A stretch of 46,341 nt of DNA, from NCBI GenBank assembly GCA_031288535.1, contig JAITRF010000062.1:1-46341 (forward strand). The letters run 5' to 3'. The stretch comes from Desulfovibrio sp. Lineage in GTDB: Bacteria > Desulfobacterota > Desulfovibrionia > Desulfovibrionales > Desulfovibrionaceae. The notes beneath the pieces are model-generated. The model had not been told where the DNA came from, ran no database searches, and worked only from the letters and a program-made list of their open reading frames with translations. Of the stretch, positions 1-46,341 are shown one piece after another. Numbering within the stretch: position 1 is the stretch's first letter; every line of letters starts with the position of its first letter. Made by a program: the position numbers and the translations under genes.

Positions 1-4
1 TTTC

Positions 5-80
5 TGGCTCCCCGGCACGGGATTGAACCGCGGACCTAGTGATTAACAGTCACCCGCTCTGCCAGCTGAGCTACCGGGGA
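5..80 (-). tRNA. tRNA-Asn (anticodon GTT)
   Basis: Read on the minus strand this is a complete 76-nt cloverleaf. It has an acceptor stem beginning TCCCCGG, a D-arm with AGCTCAGCTGGCAGAGC, an anticodon loop CTGTTAAT giving GTT, a T-arm with GGTTCAATCC and an encoded 3' CCA. The anticodon assigns it to asparagine. It lies directly downstream of mnmG on the same strand, after a gap of about 76 nt, and no other tRNA is nearby. Confidence 0.95.
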
Positions 81-136
81 ATTTACGCCCCAACAGGCGC
101 AGTTGAACCTCTTATCCTATCAAAAAAACGCGGTCA

Positions 137-166
137 ATATTTTATTTGCGCATATTTTATTTGCGC
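137..166. repeat. 15-bp perfect tandem duplication at the mnmG 3' end
   Basis: The 15-mer ATATTTTATTTGCGC is present twice back to back (137-151 and 152-166). The copy nearer the gene contains the mnmG stop codon, so the distal copy is a relic of the same gene end. This looks like a recent replication-slippage duplication without effect on the protein. Confidence 0.8.
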
Positions 167-2145
167 TTGCGCAACTGAATCTGGATACAGTCCAAACCGG
201 CGGGCGTGATCCCGGAAATCCGCCCGGCCTGACCAAGAGTGCGCGGACGCACCCGCTCAAGCTTCTCCGCCAGTTCCCGCGACAAACCCGGCATCCCGGC
301 ATAGCCCATGTCTTCCGGCAAAAGAACCGCTTCCGCCTTAAAAGCCAGCCTTATCGCCTCCTCCTGCCGCTCAAGATACCCGGCATACTTGACCCCGGTC
401 TCCACCTCCAAGGCCGCCCCGGACAAGACACGCCCTACTCCGCCATCGGGCGACCCCGCACGGACGCCTCTTCCGGCAGACAACCTTCCGTCGCCTCCCT
501 CTCCATCGACGCCTCCTTCACCCGAAAAACCCAGCAAAGACACCAACTCCGCGCGCTCCGCCTCCGTTCCCGAACCCGGCAACCCGGCCAGAAAACCCAA
601 GGTGAGCTTCGGACGGCGCAGGGCCTCCCGCAAAGCCATGCCGCAGGGCAAAGGCGCCTCGCCCACGGCCGCCAAGGCCTCGTCAGTCTCCGGACCGGGT
701 TTTATACGCAAAAGATCCAGAAGCTCCTCAAGCCGCGCCATATCCGCCCGCTTGCGCTCAAAAACCGCCCACTGCGAAGCCCCGACCAACCCCATGCGCC
801 TGCCCTGCGGGGTCAGACGCAAATCCGCGTTGCCCTCGCGCAAAACCAGACGGTATTCAGCCCTGGAAGTGAACATCCGATAGGGCTCGTCCACTCCGTT
901 TGTCACCAGATCGTCTACCATCACCGCCATGTACGCCTCGCCCCGTCCGGGCAGCCAGGGAGCTTCCCCGGACAGAGCGGCCGCAACGTTCAACCCGGCC
1001 CACAGCCCCTGGGCCGCCGCCTCCTCGTAACCGGAAGTGCCGTTCACCTGCCCGGCCAGCCACAAACCCGGCAATATCTTGCTCTCCAGGGTAGGGTGCA
1101 GGTCGCGCGGGTCGGAATAGTCATATTCCACGGCATAGCCGGGCCGGACAATCTCCGCATCCTCCAATCCGGGAATGGTGCGCAGCATGGCCTCCTGCAC
1201 GTCCAGAGGCATGCTCGTGGACAGGCCGTTGACGTAACATTCCGGACTCTCCAGACCCTCCGGCTCCAGAAAAATATGATGCCGATCCCTGTCTGGAAAC
1301 CGGAATATCTTGTCTTCTATGGATGGACAGTAACGCGGCCCCGTGCCCTTGATTACCCCGGAAAAAAGCGGCGAACGATCAAGCCCCGCGCGTATCGCCG
1401 CATGCGTGTCCGGGTTGGTCCAGGTTATATGGCAGGCCACTTGGCGAAGCGCCGGCTTCGGGCCGTGAAAACTGAAAGAAGGCGGCGGCGTGTCCCCATG
1501 CTGCGCCTCGGTGGCCGCCCAGTTCACGGATGAGGAAAGCAGACGCGGGGTGGTGCCGGTCTTCAGCCGCCCCAGGTTTAGCCCGCGCCGGCGCAAAGAA
1601 TCCGAAAGCCCCAGCGCCGGGGCGTCGCCCAAACGTCCGCCGGGAAAATTGCTCAGGCCGATGTGCAAAAGACCGTTCAAAAAAGTCCCCGTTGTCAGAA
1701 TGACATGCCGGGCGAAAAACTCGGCCCCGGTGGCGCAACGTACCCCTTCAGCCCTGCCCCCGCCCAGGATATCCACCGCCTGATCCTGGCGGACGCTTAA
1801 GCCGCTTTGCCCGAATACGTCCTTTTTGACCGCGCGGCTGTATGCATCCCTGTCCATCTGCGCCCTGGTGGCGCGCACCGCCGCCCCCTTCCCGGTGTTC
1901 AGGGTCCGGAACTGGATCCCGGCGGCATCGGCCCAGACCCCCATCCTCCCCCCCAGCGCGTCAATCTCCCGCACCATATGACCCTTGCCCACACCGCCTA
2001 CGGCCGGGTTGCAGGACAAGTGCCCCAAACGATCGATATTGCCGGTGACCAGCAGAACCTTGTGTCCCAGACCAGCCAGGGCGAGAGCGGCTTCACAGCC
2101 GGCATGCCCGCCCCCGATGACCACAACCGCGTAATGATTATTCAT
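157..2145 (-). CDS. mnmG: tRNA uridine-5-carboxymethylaminomethyl modification enzyme MnmG (GidA)
   Basis: MnmG is the FAD- and NADH-dependent partner of the GTPase MnmE. Together they install the (carboxymethyl)aminomethyl group on wobble uridine U34 of certain tRNAs in the cytoplasm. The 662-residue product begins with the Rossmann FAD motif ([10 protein letters not shown], about residues 12-21). It carries the family signatures [12 protein letters not shown] and [18 protein letters not shown], and the C-terminal helical region with KYAGYLERQ. It is about 30 residues longer than the usual 630: a Gly-rich segment ([14 protein letters not shown] and following, about residues 555-590) is inserted just before the conserved [10 protein letters not shown] stretch. 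No clear Shine-Dalgarno is visible before the ATG at 2145. The gene is followed by tRNA-Asn on the same strand and faces away from the EamA transporter gene. Confidence 0.97.
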
Positions 2146-2192
2146 CTATCTATATTTATTTGATGTTTTTTACAAATTCCCCGACGGCGCCT

Positions 2193-2221
2193 TTGACAGG
2201 AGAAATTTTTTACCCTAGTAT
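2193..2221 (+). promoter_or_regulatory. Sigma-70-type promoter of the EamA transporter gene
   Basis: A perfect -35 box TTGACA (2193-2198) is separated by exactly 17 bp from TAGTAT (2216-2221). Transcription would start near 2228, leaving a leader of about 40 nt before the ATG at 2270. The surrounding 2146-2269 interval is AT-rich and also has to hold the mnmG promoter on the other strand, for which no clear candidate was found. Confidence 0.6.
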
Positions 2222-2269
2222 CTGCCCCGGAAAATATTCGGAATATCTAACATATTATATTTTCAGGCT

Positions 2270-3172
2270 ATGCAGATTTCACGGCGCAAAGCCCTGCTAC
2301 TTTTCAGCGTGGTCGTCCTCGCCTGGGGCCTCAACTGGCCGGTGGTAAAACAACTGGTCACGGAAATTCCTCCCATCTGGTCGGCGGCCCTGCGTTGCGC
2401 CACAGGCGCTGCCGCGGTCCTGATCATCCAGTGCGCGACCGGGAATTTCATCATCCCAAAACGCCAGGACATCTATATAGTGCTGGTAATCGGGATCATC
2501 AACATGGCCGTCGGCCCGGCGCTCATGGCGCTCGGCCTGCAGTTCATCCCCGCCGGACGTTCGGCCGTCCTCGCATATACCACGCCTCTGTGGGTGGCGC
2601 CGGGGGCCTGGTTCTTCCTGCGCGAAAAGCAGCCGCCCCGCCGCATCCTCGGCATAATCGTCGGCATCTGCGGGGTCGTCGTCATGTGCAATCCACTGGC
2701 CATGGATTTCAGGGACGGCAACGTGGTGCTCGGGCACGCCCTGCTCCTGCTGAACGCACTGACCTGGGCCGTGGCCATCCTCTGCATCCGCGCCCACGTC
2801 TGGTTCTCCACCCCCTTTCAGCTCCTCTTCTGGCAGACCTGCCTGTCCTCCGTCCTGCTCATCGCCCTCGCCCTGGCCGTGGAAGGAGCGCCAGCCTTCA
2901 CCCCCTCGCTTTCCATAATCCTGCTCCTCGCCTACTGCGGCATCCCGGCCACGGCCGTGGCCTACTGGGCGATGACCGTCATCAACGCCAGCCTCCCGGC
3001 CACGATCACCTCGCTCGGCGTTCTCGCCGCGCCGGTCGTGGGCATCCTGAGTTCGATCGTCTTCCTGGGCGAAAGGGCGGACCAGCCCATGATCATCGCT
3101 ACCGCGATGATCATAGGCGGCATAGCCATCGGCGCCGTTCCGGAGAAAAAAACCGCCCCATCCGGCCCCTGA
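2270..3172 (+). CDS. EamA/DMT-family inner-membrane transporter
   Basis: This is a 300-residue member of the drug/metabolite transporter superfamily, with two EamA repeats and about ten hydrophobic helices. The first repeat starts at LLLFSVVVLAWGLNWPVVKQ (residues 9-28) and the second near GHALLLLNALTWAVAILCIRA. The family motif of small residues plus a C-terminal FLGERADQP turn before the last helix is present. Members export amino acids, purines or other metabolites; nothing here identifies the substrate. The gene is monocistronic, has its own promoter, and runs convergently toward gatB. The Shine-Dalgarno before the ATG is weak, but the hydrophobic helix starts immediately after it, so this start is preferred. 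Confidence 0.88.
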   Translation: MQISRRKALLLFSVVVLAWGLNWPVVKQLVTEIPPIWSAALRCATGAAAVLIIQCATGNFIIPKRQDIYIVLVIGIINMAVGPALMALGLQFIPAGRSAVLAYTTPLWVAPGAWFFLREKQPPRRILGIIVGICGVVVMCNPLAMDFRDGNVVLGHALLLLNALTWAVAILCIRAHVWFSTPFQLLFWQTCLSSVLLIALALAVEGAPAFTPSLSIILLLAYCGIPATAVAYWAMTVINASLPATITSLGVLAAPVVGILSSIVFLGERADQPMIIATAMIIGGIAIGAVPEKKTAPSGP

Positions 3173-3191
3173 AAGTCGCCGCGTATCGCTT

Positions 3192-3322
3192 GGAGCATTT
3201 ATCCTTGAAAGTATCTTTCCGCTAAAATGCTCTGACGGTGTGAAGCGAAGCGTAACACCGTCCGCGAGATTGACGCAGGCGGGCTGCGCCCGGCCGACAA
3301 GCGCCAATAACACGCGCAAAAT
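3192..3322 (+). repeat. Dispersed ~125-bp palindromic repeat, copy A
   Basis: This is an intergenic copy between the convergent EamA and gatB genes. It contains the terminal motif GGAGCATTT, a hairpin closing at AAAATGCTC, then ACGGTGTGAAGCGAAGCG / ACACCGTCCGCGAGATTG. It is nearly identical to the inverted copy at 29119-29248 over most of its length and shares the same three-hairpin plan as the other copies. The remainder of 3323-3411 shows nothing recognisable. Confidence 0.8.
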
Positions 3323-3411
3323 CTATAGAGCCAGTTCACTGCTCCAAGCGACAGGACGCACGGCCGAAAACGCGGTTTTTGCCGTACCCGCGCCGCATCC
3401 GGCGGGGCGGG

Positions 3412-4857
3412 TCATGTTTCTGTCGACTGCCCTTCCTCCAGCCTTGCGCGCAGGAGGCTGTTCACCAGCGCCGGGTTGGCCTTCCCCCCGGTCCGGGCCA
3501 TAACCTTGCCCACGAAAAAGGACAGGAGCCTGGTCTTGCCGCCCTTGCAGGCGGCGGCCTCATCCGGGTTCTCGGCCAGCACCGCGTCCACCACGGCCTC
3601 AAGCTCTCCGGCATCCGAGATCTGGGACAAACCCCGTTCGCGCACGAAAGATGCGGGCGAACCGCCATGGGCGAAAAGTTCCGGGAATATCTCGTGGGCC
3701 GTGCGCGCGCTTATCTCCCCGCCGTCAATCAACCCGGCCAGTTCGGCCAGTTCCGCCGGAGCGAACTTCGCCTCGTCCGCCCTCAAGCCGGCGGCCTCGC
3801 ATTCGCGCAGCAACTCCGCGCGCATCAGGGCGGCAATGCGCCGTCCCTGCGGAAACAACGCCACAGCCGCCTCGAAATAGTCCGCCGCCGCCTTGTCCGA
3901 AACCAAAATCGCCGCGTCCTCTTCCGTCAGGCCGAAACTTTCCACGAACCGCCGGGCGCGGGGCGCGGGCAACTCCGGCAATTGCGCGCGCCATTCCTCA
4001 ATTTTTGCCGGATCGACAATTACCGGAGGCAGATCCGGATTGGGGAAATAACGGTAGTCATGGGCGTCTTCCTTACTGCGCATGGCCAGCGTAACCTGAC
4101 GGGCCGCATCGAAAAGGCGCGTCTCCTGCACTATGGCCCCGCCGTCATCCAGACGGGCCTTCTGGCGGGCGATCTCATAGTCCACCGCCTTTTGCACGTT
4201 ACGGAAAGAATTGAGGTTCTTCGTCTCGGTACGCACGCCGTAAACCCCGCTGCCGACGGGCCGCAGAGACACGTTCGCATCGCAACGCAAACTCCCCTCC
4301 TCCATGTTCCCGTCCGTCGCCCCTATGCACACCAGTATGGCGTGCACCTGCCGCATGAACTCCGCGGCTTCCTCCGCCCCGCGCAAATCCGGCTCGCTGA
4401 CGATCTCTATGAGCGGGGTGCCGGCGCGGTTCAAATCCAGCAGGGTAGCCCCCCGCACATGCAGGCATTTCCCCGCGTCGTTCTCCATATGAATGCGGGT
4501 GATGCCCACGCGCTTCGTTTCGCCCTCGTGGCTGAACTCAAGATATCCGTTCTCGCATACGGGCGGCGCGAACTGCGAAGTCTGATAGCCGTCCGGCAAA
4601 TCCGGATAAAAATAATTCTTGCGCGCAAAAAGAGAATAATTGTTTATAGCGCAGTTCATCGCCAACCCGGCCTTAACGGCCAGCTCAACCGCCTTCTCGT
4701 TCAGACGCGGCAAGGCGCCGGGCAAACCCGCGCACACCTCACAGACCTGTTCGTTCGGCTCACCCCCGAAAACCGCGGGGCAGGAACAGAAAAGCTTGGA
4801 AGCGGTCTTAAGCTGGGCATGCACCTCAAGTCCGATAACAGCCTCGTACTCCGACAT
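3412..4857 (-). CDS. gatB: Aspartyl/glutamyl-tRNA(Asn/Gln) amidotransferase subunit B
   Basis: GatB is the kinase/tRNA-recognition subunit of the GatCAB amidotransferase. It activates the side chain of Glu-tRNA(Gln) or Asp-tRNA(Asn) for transamidation in organisms lacking GlnRS or AsnRS. The 481-residue protein opens with EAVIGLEVHAQLKTASKLFC, then has the cysteine-rich GLPGALPRLNEKAV region, the YFYPDLPDGYQTSQ motif and the DYRYFPNPDLPP motif. A C-terminal helical tail/YqeY-like domain ends in NPALVNSLLRARL. The start at 4857 is chosen because GGAAGGGG precedes it and homology begins there; an upstream in-frame start would add 27 low-complexity residues. gatA and gatC are not in this window. 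Confidence 0.96.
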   Translation of the reverse strand: MSEYEAVIGLEVHAQLKTASKLFCSCPAVFGGEPNEQVCEVCAGLPGALPRLNEKAVELAVKAGLAMNCAINNYSLFARKNYFYPDLPDGYQTSQFAPPVCENGYLEFSHEGETKRVGITRIHMENDAGKCLHVRGATLLDLNRAGTPLIEIVSEPDLRGAEEAAEFMRQVHAILVCIGATDGNMEEGSLRCDANVSLRPVGSGVYGVRTETKNLNSFRNVQKAVDYEIARQKARLDDGGAIVQETRLFDAARQVTLAMRSKEDAHDYRYFPNPDLPPVIVDPAKIEEWRAQLPELPAPRARRFVESFGLTEEDAAILVSDKAAADYFEAAVALFPQGRRIAALMRAELLRECEAAGLRADEAKFAPAELAELAGLIDGGEISARTAHEIFPELFAHGGSPASFVRERGLSQISDAGELEAVVDAVLAENPDEAAACKGGKTRLLSFFVGKVMARTGGKANPALVNSLLRARLEEGQSTET

Positions 4858-5129
4858 CGCATTTCCCCTTCCGGCCCCGCAACCGCCCGCGCGGCGGCCG
4901 GCAGGCCGCGCCGGCTTCCGGGCAGAAAACCCGCGCAACTGGACACGCGAACTTTTTATCTCAGCAGCCTGCCAAGGTAAACAATTTTCCGGGCGCCCCG
5001 GCCCTCTCCGGTTTTTTCATGCCGCCGCGACGCTCCGTCCATGCAAAACGCGCGCATGCGGGCCGGGCTGGAAGCGGATGGCGTTAAGCCCCTGATCGTA
5101 CAAAACGCGCGCGCATGCGGGCCGGCCAA

Positions 5130-5155
5130 GGCTGACGCGACAAGATGCGTCAGCC
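5130..5155. other. Strong hairpin in the gatB-nadE intergenic region
   Basis: A perfect 9-bp inverted repeat GGCTGACGC/GCGTCAGCC (5130-5138 and 5147-5155) has an 8-nt loop. No T-run follows, so it is not a typical terminator. Just upstream, the phrase CAAAACGCGCGC-ATGCGGGCCGG occurs twice, near 5042 and 5100, with a 2-bp length difference. The 4858-5254 interval otherwise holds no gene that I can support. Confidence 0.55.
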
Positions 5156-5254
5156 CTACGGGCCGGGCTCCGGCGGCTTGCCTTTGCCGGGCTTATGCAA
5201 TAGAACCCGTATCATGCCTGGCATTTGAGAAGACCGGCTCCGACGCCCCCTGCC

Positions 5255-5381
5255 AGAGCGGTTTGACATTGAAAACGCATAAACCGCTCTGCGGGTATTT
5301 GCCTGCAAATCCCCGCCGCGAGATTGTTCCGAGGCGAACAAGCTTCGCCGTCAAGCGACAATCTCAAGCGTAAAACGCTCC
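5255..5381 (+). repeat. Dispersed ~125-bp palindromic repeat, copy B
   Basis: This is a full-length copy. Hairpin 1 is AGAGCGGTTTGACATTG...AAACCGCTC, hairpin 2 is GGGTATTTGCCTGCAAATCCCC, and hairpin 3 is CGCGAGATTG...CGACAATCTCAAGCG. It ends in AAAACGCTCC. Its 3' part runs in frame into nadE and creates a false upstream start. Confidence 0.85.
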
Positions 5382-5410
5382 AGGGGCGGCGCGTCGGCAA
5401 AGGACCACCC

Positions 5411-7057
5411 ATGCTCTGCGCGCTTTTGCAAATCAACTCCACGGTCGGAGACATAGACGCCAACGCGGAAAAGATTGTTCAGGGAACGCGCAAGGCAGCC
5501 GCGGCCGGAGCGGGACTCTGCGTGACCCCGGAACTCGCCCTGGTGGGCTACCCGCCCCGCGACCTGCTCCTCTACCCGGCCTTCGCGGACAAAGCCGAGC
5601 GGACCCTGCAGGACATAACTCGCGCGACGGCGGACTGTCAGACCGCCCTGGTCCTCGGCACCATAGGCCCGAACCTGTCCGGCTCGGGCAAAGCCCTGAG
5701 CAACCAGGCGGTCTTCATCCGCTCCGGCCGCATCGTGGCCCGCTACAACAAACGCCTGCTGCCCACTTACGATGTTTTCGACGAAGCCCGCTATTTTGAG
5801 CCGGGCGCTTTCCCCTGCCTAATCGAGCACCAGGGCCTGCGCCTGGCCCTCACCGTCTGCGAGGACATCTGGAACGACGGCGCCTTTCGCACCAGCCCCG
5901 CCTATGCCGTGCAGCCCCTGGCCAAACACCCTCCCTTCGACGTGCTCGTCAACCTCTCCGCCTCGCCCTTCACCGTGGGCAAACAGCTCCTGCGCGAGGA
6001 GATGCTGAAGCGTCTGGCCGGGAAATACGCGGCGCACGCCATCTACGTCAACATGACGGGCGGCAACGACGACCTGATTTTTGACGGCCGCAGCCTGCTT
6101 GCGACCCCGGCCGGAGAAATCGCCGCCAGGGCGGAAGCTTTTGCCGAGGACCTGCTGCCGGTCGAGATCCCTCCCTCTGCCGAAAAACTTGCCGAAGACG
6201 ATTTCACGCCAGAATCCGAAACCTGGCGGGCACTGGTCACGGGCACATGCGATTACTGCCAAAAAACCGGCCAATCCGCGGTCGTCCTGGGTCTGTCCGG
6301 GGGCGTGGATTCCTCATTGGTGGCGGCCGTCGCCGCCGAGGCCCTGGGCAGGGACAAGGTTCTCGGCCTGCTCATGCCCTCGCCGTACTCCAGCGGGCAC
6401 AGCGTGGCCGACGCCCTGCAACTCGCGCGCAATCTGGGCATTGAAACCCGCACGCTGGGCATTGAGCCGGCCATGCGCGCCTATGACTCCGTCCTGGCCG
6501 AGGCCTTTGCCGGACGCGCCCCGGACGTGGCCGAAGAAAATTTGCAGGCACGCATCCGGGGCAATCTCCTCATGGCTTTTTCCAATAAATTCAATAGGTT
6601 TCTGTTGACAACAGGCAACAAGTCCGAAATCTCCGTCGGCTACTGCACCATCTACGGAGATATGTGCGGCGCCCTGGCGGTGATCGGCGACCTGTACAAA
6701 ACCGAGGTTTTCAGGCTCTGCCGCTGGCTTAACGCCACGCGCGGCCCCTGCATCCCGGAAAACGTCCTGATCAAACCGCCCTCGGCGGAACTGCGCCCGA
6801 ACCAGACGGACCAGGACAGCCTGCCTCCCTACGCCGAACTGGACGCCATTCTGCGCCTGCTCCTCGAGGAACGCCTGTGCGTGGACGCCATGGCCGCCGC
6901 CGGGCACGCCAGAGATACCGTGCTGCGTGTGGCGGACATGGTGCGGGCGGCGGAATTCAAACGCCGCCAGGCGGCGCCGGTGCTCAAGATTACCAACCAG
7001 GCCTTCGGCGTGGGCTGGCGCATGCCCATAGCCTGCCGTCAGGCCTATGCGCTTTGA
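5411..7057 (+). CDS. nadE: Glutamine-dependent NAD+ synthetase
   Basis: The enzyme makes NAD+ from deamido-NAD+, ATP and glutamine-derived ammonia. The 548-residue protein is a two-domain fusion. The N-terminal nitrilase-like glutaminase carries the Glu-Lys-Cys triad (E41 in TPELALVGYP, K114 in NKRLLPTYDVF, C150 in TVCEDIW). The C-terminal synthetase has the PP-loop SGGVDSS (296-302) and the GNKSEISVGYCTIYGD motif. The start is placed at 5411, where nitrilase homology begins (MLCALLQINSTVGDID) and AGGA lies about 7 nt upstream. An earlier in-frame ATG at 5324 lies inside a dispersed repeat and would add 29 unrelated residues. The gene is monocistronic and converges on the pdxR-like gene. Confidence 0.96.
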   Translation: MLCALLQINSTVGDIDANAEKIVQGTRKAAAAGAGLCVTPELALVGYPPRDLLLYPAFADKAERTLQDITRATADCQTALVLGTIGPNLSGSGKALSNQAVFIRSGRIVARYNKRLLPTYDVFDEARYFEPGAFPCLIEHQGLRLALTVCEDIWNDGAFRTSPAYAVQPLAKHPPFDVLVNLSASPFTVGKQLLREEMLKRLAGKYAAHAIYVNMTGGNDDLIFDGRSLLATPAGEIAARAEAFAEDLLPVEIPPSAEKLAEDDFTPESETWRALVTGTCDYCQKTGQSAVVLGLSGGVDSSLVAAVAAEALGRDKVLGLLMPSPYSSGHSVADALQLARNLGIETRTLGIEPAMRAYDSVLAEAFAGRAPDVAEENLQARIRGNLLMAFSNKFNRFLLTTGNKSEISVGYCTIYGDMCGALAVIGDLYKTEVFRLCRWLNATRGPCIPENVLIKPPSAELRPNQTDQDSLPPYAELDAILRLLLEERLCVDAMAAAGHARDTVLRVADMVRAAEFKRRQAAPVLKITNQAFGVGWRMPIACRQAYAL

Positions 7058-7120
7058 TGTCGGCCGCGCCGCGATTTTTTGCGAACCCCCCGAATTTTGC
7101 AGCGGTTTTGCGGGGAATCT

Positions 7121-8530
7121 CTATTCTACGTTGAATTTGCTGAAATTCAGGGAAAAATTGTCTCCGGCGTCGCCGAAGCCCGATCCCGGCGCCGGGATCA
7201 GGCCGCAGCGGAGCATCTCCTCGAGCAAGGTCGCGTCTTTCCCCTTCTGTCCTTTGCGGGAGTAGAGATAAAGATGAAAGCCGCCCGCAGGGGGGAACCA
7301 GTCGAAACGTCCTCCGAGTTCCGCTCCGATTTTGTCCTGAAGAGCTGCGGATCGCTTTGCCAGACGCGCGCGCAGGGACGCGACGTGTCCGGAACAGGTC
7401 AGGCGCAGGTAGCTGTCGGCCAGAAGCTGGGGCAGGACGCTTAACCCCGCGTCCATGTGCAGCCGCACCTCGCCCAGACGGGCGACGATTTCCCCCGGCG
7501 CCGCCAGCCAGCCGGCGCGGATCTTCGGCCCCATGTAACTGGACAGCGAGCCTACGTAGATGACCTGACCTTGGGTATCCAGGCATTTTACGGGCGAAAC
7601 CCCGATCTTCGGCGAAAAACCCAGCAGACTGCAAGCGTCGTCCTCCACAATGGGCAGACGCCGCGCGCGGCAGTAGCGGACGAGTTCCTCCTTGCGCGCC
7701 CGGCCCATGACATGCCCGGTGGGGTTCTGGAAAACGGGATTGAGGAAGATCATCCGAAGGCCGTGCCGGGCGACCACCGCGTCCAGCCCTTCCACGACAA
7801 CCCCTTCCCGGTCCAGGGGCAGGGCGAAGAGACGCAGACCCGCCGCCTGAAACAGGGGCAGAGAGTAGAAATAGGAGGGAGCCTCGATGCCCACGGCGTC
7901 CCCCGGCTTGAGCAGGCACTGGCTGATCAGGAAAAGGGCCTGACGCGCCCCGGAGGTGATGAGTACCTGTTCCCGCTCAACCGAAAGGCCGAGAAAGACG
8001 CGCAGGTGCTCCCGCACGGTTTCCCTGAAAAAAGACAGACCGGTAAGCGCCCCTTCGGCTTGTAGTTCCCGGCTCAAAACCTCGCGCCAGGCCGATTCCG
8101 GCAGAGTGAGGGAAGGGAGCAGGTCCGCCGCCGGCTCGCTGCCCGAACAGTCCGCAAGTCTACGCCCGGATTGCCCGGCTTCCTGCCGATACCTGGCCAC
8201 CAGCCGTTCCCGGGCCGCCGCATCCGGATCCGGACGCGCGCGGGCCGGGGCCTGCCAGTTCAAAATGGGATACTGCCGCAACCCCCATTTTTCGCCGTTC
8301 ACATAGGAACCGCTCCCCCGCCTGCGCAGCACAACTCCCCTGTCCGCCAAATCGTCCAGGGCGCGCACGATTGTGGAACGGTTCACGCCCAGCAGATCGC
8401 CGAGCATCCGCTCGGAAGGAAGACGTTCCCCCCCGTTCAGCAGGCCGTTCTCCACGGCCTGCTCGACGAAGGCCACAATCTGCTTGTACAGAGGCAGCGC
8501 CCTGCCCCGTTTCAGTTCCAATGCCCACAT
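7121..8530 (-). CDS. pdxR: MocR/PdxR-type GntR regulator with degenerate aminotransferase domain
   Basis: MocR regulators fuse a GntR winged helix to a fold-type I aminotransferase domain. PdxR members sense PLP and control pdxST. The 469-residue protein has the wHTH at residues 8-75 (LPLYKQIVAFVEQ, LPSERMLGDLLGVNRSTIVRAL, RRGSGSYV) and the aminotransferase fold after about residue 120, including NPTG. Divergence from pdxS supports the PdxR assignment. The PLP site is eroded: the lysine of the usual GSFSK motif is Ser331 (GSLSSYMGPK), the EDDxY tyrosine is Cys (EDDAC), and the carboxylate-binding arginine near the C-terminus is Ser (NFSLNFS). The protein also ends right after that motif. The start at 8530 is preferred over 8569 because GGAGG lies 5 nt before it. 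Confidence 0.85.
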   Translation of the reverse strand: MWALELKRGRALPLYKQIVAFVEQAVENGLLNGGERLPSERMLGDLLGVNRSTIVRALDDLADRGVVLRRRGSGSYVNGEKWGLRQYPILNWQAPARARPDPDAAARERLVARYRQEAGQSGRRLADCSGSEPAADLLPSLTLPESAWREVLSRELQAEGALTGLSFFRETVREHLRVFLGLSVEREQVLITSGARQALFLISQCLLKPGDAVGIEAPSYFYSLPLFQAAGLRLFALPLDREGVVVEGLDAVVARHGLRMIFLNPVFQNPTGHVMGRARKEELVRYCRARRLPIVEDDACSLLGFSPKIGVSPVKCLDTQGQVIYVGSLSSYMGPKIRAGWLAAPGEIVARLGEVRLHMDAGLSVLPQLLADSYLRLTCSGHVASLRARLAKRSAALQDKIGAELGGRFDWFPPAGGFHLYLYSRKGQKGKDATLLEEMLRCGLIPAPGSGFGDAGDNFSLNFSKFNVE

Positions 8531-8570
8531 GCCCGCCTCCACGGCCGAAAATTCCCGGCATCGTGCCATT

Positions 8571-8687
8571 AGAGCATATTACGCTTGCCTGACGGCGGGC
8601 AAAGCCCTCCCGCAAGCATTTCGCGGCAAGGATTTGCAAGCAAATCCTTGCAGAGCGGTCCAATTTTGCCAAAGTTTAACCGCTCTG
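8571..8687 (-). repeat. Dispersed ~125-bp palindromic repeat, copy C (inverted)
   Basis: This copy is in reverse orientation between pdxR and pdxS. It reads AGAGCATATTACGCTTG at one end and AACCGCTCTG at the other, with the internal hairpin AAGGATTTGCAAGCAAATCCTT. It separates the pdxR start from the presumptive operator/promoter region of pdxST. Confidence 0.8.
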
Positions 8688-8722
8688 ACGGAATGTCATG
8701 ACGTCAGGCGGCCAGCATACAA

Positions 8723-8752
8723 AATTGGATGGTAAAAATATAGTCCAATTGG
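8723..8752. promoter_or_regulatory. Candidate PdxR operator upstream of pdxST
   Basis: AATTGGA (8723-8729) and TCCAATT (8744-8750) form a perfect inverted repeat with a 14-bp spacer. AATTGG also recurs as a direct repeat 24 bp apart (8723 and 8747). It lies 52 bp before the pdxS start in the divergent region, where MocR-type PdxR sites are expected. A TATAGT (8739-8744) sits inside it without a good -35 box, consistent with an activator-dependent promoter. The link to PdxR is inferred. Confidence 0.4.
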
Positions 8753-8804
8753 CTCTTTCTCCGGCGCGATTTTCCGATAACCTCCCGCTCACAAGGGAGG
8801 CTGC

Positions 8805-9695
8805 ATGAGCGGGAAAAAGACAGGGACCGAAGCCGTCAAGCGGGGCATGGCCCAGATGCAGAAAGGCGGAGTGATCATGGACGTGGTCAACGCCGAGCAG
8901 GCGAAGATAGCCGAGGCGGCCGGGGCTGTGGCCGTCATGGCCCTGGAGCGCGTGCCCGCGGACATCCGCGCGGCCGGAGGCGTGGCCCGCATGGCGGACC
9001 CGACCGTGATCGAAGAGGTCATGCGGGCGGTCAGCATCCCGGTCATGGCCAAAGCGCGCATCGGCCACAGCGTGGAAGCCCGCATTCTGGAGGCCCTGGG
9101 CGTGGATTATATTGACGAAAGCGAGGTACTGACCCCGGCGGACGAAGAATTCCACATCCTTAAAAAGGAGTTCACCGTTCCTTTCGTCTGCGGCTGCCGC
9201 GACCTTGGCGAAGGCCTGCGCCGTATCGGCGAAGGCGCGGCCATGCTGCGCACCAAGGGCGAACCCGGCACGGGCAACATCGTGGAGGCCGTGCGCCACA
9301 TGCGCCGGGTCAACGCCCAGATAGGGGCGGTTTGCGCCAAGGGCGAGGACGAACTGATGAGTTTCGCGAAAGACCTGGGCGCTCCCTATGAGCTGGTGCT
9401 GGAGATCAAGCGCCTTTCCAGGCTGCCGGTGGTCAATTTCGCGGCCGGGGGCGTGGCCACTCCGGCCGACGCCGCCCTGATGATGGCCTTGGGCGCGGAC
9501 GGGGTATTCGTCGGCTCCGGCATCTTCAAGTCCGGCAACCCGGAAAAATTCGCCAAGGCCATCGTCAACGCCACCGCGCATTATCTTGACTACGCGGAAC
9601 TGGCCGCCTTGTCCAAGGGCCTTGGCGCCCCCATGAAGGGCCTGGAAATCTCCGGGCTTGCGCGGGAACAGCGCATGCAGGAACGCGGATGGTGA
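8805..9695 (+). CDS. pdxS: Pyridoxal 5'-phosphate synthase subunit PdxS
   Basis: PdxS is the (beta/alpha)8-barrel synthase that builds PLP from ribose 5-phosphate, glyceraldehyde 3-phosphate and ammonia supplied by PdxT. It forms a dodecamer in the cytoplasm. The 296-residue protein matches the family end to end: [21 protein letters not shown], the first catalytic lysine K83 in MAKARIGH, the second K151 in RTKGEPGTG, and the C-terminal [26 protein letters not shown] precedes the ATG. The 3' end overlaps pdxT by 7 nt, so the two subunits are translationally coupled. The gene is divergent from the MocR-type regulator. Confidence 0.98.
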
Positions 9696-10276
9696 TTGCG
9701 GGCGCAAGGCGCATCGGAGTTTTGTCCCTGCAAGGGGCGGTTTCCGAACACATAGAGGCCGCAGGGCGCGCGGGGTGTTCGGGTTTTGCCGTGAAAAACG
9801 GCAAAGACCTGGAAACGGCCGACGCCCTGATCATCCCCGGCGGCGAATCCACCGCCATCGCCAGGCTAATCCGCAAACAGGGGCTTGAAGAGGATATCAG
9901 AAGCTTTGCCCGCGTCCGCCCCCTGCTCGGCACCTGCGCCGGGCTCATCCTCTGCGCGAAAGAGCTTGTCGCCTGCGCGGACCCGGCGCCGCTCGGCATC
10001 ATGGACGTCAAAGTCGAGCGCAACGGCTTCGGGCGGCAAAAAGACAGCTTCGAGACGGACCTTGAGGTGGAAGGAATAGGCACGGTACGCGCCGTGTTCA
10101 TCCGCGCGCCTTTCATTCACGCTGCCGGGCCGGGGGTGCGCGTCCTTGCGCGCTTCGAGGGGAAAATAGTCATGGCCGAACAGGGAAAAACCCTGGTCAC
10201 GGCATTTCACCCCGAACTGACGGACGACGGGCGCATTTTTTCCTATCTCGCCGGCAAAATTCAGGGGACCGGCTGA
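9689..10276 (+). CDS. pdxT: Pyridoxal 5'-phosphate synthase glutaminase subunit PdxT
   Basis: PdxT is a class I glutaminase that delivers ammonia to PdxS. The 195-residue protein shows the N-terminal [12 protein letters not shown], the oxyanion-region GGEST, the nucleophile C83 in GTCAGL, and the catalytic H174 and E176 in FHPEL. Its ATG lies inside the pdxS 3' end. No PNP-oxidase route genes are seen here. No clear terminator follows, although GGCGGC-TTT-GCCGCC lies about 90 nt downstream. Confidence 0.97.
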
Positions 10277-10776
10277 GTTCAGATCTGACGCATCTTATCG
10301 CATCGGCCCTGCGGCGATGCGCAAGCATCGCCCGAAGCCGCAGGCTTCGTAAGGAGCAAGGCGGCTTTGCCGCCGCTGCAAATCTCAAGGCGTGTATCAT
10401 AATATCCTTAATTAACAATATAAAAAAATTTAGATGCGTCAGACCTGCGGCTGAGTTTTCCGAACCTTGACATGTCAGAAACATTGATTACATATCGGGG
10501 GGGCTTTTATTAAAGCGCGGCAACCTCAAGGTTGACGCGCTCCGCAAAGGTTTGCCGCGCGAATCCCTCCGCGGGACGCCCGCAGGCGAGCGTCTCATAC
10601 CAAGTCGCATCAAACGGGTTTAAATGCGGAAAGGCACGCCCGCTCCGGCGCTTTACGGCGGCAGTCGATGCCGCCCGCGCCTTTTCGGCGGGCTGAGGGC
10701 AAAGCCTTCGGCCGATACCGGTTTGTCCCCTGTCGGCCGCAACCTGGCATCAAGCATAAATGCATAAGGACAAAGC
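10277..10776. other. Intergenic region with an inverted-repeat-bounded segment
   Basis: No gene is supported in these 500 nt. AGATCTGACGCATC (about 10285-10298) and its near-perfect inverse GATGCGTCAGACCT (about 10432-10445) bound a segment of roughly 160 bp that contains smaller hairpins. This could be a small non-autonomous element. Closer to the next gene, CGGCCGATACCGGTTTG...GCAACCTGGCAT (about 10710-10752) forms a hairpin and recurs upstream of infA (35969-36014). Confidence 0.45.
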
Positions 10777-12042
10777 ATGTCGTCTTTCAATATAAACCCC
10801 ATAAACCTCATGCACACCCTGACCATGGCCCTGGATCTGGCCGTGGACGGGGTGAGCATGCACCAGCAGCGCACGGCGGTCATCTGCCGCTATCTGGCTG
10901 AAGAAATCGGGATAGGCGCGGCCGAACAGCAGTCCCTGCTCGGCGCGGCCCTGATGCACGACATAGGAGCGGCCCCATATTACGAGGAACGCCGTCTCCT
11001 CCTCGACCCCTCCCGGGGATGCGACGAAGAGTTCGTGTTCCGCCACGCCGAGGAAGGCTACCGGCTCCTCCTGAACCTCGGCTGCCTGAGCCACGCCGCC
11101 GAGGCCGTGCGCTACCACCACGACCACTGGACGGGCGGCAACCCCTCCGGCTTGTCCGGAACGAACATCCCCCTGGCCAGCCGCATCATCCACGTCGCGG
11201 ACCGCGCGGAAATCCTGCTGCGCAAACACTGCCTGGACCCGGACAGGTGCGGCCCGGTCTGCGCCGATCTCCTCAAGGAAACCCCGGTTTCTCTGGAACC
11301 TTCCCTGGTGGACGCCCTCATGGCCTGCTCCAAACGGGAATGCTTCTGGCTGGACATGACCAACAATACGTACATCGCCGGCTTCCACAATAAAATGGAC
11401 TGGGGCCATACTCCCTTCACCGCCAGAGACCTGCTGGACGTGGCCGGACTGTATTCCATCATCATCGACCGCACCAGCCGCTTCACCGCCACCCACTCGC
11501 GCAGCGTGTCCAGGGTGGCCGCGCTGCTCGCGGACGCTTACGGGTTTTCCAAACATGAGGTCTACCAGGTGCGCGTGGCCGGACTTCTCCACGACCTCGG
11601 CAAACTCTCCGTGCCGAACAGCATCCTGGAAAAACCGGGAAAACTGGAGGCGGACGAAACGCGCGTGATGCGCCAGCACACCTACTATACCTACCGTATT
11701 CTGGAACAAATCGAACAGATGGAAAACGTGGCCTGCTGGGCGGCCTACCACCACGAAACCCTGGACGGCTCCGGCTACCCCTTCCATATCAGAGGGGACC
11801 AACTGCCCCTCGGCTCACGCATCATGGCCGTGGCCGACATCTTCGTCGCGCTCTCGGAAAACCGTCCCTACAGAAAAGCCATGGACGCCGACGAAGCGGA
11901 AAAAATCCTGCGCGGCATGGTCAGGGCCGATAAAATCAGCGGCCGCGTCACCGGCATGATCATGGACCTGCGCGACAAAGCTACCGATATAGTTCGGGAT
12001 TCGGACATTCAAATGCTCGAAGCTTTCGGCGCCGCATCCTGA
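10777..12042 (+). CDS. Tandem HD / HD-GYP domain protein, probable cyclic-di-GMP phosphodiesterase
   Basis: The 421-residue cytoplasmic protein holds two HD-type metal-dependent phosphohydrolase domains and no sensor or receiver domain. The N-terminal domain (about 10-190) keeps H61-D62 in ALMHDIG and a YHHDHW cluster but has no GYP. The C-terminal domain (about 220-410) is a complete HD-GYP: H272-D273 in LLHDLGK, YHHE, DGSGYP, then ADIFVALSENRPYRKAM. HD-GYP proteins hydrolyse cyclic di-GMP or related dinucleotides; enzymatic activity here is inferred from intact motifs. The gene is monocistronic, with AAGGA about 6 nt before the ATG, and ends at a strong bidirectional terminator shared with the catalase gene. 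Confidence 0.87.
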   Translation: MSSFNINPINLMHTLTMALDLAVDGVSMHQQRTAVICRYLAEEIGIGAAEQQSLLGAALMHDIGAAPYYEERRLLLDPSRGCDEEFVFRHAEEGYRLLLNLGCLSHAAEAVRYHHDHWTGGNPSGLSGTNIPLASRIIHVADRAEILLRKHCLDPDRCGPVCADLLKETPVSLEPSLVDALMACSKRECFWLDMTNNTYIAGFHNKMDWGHTPFTARDLLDVAGLYSIIIDRTSRFTATHSRSVSRVAALLADAYGFSKHEVYQVRVAGLLHDLGKLSVPNSILEKPGKLEADETRVMRQHTYYTYRILEQIEQMENVACWAAYHHETLDGSGYPFHIRGDQLPLGSRIMAVADIFVALSENRPYRKAMDADEAEKILRGMVRADKISGRVTGMIMDLRDKATDIVRDSDIQMLEAFGAAS

Positions 12043-12087
12043 TGCCCCCCCTGACCCCCAGGATCCCCAGGACAGCGGAAGAGTCGA

Positions 12088-12123
12088 AAAGGTCCGGGGG
12101 GAACTCATTTCCCCCGGACCTTT
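12088..12123. terminator. Bidirectional intrinsic terminator between the HD-GYP gene and katA
   Basis: A 13-bp perfect stem AAAGGTCCGGGGG/CCCCCGGACCTTT encloses a 10-nt loop. The A/T ends make it usable in both directions. It serves the converging HD-GYP and catalase genes. Confidence 0.85.
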
Positions 12124-12154
12124 ATAAACGTAACGCGCTTAATCCCGAGCGGGT

Positions 12155-13633
12155 TCAGCCGATATCTTTGACATCCAGGCCCAGGGCTCCGGCCACGCCT
12201 TTGCCGTAGTCGGGGTCCGCCTTGCCGCAGTTTTGGATGTGGCGCGCTTTGACCTGATCCGGGGCGGGAGAAATGGCGCGGGCGGTATTTTCGAACAGCG
12301 CCCGTTTTTGCGCCGGGGACATGATGCGGAACAGTAGTCCCGGCTGCGAGTAGTAATCGTCGTCGTCCTCGCGAAAGTCCCAGACCCCTATCGCCCCCGG
12401 CGCTTCCAGCAGAGGTTCGCGGAACTCCGGCTGTTCCTTCCATTCCCCGTAGCTGTTCGGCTCATAGCCCAGGACGCTGCCGTAATTGCCGTCCACCCGC
12501 ATCTGTCCGTCGCGGTGGTAGCTGTGCATCGGGCAGCGGGCCTTGTTCACGGGAATGAGGTGGTGGTTGACGCCCAGACGGTAGCGTTGGGCGTCGCCGT
12601 ACGAGAAGAGGCGTCCCTGGAGCATCTTGTCCGGGGAAAAGCTTATGCCGGGAACCACGTTGGCCGGGTTGAAGGCCGACTGCTCCACCTCCGCGAAATA
12701 GTTTTCCGGGTTGCGGTTCAGTTCGAGCTCGCCGACTTCGATCAGGGGATAGTCCTTGTGCAGCCAGACCTTGGTCAGGTCGAAGGGGTGGTACTTGTAT
12801 GCGGCGGCGTCTTTTTGGGGCATGATCTGCACGGCCATGGTCCAGCGCGGGTAATCGCCCTTTTCGATGCTTTCGTACAGGTCCCGCTGGTGGCTTTCCC
12901 GGTCTTTGCCGACCAGATCCTCCGCCTCGGCGTCGGTCAGGTTGCGGATGCCCTGTTTGCAGACCAGGTGGAATTTCACCCAGACCAGCTCGTTTTTGGC
13001 GTTGATCAGGCTGAAGGTATGGCTGCCGAATCCGTGCATGTGCCGGTAACTTGCCGGAATGCCGCGATCGCTCATGACGACGGTAACCTGGTGCAGGGCC
13101 TCGGGAAGCGAGGTCCAGAAATCCCAGTTGATGTGCGCGCTGCGCAGGTTGGTGCGCGGATCGCGTTTCACGGCGTGGTTCAAATCGGGGAACTTCAAGG
13201 GATCGCGCATGAAGAAGACGGGCGTGTTGTTGCCCACCAGGTCCCAGTTGCCTTGCTCGGTATAGAATTTGACGGCGAAGCCCCGGATGTCGCGTTCGGC
13301 GTCGGCCGCCCCGCGTTCCCCGGCCACCGTGGAAAAGCGCACGAACAGATCCGTTTTTTTGCCGATTTTGGAAAATACGGCCGCTCTGGTAAAGCGGGTG
13401 ATGTCCCCGGTCACGGTAAACGTGCCGTATGCTCCGGAACCTTTGGCGTGCATGCGCCGTTCCGGGATCACCTCGCGGTCGAAGTGAGCCAGCTTTTCCA
13501 TAAACCATACGTTCTGCAGGGTCATGGGGCCGCGCGCCCCGACCGTGCCGACGTTCTGGTTGTCCGCAACGGGCGCCCCGGCCGCCGTAGTCAGTTCCTG
13601 CGTCTTGGAGACATGCAATTTTTCGTCGCTCAT
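12155..13633 (-). CDS. katA: Monofunctional heme catalase
   Basis: It converts hydrogen peroxide to water and oxygen. The 492-residue size is typical of small-subunit (clade 3) catalases. It carries the distal catalytic His62 in the family motif [12 protein letters not shown], the catalytic Asn in [11 protein letters not shown], and the proximal heme tyrosine in the signature [14 protein letters not shown] (about 345-358). There is no signal peptide, so it acts in the cytoplasm, plausibly as an oxygen defence in an anaerobe. The start at 13633 is set by AAGGAG 8 nt upstream; the phrase GGAGAATACCATG is identical to that before the cysteine desulfurase gene. No peroxide-regulator site was recognised in the 900-nt upstream region. 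Confidence 0.97.
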
Positions 13634-13809
13634 GGTATTCTCCTTTCGTCAATTATGACGGATTGACTTACGCCTTTTGCCGATTTGCATTCAAGCGGAC
13701 TTGGGCGCTTTACGACTTGGTATTACAGGCAGTCGCATTGAAAAGCAAACCTTTGAGGAACCTCTATAAACCGCCTTTTTGCCTCCTGCCGGAGGGCGCC
13801 GAAAACCGC

Positions 13810-13946
13810 TTGACATAGACGCCTGATGCACCTATCAAGCCTCCGGAGCCGTCAAACCCGGCGCGAACGCCGCCGGGAAACCGCCGACAGGGGCCTGAGA
13901 CAGGGACCTGAAACAGCTTGACATTAACACCTGACGCGCTTATCTT
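13810..13946 (+). promoter_or_regulatory. Two tandem sigma-70-like promoters
   Basis: TTGACA (13810-13815) with a 17-bp spacer to TATCAA (13833-13838), and TTGACA (13918-13923) with a 17-bp spacer to TATCTT (13941-13946), lie 108 bp apart. They sit in related sequence (GCTTGACAT...ACGC/CACCTGA). They point toward the response-regulator gene about 590-700 nt downstream. The region between is free of supported genes but rich in inverted repeats, for example CCGGTTTGG/CCAAACCGG at 14252-14292. It could be a long leader or an unrecognised small RNA. Confidence 0.4.
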
Positions 13947-14300
13947 TTAGGGGTCATAGGGATAGACTGGGGAGGTTCGCGGGACAGCCGGCGGACTTTT
14001 CGGGTTTCCCGTTCTTCGGGTCCGGCAAAAGGGGAGAGGCAGACCGCCGGACAAAAAGCTTGCAGTGTGCTCTCATTTTGTTCCAGGCATTGGGACTCCG
14101 GCGACGGAAGCGTCTTGGCCCGCCGCCGGAACGAATGCGCGGCGTCGCATTTCCCGCGATCCGGGAACGGTAATCCTTGAGCGCGAGGCCGTACGAGGAG
14201 CGGCCCTCACTGCGATTGAGGCGGGGCGATAAATTTCCGGACCGGCGGTTTCCGGTTTGGCGCAAGAACGCCGGAAGCCGTACCCAAACCGGAAGGAAAC

Positions 14301-14426
14301 AGAGCGGGTTGACATTGAGAATGTACAAACCGCTCCGCAGAGGTTTGCTTGCAGATCCCTGCCGCGGGATTGCCGCAAGGCGAACCGCTTCGCCGTCAAT
14401 CGACGAACTCAAGCGTAAACTGCTCC
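14301..14426 (+). repeat. Dispersed ~125-bp palindromic repeat, copy D
   Basis: This is a full-length copy upstream of the response-regulator gene. It has AGAGCGGGTTGACATTG at its start, the hairpin AGAGGTTTGCTTGCAGATCCCT, and GTAAACTGCTCC at its end. It carries the trinucleotide CAG at both edges, as does copy B, but this is too short to call a target duplication. Confidence 0.8.
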
Positions 14427-14534
14427 AGCGGCCGGGACGCGCCGGCCAAAACGAGGGAGCGCCTCAAAGCAAAAGCTCGCGGCATCGCGCCTGCGCATGT
14501 TTTCACAATGTGCCGCCAAAGGGGAGGCTGACAC

Positions 14535-15605
14535 ATGGCGAACAGAAGAAAGATAGTCATCACGGATGATGATCCCATCATCCTGAAGCTCACCAGAAAC
14601 ACGCTCATGGACGCCTACGACGTCTTCACCGTGCCGGACGCCCTGAAACTTTTCCAGTTGCTTGAGCGTTGCGTGCCGGATCTGATCCTCCTCGACGTGC
14701 TCATGCCCGGGATGAGCGGCTACGAGGCCATCAGGATTTTGAAGCAGGACGAAAGAACTTGCGACATCCCGGTCGTCTTCCTCACTTCCCGTTCGGACGT
14801 GGACAGCGAGATCGAGGGACTGAACCTGGGCGCCGCGGATTACCTGAGCAAGCCGTTTTCCCCCTATCTGCTGCTGAAGCGCGTCGAGATGCAGGTGCAA
14901 CTTGAGAGACAGAAACGCGAGCTCAAGGACCTGAACGAAAATCTCCGCCATATAGTCGAACAGAAAGTAGGCACGATTCTGAAGCTGCAAAGATCCGTGA
15001 TACGCACGGTAAGCGACCTGGTGGAATGCAGGGACGACGTGACCGGCACCCATGTCGCGCGCACCGAGCACGTGTTGCGCCTCCTGTGCGAGGAGATGCT
15101 CGCGAAGAACGTGTACAGGAACGTCATCCAGACCTGGGACCTGAATTTGTTCCTGCAATCGGCGCAGTTGCACGATGTGGGAAAAATCGCCGTGCGCGAC
15201 TCCATTCTCCTGAAAAAAGGCAAACTGACGGCCGAAGAATTCGACGAGATGAAAAAGCACACGACTTTCGGGGAACAGGTTATCGAAAAAATACAGCGCG
15301 AGACCGAAGAAAGTGCTTTTCTCACCCACGCCCGGATCATGGCCGGGACCCATCATGAACGCTGGGACGGAAGCGGATACCCAAAAGGCATCGCCGGCCC
15401 CGAGATACCTTTGCAGGGCAGGCTTATGGCGCTTTCCGACGTCTACGACGCTCTGGTTTCGGTGCGTCCCTACAAGCCGGCCTTGCCGCACGATCATGCC
15501 GTGCGCATAATATCCGAAGAAAGCGGCCGTCAGTTCGATCCCCTGCTCACGCAGGTGTTCGTGGCCGCATCCGACCGCTTTGCCGATAAGGGACAAGTGG
15601 CTTGA
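14535..15605 (+). CDS. Response regulator with HD-GYP output domain
   Basis: The 356-residue RpfG-like protein has an N-terminal receiver (about 5-125) with acidic pocket DDD, phospho-acceptor D54 in LLDVLMPGMSG, the switch Thr in FLTSR and the conserved Lys in YLSKPF. A short coiled linker (LERQKRELKDLNENLRHIVEQ) leads to a complete HD-GYP domain (H213-D214 in LHDVGK, GTHHERWDGSGYPKG, SDVYDALVSVRPYKP). It should hydrolyse cyclic di-GMP when phosphorylated. GGGGAGG precedes the ATG by 7 nt. Its stop overlaps the TTG start of the following hybrid kinase, so kinase and regulator very likely form a cognate pair; direct phosphotransfer is inferred. Confidence 0.93.
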   Translation: MANRRKIVITDDDPIILKLTRNTLMDAYDVFTVPDALKLFQLLERCVPDLILLDVLMPGMSGYEAIRILKQDERTCDIPVVFLTSRSDVDSEIEGLNLGAADYLSKPFSPYLLLKRVEMQVQLERQKRELKDLNENLRHIVEQKVGTILKLQRSVIRTVSDLVECRDDVTGTHVARTEHVLRLLCEEMLAKNVYRNVIQTWDLNLFLQSAQLHDVGKIAVRDSILLKKGKLTAEEFDEMKKHTTFGEQVIEKIQRETEESAFLTHARIMAGTHHERWDGSGYPKGIAGPEIPLQGRLMALSDVYDALVSVRPYKPALPHDHAVRIISEESGRQFDPLLTQVFVAASDRFADKGQVA

Positions 15606-18600
15606 ACTTGAGACAAGTAGTCCGCCTGACCGCCGGCAAACTGCTGCTCACCTGCCTCGCCTCCGCCCTTATGGTCGTCGTCAGCTACCGCTTCGCGGCC
15701 GGCATCGTAGAAAAACATCTGGAGGTGAACGTCAAGGAATCTTTGGAATTAATGGAAAACGTCCTCGTCGCGCATGAGCGGTCGGCCACGGTCATGCTGC
15801 TCTCGGCCGCGTTCTCGATTCAGAGCAGGGTGAGTGCCGGGCAGTCGCAGGAACAGATCAGGCGGTATCTGGTCGGGCTGACCGACTGGTTTACGTACTC
15901 CCATGACGACACTCCGCGATTTGCGGACATATTCGGCTATATTCGGGGCGAATTCATCTCTGGCCGGGCTGGCGAACTGCCCAATCCGCCGGAAGGCTAC
16001 GATCCGACGCAACGCGACTGGTACGTCTCGGCCCAGCGCGATCCCAGCCGGGTGGCGCTTTCCATGCCTTTCGCGGAGAGCCGCACCGGAGACCTCGTCG
16101 TATCCGTGTCCAAGGTTCTGTACGGCGCCTCGGGGGATCAGTTCGGAGTCCTTGCCGTGGTCCTGAGCCTGCCGAAAACGGAGACGTCCCGGTATCTGGG
16201 GAGTGCTTCCACGGCCAGCGCCAGCTACGGGATGCTGCTCACCCCGGATTTCAAATTCGCCACTTATCCGAACAGGAGCCATATCGGCCGCTCCATGCGC
16301 GACATCAGCCCGGCGCACGCCGCCATCGTAGATATGCTCAAGCAGGGAGAAAAAGAGGTTTCCGGGGTCGATATCCTGAACAGCAAGGGGGAAACGACCA
16401 TAGCCTTCTTCAAGAAAATGGACAACGGCTGGTACCTGGGCGCCGCCATGCCCCTTTCCCTGTATTATCTCGACATGCGCCTGATGGCTACGGCGATGGC
16501 CGTTCTCAGCCTGGTCCTGACCTCGCTCACCGGCGTGTTCATCATCCGCTTCAGCATGGAAAAAGCGCGCGCCGAGGAAAAAAGCGAAAGCAAATCTTCC
16601 TTTCTCGCGCGCATGAGCCATGAAATCCGCACCCCCCTCAATTCCATCATCGGCATGGCGGAGCTGGTGTCGCGCAAAAACCTCGCCTACGACGTGCGCG
16701 AATACATCTCGATCATCAAGCGCTCCGGAGTCGCCCTGCTCGGCATCGTCAACGACATCCTCGACTTTACGCAGGTGGAGTCCGGCAAGCTTGAACTGGC
16801 CTCGGAACCCTACAATTTTCCGACCCTGATCGCCGACGTGATCAACATCACCCGCGCCAGACTGGCGGAGACAAAATCAATCAACTTCTTCGCGCACATC
16901 GAGTGCGCCGTGCCAAAAGAACTCATCGGGGACGAGGCGCGCGTGCGCCAAATTCTGCTGAACCTGATCAGCAACGCCGTAAAATACACGCAGGAAGGCT
17001 TTGTCGCCCTGGAGGTGAGGCTCGCCGCCTGCCGCAACGGCAACGCGGAACTGTATTTCCGGGTCAAGGACACGGGGATAGGCATCAGAAAGGAGGACAT
17101 TGACAAACTTTTCAACCTGTTCACGCGCCTGGAGGCGCACCGGGATTACAAGGTGGAAGGAGCGGGCCTCGGACTCTCCATAGTCAACACCTTCTGCCGC
17201 GCGATGAACGGCAAAATTTCCGTGACCAGCTCCTACGGCAAGGGTTCCGTGTTCACCGCCTCCATCATCCAGAAATACGCGAGAGATGAAAGGTCGGCGG
17301 CCGTGGAGGACGCCAGGCAGAAGCGCATGCTGGTCTATGAAAGGCGGGAGATGAACATGGCCTATGCCGCGCTTGCCTTCAAAGACCTGGGCATCTTCAA
17401 GCTGACGCGTGTCGACAGCCTGTCCCTCTTCATCTCGGAGTTCCGGGACGGCGGCTATGATTACGCCTTTCTCCCCTCCCGGCATGCGCGAGAATGCATG
17501 AACGCCCTGGGACGGGAAGCTTTGGCCGACCGTCTGATCCTGATCAGGGAGCTTGGGGACATCTCAAAAGATCACGACTTCAGGCAGGTGACCGTGCCTA
17601 TCCATTCCCTGTCCCTGGCCGACGCCATAAACGGGGTGCCGGAATATGCCGACGCCGGATGGGAAGGACCGGAGGAGGCGCTTTTTTCCGCTCCGGGCGC
17701 GCGAGTCCTGGTTGTGGACGATATGCCCACGAACCTGAGAGTGGCCGGAGAACTGCTTTCCCAATACGGAATGCGGGTGGATACCTGCGAAAGCGGGAAA
17801 GACGCGCTGGATATGGTGGCGCACAACCACTATGACATCGTGTTTATGGACCACATGATGCCGGAAATGGACGGAGTGGAAACAACCCAGGCCATCCGCA
17901 GGCTGGGCGGGGGGAAGGACGAATATTTCCTGAAGCTTCCGATCGTCGCGCTCACGGCCGACGTCACCGCCGAGCAGAAAGATTTGTTCATGCGAAGCGG
18001 CTTTGACGACTTCCTTCCCAAGCCGGTCAGAATACCCAGGCTGAACGCCGTCCTGAGCAAATGGATTCCCGAGGACAAGCACGTGATATTGTCCGGCCTG
18101 ATCGAGGCCACGGCGGACATGAGAATGCGCATCAGCGAGATACCTGGAGTGGACGTGGTCAGCGGCCTCAGAAACTCCGGGGGACGACCGGAAACCTACC
18201 GGGACATCCTGGCGGATTTCTGCCGGGACGCGGAAAGCCGGAAGGTCCAGATCCGCACGGCCTGGCAACAAGACGATTACACCCTTCTCACGATTCTCGT
18301 CCACGCCATGAAAGGTTCGGCACGCGTGATCGGCGCCTTCCGCTTCGCCGATCTCGCGGAGGAACTGGAAAAAAGACTCCGGAGCAACGAGGAGAAAGTG
18401 GTCCGGCGGGAGATGGAAAATTTCCTGGACGCCTTGTCGGTTCTGCTCAATTCCATCCGCGCGACCCTGCCGCAGGAGCAGGAGCCGGAAGATACGGCGC
18501 AGGAAGAGCCGATCGACGCCGCCGCCCTGTCCCTTGAAGCCATGAAACGCGCCCTGGACGATATGGACGCCGAAACCATGAACAACCTGCTCTCCCAATA

Positions 18601-18727
18601 CCCGACCCTGTCTTTCAATCAGTCCACGGCCAAATTCGCCGGAGAGCTCGAGCTGCTGATCCTGTCCTTCGAATATGACAAGGCCGTTGAAAAAATCAAC
18701 GGCGTCCTGTCCGGCGGGCAGGGCTGA
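15602..18727 (+). CDS. Membrane hybrid sensor histidine kinase (sensor-HisKA-HATPase-REC-Hpt)
   Basis: The 1041-residue protein starts with TTG at 15602, overlapping the previous stop by 4 nt. One membrane helix (about 14-35) and a second (about 293-317) flank a periplasmic domain of about 255 residues that resembles a double-Cache sensor. Then come HisKA with phospho-His H340 (SHEIRTPLNSIIG), the HATPase boxes (NLISNAVKYT, DTGIGI, GAGLGLSIV), a degenerate receiver-like stretch (about 570-690), and a receiver with D750 (MDHMMPEMDG). A histidine phosphotransfer domain carries H901 in HAMKGSARVIG. A His-Asp-His relay can therefore end on Hpt and pass to the adjacent HD-GYP regulator. The domain order from HisKA onward matches the kinase at 39415-41685. 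Confidence 0.93.
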   Translation: MNLRQVVRLTAGKLLLTCLASALMVVVSYRFAAGIVEKHLEVNVKESLELMENVLVAHERSATVMLLSAAFSIQSRVSAGQSQEQIRRYLVGLTDWFTYSHDDTPRFADIFGYIRGEFISGRAGELPNPPEGYDPTQRDWYVSAQRDPSRVALSMPFAESRTGDLVVSVSKVLYGASGDQFGVLAVVLSLPKTETSRYLGSASTASASYGMLLTPDFKFATYPNRSHIGRSMRDISPAHAAIVDMLKQGEKEVSGVDILNSKGETTIAFFKKMDNGWYLGAAMPLSLYYLDMRLMATAMAVLSLVLTSLTGVFIIRFSMEKARAEEKSESKSSFLARMSHEIRTPLNSIIGMAELVSRKNLAYDVREYISIIKRSGVALLGIVNDILDFTQVESGKLELASEPYNFPTLIADVINITRARLAETKSINFFAHIECAVPKELIGDEARVRQILLNLISNAVKYTQEGFVALEVRLAACRNGNAELYFRVKDTGIGIRKEDIDKLFNLFTRLEAHRDYKVEGAGLGLSIVNTFCRAMNGKISVTSSYGKGSVFTASIIQKYARDERSAAVEDARQKRMLVYERREMNMAYAALAFKDLGIFKLTRVDSLSLFISEFRDGGYDYAFLPSRHARECMNALGREALADRLILIRELGDISKDHDFRQVTVPIHSLSLADAINGVPEYADAGWEGPEEALFSAPGARVLVVDDMPTNLRVAGELLSQYGMRVDTCESGKDALDMVAHNHYDIVFMDHMMPEMDGVETTQAIRRLGGGKDEYFLKLPIVALTADVTAEQKDLFMRSGFDDFLPKPVRIPRLNAVLSKWIPEDKHVILSGLIEATADMRMRISEIPGVDVVSGLRNSGGRPETYRDILADFCRDAESRKVQIRTAWQQDDYTLLTILVHAMKGSARVIGAFRFADLAEELEKRLRSNEEKVVRREMENFLDALSVLLNSIRATLPQEQEPEDTAQEEPIDAAALSLEAMKRALDDMDAETMNNLLSQYPTLSFNQSTAKFAGELELLILSFEYDKAVEKINGVLSGGQG

Positions 18728-18737
18728 CGCATCTAAT

Positions 18738-18874
18738 GACTTTGCCTCTCTCCCCGCATTGTCATTCTGAACGGAGCGAAGCGGAGTGAAGAATCCATCT
18801 TCATGCCTTTTTCAAGATGGATTCTTCGCTTCGCTCAGAATGACTTTGCCCCTCTCCCCGCATTGTCATTCTGA
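18738..18874. repeat. Direct-repeat/hairpin element after the hybrid kinase
   Basis: A 33-bp sequence beginning GACTTTGCCTCTCTCCCC occurs at 18738-18770 and, with one mismatch, at 18842-18874. Between them a large hairpin pairs 18762-18801 with 18814-18843. Its arms are of the TCATTCTGAGCGAAGCGAAG type, a phrase common in intergenic repeats of many bacteria. It may also end transcription of the kinase operon. The truncated vapC begins just after the second direct repeat. Confidence 0.75.
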
Positions 18875-18918
18875 AATGAACGCAGCCAGCCCCCTGTAAA
18901 TGTTCGTGAGGAGTTCCG

Positions 18919-19035
18919 ATGAGAGTTCTTCTGGACACGAATATCTGCATTTACATGATAAAAAACAAGCCGCCGGAAGTTCGCAAGCACTTTGAACAGT
19001 TTGTTCCTGGAGATATTGCCATATCCTCTGCCTGA
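18919..19035 (+). pseudogene. Truncated VapC-type PIN-domain toxin remnant
   Basis: A 38-codon frame begins MRVLLDTNICIYMIKNKP, continues through EVRKHFEQFVPGDIAISSA and then stops. This is the N-terminal third of a VapC-family PIN ribonuclease, with the first catalytic Asp in LLDTN; full-length members are about 130 residues. GAGGAG precedes the ATG at a good distance, so it could still be translated, but the remaining catalytic acids are missing. Upstream sequence is replaced by the direct-repeat element and no complete vapB is visible. It looks like a decayed toxin-antitoxin locus. Confidence 0.72.
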
Positions 19036-19074
19036 TTGCGGAAATACCAAATAAATTTCCGGCTATAAGGCCGA

Positions 19075-19716
19075 TCAGAGCCCGATGCGGGGACAGAAGA
19101 CGTTTGCCTCGCAGTCTTTGCAAAAGGGACCGCGGGCCTTGCACACCTCGCGCCCGAAACTCACCATGCGGTGATTGGTGCTGCCCCATTGGTCCTGCGG
19201 AAAAAGCGGCAGCAGGTCTTTTTCCACCCGTACCGGGTCCTGTTGCCGCGTAAGGTCCAGGCGTCTGGCGATGCGCCCGACATGCGTGTCAACGGCCAGT
19301 CCGGCGTTAATTCCGTAAGCCCCGTAGAGCACGACGTTGGCGCTTTTGCGGGCTATGCCGGGCAGTGTCAGCAGGCTTTCCATATCTCCGGGCACTTCTC
19401 CGCCGTAGACTTCAAGCACGCGCCGCGCCGCGCCGATCAGGTTCCTGGCCTTGTTGCGGTAGAAGCCGGTGGGGCGGATCAGGGACTCAAGCTCGCAGAC
19501 GTCGGCGTCGGCCATCTCCCGCGGGGTGGGCAGACGGGAAAAGAGCGCGGGCGTCACGCTGTTCACGCGCTCGTCCGTACACTGGGCGGAGAGTTGCGTG
19601 GCAACCAGCAGCTGCCAGGGGGTTTCCGCTTTGAGAAAGCCTCTGGAAACAGGGTAGCGGGCCTGCAAAATCCCGAGCATCCGCTCCGCCCTTTCCCGTA
19701 CCCGGTTCTTGTCCAT
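19075..19716 (-). CDS. nth: Endonuclease III (DNA glycosylase/AP lyase)
   Basis: This base-excision repair enzyme removes oxidised pyrimidines and cleaves at AP sites. The 213-residue protein has the helix-hairpin-helix LPGIARKSANVVL with the catalytic Lys124, the catalytic Asp143 in VDTHVGRIARRL, and a C-terminal 4Fe-4S cluster loop with Cys192, 199, 202 and 208 (C-x6-C-x2-C-x5-C). The start at 19716 is where homology begins and GAAGG precedes it. A longer frame adding 50 residues has no support. The gene is divergent from a candidate small RNA and cutA. Confidence 0.96.
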   Translation of the reverse strand: MDKNRVRERAERMLGILQARYPVSRGFLKAETPWQLLVATQLSAQCTDERVNSVTPALFSRLPTPREMADADVCELESLIRPTGFYRNKARNLIGAARRVLEVYGGEVPGDMESLLTLPGIARKSANVVLYGAYGINAGLAVDTHVGRIARRLDLTRQQDPVRVEKDLLPLFPQDQWGSTNHRMVSFGREVCKARGPFCKDCEANVFCPRIGL

Positions 19717-19784
19717 GACCTTCGCCCCCGTCCCTTGATTTTCGCAAATTTTTCTTCCGGGAATTTCATTCCCCTTCGATCCAT

Positions 19785-19926
19785 TTGTCAAGGTTGAATT
19801 ATTAAGGTATGGTCGGAAGCGGAGTTGGAAGCGGACGCAAGCGCCAATCATGCCGGGCCGCCGCAACGGGCTTGTCCCGTGGCAATCCGGCGTGAGGGGC
19901 GGGCTTTCCGCCCCTGTATTTTTTTG
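19785..19926 (+). ncRNA. Candidate small RNA or leader with promoter and intrinsic terminator
   Basis: TTGTCA (19785-19790), a 17-bp spacer and TATGGT (19808-19813) form a promoter-like pair. About 80 nt further on, GGGGCGG-GCTTT-CCGCCCC (19896-19914) followed by TGTATTTTTTTG is a textbook intrinsic terminator. The roughly 107-nt transcript from about 19820 contains a nested hairpin (GCCGG...CCGGC enclosing ACGGG...CCCGT) and no ORF. It matches no RNA family I recognise. It could instead be an attenuated leader of cutA, which begins 185 nt later. Confidence 0.4.
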
Positions 19927-19976
19927 TGCGGACAGGCGTTGCCCGGAAAAAAAATCGGGTGCGGAAACTGTGGATT

Positions 19977-20102
19977 AGAGCGGTTTGACATTGAAAACGC
20001 GTAAACCGCTCCGCGGGGATTTGCAGGCGCATCCCCGCCGCGGGATTGTCGCGGGGCGGACCTGCTTCGCCGTCAAGCGACAGTTTCAAACGTAAACCGC
20101 CC
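19977..20102 (+). repeat. Dispersed ~125-bp palindromic repeat, copy E
   Basis: This full-length copy ends only 8 nt before the cutA ATG. It reads AGAGCGGTTTGACATTGAAA at its start and CAAACGTAAACCGCCC at its end, with the GGGGATTTGC...GCATCCCC hairpin between. It must form part of the cutA leader if transcription starts upstream. Confidence 0.82.
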
Positions 20103-20110
20103 TATAAGCT

Positions 20111-20428
20111 ATGGATGCCTTGATTGTGTATGTCACGACCCCGGACGAGACGAGCGCCGGGCTGATCGCCGAGGCGCTTGTGGAGGAGCGGCTGTGCGCC
20201 GGGGCGACCGTCCTCGCCGGGGCGCGTTCCGTTTTCCGCTGGAAAGGCGGCACGGTGCGGACCTCCGAGTGCGTGTGCCTGCTGATGACCAGTGAAACAA
20301 ACTACCCGGACCTGGAAAGGCGCGTGAGGGAGATGCACCCTTACGAGGTGCCCTGCATCGAGGCCCTGCCCGTGCGAAGCGCTTATCCGCCTTTTCTGCA
20401 ATGGATTGAAGACGAGACGAGGAACTGA
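20111..20428 (+). CDS. cutA: CutA1-family divalent-cation tolerance protein
   Basis: The 105-residue protein is a typical CutA1, a small trimeric protein linked to copper and divalent-metal tolerance but of uncertain biochemical role. Family features are VYVTTPD at the N-terminus, LVEERLCAGATV, SVFRWKGG, and MHPYEVPCIEALPV before the C-terminal WIEDE. There is no signal peptide. The stop lies 2 nt before the TTG start of the PfkB kinase, so these genes are cotranscribed. The sequence immediately upstream of the ATG is repeat-derived and shows no good Shine-Dalgarno. Confidence 0.93.
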   Translation: MDALIVYVTTPDETSAGLIAEALVEERLCAGATVLAGARSVFRWKGGTVRTSECVCLLMTSETNYPDLERRVREMHPYEVPCIEALPVRSAYPPFLQWIEDETRN

Positions 20429-20430
20429 TT

Positions 20431-21405
20431 TTGTCAGTGTTCATCACCGGTTCCATGGCCTATGACCGGATCATGAATTTTCCCGGAAAATTCATGGATT
20501 TCATCCTGCCGGATCAGATACATAATCTCAATGTTTCTTTTTTTATCGACAGGCTGGATGAAAAGCTGGGCGGCAATGCCGGAAACATCTCCTATTCCCT
20601 GAATCTGCTGGGAGAAAAGGGTATCGTCCTGGCCAGCGCGGGCAGGGACTTTGACCGCTACCGGGCGGTCATGGAGGAGCGCGGGCTATCGCTTGAGGGA
20701 GTGCGCCGGATTGAGAGCGAGCTTACGGCGGCAGCCTATATCATCACGGATCAGGCCAACAACCAGATCACCGGCTTCCACGCCGCCGCCCTGACCCATC
20801 CCTGCCTCTACAAATTTCCGGAGATGGACGCGCAAAGGGACCTGGCCATCGTATGTCCGAGCAATCCCCTGGATATGAACGAACATCCACTTTTCTACAA
20901 GGAGAAGGGCGTACGCTATATCTACGATCCGGCCCAGCAGCTTCCCATCCTGAATCCCTCCGATATTCTGGAACGCGTGGGCGGAGCCTATCTGCTCGTG
21001 GGAAACGACTACGAGATCGGTCTGGTCATGAAGCTTACCGGAAAGAGCCGGGAAGAGCTGGTGGAGATGACGCGGCGCGGGCTGGTGGTCACTCTGGGGG
21101 AAAGGGGGGCGCTGGTTCTGGAGAAAGGCGCGGGAGAGACGGCCGTGCCCAGCGCGCCCGTGCCGGATGTGGCCGACCCGACCGGGGCCGGAGACGCCTT
21201 CAGGGCCGGATTGATCAAAGGTCTTCTGCTTGACCGGCCCCTGGCGGAATGCGCCCGCTTGGGCGCTGTTTGCGCCGCGTACTGCATAGAGAAGCACGGA
21301 ACCCAGGAACACGGCTTTACGCCGGAGGATTTTGCCGCCCGCTACGAGGCGGCCTTCGGCGGATTTTGGCTGCGGGAGCCTCTCGCGACAAATATTTCGA
21401 GGTAG
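20431..21405 (+). CDS. PfkB-family carbohydrate/nucleoside kinase (adenosine-kinase-like)
   Basis: The 324-residue ribokinase-superfamily protein has the N-terminal GSMAYDRIM, the substrate-site motif GGNAGNISYSLNLLG, the LGERGALV strand, and the ATP/catalytic signature DPTGAGDAFRAG with the catalytic Asp (about residue 256). The N-terminal pattern resembles adenosine kinase and ribokinase more than phosphofructokinase, but the substrate cannot be fixed from sequence. The TTG at 20431 is taken as the start because GAGG lies 8 nt before it; GTG at 20437 is an alternative. It is the second gene of the cutA operon and ends 2 nt before the TPR gene. Confidence 0.88.
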   Translation: MSVFITGSMAYDRIMNFPGKFMDFILPDQIHNLNVSFFIDRLDEKLGGNAGNISYSLNLLGEKGIVLASAGRDFDRYRAVMEERGLSLEGVRRIESELTAAAYIITDQANNQITGFHAAALTHPCLYKFPEMDAQRDLAIVCPSNPLDMNEHPLFYKEKGVRYIYDPAQQLPILNPSDILERVGGAYLLVGNDYEIGLVMKLTGKSREELVEMTRRGLVVTLGERGALVLEKGAGETAVPSAPVPDVADPTGAGDAFRAGLIKGLLLDRPLAECARLGAVCAAYCIEKHGTQEHGFTPEDFAARYEAAFGGFWLREPLATNISR

Positions 21406-21407
21406 GC

Positions 21408-22052
21408 ATGCGAGTGCAATATTCGCAGAAAGACTTGGAATTTCTCGGCCGACAGGTCGCGGCAGGGCAGTATGTGCGCCGCCCGACCTTTGTGCTCGCG
21501 CTGGCGCTTGCGCTCGTCGTCGGCCTCTGTGCGGGGTATTTTCTCTCTCCCTCCGCTTCCGGTCCGTCTTCCGGGGATGAGGCGCGCAAGCGTCCCCTGA
21601 CCAAGGATGGGGCGGCCGACATGGGCCGGAAGGGCGAGATACTCCAGTCCATACTCCGGCACGAGGAAGAGGCGCGTAAAGACCCCGGCAAGGCCGAGGT
21701 CTGGGAGCACCTCGGCAATTTGTACTTCGACGCCGGGGAAGCGGGCAAAGCCGTGAACGCCTATAACAAGGCCCTGGAATTGAGCCCCGCCCGCCCGGGG
21801 GTGCTGGTGGACTGCGGCGTTATGTACAGGGATCTGAAACAGTACGACAAGGCTTTGGAATATTTCCGGAAAGCCCTTGAGTTACAGCCGGGGCACGAAC
21901 AGGCCCTGTTCAATTCCGGCATCGTGCTGTACTTCGATCTCGGCAGAAAGGAGGACGGCATAAAGTCCTGGCGTACCCTGTTGCGGAAAAATCCCGATGC
22001 TGCTACGCCTTCGGGTGGACGCCTTGCGGACATGATTGAACAGTTGAAATGA
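21408..22052 (+). CDS. Single-pass membrane protein with TPR repeats
   Basis: The 214-residue protein has a short cytoplasmic N-terminus, one membrane helix (FVLALALALVVGLCAGYFL, about 31-49) and then a soluble, presumably periplasmic, domain. That domain has about three tetratricopeptide repeats (AEVWEHLGNLYFDAGEAGKA, PGVLVDCGVMYRDLKQYDKA, EQALFNSGIVLYFDLGRKED). TPRs mediate protein-protein contacts, so a scaffold or assembly role is likely. The ATG at 21408 is preceded by GAGG; a longer upstream frame would lie inside the kinase gene. It precedes the giant 7TM protein by 15 nt and may act with it. Confidence 0.85.
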   Translation: MRVQYSQKDLEFLGRQVAAGQYVRRPTFVLALALALVVGLCAGYFLSPSASGPSSGDEARKRPLTKDGAADMGRKGEILQSILRHEEEARKDPGKAEVWEHLGNLYFDAGEAGKAVNAYNKALELSPARPGVLVDCGVMYRDLKQYDKALEYFRKALELQPGHEQALFNSGIVLYFDLGRKEDGIKSWRTLLRKNPDAATPSGGRLADMIEQLK

Positions 22053-22067
22053 TGGGAGAGATCCCGC

Positions 22068-25000
22068 ATGCGCAATAGCTTGGAAAAATTAAAGAAAATA
22101 TGCTTCGGCCTGGGCATCGGCCTGCTCTGCGCGTTTTTCGCCTCTCCCGTTGCGGCCAAGGTTCTGGCGGCGGATCGGGTTGCCGCCCCGGAATCCCTGC
22201 TCCCGTATTTTTCCTGGCTTGCGGATGTGAACGGAGAACTCGACATCCGGGCTGTTTCCTCCGAGGCCGTGCAGGAGCGCTTCGCTCCCCTGGCCGGAGG
22301 AATTCCCCTGAGAGGGACCGGGCCGGTCTGGCTCCGTCTGGATATCTCCCGCGGCCAGCCCTCCGGAATGCAGGCTGCGCCTGCGGCCAGGAATCGTCTG
22401 GTCATGCGTCTGGGGCAGCTGCCTCCGGGCGGGGCGGAAATTTTTTCTCCGGAGCCGGCCGCCTTTTCCGCGCCCGCGAACTGGCGCAGCGAACGCGTAA
22501 ATTCCATGGAAGAGGCGCTTTTGCCGGAGCCGGGACTGTCGCCGCTCCGGGTTTACATCCGGCTTGAGGAGATGCCCGGACTCTGGTTTTCGCCCGGAGT
22601 AAACCCGCGCAACGCGGCCGCGACGGACATTCTACCCTCGGAACTGCTCTTGCCCGGCATTATCATAGCCGCCCTGCTGGCCTGTTTTTTGCGCGCCATA
22701 GCGGAGCAATCGCAGTGGGCGCTGTGGGCCGCCCTTTTTCTGGGCTGCGTCCTGGCGCAGAGCCGCCTGCCCCTGCCTCTCCTCGGCCGGACCCCGCTTC
22801 CCGCGGATCTGCCCAGCCTGCTTGCGCCCGGTCTGTCTCTGATTTTGCTTCCGCACGTGGGCAGACGCATTTTTTTCGCCGCCGGCAATTCTCTCTGGAA
22901 AAACAGCATATTTTATCTCTGCTCGGCTCTGGGCGCGGCGATAGCCCTTGTCCCGCTTCTGAGCGGGCAATTGTGGCTGGCCAGGCTTTTCCCCCTCTGG
23001 CCCCTGCTGCTTGTGCCCCTGCTGCCCGTCTGCGTCAGCGCCCTGACCGCCCGCCAGCCCGGGTCCCTGGCTTTCAGCGGGGCCGTGGCCATGCCGGTTC
23101 TCGGGGCCGTTCTCGCGCTTTTCGCCTTGAAATTTCCCGATATACATCCTCTGGCGGCCCAGGGAGGGCTGTGGGGCCTGGCCGTGGGCGGGCTCGGTCT
23201 GGCTTTGGCCCGTATTCCCAAGGCTGCCCGGCAGGGAGGATCGGATCTGGCGGTCAGTCTCGCGGAGGCTGTGGGGGCGGAATCTTTTTCCACCCTGTCG
23301 GCGCAGAGCCAGTATGACGAATTGCCTCCTCTGGAGGTGATGCGCATGGGCGATCCGGAAGCGGGCGCGGATGTTCCCGCCCTGCCGGCGGGCGATCCCG
23401 GCAGCGGAGCCGAAGACGGAGCGCAGACGGAAAAATGGGAAAAGGGCGTGTGGACCAAGACCGGCGCAGGATTTTCCGAATATCCGGGATTTGCGGCCGG
23501 CCGGGACGAGGAAGACGGGATGTCTCCCGGCGAGGCTTCGCCCGGCGGGGAAGAGGCCGGACTGCCTCCGGAAGTGCTGGCCACTCTGCGGGGCGAATCC
23601 GAGATCTCCGAGGCCGCGTTCATCTTCAACATCCACTCCCTGGTGCGGGAAGTGCACGAGATGGTGCTTCCCCTGGCCAAAAGCCGGGGGTTGATTCTGT
23701 CCTGGTATATCGCCCCGGTTTGCCCCGCCCTGCTGGAAGGGGACGCGCCGCGCCTGCGCGGCGCTTTGGCCCTGCTTCTGCAAAACGCCGTGCGGGCCTG
23801 CGTCGAAGGCGTGGTGCAGCTCAGCGTCCGCCCAGCCCCCGGAGGACAAGGACAGGGAGACCTTCTTTTCACCATCAGCGACAGCGGGGCGGCGAAGCAC
23901 ACGGATGCCGGCTTCTTTCTCGCCTGGGAACTTTCCGCTCGCTCCGGCGGCGCCTTCACTGTGGATTACTCTCCGCAAAGCGGAACCCGCATAGCGTTCA
24001 CAGCCCGCTTCGCCGTGCCTTCCGAAGATGCGGCGCAAACTTCGGCGCCATTCCCGGCGCTTGAAGAGAACTTTGCGGAGGCGGCGGGGGAATCCCCGCC
24101 CGAAGGCGTCCAGGGCAGCTTTGAGGAAGGCGGCGGGAGCGGCCCGGGCCTGATTGCGCCTGTCGGCCATCCGCAGGAGGAGGCCGGGGGCGCGGACGGC
24201 GCGGAACCCGGCCGGGCGGATTCCGGCGCGGACGTGAAGGCGGACACTCCCCTCATACTTCTGGGGGACATGACCAGCCACAGCAGACGGACGATAGCCG
24301 GCTATCTCCGGGATTTTCCCTTCGAAAACCTGGGAGAATGCGACGCGGAGCAAATCCGGCGCATACTTCAGGAAAAAACGGCGGCCCTGCTCATCTTTGA
24401 CGCGGACATGCCGGAAGCCGACATTGTCCGGAGCATAGGCACCCTGCGCGCGGAGGAAGACATCCGGGGAACGGAGCCTCTGCCCGTTCTGGTGATAGCC
24501 GGACACAGGGCGCAGGCCGAGCGGCTGCTCAAGGCCGGGGCCAGCCACGTCCTGGGCAAGCCCTTTACCCGGCAGGCCCTGCGGGAACAGGTGATCGCCG
24601 TCCTGCCCGCCCATGCCGCATCCGGCGCCGCCTCGGAACGCACGCAAGGACAGCCTGATTCCCCGGACCTCCCTGAAACGCGAGAAACGCCCGCGGCGGA
24701 AGCCGCCGCCCAGCCGGCCGCCGCCCCGCGGGAACCCTGGACAAGCTCTTACGAGGAGGAGAGGGCGAAGGTATGGGAAAGCCCGTCCGTCCGGGCGGAT
24801 CAGGGTCCGGACTTGCGCGGTCCGGGTGTCGCCGCGGAAGAAACACAAGCCGTCCGTGCCTGGGACGCGGAGGGCGGGCGCGAACCCTGGAGCGAAGAAC
24901 CTCCCTATGCGGGGGAAAGGCGCGCTTTTGCCGACCCCTCCATCCACGATCTTTTCCTGGACCCCAGCATTGCCTTTCTGCACCCCGGCCAGCTCGCCCC

Positions 25001-28000
25001 CTTTCACGCGCCGCGGCATTCCACAGCCTCCGCTGAGACGCCTTACCATGAAGCGGACGCGCCGGCATCCGGGGAGGCCGCGCCAAAACCGGACGCCGCC
25101 GGGGCAGGGAGCGTACCCGCCGAGAGGACGGCCGCATCGGAAGCCGGCGACGCCTCCCGGACGCCGGATGCGCAGGCGGAGAACGCCGGGGCCGAACCCG
25201 GAGCCGATGCTCCGCCGGAGCGGAAAGACCAGGCCGCACCCGGCGAGGCCCCCCGACCGCTTGATGCCGGGACCGGATCGACGCCCGATGCCCCTCCGGA
25301 GCGGAAGGCGCAGGCCACGCCCGGCGCGCCGGGAGCCGCCGTCTCCGGCCGCACCGTCGGTCCCAAGGTCAAATTGACCCCCGCCCGCTTACCGCGTCCC
25401 TCCCGGGATGCGGCGGGCGCGGCCGGGGGAAGCGCCGCCGGGACGACGGCCGCCCCGTCAGCGGAACCACGGAGCGCCGCCCCCCACCACGGTCCCAGGA
25501 TCAAATTGACCCCCACAAAATTGCGGCCCCCGGACATGGACCACGACGCTTCCCGGGCCGCACAGGCTGCAGGACAGGCAACCGTGGTTCCGCCCCCCGC
25601 CGCGCCGGGTTCGGCAGCGGTTTCCCCCGCGCCCGTTTCGAATGCGGCGGGTCCCGCTCCGTCTCCGGGTACGCCCGAGCGTTCCGCCGCCCCCATCCTG
25701 AGCGGAGGCCCCAGTATCAAGCTGTCTCCCACCCGCATGCCGCGTCCGCTCCCGGACGGGTCCGGCGCTTTGGGGACCGCGCCGGCTGCGGGACGGGCAA
25801 CTGAAGTCCCCTCTCCCGCCGCGCCCGCTTCGGAAGCGGCGGGTTCTGCCGCGACTTCCGCCGCGCCCGCTTCAGACGCGACGGGCCCAGCTCCGTCTCC
25901 GGGTACGCCCGAGCGTTCCGCCGCTCCCATCCTGAGCGGAGGCCCCAAAGTCAAGCTGTCTCCCACCCGCGTGCCGCGTCCGCTCCCGGACGGGTCCGGC
26001 GCTTTGGGGACCGCGCCGACTGCGGGACGGGAAACTGAAGCCCCCTCTCCCGCCGCGCAGGATGCGGCGGGCTCTGCCGCAGCTTCCCCCGCGCCCGCTT
26101 CGGACGTGGCGGTTCCCGCTCCGTCTCCGATTACGCCCGAGCGTTCCGCCGCTACCATCCTTAGCGGTCCCCCCAAAGTCAAGCTGCCTCCCACCCGCAT
26201 GCCTCGTCCGCTCCCGGACGGGTCCGGCGCTTTCAGGACCGCGCCGGCTGCGGGACGGGAAACAGGAACCTCCTCTCCCGCCGCGCCCGCTTCGGACGCG
26301 ACGGGTCCCGCTCCGTCTCCGGGCACGCCCGAGCGTTCCGCCGCTCCCATCCTGAGCGGAGGCCCCAAAGTCAAGCTGTCTCCCACCCGCATGCCGCGTC
26401 CGCTCCCGGACGGGTCCGGCGCTTTGGGGACCGCGCCGGCTGCGGGGCGGGCAACTGAAGTCCCCTCTCCCGCCGCGCCGGATACGGCGGGTTCGGCCGC
26501 GTCCTCCCCCGCGCCCGCTTCGGAAGCGGCGTCCCTGGCGTCAAAACCCGTCACCCCGGGATCGCCCGCAACGCCGGCCAGAACCGCCGCGGCCGCTTTC
26601 CAGAAATTACGCCGCAATATCACTACGCAGCCCGGCACCCCTCCGCTTTCGGAGGCCAAAGCCGCCGGAGAACGTGAGGGCGGCGTGCCCGCTTTGCGCA
26701 AGTTGAGGAGAAAAGTCGCGCCGCAGCCCCCCGCCGACGCAAAGACGTCCCCCCCAGCCGCGGTTGCCCCCGCAGACGCCGGAGGCAAAGCCGCCGCTGT
26801 TTTGCCGCCGCAGGCGAAGGGCGTTCCGACGGAGGAAAAATCGCGGGAAGCTTTTGCCCCGGCGCCAGCGGCCGCTCCTCCCGCCCCTTCCCCGGCCGCC
26901 TATATGTCGGCCGACCTGGAGACTTCGGCCTGGACCAGAAGTTACTCCGCGGCTCCCTCCGCCCCGGCAGCGCCTGAAAACGCCGTGGCGGCGCAGGCCG
27001 ATGCTCCCCCCGCGCGACAGACCGATGCGGAGGACGTATCCGCGCCCAAAATCAAGGTGGGACCCACCCGCTTGCCGCGACGCTCTCCGGATGCCGGAGA
27101 CGACGGCGATTCCGCGCCGCAGGCGCGGGAGGCTTCCGCCGTTCCGGGACACACCGCTTCGTCGATTTTCTATTCGCCGGACGACCTGGAGTCCTCGCCC
27201 TGGACCAGGGGCTATGCCGCGCCGCGATCCGACGTTTCCACCTCGGACCGGTCCGGCGTCCCGGCCGACCCGGCCGGCCCCAAAGTCAAATTGCCTCCCA
27301 CCCGCTTGCCGCGCAAACCTTTGGAAGACAGCGACGTCTTCGGAGCGAAAACGCGGGAGGAGGCCGTTCCCGAACGCGTTTCGGCCATTGAGGCCGCTGC
27401 CGCCAACGGGGGCGCCGCCCCGATGATCCTGGGGCTTTCCGTGGACGACGTCACCCCGTCCAAGGTTTCCTCCGATGCGGAGCAAGGCGGCGAGGACTCC
27501 GGAACGGGGGGCGCATCCTTTCCCACGGATAAATTTGACGAGTGGTTCCAGCCGCATATGCGTACAGTTACGCAACTGCATCCGGAAGCCTCAGCCTTGT
27601 CGGCGATCGCCCGCACCATTGTGACTGAGGATCAGCCGCTCTTTGTCCTCGACGACATCAGGGAAGACAGCGCCGATGCGGACAAGGCGCGTTCCAGAGG
27701 GAGCATGCCGGGATACATGCGCCGCCGTCCCAATCCCGGGTCTCTGCTGGATTTCGTTCTTGCCCCTGAGGACGCGGATGGGGAAAAGGCCGACGGGGAT
27801 GCCGGAACCGACGACAGGCGGGATTTTTCCGTAACTCCGGTGCCGGGCATAGAAGGAGAACACATAGAATCCGCCGCCATACCCCTTATACCCGGGCTGG
27901 TGGAAGCCATAGGCACGGCCCTGCGGGATGCGGCCGGCGGGCTTTCGGAAAAGCATACCGTTCTGGCCCAGGAAGCCGCCTCGCGCTTGGCCGGGAGGGC

Positions 28001-28175
28001 CGAAAACTTCGGATTGACCAAGCTCGGCAGGCTTTCGCGCTGCCTGGAGCGGGCCGCCGAGGCGGATGACGCCGAGGCGGCGGGGGTGCTTCTGGAAGAG
28101 TTGCAGCTGGTGGCCAGGCGTTATCAGAGCGCTTTGCAGGAATGCTTCAACAGTTTCATCCATTACAGGCACTGA
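22068..28175 (+). CDS. Giant 7TM pseudo-histidine-kinase/receiver scaffold with repetitive linker
   Basis: The 2035-residue protein has a signal peptide (about 1-33), a periplasmic domain, and seven membrane helices (about 191-384), the plan of 7TMR-DISM sensors. A kinase-like region (511-651) lacks HisKA: the N-box (LLLQNAVRAC) and DSG survive but the Gly-rich ATP lid is gone. A receiver (726-847) keeps D778 (IFDADMP) and Lys in GKPF, but the first acidic pair is GD and the switch Thr/Ser is Ala. A Pro/Ala linker of about 900 residues holds eight basic motifs of the form G-P-K-V-K-L-x-P-T-R-x-P-R and WTRxY-type motifs. The end (about 1935-2035) resembles an Hpt domain (AENFGLTKLGRLSRCLERAA), but Ser replaces the phospho-His. 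It is likely a signalling scaffold, not an enzyme. GGGAGAG precedes the ATG. Confidence 0.8.
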   Translation: MRNSLEKLKKICFGLGIGLLCAFFASPVAAKVLAADRVAAPESLLPYFSWLADVNGELDIRAVSSEAVQERFAPLAGGIPLRGTGPVWLRLDISRGQPSGMQAAPAARNRLVMRLGQLPPGGAEIFSPEPAAFSAPANWRSERVNSMEEALLPEPGLSPLRVYIRLEEMPGLWFSPGVNPRNAAATDILPSELLLPGIIIAALLACFLRAIAEQSQWALWAALFLGCVLAQSRLPLPLLGRTPLPADLPSLLAPGLSLILLPHVGRRIFFAAGNSLWKNSIFYLCSALGAAIALVPLLSGQLWLARLFPLWPLLLVPLLPVCVSALTARQPGSLAFSGAVAMPVLGAVLALFALKFPDIHPLAAQGGLWGLAVGGLGLALARIPKAARQGGSDLAVSLAEAVGAESFSTLSAQSQYDELPPLEVMRMGDPEAGADVPALPAGDPGSGAEDGAQTEKWEKGVWTKTGAGFSEYPGFAAGRDEEDGMSPGEASPGGEEAGLPPEVLATLRGESEISEAAFIFNIHSLVREVHEMVLPLAKSRGLILSWYIAPVCPALLEGDAPRLRGALALLLQNAVRACVEGVVQLSVRPAPGGQGQGDLLFTISDSGAAKHTDAGFFLAWELSARSGGAFTVDYSPQSGTRIAFTARFAVPSEDAAQTSAPFPALEENFAEAAGESPPEGVQGSFEEGGGSGPGLIAPVGHPQEEAGGADGAEPGRADSGADVKADTPLILLGDMTSHSRRTIAGYLRDFPFENLGECDAEQIRRILQEKTAALLIFDADMPEADIVRSIGTLRAEEDIRGTEPLPVLVIAGHRAQAERLLKAGASHVLGKPFTRQALREQVIAVLPAHAASGAASERTQGQPDSPDLPETRETPAAEAAAQPAAAPREPWTSSYEEERAKVWESPSVRADQGPDLRGPGVAAEETQAVRAWDAEGGREPWSEEPPYAGERRAFADPSIHDLFLDPSIAFLHPGQLAPFHAPRHSTASAETPYHEADAPASGEAAPKPDAAGAGSVPAERTAASEAGDASRTPDAQAENAGAEPGADAPPERKDQAAPGEAPRPLDAGTGSTPDAPPERKAQATPGAPGAAVSGRTVGPKVKLTPARLPRPSRDAAGAAGGSAAGTTAAPSAEPRSAAPHHGPRIKLTPTKLRPPDMDHDASRAAQAAGQATVVPPPAAPGSAAVSPAPVSNAAGPAPSPGTPERSAAPILSGGPSIKLSPTRMPRPLPDGSGALGTAPAAGRATEVPSPAAPASEAAGSAATSAAPASDATGPAPSPGTPERSAAPILSGGPKVKLSPTRVPRPLPDGSGALGTAPTAGRETEAPSPAAQDAAGSAAASPAPASDVAVPAPSPITPERSAATILSGPPKVKLPPTRMPRPLPDGSGAFRTAPAAGRETGTSSPAAPASDATGPAPSPGTPERSAAPILSGGPKVKLSPTRMPRPLPDGSGALGTAPAAGRATEVPSPAAPDTAGSAASSPAPASEAASLASKPVTPGSPATPARTAAAAFQKLRRNITTQPGTPPLSEAKAAGEREGGVPALRKLRRKVAPQPPADAKTSPPAAVAPADAGGKAAAVLPPQAKGVPTEEKSREAFAPAPAAAPPAPSPAAYMSADLETSAWTRSYSAAPSAPAAPENAVAAQADAPPARQTDAEDVSAPKIKVGPTRLPRRSPDAGDDGDSAPQAREASAVPGHTASSIFYSPDDLESSPWTRGYAAPRSDVSTSDRSGVPADPAGPKVKLPPTRLPRKPLEDSDVFGAKTREEAVPERVSAIEAAAANGGAAPMILGLSVDDVTPSKVSSDAEQGGEDSGTGGASFPTDKFDEWFQPHMRTVTQLHPEASALSAIARTIVTEDQPLFVLDDIREDSADADKARSRGSMPGYMRRRPNPGSLLDFVLAPEDADGEKADGDAGTDDRRDFSVTPVPGIEGEHIESAAIPLIPGLVEAIGTALRDAAGGLSEKHTVLAQEAASRLAGRAENFGLTKLGRLSRCLERAAEADDAEAAGVLLEELQLVARRYQSALQECFNSFIHYRH
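25620..26560 (+). repeat. Intragenic tandem repeats in the giant 7TM protein gene
   Basis: Four long near-identical in-frame units recur, with the marker GCGTTCCGCC at about 25679, 25913, 26141 and 26333. The spacings are 234, 228 and 192 bp, all multiples of three. Each unit encodes PAPSPGTPERSAAPILSGG followed by the basic motif and PDGSGALGTAP. The near identity at DNA level implies recent duplication or gene conversion, and length variation between strains is likely. Confidence 0.9.
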
Positions 28176-28181
28176 TCGGCC

Positions 28182-28946
28182 ATGCCGGAAAGCGCGGTTC
28201 CGCCCCGGCAGGCCCACGCCCTGATCCCCGTACGTTACGCTTCGAGCCGTCTGCCCGGCAAACCCCTGCTGCCTCTTAAAGGGCGGCCCATGTTTTATCA
28301 CGTCTGGAGGCGGGCGAGGCTCTGTCCCGGTCTTTCCTCGGTCACCCTGGCCACGGATGACGAGAGGATACGGCGCGCCGCATCGGAACTGGACGTGCCC
28401 GTGCTTATGACCTCACCCGCGCATGCGAGCGGCACGGATCGCGTCCATGAAGCCGCGCGTCTGCTCAAGCTTCCGCGAAAAGCCTTGATCGTGAACATCC
28501 AGGGCGACGAACCGGCCCTTGACCCGGGGCTTGTCAGCCTGCTGCTGGGCGCCTTTGCGGATCCGGCGGTAGAGGCGGCCACCGCCGCCCATCCCCTGGA
28601 CGCGGCCGACTTCGCGCGCGTGGACAAGGTCAAGGTGGTGCTGGACAGGACCGGCGACGCCCTCTATTTTTCCCGCGCCCTCATCCCCTGCGCCAGGGAC
28701 GACGGGTGGGCCGCCCCGCCGCTCGGACACATCGGCATTTACGCCTTCACCTTTCCCACTTTGGAAAAATTCGTCGGCCTCCCCCCCTCGCCGCTTGAGC
28801 GCACGGAGAAATTGGAGCAGTTGAGGCTTTTGGAAAACGGGATCAAGATGCGGGTAGTTTTGACAGACAGGGCTTCGCCCGGAGTGGATCGGGCGGAAGA
28901 CCTGGAAGCGGTTCTGCCCTATGTGGACGATTATTCCACGGTTTAA
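28182..28946 (+). CDS. kdsB: 3-deoxy-manno-octulosonate cytidylyltransferase (CMP-KDO synthetase)
   Basis: KdsB activates KDO as CMP-KDO for the LPS inner core, so the host is Gram-negative. The 254-residue protein shows the nucleotide-binding N-terminus [44 protein letters not shown], the catalytic [29 protein letters not shown] and the C-terminal [11 protein letters not shown]. The start lies 6 nt after the stop of the giant gene with only a weak Shine-Dalgarno, suggesting translational coupling. It is the last gene of the cutA-to-kdsB run. Confidence 0.96.
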
Positions 28947-28964
28947 TGCGTCGCAAGTCGCTGC

Positions 28965-29046
28965 GGAGCCGGACACCCGGCACAACCGTTACCGTTGCTT
29001 CCTTTCAGACCTGGCGGGGTTGGCGGCGTTACCGCCGCCCGGCTCC
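28965..29046 (-). ncRNA. ffs: Signal recognition particle RNA (small bacterial type)
   Basis: On the minus strand the ends GGAGCCGG and CCGGCTCC pair (29046-29039 with 28972-28965). The apical region reads CCAGGTCTGAAAGGAAGCAACGG, containing the conserved SRP motif GGTC-TGAAA-GGAAGCA that binds Ffh. The overall single hairpin of about 82-100 nt is the standard Gram-negative 4.5S form. It runs opposite to kdsB, whose stop is 18 nt away. Exact mature ends are uncertain by several nucleotides. Confidence 0.92.
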
Positions 29047-29118
29047 AGGGCGTTTATCGCCCGAAGAGCGGGCTTCTGTCAACCGGCAAGCCACGATATG
29101 ACAGGGGGCATCCATAAC

Positions 29119-29248
29119 ATTTTGCGCTTGAGATTGTCGTTTGACGGCGGGCGCAGCCCGCCTGCGCCAATCTCGCGGACGGTGTTCCGCTTCGCTTCAC
29201 ACCGTCAGAGCATTTGTCGGAAAGATACTTTCAATGACAAAATGCTCT
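29119..29248 (-). repeat. Dispersed ~125-bp palindromic repeat, copy F (inverted)
   Basis: This is the inverted counterpart of copy A, with CGGACGGTGTTCCGCTTCGC / TCACACCGTC in the middle and GACAAAATGCTCT at the end. It lies between the SRP RNA gene and the encapsulin-operon terminator. Copies A and F form a distinct subfamily. Confidence 0.82.
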
Positions 29249-29281
29249 AAAATTTCATTATGATTTACGGTTCAAGAAAAT

Positions 29282-29311
29282 CCGGACTGAAAAGCGCGAT
29301 TTTCAGTCCGG
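29282..29311 (-). terminator. Intrinsic terminator of the encapsulin operon
   Basis: A 12-bp perfect stem CCGGACTGAAAA/TTTTCAGTCCGG with a 6-nt loop is followed, on the minus strand, by ATTTTCTTG. It lies 29 nt beyond the stop codon of the cysteine desulfurase gene. Confidence 0.85.
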
Positions 29312-29339
29312 TTACGCATACGGAGAGGGGATTGGGAGA

Positions 29340-30830
29340 TCAGCCGTGCAAGCGCGCAAGCGACAGGAGGGTGCGCGCGAGATGCTCGATTTCCCCGGGC
29401 GTGTTGTAGAAAGCTATGGACGGACGCACGGTCGCTTCATAGCCGAAATGGCGCAGGACGGGCTGGGCGCAGTGATGTCCGGCGCGCACGGCTATCCCCG
29501 CCTCGTTCAGATACCGCCCCACATCCTCCGGGTTACGGCCGTCCAGCACAAAAGAGAGCACGCCGGCCCGGCGCGTGGCCGTGCCCACCGGACGCAGGCC
29601 GGGAACGCGCCTGAGCTCGTCGATGCCGTAGGCCAGCAGTTCCTGCTCGTATCTGGCGATGTTGTCCATGCCTATGGCCGAGACATAGTCGATGGCCGCC
29701 CCCAGGCCCACCGCGCCGGCGATGTTGCCGGTGCCGGCCTCGAATTTTTCCGGGGCTTTTTTGTAGGAGGTGCGCGCAAAGGTCACGTCTGCGATCATGT
29801 TCCCCCCGCCCTGCCAGGGTCTGGCCGCTTCCAACAGCTCGCTTTTGCCGTACAGGACCCCGATGCCGGTCGGCCCGAATATCTTGTGCCCGGAAAAAGC
29901 GAAAAAGTCGGCGTCCAGCGCGCTCACGTCCACCGGCATGTGCGAGACGGACTGCGCGCCGTCCACGCATATGCGCACCCCTCGCGCATGCGCGACGGCG
30001 ATCAGTTCCTCAAGAGGCGTAACCGTGCCCAGCGCATTGGACACATGCGTCACGGAAACGAAACGGGTGTTGCGGTTAAAGAGCTTCGCGTATTCGGAGA
30101 CAAGTATCTGTCCGCTCGCGTCCACCGGGGCCACGCGCAGCAAAGCCCCGGTTTCTTCGGCGAGGATCTGCCAGGGCACTATGTTGGAATGGTGTTCCAA
30201 AAGGGTGAGGATGATCTCGTCTCCGGGACGCAGCAGGGGGCGGACGTAGGCGTTGGCGACCAGATTCAGGGCTTCCGTCGCGCCCCGCACAAAGACGACG
30301 CTTTCCGGACCGGAGGCGCCGATGAAGGCGGCGACTTTGGCGCGCGCCCCTTCATACGCGTCGGTCGAGCGCCCGGCCAGGGCGTGCGCGCCGCGATGCA
30401 CGTTCGAGTTTTCATGTTCGTAATAATAGCGGAGCCGCTCAATGACCTGCCCGGGGCGCTGGGTCGTGGCCGCGTTGTCCAGCCAGACCAGTTGCCGGCC
30501 CTTGATCTTTTCCGCAAGTATGGGGAAATCGGCCCGAATTTTTTCCAGCGGGTATTCTCCCACATAGGGGAGGGCCGCCTGCCGCGGCGGGGAGACAGGG
30601 GCTCCGGCATCCGAAGCGGCTTGAGCGCCCGGCGTTGCGCCGTCCTGCGCGACCACGAGCGGGGCGTAGGAAGGATTCGGCTCCCCCGCTTCCGGGCCGG
30701 GCGCGTAACCGGCCGCGGGATATGCGAGCCCCGGCAGATATTCGGCCAGACGTCCGGCCGCGAACGCCGCCAGCTCCCGTTCATCGGGCAGTCCCCAGAG
30801 TTTCGGGGCGCTATTTGTAGTTGTACTCAT
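29340..30830 (-). CDS. Encapsulin cargo: SufS-type cysteine desulfurase with N-terminal targeting extension
   Basis: This PLP enzyme takes sulfur from cysteine as a Cys persulfide, leaving alanine. The 496-residue product has a SufS-like catalytic core from about residue 88 (LEKIRADFPIL): PLP-lysine K316 in FSGHKIFGPTG, LLEHHSN, and nucleophile C454 in GHHCAQPVL. Ahead of it is an N-terminal extension of about 85 residues, rich in Pro, Ala and Gly (LWGLPDERELAAFAAG and Tyr-Pro segments). Ordinary SufS (about 405 aa) lacks this, and family 2A encapsulin cargo desulfurases use such a tail for loading. Its ATG lies inside the shell gene (20-nt overlap) with GGAGAATACC before it. Cargo status is inferred from the extension and gene order. 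Confidence 0.9.
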   Translation of the reverse strand: MSTTTNSAPKLWGLPDERELAAFAAGRLAEYLPGLAYPAAGYAPGPEAGEPNPSYAPLVVAQDGATPGAQAASDAGAPVSPPRQAALPYVGEYPLEKIRADFPILAEKIKGRQLVWLDNAATTQRPGQVIERLRYYYEHENSNVHRGAHALAGRSTDAYEGARAKVAAFIGASGPESVVFVRGATEALNLVANAYVRPLLRPGDEIILTLLEHHSNIVPWQILAEETGALLRVAPVDASGQILVSEYAKLFNRNTRFVSVTHVSNALGTVTPLEELIAVAHARGVRICVDGAQSVSHMPVDVSALDADFFAFSGHKIFGPTGIGVLYGKSELLEAARPWQGGGNMIADVTFARTSYKKAPEKFEAGTGNIAGAVGLGAAIDYVSAIGMDNIARYEQELLAYGIDELRRVPGLRPVGTATRRAGVLSFVLDGRNPEDVGRYLNEAGIAVRAGHHCAQPVLRHFGYEATVRPSIAFYNTPGEIEHLARTLLSLARLHG

Positions 30831-31761
30831 GGTATTCTCCGACTTCGACGTCTTCCAGCACCGCCAGCGCGTCATCGGCGAGAACGGCGGCGGAGCAATA
30901 CAGCGAGAGCAGGTAGGAGGCGACGCCGTTGTCGTCTATGCCCCGGAAGCGCACGGACAAACCGCGGGACTGCTCGCCCTGAAGACCGGCCTGGTAGAGG
31001 CCGATGACGCCGCGCCTGGCCTCGCCGGTGCGCACCAGCAGGATATTGGTCTTGCCGCCCTTGGCTTTGGGCGTTTTCAGCCCGTCCACCAGCAGTTTGT
31101 CGGTGGGGACGATCGGCACCCCCCGCCAAAGGATGAACACTCCGCCCGCGATGTTGGCGGTAGCCGGCGGCACGCCCCGGCGCGTGCATTCGCGTCCGAA
31201 GGCCGCGAGTGCCCTGGGATGGGCCAGGAAAAAGGAGGGCTCTTTCCAGACCTTGGTCAGAAGTTCATCAAGGTCATCCGGAGTGGGGGCGTTTTTGAGC
31301 GGTTTGACGCGCTGGGAATCGGCCGCGTTTTTCAGCAGGCCGTAATCGTCGTTGTTGATGATCTGGCTTTCCTGGCGCTCTTTCAGACTCTCGACGGCCA
31401 AGGCTATCTGTTCGCCGATCTGATCGTAAGGCGAACTGTAGACGTCGGCAACTTTCGTGTCCACATTGATAATGGTGGAAATGGAGTTCAGCCGGTATTC
31501 GCGGGGTTTTTCCCGGTAAGGGACGTAGCCCTGCGGGATATCGACGCTGCCGGGGTCCTGGCTGCACAGGACCTCAAGCGGGGTATCCCCTTCGACAACC
31601 CTGTTCACGCGGTAGATGCCCGCTTCAAGCGCCTTGAATTCCAGCAGCCTGGTAAGCCAGCGCGGCGTCAGCGCCCCATACTGGGGCCTGGTTTTCGTCA
31701 CATCGGCAAGCTGATAAGCCGCATCGCGTCCCAAGGCGTTAATGGCGGTTTTGTCGGACAT
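30811..31761 (-). CDS. Family 2A encapsulin shell protein (SrpI-like)
   Basis: The 316-residue protein matches the family 2A encapsulin shell (HK97 capsid fold) known from cyanobacterial SrpI: KTRPQYGALTPRWLTRLLEF, EAGIYRVNRV, the E-loop/P-domain region PREYRLNSISTIINVDTKV, YSSPYDQIGEQ, APTPDDLDELLTKVWKEP, FGRECTRRGVPPAT, and the C-terminal CSAAVLADDALAVLEDVEV. It has no cyclic-nucleotide-binding insertion, so it is 2A rather than 2B. Sixty copies would build an icosahedral shell around the desulfurase encoded just downstream. GGAGG precedes the ATG. The gene is 21 nt after the MoeB-rhodanese gene and overlaps the cargo gene. Confidence 0.95.
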   Translation of the reverse strand: MSDKTAINALGRDAAYQLADVTKTRPQYGALTPRWLTRLLEFKALEAGIYRVNRVVEGDTPLEVLCSQDPGSVDIPQGYVPYREKPREYRLNSISTIINVDTKVADVYSSPYDQIGEQIALAVESLKERQESQIINNDDYGLLKNAADSQRVKPLKNAPTPDDLDELLTKVWKEPSFFLAHPRALAAFGRECTRRGVPPATANIAGGVFILWRGVPIVPTDKLLVDGLKTPKAKGGKTNILLVRTGEARRGVIGLYQAGLQGEQSRGLSVRFRGIDDNGVASYLLSLYCSAAVLADDALAVLEDVEVGEYHEYNYK

Positions 31762-31782
31762 GGTCCCTCCTTTCGGTATCGG

Positions 31783-32946
31783 TCAGTATTGGGTTAATCC
31801 TGTATCAATCTCCCGCGCCCAGGAATTCAATCCCTCGGCGAGGTTGAACATCCTTCCCCGGTATCCGGCCCTGCGCAGTTCCCGTATGGCATAGAGGCTG
31901 CGTTGCCCGATCTTGCAGATAAACACCGCGTCCACGGAAGGGTCGAACTCGTCCATGCGCCGCACCAGTTGTCCGAAGGGCACGACCTTGGCGTTCTCGA
32001 AGCGGATCAGCGTCTGCTCGTGAGGTTCCCGGATGTCGATAATCTGAAGCGGCTCACGGCGGTCCAGGCGGTCCCTGAGTTCTACGGCCGTCAGACTTTG
32101 CACGGGTGCTTCCTCTTTCCGGTTCAATCCGCAGAACTCCTCATAATCGATCAGTTCGGTAATGCGGGGATGTTCGCCGCAGACCGGGCAATTCGGGTCC
32201 TTGTCCAGGCTGAATTCCCGCGCGCGCATCTCCCATGCGTCAAAAAGCAGCAGCCTGCCCGTAAGTCCGTGCCCGCCGCCCAGGATCAGCTTGATCGCCT
32301 CGCAGGCCTGGATGGCCCCGATGATCCCGGGCAAAGCGCCCATAACGCCGCCTTCGCCGCAGGACGGAACCAGACCGGGCGGAGGCGGCGCCGGATGCAG
32401 GCAACGGTAACAAGGCCCCCTTCGCGCGTCGAAAACCGTGGCCTGCCCCTCGAATTGCAGGATGGAGCCGTAGACGAGAGGTATGCCCAGAAGCACGCAG
32501 GCGTCGTTTATCAGATAGCGCGTGGGGAAATTGTCCGTTCCGTCCGCCACCACATCGTAGCCTTTCAGGACGGACAAGGCGTTTTTGGCGGTGAGTCTGG
32601 TGTTGTGGACAATCACCTTGAGCGCTGGATTTACGTCCTTGACCCTGTCTCTGGCGGAAGCCGTTTTCGGCCGGTCGATATCCTTTACGGAATGGAGGAT
32701 CTGGCGCTGCAGGTTGGATTCCTCCACGAGGTCGAAGTCCAGCAGTCCCAGGGTGCCGATGCCCGCGGCGGCCAGATAGAGGGCCAGGGGCGAACCCAGT
32801 CCGCCTGTTCCCGCAATCAGCACGCGCGCCGCCTTGAGGCGTCGCTGGCCCCCAAGCCCGACCTCGGGCAGCAAAAGATGGCGGCTGTAGCGGCTCATCT
32901 CGTGCCCGGAGAGTTCTTCCAGACGGTCTTCGGAAATAATGCTCAC
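31783..32946 (-). CDS. MoeB/ThiF-type adenylyltransferase fused to rhodanese (MoeZ/Uba4-like)
   Basis: The 387-residue protein has an E1-like ThiF domain (about 1-270) with ATP loop AGTGGLGSP, DFDLVEESNLQRQ, the metal-binding CxxC pairs (CYRCLHP, CPVCGEH) and the GSILQFEGQATVFD strand. A C-terminal rhodanese domain (about 285-387) carries the persulfide cysteine C344 in the loop CKIGQR. Such proteins adenylate the C-terminus of ubiquitin-like sulfur carriers and hand over sulfur from a desulfurase. Placement as first gene of the encapsulin operon suggests it passes on sulfur from the encapsulated desulfurase; this is inferred. The start is GTG at 32946 with AAGGG upstream. No sulfur-carrier gene lies in the window. 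Confidence 0.92.
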   Translation of the reverse strand: MSIISEDRLEELSGHEMSRYSRHLLLPEVGLGGQRRLKAARVLIAGTGGLGSPLALYLAAAGIGTLGLLDFDLVEESNLQRQILHSVKDIDRPKTASARDRVKDVNPALKVIVHNTRLTAKNALSVLKGYDVVADGTDNFPTRYLINDACVLLGIPLVYGSILQFEGQATVFDARRGPCYRCLHPAPPPPGLVPSCGEGGVMGALPGIIGAIQACEAIKLILGGGHGLTGRLLLFDAWEMRAREFSLDKDPNCPVCGEHPRITELIDYEEFCGLNRKEEAPVQSLTAVELRDRLDRREPLQIIDIREPHEQTLIRFENAKVVPFGQLVRRMDEFDPSVDAVFICKIGQRSLYAIRELRRAGYRGRMFNLAEGLNSWAREIDTGLTQY

Positions 32947-33265
32947 GCGTTTGCCCTTTGCCGCCCTCCGGCGGCGCTCGGGTTTCCGCCGCCGCGGCGG
33001 CCGCCGATCTTCCGATTTGCATTATCCGGGCGCAGGCTGCGGGGGAACTATTTTTTTCTTATAGACATATACCGCTCATGCATAACCTCCTCCGCCGGAG
33101 CCTAGGGAAGGGCTGATTAATTGGAGCTCCGCCCCAAACTCCGCCGGGAGCGCGTCAGCCGTAGGCGAGATTCCGAGCCGTACTGATGACGACAGCAGTT
33201 ATAAAGATTTCCCCCGGCCCCCTCGATAATAACTCATTGAAATATCTATTGGGCGTACAGAGGAC

Positions 33266-33350
33266 AAAGCCCGCCTGCAAGCATTTCGCGGCAAGGATTT
33301 GCAAGCAAATCCTTACAGAGCAGACCAAGTTTTCAAAGTTGAACCACTCC
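33266..33350 (-). repeat. Dispersed palindromic repeat, copy G (inverted, partial)
   Basis: This copy has AAAGCCCGCCTGCAAGCATT, the hairpin AAGGATTTGCAAGCAAATCCTT and the end GAACCACTCC, as in copy C. It lacks one terminal part. The rest of the 32947-33461 interval holds the AT-rich presumptive promoter region of the encapsulin operon (around 33040-33090), without a box I would defend, and no gene. Confidence 0.7.
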
Positions 33351-33461
33351 AGCCGGCGCAGGCGACAGGGAAACGGCGTTTTCTTCGGGGTTTTCCTCCG
33401 TTGCCAAAAGGGGCGGGGTCGGATATGAGTTCACAGAGCGACCTGGACGCCAGGAACGATC

Positions 33462-33926
33462 ATGCCCGAGAAGAATGCCCCCTTCACCATGGAAAATGTG
33501 ATGCAGCGCATAATAGAACTGCGCGGGCAGAGGATTATGCTGGATTCCGACCTGGCCGCCCTCTACGGCGTGGACACCAAAACCGTGATCAGGGCCGTGA
33601 AGCGCAATATCCTCCGCTTTCCCAAAGATTTCATGTTCCAGTTGAACAATGGGGAATGGGAAACCCTGAAGTCCCTGGACGGCGCCCCGAACGCGCGGGG
33701 CGTCAGACGTTTTCCCCCGCTCGCCTTCACGGAACACGGCATCCTCATGCTTTCGACGGTCCTCGGGTCTTCACGCGCCAGAGAAATGAACCTGCTGATC
33801 ATCCGCACCTTCGTTTGGCTGCGCCAGACGGTGCCGGTCTATCAGGAAGCGGCCTCCGACCTGCGGGAGATAATCGCGGCCCTGCAGCGCCTGATCGTCT
33901 CCAAGGCGAAGAAGAGCGGGCACTGA
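33462..33926 (+). CDS. ORF6N-domain DNA-binding-type protein
   Basis: The 154-residue protein carries the phage-associated ORF6N (KilA-N-related) domain: IIELRGQRIMLDSDLAALYGVDTK, AVKRNILRFPKDFMFQL, FPPLAFTEHGILMLSTVL and the closing RTFVWLRQ. Such domains occur in phage antirepressor-like proteins and as scattered chromosomal genes of unknown role. ATG at 33462 has a weak Shine-Dalgarno; ATG at 33489 is a possible alternative. GC content resembles the core genome, but it borders the lower-GC accessory genes, so it may mark the edge of an acquired segment. Confidence 0.85.
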   Translation: MPEKNAPFTMENVMQRIIELRGQRIMLDSDLAALYGVDTKTVIRAVKRNILRFPKDFMFQLNNGEWETLKSLDGAPNARGVRRFPPLAFTEHGILMLSTVLGSSRAREMNLLIIRTFVWLRQTVPVYQEAASDLREIIAALQRLIVSKAKKSGH

Positions 33927-33967
33927 TTGCGCGCGCGAGGCTATGGAAATAGACAGAAGGAAGAAGT

Positions 33968-34573
33968 ATGAAAAAATATTTGGTGTTCTTTATAGCCGTA
34001 ATGAATTTGTGGATGACGGGATGCGCAAGCAATCTTATGCAGCCAGTTGATCCGGCTGTGATAAATACAGCTATTTCTCAAAAAGAATCTGGTATCGTCT
34101 TTTTCAGGCCGTCAGCTTTAGGAGGAGTGTTTCACTCTCCAGTGCTTGAAGTGAAACAAGATGGGAGTTTGAATTTCATCGCCAATGTCGCTGCTAAAGC
34201 AAAGTTTTTACATAAAACAAATCCTGGAAAACATCTGTATCTCATCGACGGGGAGTTCGGCTACTTCATGGAAGCAGAGCTTGACGCCGGGAAAATATAC
34301 TATGCTTATGTCATACCTAAAATTGGATGGTGGAGACCACGGTTTGATTTTACTCCGGTTACTAATATGGATTTGATATCGGAAACATTTCAGAGTGATT
34401 TTGCTCAGTGCAAGTGGTATGAAAACACAATGGAAGGTAATAACTGGTTTTTAAGCAATAAGCCCTCCCTTGAGAAAAGGTATTCCAACTTGATCTACAG
34501 ATATCAAAACATTAAGCTAGAAAATAAAGTAAAGATGTTGCCAGAATACGGAAGTCGAGTTTTTATTCAATAG
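33968..34573 (+). CDS. Hypothetical lipoprotein, DUF2846-like
   Basis: The 201-residue product starts with a lipoprotein signal (MKKYLVFFIAVMNLWMTGC, lipobox MTGC, lipidated Cys19). The body (SGIVFFRPSALGGVFHSPVLEVKQDG and PGKHLYLIDGEFGYFMEAEL) resembles the DUF2846-like beta-rich domain of small bacterial lipoproteins of unknown function. Base composition is clearly more AT-rich than the surrounding genes, pointing to recent acquisition. AGAAGGAAGAAGT precedes the ATG. It converges on the toxin gene of the next locus. Confidence 0.7.
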   Translation: MKKYLVFFIAVMNLWMTGCASNLMQPVDPAVINTAISQKESGIVFFRPSALGGVFHSPVLEVKQDGSLNFIANVAAKAKFLHKTNPGKHLYLIDGEFGYFMEAELDAGKIYYAYVIPKIGWWRPRFDFTPVTNMDLISETFQSDFAQCKWYENTMEGNNWFLSNKPSLEKRYSNLIYRYQNIKLENKVKMLPEYGSRVFIQ

Positions 34574-34648
34574 CGGTGCTGTAGATGATCTCAGGCGCAA
34601 GTAGGCCATAATATGCAAACATTGCGGCCGTAATTTGCCAAACACGAT

Positions 34649-35062
34649 TCAAAATTTGTAGCTAACACCCAGTATCAAACACATTTCTCGCGTTAACGAT
34701 TCGGCGGAATGTCTTGTCAGGCAATTTTTAATTTCATTGACTTTTTGTGGAGGAAGCGTTGTCATCACCCGACAAGCGCCTTTCTCAATTTTTGACGCAA
34801 CCTTTTTGGTCTTGAACAGGGATGGTTTTCTTGAAAGGTCAAGCCATGTATCTTTTGGAAACGTGCTGCTTCCCCCGCGAATGAAAAATTTTTTCTGCGT
34901 CGGCTGGCAACCCTGATTTTTTTCTTTACCTTTGGAGGACGCCATTACAAAAATAACGTCATCTTTGTCTGCGCTGAAGGCCAACACGACAAATAACTTG
35001 TCCGCATGACCACCATCAAGAAATTCATAGTCGGAGAAATAGACGACATCCCCAATGTTCAT
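34649..35062 (-). CDS. Putative toxin of a Panacea toxin-antitoxin pair (MazF/PemK-like barrel)
   Basis: The 137-residue protein begins GDVVYFSDYEFLDGGHADKLFVVLA, the pattern of MazF/PemK-type SH3-like barrels (GD-V near the start, a hydrophobic VVL strand, then DVIFVMASSK). It ends in a helical part (LPPQKVNEIKNCL). The similarity is weak, so ribonuclease activity is only a guess. Its ATG overlaps the stop of the upstream Panacea-domain gene by 4 nt (ATGA), the usual antitoxin-toxin arrangement. AT-rich composition suggests transfer. Confidence 0.62.
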   Translation of the reverse strand: MNIGDVVYFSDYEFLDGGHADKLFVVLAFSADKDDVIFVMASSKGKEKNQGCQPTQKKFFIRGGSSTFPKDTWLDLSRKPSLFKTKKVASKIEKGACRVMTTLPPQKVNEIKNCLTRHSAESLTREMCLILGVSYKF

Positions 35063-35625
35063 CCGAACATTGCCTCAAGCATGGCGTTGTCGTCTTGTAT
35101 TTCCTTGATACGGTTCTTCTCCTCTTCGGAACAACCGTCAAGCGCAAGATCGTAGTTAATGACGGCTTTCTGGCCTTTCGTTTTCAGTGTTACGTCCCAA
35201 GGGTCATTGCGGGTATGGGACGCCTTGACTACAAGTTGCGCGGGAACATCCTTGAACATTTCCGAAATATTTTGAAGTTCCTTCTTTTCAATGCCGGAGA
35301 AGTAATAATCAGAGAACCTCGCGCCCGGCTTAGCCTTGAGCTTTGTCTCGGTGCCGGCGCCCGTTACAGTGACGATATCCTTGAGGTTAAGTCCGCAGTT
35401 CTGCCCCCGGCTTATTTCACGCCATACAGACGCCGGTACGGGGCCAAATTCCCACGCCTCATAGTTTTCGCCGGTCAGTGATTCCCCCGTTTCCCGGTAG
35501 AGTCTAAAATCAAGGTAAAACAACAGCTTCATCAGCTTCGTAAGGCCGATGGTCTTGTCGTTCTGAATGAAAAAAATGATGGCGTTTTTGAGCTTCTCAC
35601 GCCTGCGCTCTTCGCTTGTGGGCAT
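35059..35625 (-). CDS. Panacea-domain (SocA/DUF4065-like) antitoxin
   Basis: The 188-residue protein has the Panacea signature: IGLTKLMKLLFYLDFRLY, GESLTGENYEAWEFGPVP and the downstream helical core (IEKKELQNISEMFKD, LVVKASHTRNDPWDV). Panacea proteins are versatile antitoxins paired with many unrelated toxins (family knowledge). The gene is followed with a 4-nt overlap by a small toxin-like gene. The ATG at 35625 is preferred to a TTG 12 nt upstream because GGGGGAG lies directly ahead and the promoter leaves a leader of only about 12 nt. Confidence 0.85.
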   Translation of the reverse strand: MPTSEERRREKLKNAIIFFIQNDKTIGLTKLMKLLFYLDFRLYRETGESLTGENYEAWEFGPVPASVWREISRGQNCGLNLKDIVTVTGAGTETKLKAKPGARFSDYYFSGIEKKELQNISEMFKDVPAQLVVKASHTRNDPWDVTLKTKGQKAVINYDLALDGCSEEEKNRIKEIQDDNAMLEAMFG

Positions 35626-35643
35626 CCTCTCCCCCAAAATAAC

Positions 35644-35672
35644 CTTATAGCGACTCCATCACAGCATGTAAA
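35644..35672 (-). promoter_or_regulatory. Sigma-70 promoter of the Panacea toxin-antitoxin operon
   Basis: On the minus strand TTTACA (35672-35667) is followed after exactly 17 bp by TATAAG (35649-35644), each five of six to consensus. Transcription would begin near 35637. The flanking 35650-35800 stretch is AT-rich and holds no gene. Confidence 0.65.
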
Positions 35673-35885
35673 TGGAAAGCAAATTTCGTGCCATGTTTAT
35701 TCGCAGAGCAATCAAATAAGTTCACAATATATTGAAATTACAGAAAAAATTTTCGTGTCCCGCCAATTCATAGTGACAATTTCAGTAGGTTACAATTCTT
35801 CATTCGATTGCCCTGAGCGCCGGCCGGAGACGGCTTGCGTTGCCGTGGAAATTGGCGTAATAAACGCCGCATCCGGCGTTATGCC

Positions 35886-35956
35886 AGAGCATTTTACGCT
35901 TGAAACGCTTGCTTGACGGCGGGCGAAGCCCGCCTGCAAGCGTTTCGCGGCGGGCT
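35886..35956 (-). repeat. Dispersed palindromic repeat, copy H (inverted, partial)
   Basis: This is the hairpin-3 half of the repeat: AGAGCATTTTACGCTTG...GGCGGGCGAAGCCCGCC...CGTTTCGCGG. It is joined to a second shared motif (35969-36014) of the form GCGGCCGATACCGGTTTG...GCAACCTGGCAT. The same junction of motifs occurs before the HD-GYP gene at 10680-10752. Confidence 0.7.
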
Positions 35957-36065
35957 GGGCCTTGTCTGCGGCCGATACCGGTTTGCTACCTGTTGTTGTT
36001 CGCAACCTGGCATGAAACGGCGCGGGTTCAGTCTTGAGCGGTTTTTTGCCGCTTATGAGGATTTT

Positions 36066-36284
36066 ATGGCCAAGGAAGAAGCCCTTGAGATAGACGGCGT
36101 AGTGCAGGAGGCCCTGCCCAATGCCATGTTCCGGGTGGAACTGGAAAACGGGCATGAGGTGCTGGCCCACATTTCCGGGAAGATGCGCAAGTTCTACATC
36201 CGCATCCTGCCTGGAGACAAGGTCAAGGTGGAACTTTCGCCCTATGACCTGACGCGCGGACGCATCACCTACCGCATGAAATAG
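36066..36284 (+). CDS. infA: Translation initiation factor IF-1
   Basis: This 72-residue OB-fold protein binds the ribosomal A site during initiation. It contains the family sequence [60 protein letters not shown] and ITYRMK. The ATG at 36066 is confirmed by GAGG 6 nt upstream. A longer frame from 35913 is translated repeat sequence. purF follows 8 nt later, so the two are probably cotranscribed. Confidence 0.97.
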
Positions 36285-36292
36285 TTTCCTCC

Positions 36293-37654
36293 ATGGACGG
36301 ACAGCTCCACGAAGAATGCGGGGTCATCGGCCTTTTCGGCGTAGAGGGGGCAGCTTCTCTCGCCGCTCTGGGGTTGCACGCCCTCCAGCACAGGGGACAG
36401 GAATCCGCGGGCATAGCCACCTCCAGGGCGGGCAAGCTGTATCTTGTCAAAGGAATGGGGCTGGTTTCGTCGCTTTTTTCCAAAGGGGAAACCGGGCAGC
36501 TTCCCGGAGACGCGGCCATCGGACACGTGCGCTATTCTACGGCCGGGGGCAGCAATTTCGCCAACGCCCAGCCCCTGCTCGCCCGCTATACGGGCGGAGA
36601 AGCCGCCCTCGCCCATAACGGCAACCTGGCGTGGGCGGCGCGCCTGCAACGGGACCTCTGTTCCTCCGGGGCGCTTTTCCAGACCACCACGGACAGCGAA
36701 ATCTTTCTGCACCTTCTGGCCAGGGAACAGGCCGTTGACGACGAGGCCATAGCCGGGGTTTTCTCCCTGGCCGGTCCGGCGTTTTCCGTGGTGATGCTGC
36801 TGGCGGACCGGCTGATAGCGGCCCGCGACCCTTACGGCTACCGCCCCCTGGTCCTCGGGAGGTTCGGCTCCGGCCGGGTCGTGGCCTCCGAGACCTGCGC
36901 CTTTGACCAGATAGGGGCCGTCTATGAGCGGGAAATAGAACCGGGGGAGATGCTGGTCGTCTCCTCTGACGGCTGTCGATCGGTGGATTTCGCCGGGACC
37001 CGGCCCCGGCCGGCGCGCTGCCTGCTGGAGCTGATCTACTTTGCGCGCCCGGATTCTCTGGTTTTCGGGGAAACCCCCCACATTTTCCGGCAGCGCTGCG
37101 GGCATCTGCTGGCCGCCGAACAGCCGGCGGAGGCGGACATCGTCGTGCCCATTCCGGATTCCGGCATGAGCGCGGCCATGGGCTACGCGGCCGCCCTGAA
37201 CCTTCCCTGGGAACGCGGCCTCATCCGCAACCACTATGTGGGGCGCAGCTTCATCTCGCCCGGACAGGAGGCGCGCGTCGCCGCGGTGCGCATGAAAAAC
37301 AACGTGGTGGGCGAAGTGGTCAGGGACAGGCGCGTGGTCCTGGTGGACGATTCCCTGATCCGGGGCACGACCACGGAAGCCTTGGGACGCGTGCTGCGCA
37401 AGGCCGGAGCCCGCGAAGTGCACATGCGCATCGCCTGTCCGCCCACGCGCTACCCCTGTTCCTACGGGGTGGATTTTCCCCGCCACGAGGAACTGCTGGC
37501 CCACAAGTTCAGCCTGGAGCAAATCCGGGAAAGACTCAACCTGGACAGCCTGGGCTACCTCTCCCTGCAGGGGATGATCGGTCTCTTCGGAGAGAAGTCC
37601 GACACCTTCTGTACATCCTGTTGGAGCGGCGATTACCGCGTGCCGCCGGAATGA
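36293..37654 (+). CDS. purF: Amidophosphoribosyltransferase (iron-sulfur type)
   Basis: PurF transfers the amide of glutamine to PRPP, the first committed step of purine synthesis. The 453-residue protein is made with a propeptide of 8 residues (MDGQLHEE) ahead of the nucleophile Cys9 (CGVIGLFG). The glutaminase domain continues through HRGQESAGIA and HNGNL. The phosphoribosyltransferase domain has the PRPP loop VVLVDDSLIRGTTT. Four cysteines match the 4Fe-4S ligands of the Bacillus-type enzyme: Cys in PARCLLELIYF, Cys in RIACPPTRYP, and the C-terminal CTSC. The 3' end overlaps the convergent dhaK by 22 bp. Confidence 0.97.
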   Translation: MDGQLHEECGVIGLFGVEGAASLAALGLHALQHRGQESAGIATSRAGKLYLVKGMGLVSSLFSKGETGQLPGDAAIGHVRYSTAGGSNFANAQPLLARYTGGEAALAHNGNLAWAARLQRDLCSSGALFQTTTDSEIFLHLLAREQAVDDEAIAGVFSLAGPAFSVVMLLADRLIAARDPYGYRPLVLGRFGSGRVVASETCAFDQIGAVYEREIEPGEMLVVSSDGCRSVDFAGTRPRPARCLLELIYFARPDSLVFGETPHIFRQRCGHLLAAEQPAEADIVVPIPDSGMSAAMGYAAALNLPWERGLIRNHYVGRSFISPGQEARVAAVRMKNNVVGEVVRDRRVVLVDDSLIRGTTTEALGRVLRKAGAREVHMRIACPPTRYPCSYGVDFPRHEELLAHKFSLEQIRERLNLDSLGYLSLQGMIGLFGEKSDTFCTSCWSGDYRVPPE

Positions 37655-38667
37655 CCCGTCCCGGACCCGACCTTTTTCATATAGGGCGTATTACAGGGCG
37701 CGTTCCAGTAACGGAGCAGTTCGTCATCCATTCTCGCCAGGAACATCTGGAACCCCGCCTGCTCTTGCGCCGTAAGGATCTCTCCCACGCAATTCGCCGC
37801 GATTGCGACGTTCTTCGCCTTTAAAAGCTGTTCGCAACGGCGGTAGACGATGAAGAGCTCCATCAGAGTGGTCGCGCCCGCGCCGTTCAAAATCAGCATC
37901 ACCTTTTCTCCCGCCCGGATGGAGAGGTCGTCCAGCAGGACGTTCAGCATGATTTCGGCGGTTTCGTCGGCGCTTTTCATGGGCTGCCGTCCGCCGCCGC
38001 CCTCGCCGTGCTGCCCCACTCCGATTTCCATCTCGTCCTCTCCCGGGTCGTCCAGAGTAATGCCCGTGACGGGATGGGTCGCTCCGCGCACCGCCACGGC
38101 CAAGGTCGCCATGTTGTTCGCGAAACGCCGCGCGACGGCGGCCACCTCTTCGAGACTTCCGCCTGCGGCAGCGGCTGCGCCCGCGATCTTGAAAGTCGGC
38201 ACGCAACCTACAAGCCCGCGGCGATCGTCGCTGTGTTCGCGCGGGGCGTTGGAAACATCCTCCTGCGTGACCACCTTGGCCACGTGGAGCCCCTCTTTCT
38301 CGGCCAGCTTCATGGCCATATCTCCGGCCAGCATGTCGCCGGCGTGGTTCAGGACGACAAACAGGACGCCTTTGCCCCTGTCCGCCAATTTGATGGCGTC
38401 CACACACGTTATCGGCCCCGGGGCGGCAAAAATGTCCCCGACCACGCTGACGTCCAGCATCCCTTCTCCGACAAAGCCGGAGAGCGCGGGTTCATGCCCC
38501 GCTCCGCCCAAAGTGACGACGGTGACGCGACTGGCTTTTTCCAGCCGGTTGTTGACCACCATATTGCCGGGCTTGAGCGTCACGAGGTCGCGATGCGCGG
38601 CGGCAAAACCTTCGAGCAGTTCTTTTGTCAGGTTTTCCGGTGAATTGATAAACTTCTTCATCTTCAT
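37633..38667 (-). CDS. dhaK: Dihydroxyacetone kinase subunit DhaK-like
   Basis: DhaK binds dihydroxyacetone (or a similar ketose/aldose) covalently through a histidine while DhaL supplies the phosphoryl group. The 344-residue protein shows GGAGHEPALSGFVGEGMLD, NHAGDMLAGDMA, and the hemiaminal-forming H220 in GVGQHGEGG, as in E. coli (H218). The usual GSGHEP is GAGHEP and HGEPG is HGEGG, so the substrate may differ from dihydroxyacetone. The ATG at 38667 has GAGGAG upstream. It lies 26 nt after dhaL. There is no dhaM (PTS phosphodonor) gene in the window. Confidence 0.9.
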   Translation of the reverse strand: MKMKKFINSPENLTKELLEGFAAAHRDLVTLKPGNMVVNNRLEKASRVTVVTLGGAGHEPALSGFVGEGMLDVSVVGDIFAAPGPITCVDAIKLADRGKGVLFVVLNHAGDMLAGDMAMKLAEKEGLHVAKVVTQEDVSNAPREHSDDRRGLVGCVPTFKIAGAAAAAGGSLEEVAAVARRFANNMATLAVAVRGATHPVTGITLDDPGEDEMEIGVGQHGEGGGGRQPMKSADETAEIMLNVLLDDLSIRAGEKVMLILNGAGATTLMELFIVYRRCEQLLKAKNVAIAANCVGEILTAQEQAGFQMFLARMDDELLRYWNAPCNTPYMKKVGSGTGHSGGTR

Positions 38668-38693
38668 CGCGCTTTCTCCTCTTCCACATCAAA

Positions 38694-39335
38694 TCAGTAC
38701 TGCGGAATATGCTCTTCAGCACCGCACTGGAAACCTTTGAACAGAAGCGCCGTGCTCACCGCTCCCACATCGGGGGTTCCGAGGGTCTTTTCTCCGTAAT
38801 TGCGGGCACGCCCGAATTTCGACACCTGGTTTTCAGTCTCCTGGAGCCCCAGTGACGCGGCCGCCGCGGCCGCCTGCAGGATGGACAAAACGTCGTCCGG
38901 CGCTTTTTCCGCAGCTTCCGTCGCGGGGATCAGGACGTCCATCAGAGTTTTGTCGCCGACCCGCGCTTTGGTTATCTCGAAAAGCGCGCTTCTGGCGGAG
39001 GAGAACATCGCTTTCAGCGTTGCGGCGTTAATTTCGTTGTCGTCGTCGGAAAGCGGCCCGGCAAGCCCTTCCAGCAGTACGCCATAAAGAGGCCCGGCGC
39101 TGCCGCCGGCGATCTCCAGACACCCGGAGCCCAAGCTTTTTATGAAGTCTTTCACGCTTTCATCCTGCCGCTCATTCAGACGCGACAGAATCATGGCCGC
39201 CATTTTGCCGATGGTGACGCCGTGGTCGCCATCCCCGAAACGGGAATCAATCTCGCTGAGGCGCAGGGTGTTTTGCTGCCAGAGCAGAGCCACAAAGCGG
39301 AACATGGAAAAAAGGTCTTCTTTTGTCAGTAACAT
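38694..39335 (-). CDS. dhaL: Dihydroxyacetone kinase subunit DhaL-like
   Basis: DhaL is the nucleotide-binding all-helical subunit that phosphorylates the substrate held by DhaK. The 213-residue protein has the Mg-nucleotide motif EIDSRFGDGDHG, the GGSAGPLYG loop and a closing VGDKTLMDVLIPA and GAVSTALL. In PTS-type systems DhaL holds ADP rephosphorylated by DhaM; here no DhaM is visible, so direct ATP use or a distant DhaM must be assumed. The ATG at 39335 is preferred to a GTG at 39344 because GAGG lies 8 nt before it. The order dhaL-dhaK is the reverse of E. coli. Confidence 0.9.
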   Translation of the reverse strand: MLLTKEDLFSMFRFVALLWQQNTLRLSEIDSRFGDGDHGVTIGKMAAMILSRLNERQDESVKDFIKSLGSGCLEIAGGSAGPLYGVLLEGLAGPLSDDDNEINAATLKAMFSSARSALFEITKARVGDKTLMDVLIPATEAAEKAPDDVLSILQAAAAAASLGLQETENQVSKFGRARNYGEKTLGTPDVGAVSTALLFKGFQCGAEEHIPQY

Positions 39336-39400
39336 ACGCGACACCTCGCAAGATTGTGCTCACGTCAAAATTTGATCAGCAATTCCTCCGCTTTTGATCC

Positions 39401-39466
39401 GCGCCGCGAGATTGTCACATGGCGTACTTGCTCCGCCAGGAGACAATTTCATGCGTAAAATGCTCC
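39401..39466 (+). repeat. Dispersed palindromic repeat, copy I (partial, overlaps kinase 3' end)
   Basis: This is the hairpin-3 half of the repeat: GCCGCGAGATTGTCAC...AGACAATTTCATGCGTAAAATGCTCC. The hybrid-kinase gene reads through it in antisense and takes its last 17 or so codons and stop from it. Confidence 0.75.
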
Positions 39467-41685
39467 AGACCCGTCGGAACCCTGCCCTCGGCCTCCTGCA
39501 GAACCCCGTTTATCCGCACGACCATTTCGGAAAAACGCTGGATAAAAGCCTCCAGATGGGTCTCTATCAGTTCAAGGTCACCCTTCATGCCCGCCTTTTC
39601 CAGAAGCATGGCGTCGTTCGACAAGGCTTCCGCGCCGATGGTGGCGGAGGCGCTTTTCAGGGCATGCACCCGAATGACAAAGGATTGCAGCCACGGCAGG
39701 AGAGTGTCTCCGTCGGGCGTCCTTTCCGGCTTCTTCATGTCGGTGACGTTTTTCAGCGTTTCTCTCAGGGACGGCAGGAATTTTCCAGCATCCTGGCAAT
39801 ATTGGGCGAGGACGTTTCTATAGGAAACCTCGACTCCCCCGCACATGATGATTCCCTTCTCCACGTCCAGACCCTCGACGGAATACAGGTGTTCCATTAT
39901 GGTTTTCGGCGTCCTGCCGGATGCGGGAGTAGGGGATAACCGGCGCTTGCTCTTTGGGAGCCACTTGTTTACGAGCGCGTTCAGCTTGGCGGGTTCAATC
40001 GGCTTGGCAAGGTAATCGCTGAAGCCCTTGGACAGGAACATTTCCCGCATCCCCGCCAGCACATTGGCGGTCAGCGCGATTATGGGAACCTGCCCGAAAT
40101 ATTCGCCCTCCAGGGCGCGAATTCTGGCCGTGGCCTCTATGCCGTCCGTTCCGGGCATCATTTGATCCATGAAGACAATGTCATACTTCCTGCTCCTGAC
40201 CATTTCCACGGAAGCGTCTCCGTTGTGGCAGGTGTCGACCTGCATCTGGTAGGGTTCGAGAAGCCCCATGGCAATCTTGAGATTGGTATTGATATCGTCC
40301 ACGATGAGTATCCGGGCCTCGGGGGCGGTGAACCCGAGCCTGAATTTTTTTTCGTTCAGGTTATGCCGGAAGCCGTTCAGGAGGTTTGCCACCGGAGTGG
40401 CGTAAACCGGCATGGAAAGAACCGGAATGTTGCTGAACGGCATGGCTTCCTCCGAAGCGGCGGCCATGAGGACGAGGGTGGTGTCGAGTTGTAAGCGTCT
40501 GGCAAGCGCGGCTGCGCGGTTCAGCATGCCTGCCGACATAAACGCGAAAGCATGGCGGCCTGTTTCCAGTTCCCTTAAAAAATGATCCGGGCCGTCCGAA
40601 TCGACCACCGGTACCCCGAGGTTTCTCAGAGTGTCCAAAACCGAATCGACGAACAGAGGGGATTCGCCATACAGGATCACTCCTTTTGAATCGGGATTTT
40701 CCACCATGGCCACCGTGGCGCCCTCGGAATATTCCTGCGGAATAACGACGGTAAATGACGAGCCTTTTCCATACTCGCTCGATACGGCGATGTCACCGCC
40801 CATTTCAGTGCAGAGGTTTTTGGTGATCGCCAGTCCGAGACCCGTGCCCTCGATATTTCTGTTGCGCTGGGCGTCAAGGCGGGTAAACCCGCTGAAAAGT
40901 TTCTGCATATCTTCCTGTTTGATGCCGATGCCCGTGTCAGCGACTTCAAAGCGCAGTAAAATCACATTGTCATCCATCACCTCCCCGATTACGCCAAATC
41001 TGACGAAGCCGTTTATGGTGTATTTCACCGCGTTGGTGAGCAGGTTAAACAGAATTTGCCGGATCCGCACTTCGTCTCCGGTCAATTCGTTGGGGATGCG
41101 GGAATCTATATTGACGAAGAACTGGATGGATTTTTCATACAGCCTCACCCGGATCACATTGATCACATTGTCGATGAGAGAAGAAAAACTGTATTGGGCA
41201 ATAGTGAGTTGGAAGTTGCCGGATTCGATCTTCGACATATCCAGAACGTCGTTGATGATGGAAAGCAGATTTGATCCGGCCTGGCTGATGCTGATAAGGG
41301 AATCCGACAGACTCGTCGATACCGGCGCTTCCCGCAGGGCCAGTTCGCTCATGCCGATGATGGCGTTGAGCGGGGTGCGTATCTCATGGCTCATGCTCGC
41401 CAGGAAATCCGACTTGTATTTGTTTTCCCTGTCGGCCTGTATGCTCTTCTCGCATATTCTGACTATAATGACGCCAAGAAGCAGGGCCAGGAGGACTCCG
41501 AGGAGGATCAGGTCCGCGCCGACTTTGTCCAGCGCGGCGTCGACCTTGGGGGCGGGATTTTCCGCGCAGTACTGCTGCAAGAATCCAAAAATGGAGGAAT
41601 ACCCCAACAAGAGAACCAGGACCAGGCCGAACATCATAACCGCGAGATAGGGCGCGGCTGTTTTAGTTATCAGTTTCCAGTCCAT
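39415..41685 (-). CDS. Membrane hybrid histidine kinase (HisKA-HATPase-REC-Hpt)
   Basis: The 756-residue protein has two membrane helices near the N-terminus (LAVMMFGLVLVLLLGYS and LILLGVLLALLLGVIIV) enclosing only about 30 periplasmic residues. HisKA follows with H100 (SHEIRTPLNAIIG), then the HATPase boxes (NLLTNAVKYT, DTGIGI, GTGLGLAI), a degenerate receiver-like stretch, a receiver with D507 (MDQMMPGTDG), and an Hpt domain with H674 (HALKSASATIG). It is a paralogue of the kinase at 15602-18727 but without the large sensor domain. The start at 41685 has GGAG upstream; a longer frame is repeat-derived. The C-terminal LEHFTHEIVSWRSKYAM is encoded by repeat copy I. dhaL lies 79 nt downstream on the same strand. 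Confidence 0.92.
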   Translation of the reverse strand: MDWKLITKTAAPYLAVMMFGLVLVLLLGYSSIFGFLQQYCAENPAPKVDAALDKVGADLILLGVLLALLLGVIIVRICEKSIQADRENKYKSDFLASMSHEIRTPLNAIIGMSELALREAPVSTSLSDSLISISQAGSNLLSIINDVLDMSKIESGNFQLTIAQYSFSSLIDNVINVIRVRLYEKSIQFFVNIDSRIPNELTGDEVRIRQILFNLLTNAVKYTINGFVRFGVIGEVMDDNVILLRFEVADTGIGIKQEDMQKLFSGFTRLDAQRNRNIEGTGLGLAITKNLCTEMGGDIAVSSEYGKGSSFTVVIPQEYSEGATVAMVENPDSKGVILYGESPLFVDSVLDTLRNLGVPVVDSDGPDHFLRELETGRHAFAFMSAGMLNRAAALARRLQLDTTLVLMAAASEEAMPFSNIPVLSMPVYATPVANLLNGFRHNLNEKKFRLGFTAPEARILIVDDINTNLKIAMGLLEPYQMQVDTCHNGDASVEMVRSRKYDIVFMDQMMPGTDGIEATARIRALEGEYFGQVPIIALTANVLAGMREMFLSKGFSDYLAKPIEPAKLNALVNKWLPKSKRRLSPTPASGRTPKTIMEHLYSVEGLDVEKGIIMCGGVEVSYRNVLAQYCQDAGKFLPSLRETLKNVTDMKKPERTPDGDTLLPWLQSFVIRVHALKSASATIGAEALSNDAMLLEKAGMKGDLELIETHLEAFIQRFSEMVVRINGVLQEAEGRVPTGLEHFTHEIVSWRSKYAM

Positions 41686-41709
41686 ACAGACTCCGTCTTT
41701 GAATCGACC

Positions 41710-41802
41710 CGGCGGGGATTTGCCAGCAAATCCCTGCCGCGAACTTGCCGCGATGCGAATTTGCTTCGCCACCGAGCGACAAGCTCAAGCGCAAAATGTT
41801 CC
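41710..41802 (+). repeat. Dispersed palindromic repeat, copy J (partial)
   Basis: This copy starts at hairpin 2 (GGGGATTTGCCAGCAAATCCCT) and continues through CGAACTTGCCGCGATGCGAA / TTCGCCACCGAGCGACAAGC to GCAAAATGTTCC. Hairpin 1 is missing. It lies just upstream of the second hybrid kinase and gives that gene a false in-frame N-terminal extension. Confidence 0.75.
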
Positions 41803-42011
41803 GCATCCTGTCGGATTTAGAACATAACGCACTGAAACATTAGAGCAGAAGAACTTTGATGCTGTTACTTGTAGTCAAATTATGCAAATACGTTAACAAT
41901 TTAAAAACATGCGTTCCGACAGGCTCCCGATACGCTCCACACTCAAAAAATGCATATCGGACGGCGGCCGGTACGCCGTGCAACTTGAAAAAGCATATCG
42001 AACAGCGCACT

Positions 42012-42135
42012 GGAGCGGTTTGACATTGAAAATGCGTAGACCGCTCTTGCGGGGATTTGCCTACAAATCCCTGTCGCGAGATTGTCGCGAGGCGAACTTG
42101 TTTCGCCGTCAAGCGACAATCGCAAGCGTAAAATG
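42012..42135 (+). repeat. Dispersed ~125-bp palindromic repeat, copy K
   Basis: This full-length copy has TGGAGCGGTTTGACATTG at its start, the GGGGATTTGCCTACAAATCCCT hairpin, and AAGCGACAATCGCAAGCGTA near the end. The 41803-42282 interval around it has no gene. The AT-rich part (41830-41930) shows nothing recognisable. Confidence 0.85.
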
Positions 42136-42282
42136 TAATGACCACCGGGGCGGGAAGCCCGGCGCACCCCCTGCGGGACAGCGGCTCGCACCGCTTGACA
42201 CGACACTAACAAATTATGACGGTTTTCGTCAAATTCCGCATGGACGCCATAAAAAAATTTTAGCTACGTCAACCCCGGCCGT

Positions 42283-43152
42283 TCAAGAAGACTTCGAGCG
42301 CAAGCGCTCCGCTTTGCCAAAGGCGAAATTGAGCGCTCCGCCTTTTTCGCGGCAGGCGTCTATGCAATCCCCGCAATTTACGCAGTACAGGCGGCTTTTG
42401 CGTTGTACCGCGCGCGGGTCAAGACCCAGAGAACAACGGCCACGGCAGGGGTTCTCCGGTCCGCGGCAGATGCAGGATTTTCCGTTGAAGCGCACCCGCA
42501 GGCGACCGGGCAGCACGGCTGCGGCCAAGGAGATCAGGACGGACTGCGGGCACAGATACAGACACCAGAGCCGTCGTCCGGAGAGCGATTCTACAGCGAG
42601 CAGGACAGAAATAAAGGCCAGCGCGCCGGGAAGAATCTCTCCGTAAAAGGCTATATGCTGCATCACCAGCGCATACCAGCCGGGCATGGACAAGTAGTTG
42701 AGCAACGGCACGGGCGCGAAAAAGAGCACGGCCGGCAGCCCGGCGCAGACGAGGAACGCCTTCGGGGCGAAGGACGGGAACGGAACACTCGCGTCGGCCG
42801 CCGTTTTTTTCGCTCCGCGTCCGCAGGCTGAAGCGATGCCGTGCGCGAGTTCGGAAAAAAGCCCGTATGGGCATATCCAGGCGCAGAAGACCGGCCCCAT
42901 GAGCAGGGCGAGAAGCAGAACCAGTCCAGCGCCGAGGCCCGCCGATGGGGTCAGGGAAAACGCGCCCAGCGCGACTTGCAGGGTGGAAAGGGGATCGGCC
43001 AGGGGCGCGCCGGCGGCCTCAAAGTAAAAAAAGTTCCCGGCGAGAAAGGTCATCCCCTGACGGTTCAAAAACGGAATAACGGCGAAGAGCAGAGCGATCC
43101 CGACTTGCGCCGCCCGCCGGAAGGGGCGGAAGGGAAGGGACCGGAGCTTCAC
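42283..43152 (-). CDS. napH: Membrane ferredoxin-type protein NapH
   Basis: NapH is a polytopic iron-sulfur protein that, with NapG, passes quinol electrons toward periplasmic nitrate reductase. The 289-residue protein has four to five hydrophobic helices, the two membrane-proximal Cys-rich motifs CAWICPYG and CLYLCPQS typical of the NapH/CcoG-like family, and C-terminal cluster ligands (CICRGPENPCRGRC, CVNCGDCIDACREKG). The start is GTG at 43152, and its first bases overlap the stop of the small ORF ahead (GTGA). AAGGGG lies 11 nt upstream, inside that ORF. It is the last gene of the nap operon in this window. Confidence 0.88.
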   Translation of the reverse strand: MKLRSLPFRPFRRAAQVGIALLFAVIPFLNRQGMTFLAGNFFYFEAAGAPLADPLSTLQVALGAFSLTPSAGLGAGLVLLLALLMGPVFCAWICPYGLFSELAHGIASACGRGAKKTAADASVPFPSFAPKAFLVCAGLPAVLFFAPVPLLNYLSMPGWYALVMQHIAFYGEILPGALAFISVLLAVESLSGRRLWCLYLCPQSVLISLAAAVLPGRLRVRFNGKSCICRGPENPCRGRCSLGLDPRAVQRKSRLYCVNCGDCIDACREKGGALNFAFGKAERLRSKSS

Positions 43153-43226
43153 TTGTTTTCACACCCCTTATAATGGGTGCAGTTTTGGGGTGAAATTCGA
43201 ATTACTGTCGCGTCGCTTGTTTTCAT
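43149..43226 (-). CDS. Candidate 25-residue coupled ORF between napG and napH
   Basis: A frame of 25 codons starts with an ATG whose last two bases form part of the napG stop (ATGA). It ends with a TGA that overlaps the napH GTG start (GTGA). Such 4-nt overlaps on both sides are typical of coupled real genes. The peptide begins MKTSDATVIRISPQN and ends CTHYKGCENK, with a C-x5-C pair and a histidine that could bind metal. It has no membrane helix. I recognise no family. Alternatively it is only a translational bridge that carries ribosomes, and the AAGGGG site, to napH. Confidence 0.45.
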   Translation of the reverse strand: MKTSDATVIRISPQNCTHYKGCENK

Positions 43227-43705
43227 GCGCATGATCCGGGCAGGTGGCGCGCGGGTGTTACCTGTACGACCGTAACCGGGCAAACGTATTCGCATACGCC
43301 GCAACCCACGCAGTGCTCCGTAATTTCCGGCAGGTAGCCGTTTTTCAGAATGATGGCCTTTCCTTTCAAAGGGCAGCGTTCATAACAGGTCCAGCACATG
43401 ACCCCGGCGTTTCTCTGGTAGTCGACGCATTTGGCCTTGTCAATACGGGCCAGACCCATGCCCGCTTCCGTCATGGGGACAGGGCGCAGAGCCTCGGTGG
43501 GGCAGACGGCCACGCACTTCATGCAGAGAAAACAAGGACTTTTGCGCTGAAAAATTTTCGGGGTTCCGCCGCCGAAAAAAAAGTAATCCGGGGTCAGCTC
43601 AAGGCAGGCGTAATTGCAGACAGCGACGCAACGTCCGCAGGAGATGCAGCGGGACTGCAAATCCTTTTCCGAACGGACGCCCGGCGGACGCAGAAAGGGC
43701 GGCAT
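43223..43705 (-). CDS. napG: Ferredoxin-type protein NapG-like, without Tat signal
   Basis: The 160-residue protein has four 4Fe-4S sites: CISCGRCVAVC, CFLCMKCVAVCP, a spaced site with CWTCYERCP, and CVGCGVCEYVCP. This is the layout of NapG, an electron carrier working with NapH. Classical NapG proteins are about 230 residues and start with a twin-arginine signal. Here the protein begins MPPFLRPPGVRSEKDL with no RR-hydrophobic leader, so it may stay cytoplasmic or be carried by a partner. The start is 2 nt after the napD stop. Confidence 0.85.
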   Translation of the reverse strand: MPPFLRPPGVRSEKDLQSRCISCGRCVAVCNYACLELTPDYFFFGGGTPKIFQRKSPCFLCMKCVAVCPTEALRPVPMTEAGMGLARIDKAKCVDYQRNAGVMCWTCYERCPLKGKAIILKNGYLPEITEHCVGCGVCEYVCPVTVVQVTPARHLPGSCA

Positions 43706-43707
43706 GT

Positions 43708-43944
43708 TCAGGGCAGCTCGTCTTCAATGGTCATGGAGGTCACATAGAGAGCCAACATGCCGTCCAGAGAGCGCGCCTGCCCCAGGAGGTCTTCCATGCG
43801 TTCGCCCGGCGCCTCGGCAACCGCCACTATATAACAGCCCCGGTGGACGCCGAAGGTGGATATTCCGGGCATTCCCGCCAGTCGCGCCTCCAGGCGCTCA
43901 CTTTGCCCGGACTCGGCGTGGGCCAGAAAACCGGCAATAGCCAT
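43708..43944 (-). CDS. napD: NapA maturation chaperone NapD
   Basis: NapD binds the Tat signal of NapA and holds it in the cytoplasm until the molybdenum cofactor is loaded. The 78-residue product matches the small NapD family: MAIAGFLAHAE, LAGMPGISTFGVH, GCYIVAVAEAPGE and the C-terminal DGMLALYVTSMTIEDE. The start at 43944 has AAGGG 9 nt upstream; an upstream in-frame start would add 11 basic residues with no support. It lies 69 nt downstream of napA. Confidence 0.88.
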   Translation of the reverse strand: MAIAGFLAHAESGQSERLEARLAGMPGISTFGVHRGCYIVAVAEAPGERMEDLLGQARSLDGMLALYVTSMTIEDELP

Positions 43945-44013
43945 ATATCGTACCCTTCGGGCCGGAGCGGCCCGCAAAGCCGCTCCGGGTTATTGGAAAA
44001 CGCGTACCGGTTG

Positions 44014-46272
44014 TCACGCCTGTTTATAGACCCTGGTGGCGCAGATCTTGTATTCCGGTTCCCTGGATGCGCTGTCCGTGGCATGGTGGAAGAGCCGGTT
44101 GACCAGTTTGTTTTTGTCAAAAAACGGGCAGAAGACCAGACCGGGCATGCAGGTATCCGTAACTCGCGCCGGGAAGGTCATTTTGTCGCGTCTGGTTTCC
44201 AGAACCACCTGATCGCCGTTGCTGACGCCCAGCTTTTGCGCGTCCTCCGGGTTTATCTCCACAAAGGCCGAAGGATAGGCCTTTTGCAGTTCCGGCACCT
44301 TTCCCGTCATGGTGGCCGTATGCCAGTGGTCGATGACGCGTCCGGTGGTCAGGATAAAGGGATACTCCTCGTCCGCCGGCTCAAAGGGCGGCTGATGGGG
44401 ACGCAGGAAGATTTTGGCCTTGCCGTCCGGGCTCCCGTAAAAAAAGATCCTGTCCGGATGGTTGGCCGGCACCAGCGGGTCGTCGCCCCGCACATAGCGC
44501 AGGTTGGTGCCCGGGTGATCCTCGCTGGGGCAGGGCCATTTGATGCCGGATTCCCGCTTCAGCCTGTTCCGGGTAATTCCGTAGAAGTCATAGGGGGATC
44601 CCTTGCTCAGGGTTCTCCATTCCTCCCAGATGTCCGCGGCGTCTTTGTAAGGGTAAAGAGCGGGGTCCACGCCGGCTTTCCGGGCGAAGTCCATGAGTAT
44701 CCGCACCGCGGGCCGGCTGTTGCCCATGGGTTTGACGGCCTCTTCCGTGATGGCGTAGCGGCGTTCGGTGCAGCCGTATACGCCTTCGGTTTCGCACCAG
44801 AAGGCCGCCGGAAAGACGACGTCGGCGTACTTCAGCGTTTCCGCGTCCATAAAAGACTCGGTTTGAGCCACGAAGGCCGTTTCCAGCCCTTTGGTCAGGG
44901 CGTTCAGATCGGGCAGGGTATGGGCGGGATTTGTGCAGTGGATGAACACGGCCCTGACGTCGCCCTTGGCCATGGCCTCGAACAGGGCCACCGTGTGATG
45001 CCCCATTTTCGGCTGTATGGTGCCCTTGGGCACTCCCCAGAATTCCTCCATTTCCGCGCGGTGCTTCTCATTGGCCACCATACGCCCGGCCGGAAGCAGG
45101 TGAGCCAGCGATCCGGTGTCGCGCACTCCTCCGCAGGCATTGGGCTGCCCGGTCAGAGACAGGGGCGAGGCCCCGGGACGTCCGATCTGCCCGGTAAGCA
45201 GATGCAGGTTGTGGATGAGATTGTTGGCCCACACCCCGCGCGTGCGCTGGTTTATGCCCATGCACCAGAGAGAAAGGGTGCTTGAGGACTCGGCGAACCA
45301 GACGGCGGCCTTGATCACGTCCGCCGCGGGGACGCCGGTTATTTCCTGCACCTTTTCCGGGCTGTAGTCGTCCAGAAAGCTTTTATAATCCTCAAAGGAG
45401 CAGGGTTTGCCGTCATTGGTCAGGAATTTCACGTAACGGCCGTAAAAGCGCGAGTTGTCCAGCTCCTCCCGGATGATCACATGGGCCATGCCGTTGAGCA
45501 GGGCGAGGTCCGTACCCGCGACGAAGGACATGTGAAGATCGGCAATCCTGGAGGTATTGGTGCGGCGGGGGTCGGCCACGATGATTTTTACGTCCGGGGA
45601 GCTTTCCTTGCGTCTGGCGATACGGCGGAAGAGCACGGGGTGGGCTTCCGAGGTGTTGGAGCCGATGATGAAGAAGCAGGTGGCAGCGTCCATGTCGTTG
45701 TATGTGCCCATGGGTTCGTCTTTGCCGAAGGTGGTCAGATATCCGGCCACGGCCGAGGCCATGCACAGGCGCGGATTGCCGTCCACATTGTTGGTTTTGA
45801 AACCGGCCTTCCATATTTTGTTCGCCAGATAGGACTCCTCCGTCAGAGCCTGTCCGGAGCCATAATAGGCGATGGAGTTCGGACCGTTTTCACTCAGGGC
45901 CTGGCGGAACGCTTTGGCCGCGAATTCCAGGGCCTCGTCCCAACTGACCTTTTCCAGGGGAGAGGATTTGCCCCCGCGCCGGATCATCGGTTCGACGGCG
46001 CGATCCCGGGCGTAGATGACCGGGATGAGCATGGAGCCTTTCAGACAAAGCAGACCTTCATTGTGATTGTTGGGGTCGCCTTTTATGGATACCGCCTTGT
46101 CGCCCCTGACGCCCACCAGGACGCCGCAACCGGTGCCGCAGTAGCGGCATACCCCCTTGACCCATCTGTCCACGCCATCGTCGGCGGCCTCCGCCAGGGG
46201 AACGGACCCCACCATGCCCAAGGCCAGGGCGGCCGCCGAATTTATTAAAAATTCCCTTCTGGAAACAGACAT
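44014..46272 (-). CDS. napA: Periplasmic nitrate reductase catalytic subunit NapA
   Basis: NapA reduces nitrate to nitrite in the periplasm using a Mo-bis-MGD cofactor and one 4Fe-4S cluster. The 752-residue precursor has a twin-arginine signal (SRREFLINSAAALALG, cleavage near residue 30). Cluster ligands are Cys42, 45, 49 and 76 (CRYCGTGC...CLKG), and the Mo-ligating cysteine is Cys170 (GNPRLCMASAV). Cys170 corresponds to mature Cys140 as in the D. desulfuricans enzyme. The size also fits the short monomeric Desulfovibrio form. AAGGAGG precedes the ATG. No napB follows; electron-donor genes such as napM and napC, if present, lie upstream beyond the window. Confidence 0.97.
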   Translation of the reverse strand: MSVSRREFLINSAAALALGMVGSVPLAEAADDGVDRWVKGVCRYCGTGCGVLVGVRGDKAVSIKGDPNNHNEGLLCLKGSMLIPVIYARDRAVEPMIRRGGKSSPLEKVSWDEALEFAAKAFRQALSENGPNSIAYYGSGQALTEESYLANKIWKAGFKTNNVDGNPRLCMASAVAGYLTTFGKDEPMGTYNDMDAATCFFIIGSNTSEAHPVLFRRIARRKESSPDVKIIVADPRRTNTSRIADLHMSFVAGTDLALLNGMAHVIIREELDNSRFYGRYVKFLTNDGKPCSFEDYKSFLDDYSPEKVQEITGVPAADVIKAAVWFAESSSTLSLWCMGINQRTRGVWANNLIHNLHLLTGQIGRPGASPLSLTGQPNACGGVRDTGSLAHLLPAGRMVANEKHRAEMEEFWGVPKGTIQPKMGHHTVALFEAMAKGDVRAVFIHCTNPAHTLPDLNALTKGLETAFVAQTESFMDAETLKYADVVFPAAFWCETEGVYGCTERRYAITEEAVKPMGNSRPAVRILMDFARKAGVDPALYPYKDAADIWEEWRTLSKGSPYDFYGITRNRLKRESGIKWPCPSEDHPGTNLRYVRGDDPLVPANHPDRIFFYGSPDGKAKIFLRPHQPPFEPADEEYPFILTTGRVIDHWHTATMTGKVPELQKAYPSAFVEINPEDAQKLGVSNGDQVVLETRRDKMTFPARVTDTCMPGLVFCPFFDKNKLVNRLFHHATDSASREPEYKICATRVYKQA

Positions 46273-46341
46273 ATGTTCCTCCTTGCGGCCTTCAGCGGGG
46301 CGCACGCCCCGCGCTCTTTTACGGCTTCAGCCTGGAGCGGT
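46273..46341. other. Window end upstream of napA
   Basis: These bases hold the napA Shine-Dalgarno and a small hairpin, GGGGCG-CAC-GCCCCG. The final bases CTGGAGCGGT match the first bases of the dispersed repeat, so another copy may begin at the edge; too little is visible to call it. Confidence 0.35.

Follow-up and report, generated by a model that had tools for sequence, protein, structure and literature searches.

A predicted family 2A encapsulin operon with an E1-rhodanese gene in Desulfovibrio and its possible link to a CysO-like carrier route to cysteine

A contig of Desulfovibrio sp., analysed here over 46,341 nt (the window), carries in one row the genes for an E1-rhodanese fusion protein (MoeBR), a predicted family 2A encapsulin-type nano-shell and a SufS-type cysteine desulfurase, and in relatives of this row the fusion is accompanied by a CysO-like ubiquitin-fold carrier, a JAB peptidase and a CysM-type cysteine synthase. 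We lean, if only a little, towards the reading that the desulfurase is cargo of the predicted 2A shell and that the E1-rhodanese moves shell sulfur to the CysO-like carrier, feeding cysteine synthesis in the relatives. Family 2A encapsulins and the CysO route are each known separately; what appears to be new is an E1-rhodanese/CysO-type cassette joined to a desulfurase that is predicted to be encapsulated.

The operon and its proteins

The three coupled genes named in the original prediction are all present on the minus strand and are tightly packed (Table 1), with a gap of 21 nt between MoeBR and the shell gene and an overlap of 20 nt at the 3' end of the shell gene, within which the desulfurase ATG lies. 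The one terminator said to close the operon also reappears, as a terminator-like hairpin at the end of the row, in a scan that overall did no better than shuffled sequence (8 hairpins observed, 6.8 ± 2.5 expected). An Rfam scan returned no riboswitch near the operon, as only tRNA and SRP RNA attained the gathering score. Because the order of the row recurs in 8 of the 10 shell copies within the genus and widely outside it, the row is more than a chance arrangement.

Table 1. Features of the row and its surroundings (positions in the window)
Feature	Position	Strand	Remarks
MoeBR, first gene of the row	31783..32946	-	GTG start, 387 aa; MoeB/Uba4-type E1-like adenylyltransferase + rhodanese
E1 (ThiF) domain	32182..32889	-	Cys196 (codon 32361-32359) within PSCGEGG
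Rhodanese domain	31813..32091	-	Cys344 (codon 31917-31915) within CKIGQR
Family 2A encapsulin shell (SrpI-like), predicted	30811..31761	-	316 aa
SufS-type cysteine desulfurase, predicted cargo	29340..30830	-	496 aa from ATG at 30830; catalytic-type Cys454 (codon 29471-29469)
N-terminal motif LWGLPDERELAAFAAGRLAEYLPGL	30726..30800	-	counterpart of clade GLPSExELAxxA..YFPEF; predicted loading peptide
Terminator-like hairpin	29282..29311	-	12-bp stem, then ATTTTCTTGA
NapA-like gene	46305-44014		~11 kb from the row

The shell protein passes the family 2A shell model NF041162 (478.8 bits, cut-off 380), scores 307.7 bits against the Pfam SrpI-like family and matches the SrpI structure 6x8m at E 3.6e-112. 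The cNMP-binding insert of the 2B type is absent, the match being single and unbroken (10-313), whereas 2B-type frames are ~470-520 aa long and their matches are split.

MoeBR combines ThiF (PF00899, 268.9 bits) and Rhodanese (PF00581, 37.4 bits) domains in a single chain with the conserved cysteines present, as in MoeZR/MoeBR-type proteins, and Cys344 had been placed correctly as the rhodanese cysteine. Its scores fall below the cut-offs of the MoeZ equivalog (434.9 bits, cut-off 647), the MoeB model NF005646 (454.4 bits, cut-off 633) and the MoeB equivalog TIGR02355 (225.2 bits, cut-off 376.55), and it passes the broader MoeB subfamily model NF004281 (291.3 bits, cut-off 266). With one departure among 122 conserved columns, and dN/dS against its sister at 0.29 for the E1 domain and 0.15 for the rhodanese, the window protein is, to judge from its sequence, under constraint, its E1 domain in purifying selection and its conserved residues kept.

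The desulfurase passes the SufS model TIGR01979 (535.5 bits, cut-off 475.1). Against NF041166, the model for 2A cargo desulfurases, it reaches 754.1 bits, slightly below the cut-off of 800, with a match that starts at profile position 224 and leaves positions 1-223 unmatched. An alternative start at 30875, which would give a longer protein, is less likely, because many relatives share a conserved M[TSN] at the ATG site. The N-terminal extension that had been proposed is there, at ~92 aa rather than ~85.

Linkage and the carrier cassette among relatives

For the comparison of loci we took the best 80 of at least 469 confirmed shell relatives, the nearest ones in named genomes; since the sample is of this kind, its frequencies, including every locus count given below, are valid for this clade only. 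Seven of the 80 are DNA identical to genus copies, most lie on binned metagenome contigs whose taxon labels may be wrong, and at loci where the contig breaks off the gene counts are minimum values. MoeBR is present in 70 of these 80 loci, and stands immediately upstream of the shell in 66 of the 75 that have sufficient upstream DNA; among the 10 loci without it, 7 have room upstream and 3 have too little DNA. The linkage is repeated across labelled phyla. Judged by gene order, the link of the fusion to the row extends well past this genome; a unique gene order is ruled out by the genus copies and the 66 of 75 nearest loci together, and what had been taken for an odd single-case accessory is a recurring operon subtype. 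Two of the genus shell copies lack MoeBR and, as it is missing at some loci, shell and desulfurase can therefore manage without it.

The opposite generalization, that any 2A shell may adjoin MoeBR, was rejected: an E1 domain was found at 0 of 12 Pseudomonadota 2A shells (~1.5 kb searched on either side) and at 0 of 5 plasmid loci (6-kb flanks), distances beyond which an E1 gene would escape. The 12 are what remains of 17 once the centre genome has been set aside together with four matches of 2B type (G485, G600, G608, G728). In the shell tree, which is midpoint-rooted and in which a gap in sampling separates the clade from ordinary shells, these two groups fall on either side of a 100/100 branch. 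Within the clade, shell and MoeBR distances correlate across the 43 loci with all four proteins of the cassette (Spearman 0.49, permuted maximum 0.27; from the best 80 of at least 469), in part a reflection of common ancestry.

A ubiquitin-like sulfur carrier, proposed earlier as the molecule that the fusion can adenylate, is indeed encoded beside it in 67 of the 70 loci that have MoeBR, and at none of the 10 that lack it (best 80 of at least 469); the count of 67 is a profile recount, an earlier listing in which longer matches masked shorter ones having given 42. The closest solved structure is that of mycobacterial CysO (3dwg chain C, E 1.6e-13). In 20 of the 67 carrier loci the carrier is fused to MoeBR, and among 47 unfused carriers the Gly-Gly terminus is already exposed in 2, so that the other 45 would need trimming. 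Of the 70 MoeBR loci, 60 encode a JAB peptidase and 48 a cysteine synthase of the CysM type, which is most similar to E. coli CysM; in 43 of the best 80 loci the shell gene is preceded by carrier, synthase, JAB and MoeBR together, a row shared by copies from the genus, L018 and L022 among them. Shell, desulfurase, MoeBR and carrier also make up one cassette in Treponema zioleckii (L089). Since carrier, JAB and CysM-type synthase accompany MoeBR, the accessory set amounts to the MoeZR/CysO/CysM/Mec+ route, a known thiocarboxylate pathway to cysteine, coupled to an encapsulated desulfurase. Serine acetyltransferase, present in many carrier rows, would suggest O-acetylserine rather than O-phosphoserine.

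The clade desulfurases have an N-terminal motif of their own, on extensions whose lengths, obtained for 78 of the 80 loci, are upper bounds counted from the first start codon. A loose form of the published LARLANEFFS motif occurs in 0 of 78 clade desulfurases (best 80 of at least 469 loci) as against 2 of 5 ordinary ones. The desulfurase is likely to be the cargo of the shell; that the window protein has neither the clade YFP[ED] motif nor LARLANEFFS counts against this, and its loading is a prediction.

Carrier, CysM-type synthase and JAB have no match in the window, the range to which the JAB search extended, and the search for a carrier remnant upstream of MoeBR gave nothing better than E 0.02 window-wide and nothing in 32947-33462. 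Neither a CysO-like carrier nor CysM of the linked type was found in the window's genome, nor any PF02597 carrier, be it MoaD or ThiS. This stands as weak counter-evidence to the carrier route, because, in a genome 95% complete, MoaD and ThiS went unfound as well in spite of the NapA-like gene. The sister genome (G008) retains a CysM-JAB-carrier-MoeBR cassette on a separate contig. The window is a reduced form, in which the deposit part and the withdrawal enzyme are kept and carrier, JAB and CysM are missing; its carrier would need to be encoded elsewhere.

A possible sulfur bank and competing explanations

We infer all of the sulfur-transfer steps in this row as follows. By analogy with published 2A systems, the encapsulated desulfurase would convert cysteine to alanine, with the sulfane sulfur staying in the shell. 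Outside the shell, Cys344 of the rhodanese may accept this sulfur as a persulfide, directly or via a small thiol, after which the E1 domain would adenylate the Gly-Gly end of the carrier and the persulfide would turn it into a thiocarboxylate, as for MoeZR and CysO. The JAB of linked operons might trim the tail of the carrier, or cut the carrier off MoeBR in the fusions, and might also liberate the cysteine that the CysM-type synthase would build on the carrier. The whole row would then be a sulfur deposit-and-withdrawal system. Work on sulfur storage has reportedly been done by Benisch et al. in 2024.

Because carrier and cysteine-making genes share the row in relatives of several labelled phyla, the shell may be a sulfur store for cysteine synthesis, and cysteine is a likelier sulfur sink than molybdopterin. 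It is tempting to extend this to a sulfur bank in gut bacteria of many phyla, in which the encapsulated desulfurase deposits, the E1-rhodanese withdraws onto the ubiquitin-fold carrier and cysteine is rebuilt without free sulfide, an idea that we hold tentatively and with some doubt. A desulfurase and a cysteine synthase encoded together would run in a futile cycle if both were active at once, and Desulfovibrio-type sulfate reducers should not be short of sulfide; both points count against the deposit-and-withdrawal reading. If true, the bank would identify the sulfur acceptor still missing for family 2A encapsulins and, for the CysO pathway, a source of sulfur, one termed unknown in PMC3227635, where MoeZR is reported to sulfurate CysO in vivo in E. 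coli. The two questions meet in this conserved operon type with its carrier-E1 fusions, and a few proteins would suffice to test both directly. The row also suggests how reactive sulfur might be kept in a shell and moved solely as protein-bound thiocarboxylate.

The original prediction, borne out in its encapsulin operon with desulfurase, E1-rhodanese and carrier, had sent the sulfur to thiolation instead, mainly to molybdopterin or else to thiamin or tRNA, via MoeBR and a MoaD/ThiS-type carrier. This destination now appears improbable: the linked carrier is CysO-like and has CysM and JAB as partners, MoeBR lies below the MoeB equivalog cut-off, the window's genome yielded no PF02597 carrier, and no moaE or thiG cluster is among the neighbour clusters that recur in at least 4 loci of the best of at least 469 relatives. 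In its favour, MoeZR is able to serve MoaD and CysO alike (PMC3227635), modB/modC-like genes follow the free-standing cassette in G008, the sole molybdenum hint among relatives, and a ThiS-type carrier (9 of the best 80 loci, by the masking listing) occurs with a second MoeB in some rumen loci. The nap operon once placed 10 kb away is represented by the NapA-like gene, whose top family is NapA at 654.6 bits, below the cut-off of 904, and which is weak evidence for molybdopterin.

A second possibility is that MoeBR, in the lineage of the window, does no more than accept shell sulfur through its rhodanese, its E1 half being a relic of a lost carrier operon. The carrier missing from the window's own genome, the plain rhodanese of ordinary 2A operons (PMC8346489; L155) and an Aliarcobacter plasmid, in which the piece annotated ahead of the shell is, owing to an insertion, rhodanese only, all fit this; we nevertheless consider it unlikely, given the purifying selection on the E1 domain, its retained conserved residues and the carrier in the sister genome. 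Still less probable is a row that merely stores or detoxifies sulfur, with MoeBR an operon passenger taking no shell sulfur: desulfurase encapsulins have been published as sulfur stores (PMC12407261) and some loci do have shell and desulfurase without MoeBR, but its place immediately upstream of the shell in 66 of 75 clade loci, and the repeated linkage across labelled phyla, argue otherwise. Least probable of all is a SAMP-like protein tag with JAB as its remover, controlling shell or cargo, for although the carrier is above the NCBIfam SAMP1 cut-off (62.3 bits, cut-off 60), the sole NCBIfam match of JAB is to desampylase (64.6 bits, well below the cut-off of 130) and SAMP1-JAMM regulation has been published (PMC4443979), the closest solved relative of the carrier is CysO, and the cysteine synthase and serine acetyltransferase encoded alongside it speak for a metabolic role.

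Likeness to known systems

The row resembles SrpI/CyD of Synechococcus elongatus (PMC8049743, PMC8346489) in having a shell above the 2A cut-off and, next to it, a SufS-type desulfurase extended at its N-terminus. Rhodanese and serine O-acetyltransferase are the enriched accessories of family 2A encapsulins (PMC8346489), in agreement with the neighbours first described as usual; serine acetyltransferase is often nearby here too, whereas the E1-rhodanese and CysO-like carrier cassette replaces the plain rhodanese, the cargo extension is shorter, with another N-terminal motif, and the shells lie across the well-supported branch. In the literature examined, no encapsulin is linked to CysO or thiocarboxylates, and the supplementary neighbour tables of PMC8049743 and PMC8346489 may list ThiF or ThiS.

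The row of the relatives, with its E1-rhodanese, ThiS/MoaD-type carrier closest to CysO, JAB and cysteine synthase, is like mycobacterial MoeZR-CysO-CysM-Mec+ (PMC3227635) and operon type 4c of Iyer et al., 2006 (PMC1779556), but differs from both in that encapsulin and desulfurase are joined to it and the carrier is often fused to E1. It is also unlike Uba4-Urm1 and MoeB-MoaD, which serve molybdopterin or tRNA thiolation, as no such partner genes recur (clusters in at least 4 loci). As in MoaX, a fused MoaD-MoaE that must be cut after Gly-Gly and for which no protease is known (PMC4326299), the carrier is fused ahead of another protein; here that protein is MoeBR, and a JAB gene is often adjacent. 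A model of the fused carrier-MoeBR (mean pLDDT 78.2, pTM 0.67, 17 sequences) served for fold comparison, in which the lack of carrier-domain matches carries no weight because the comparison effectively covers residues 113-376.

The operon and its copies in the genus

The original prediction of a three-gene family 2A encapsulin operon with a MoeB-rhodanese fusion (MoeBR) stands: its genes and their order were confirmed on contig C18 of the source genome (2.83 Mb, 153 contigs, 95.2% complete). The shell scores 478.8 bits on the curated 2A model (cut-off 380), and SrpI and its relatives align across almost all of it. The desulfurase falls slightly below the cut-off of the 2A-cargo model, positions 1-223 of which have no counterpart in it; it is the predicted cargo, and the shell may store the sulfur, a listed role of desulfurase encapsulins (PMC12407261).

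Features of the operon and its surroundings in the window
Feature	Position	Strand	Remarks
MoeBR	32946-31783	minus	E1 domain like MoeB/Uba4, then rhodanese domain with Cys344
Family 2A encapsulin shell	31761-30811	minus	passes curated 2A model
SufS-type desulfurase	30830-29340	minus	passes SufS cut-off
Terminator-like hairpin	29311-29282	minus	after desulfurase
Small SRP RNA	28955-29051	minus	RF00169, 56.4 bits; directly beyond terminator, operon's strand
tRNA	8-80	minus	
2035-aa ORF	22068-28175	plus	very long repetitive Pro/Ala-rich middle between signalling-like domains (judged by eye)
ORF6N-domain protein	33462-33926	plus	adjoins operon
SocA/Panacea antitoxin-like protein	34649-35637	minus	with adjoining unnamed 137-aa ORF; flanks operon
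NapA-like molybdopterin oxidoreductase	44014-46305	minus	763 aa, short; 654.6 bits (NapA cut-off 904); further match formate dehydrogenase, 539.2

Among 59 genomes, the window's own included, the 2A shell is confined to nine of the 15 in the genus (0/44 outside), in ten copies. MoeBR directly precedes eight of these, being missing from G005:C135 and the second copy of G013, and in six (G001, G003, G004, G007, G012 and G013:C48) it is itself preceded by a gene for a CysO-like ubiquitin-fold carrier. No carrier gene is present at the other four shell loci, those of the window, the sister genome (G008:C37), G005:C135 and G013:C6. A separate CysM-JAB-carrier-MoeBR cassette lies on other contigs in both G008 and G005, running off the contig end in the latter. 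In the sister, the free-standing cassette on contig C16 has modB (216.7 bits against a cut-off of 182.6) and a modC-like gene (together L141:7464-9058) after it.

A widespread operon type

The linkage of 2A loci to such fusions extends well beyond the genus, as MoeBR accompanies 70 of the 80 nearest shell loci in named genomes (74-96% identity; the best 80 of at least 469 relatives, seven of them the same DNA as genus copies). MoeBR lies within 1.5 kb upstream of the shell in 66 of the 75 of these best 80 having at least 1250 bp there (65 in one count, where an overlapping match masked that of L041), downstream in L053 and L059, and is absent from the remaining seven (L030, L047, L062, L064, L065, L068, L099). 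Within the same best 80, MoeBR-bearing loci are labelled with nine phyla: Thermodesulfobacteriota, Bacillota, Synergistota, Spirochaetota, Pseudomonadota, Fibrobacterota, Planctomycetota, Lentisphaerota and Myxococcota. Rumen or reticulum samples appear in many of the record titles, and many of the other loci we take to be termite-gut bins. Binning errors are guarded against by the linked row in two isolates, Pectobacterium betavasculorum NCPPB 2795 (L085) and Treponema zioleckii kT3 (L089), and by a mobilizable Aliarcobacter cibarius plasmid (L153, pACIB 62670-75605), where the full cassette adjoins a sulfate ABC transporter gene; there both the row and MoeBR itself are broken by IS110 and IS5 elements, and what remains ahead of the shell is annotated as a piece with rhodanese alone.

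Clustering of 926 neighbour ORFs gives a recurrent row of CysM-type synthase, JAB peptidase, carrier, MoeBR, shell, desulfurase and serine acetyltransferase. By profile, the carrier occurs in 67 of the 70 MoeBR loci and in none of the other ten; the three exceptions are the window's sister (L025) and two loci cut by contig ends (L045, L070). JAB is found in 60 of the 70, the synthase in 48 and the acetyltransferase in 43. The closest solved relative of the carrier is CysO (3dwg, the CysM-CysO complex; E 1.6e-13), and it passes the SAMP1 model (62.3 versus 60). For the synthase, the nearest structures are of E. coli-type CysM (2jc3, 2bhs) and the best model is cysM (339.1, below the cut-off of 394.2); the JAB protein matches Prok-JAB at 84.4 bits. 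In 20 of the 67 loci carrier and MoeBR form a single protein with the carrier in front, the fusion matching ThiS, ThiF and Rhodanese; of the 47 unfused carriers, two end at Gly-Gly and 45 bear tails of 1-69 residues. MoaX, a published fused carrier, needs cutting after Gly-Gly (PMC4326299). The cassette corresponds to operon type 4c as described in PMC1779556, but that type lacks shell and desulfurase. Nine rumen loci (L055, L066, L079, L080, L081, L095, L096, L100, L104) have a second module near the shell that resembles type 4e of the same description. It combines a ThiS-type carrier and JAB with a MoeB lacking the rhodanese domain, and TusA, MetY, thioredoxin and TrxB are often present too.

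Contrast with ordinary family 2A loci

In the phylum of Pectobacterium, 17 of 398 sampled genomes matched, leaving 12 2A shells once four of 2B type and the centre genome were set aside; an E1 domain lies within about 1.5 kb of none of the 12, and serine acetyltransferase accompanies ten. Five plasmid 2A loci (Azospirillum, Synechococcus, Variovorax, Methylosinus, Paraburkholderia) likewise lack an E1 domain. In the window's own phylum five of 395 genomes matched, two being 2B-type; the two matching besides the window, G320 and G360, have MoeBR, although at the locus edge of G360 there is just a piece of it. The 17 ordinary shells are set apart by a 100/100 branch in a tree of 104 shells. MoeBR-less loci are interspersed among the MoeBR loci, which reads as repeated loss. 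The desulfurase extension has an upper-bound median of 118 residues in the clade (range 55-540, 78 loci) and is longer, 224-319, in five ordinary 2A enzymes. A YFP[ED] motif occurs in 44 of the 78 clade desulfurases versus 0/5 ordinary ones (shuffled mean 0.46, maximum 4) and is absent from that of the window.

The proposed sulfur route

In desulfurase operons, 1281 of them from family 2A, serine acetyltransferase and rhodanese are described as the most enriched accessories, and a dedicated rhodanese acceptor has been proposed (PMC8346489, whose main text does not contain 'ThiF'). A loading motif and faster catalysis inside the shell are described in PMC8049743, the main text of which leaves the fate of the sulfur open and mentions neither rhodanese, ThiF nor MoeB. 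MoeZR sulfurates CysO and MoaD, from a sulfur source called unknown (PMC3227635). We found no literature joining encapsulin with thiocarboxylate; co-mentions with CysO were confined to papers unrelated by title, and with MoeB to an imaging-tag paper by title. No report of the encapsulin-CysO union was found in the open-access main texts searched, which does not prove it unpublished.

The carrier-linked route first proposed is upheld in kind, and the comparative evidence moves its target from molybdopterin to cysteine: sulfur from the desulfurase would pass to Cys344 and on to a thiocarboxylated carrier, with cysteine as the probable product. By the same evidence, the window is a reduced member of the widespread operon type. 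Its 95.2%-complete genome yielded no carrier in a search that found one at E < 1e-20 in 8 of the 15 genus genomes, nor the cassette's CysM type, only two generic synthases (39-44% identical). No ThiS/MoaD-family protein was found there either, in a genome with a NapA-like gene, the likely reason being a gap in the assembly or divergence of MoaD.

Between the window and its sister, dN/dS is 0.29 for the E1 domain and 0.15 for the rhodanese domain, beside 0.07 for the shell, 0.21 for the enzyme part of the desulfurase and 0.80 for its extension. Across 69 linked relatives, 122 MoeBR columns are conserved to at least 95%; the window differs at one of them (R311Q, common to the sister), and a second MoeBR of its genome (contig C150, 53.8% identical) at 25. 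From the low dN/dS and the single departure, both domains look constrained, as would be expected if MoeBR still activates and sulfurates a carrier from elsewhere.
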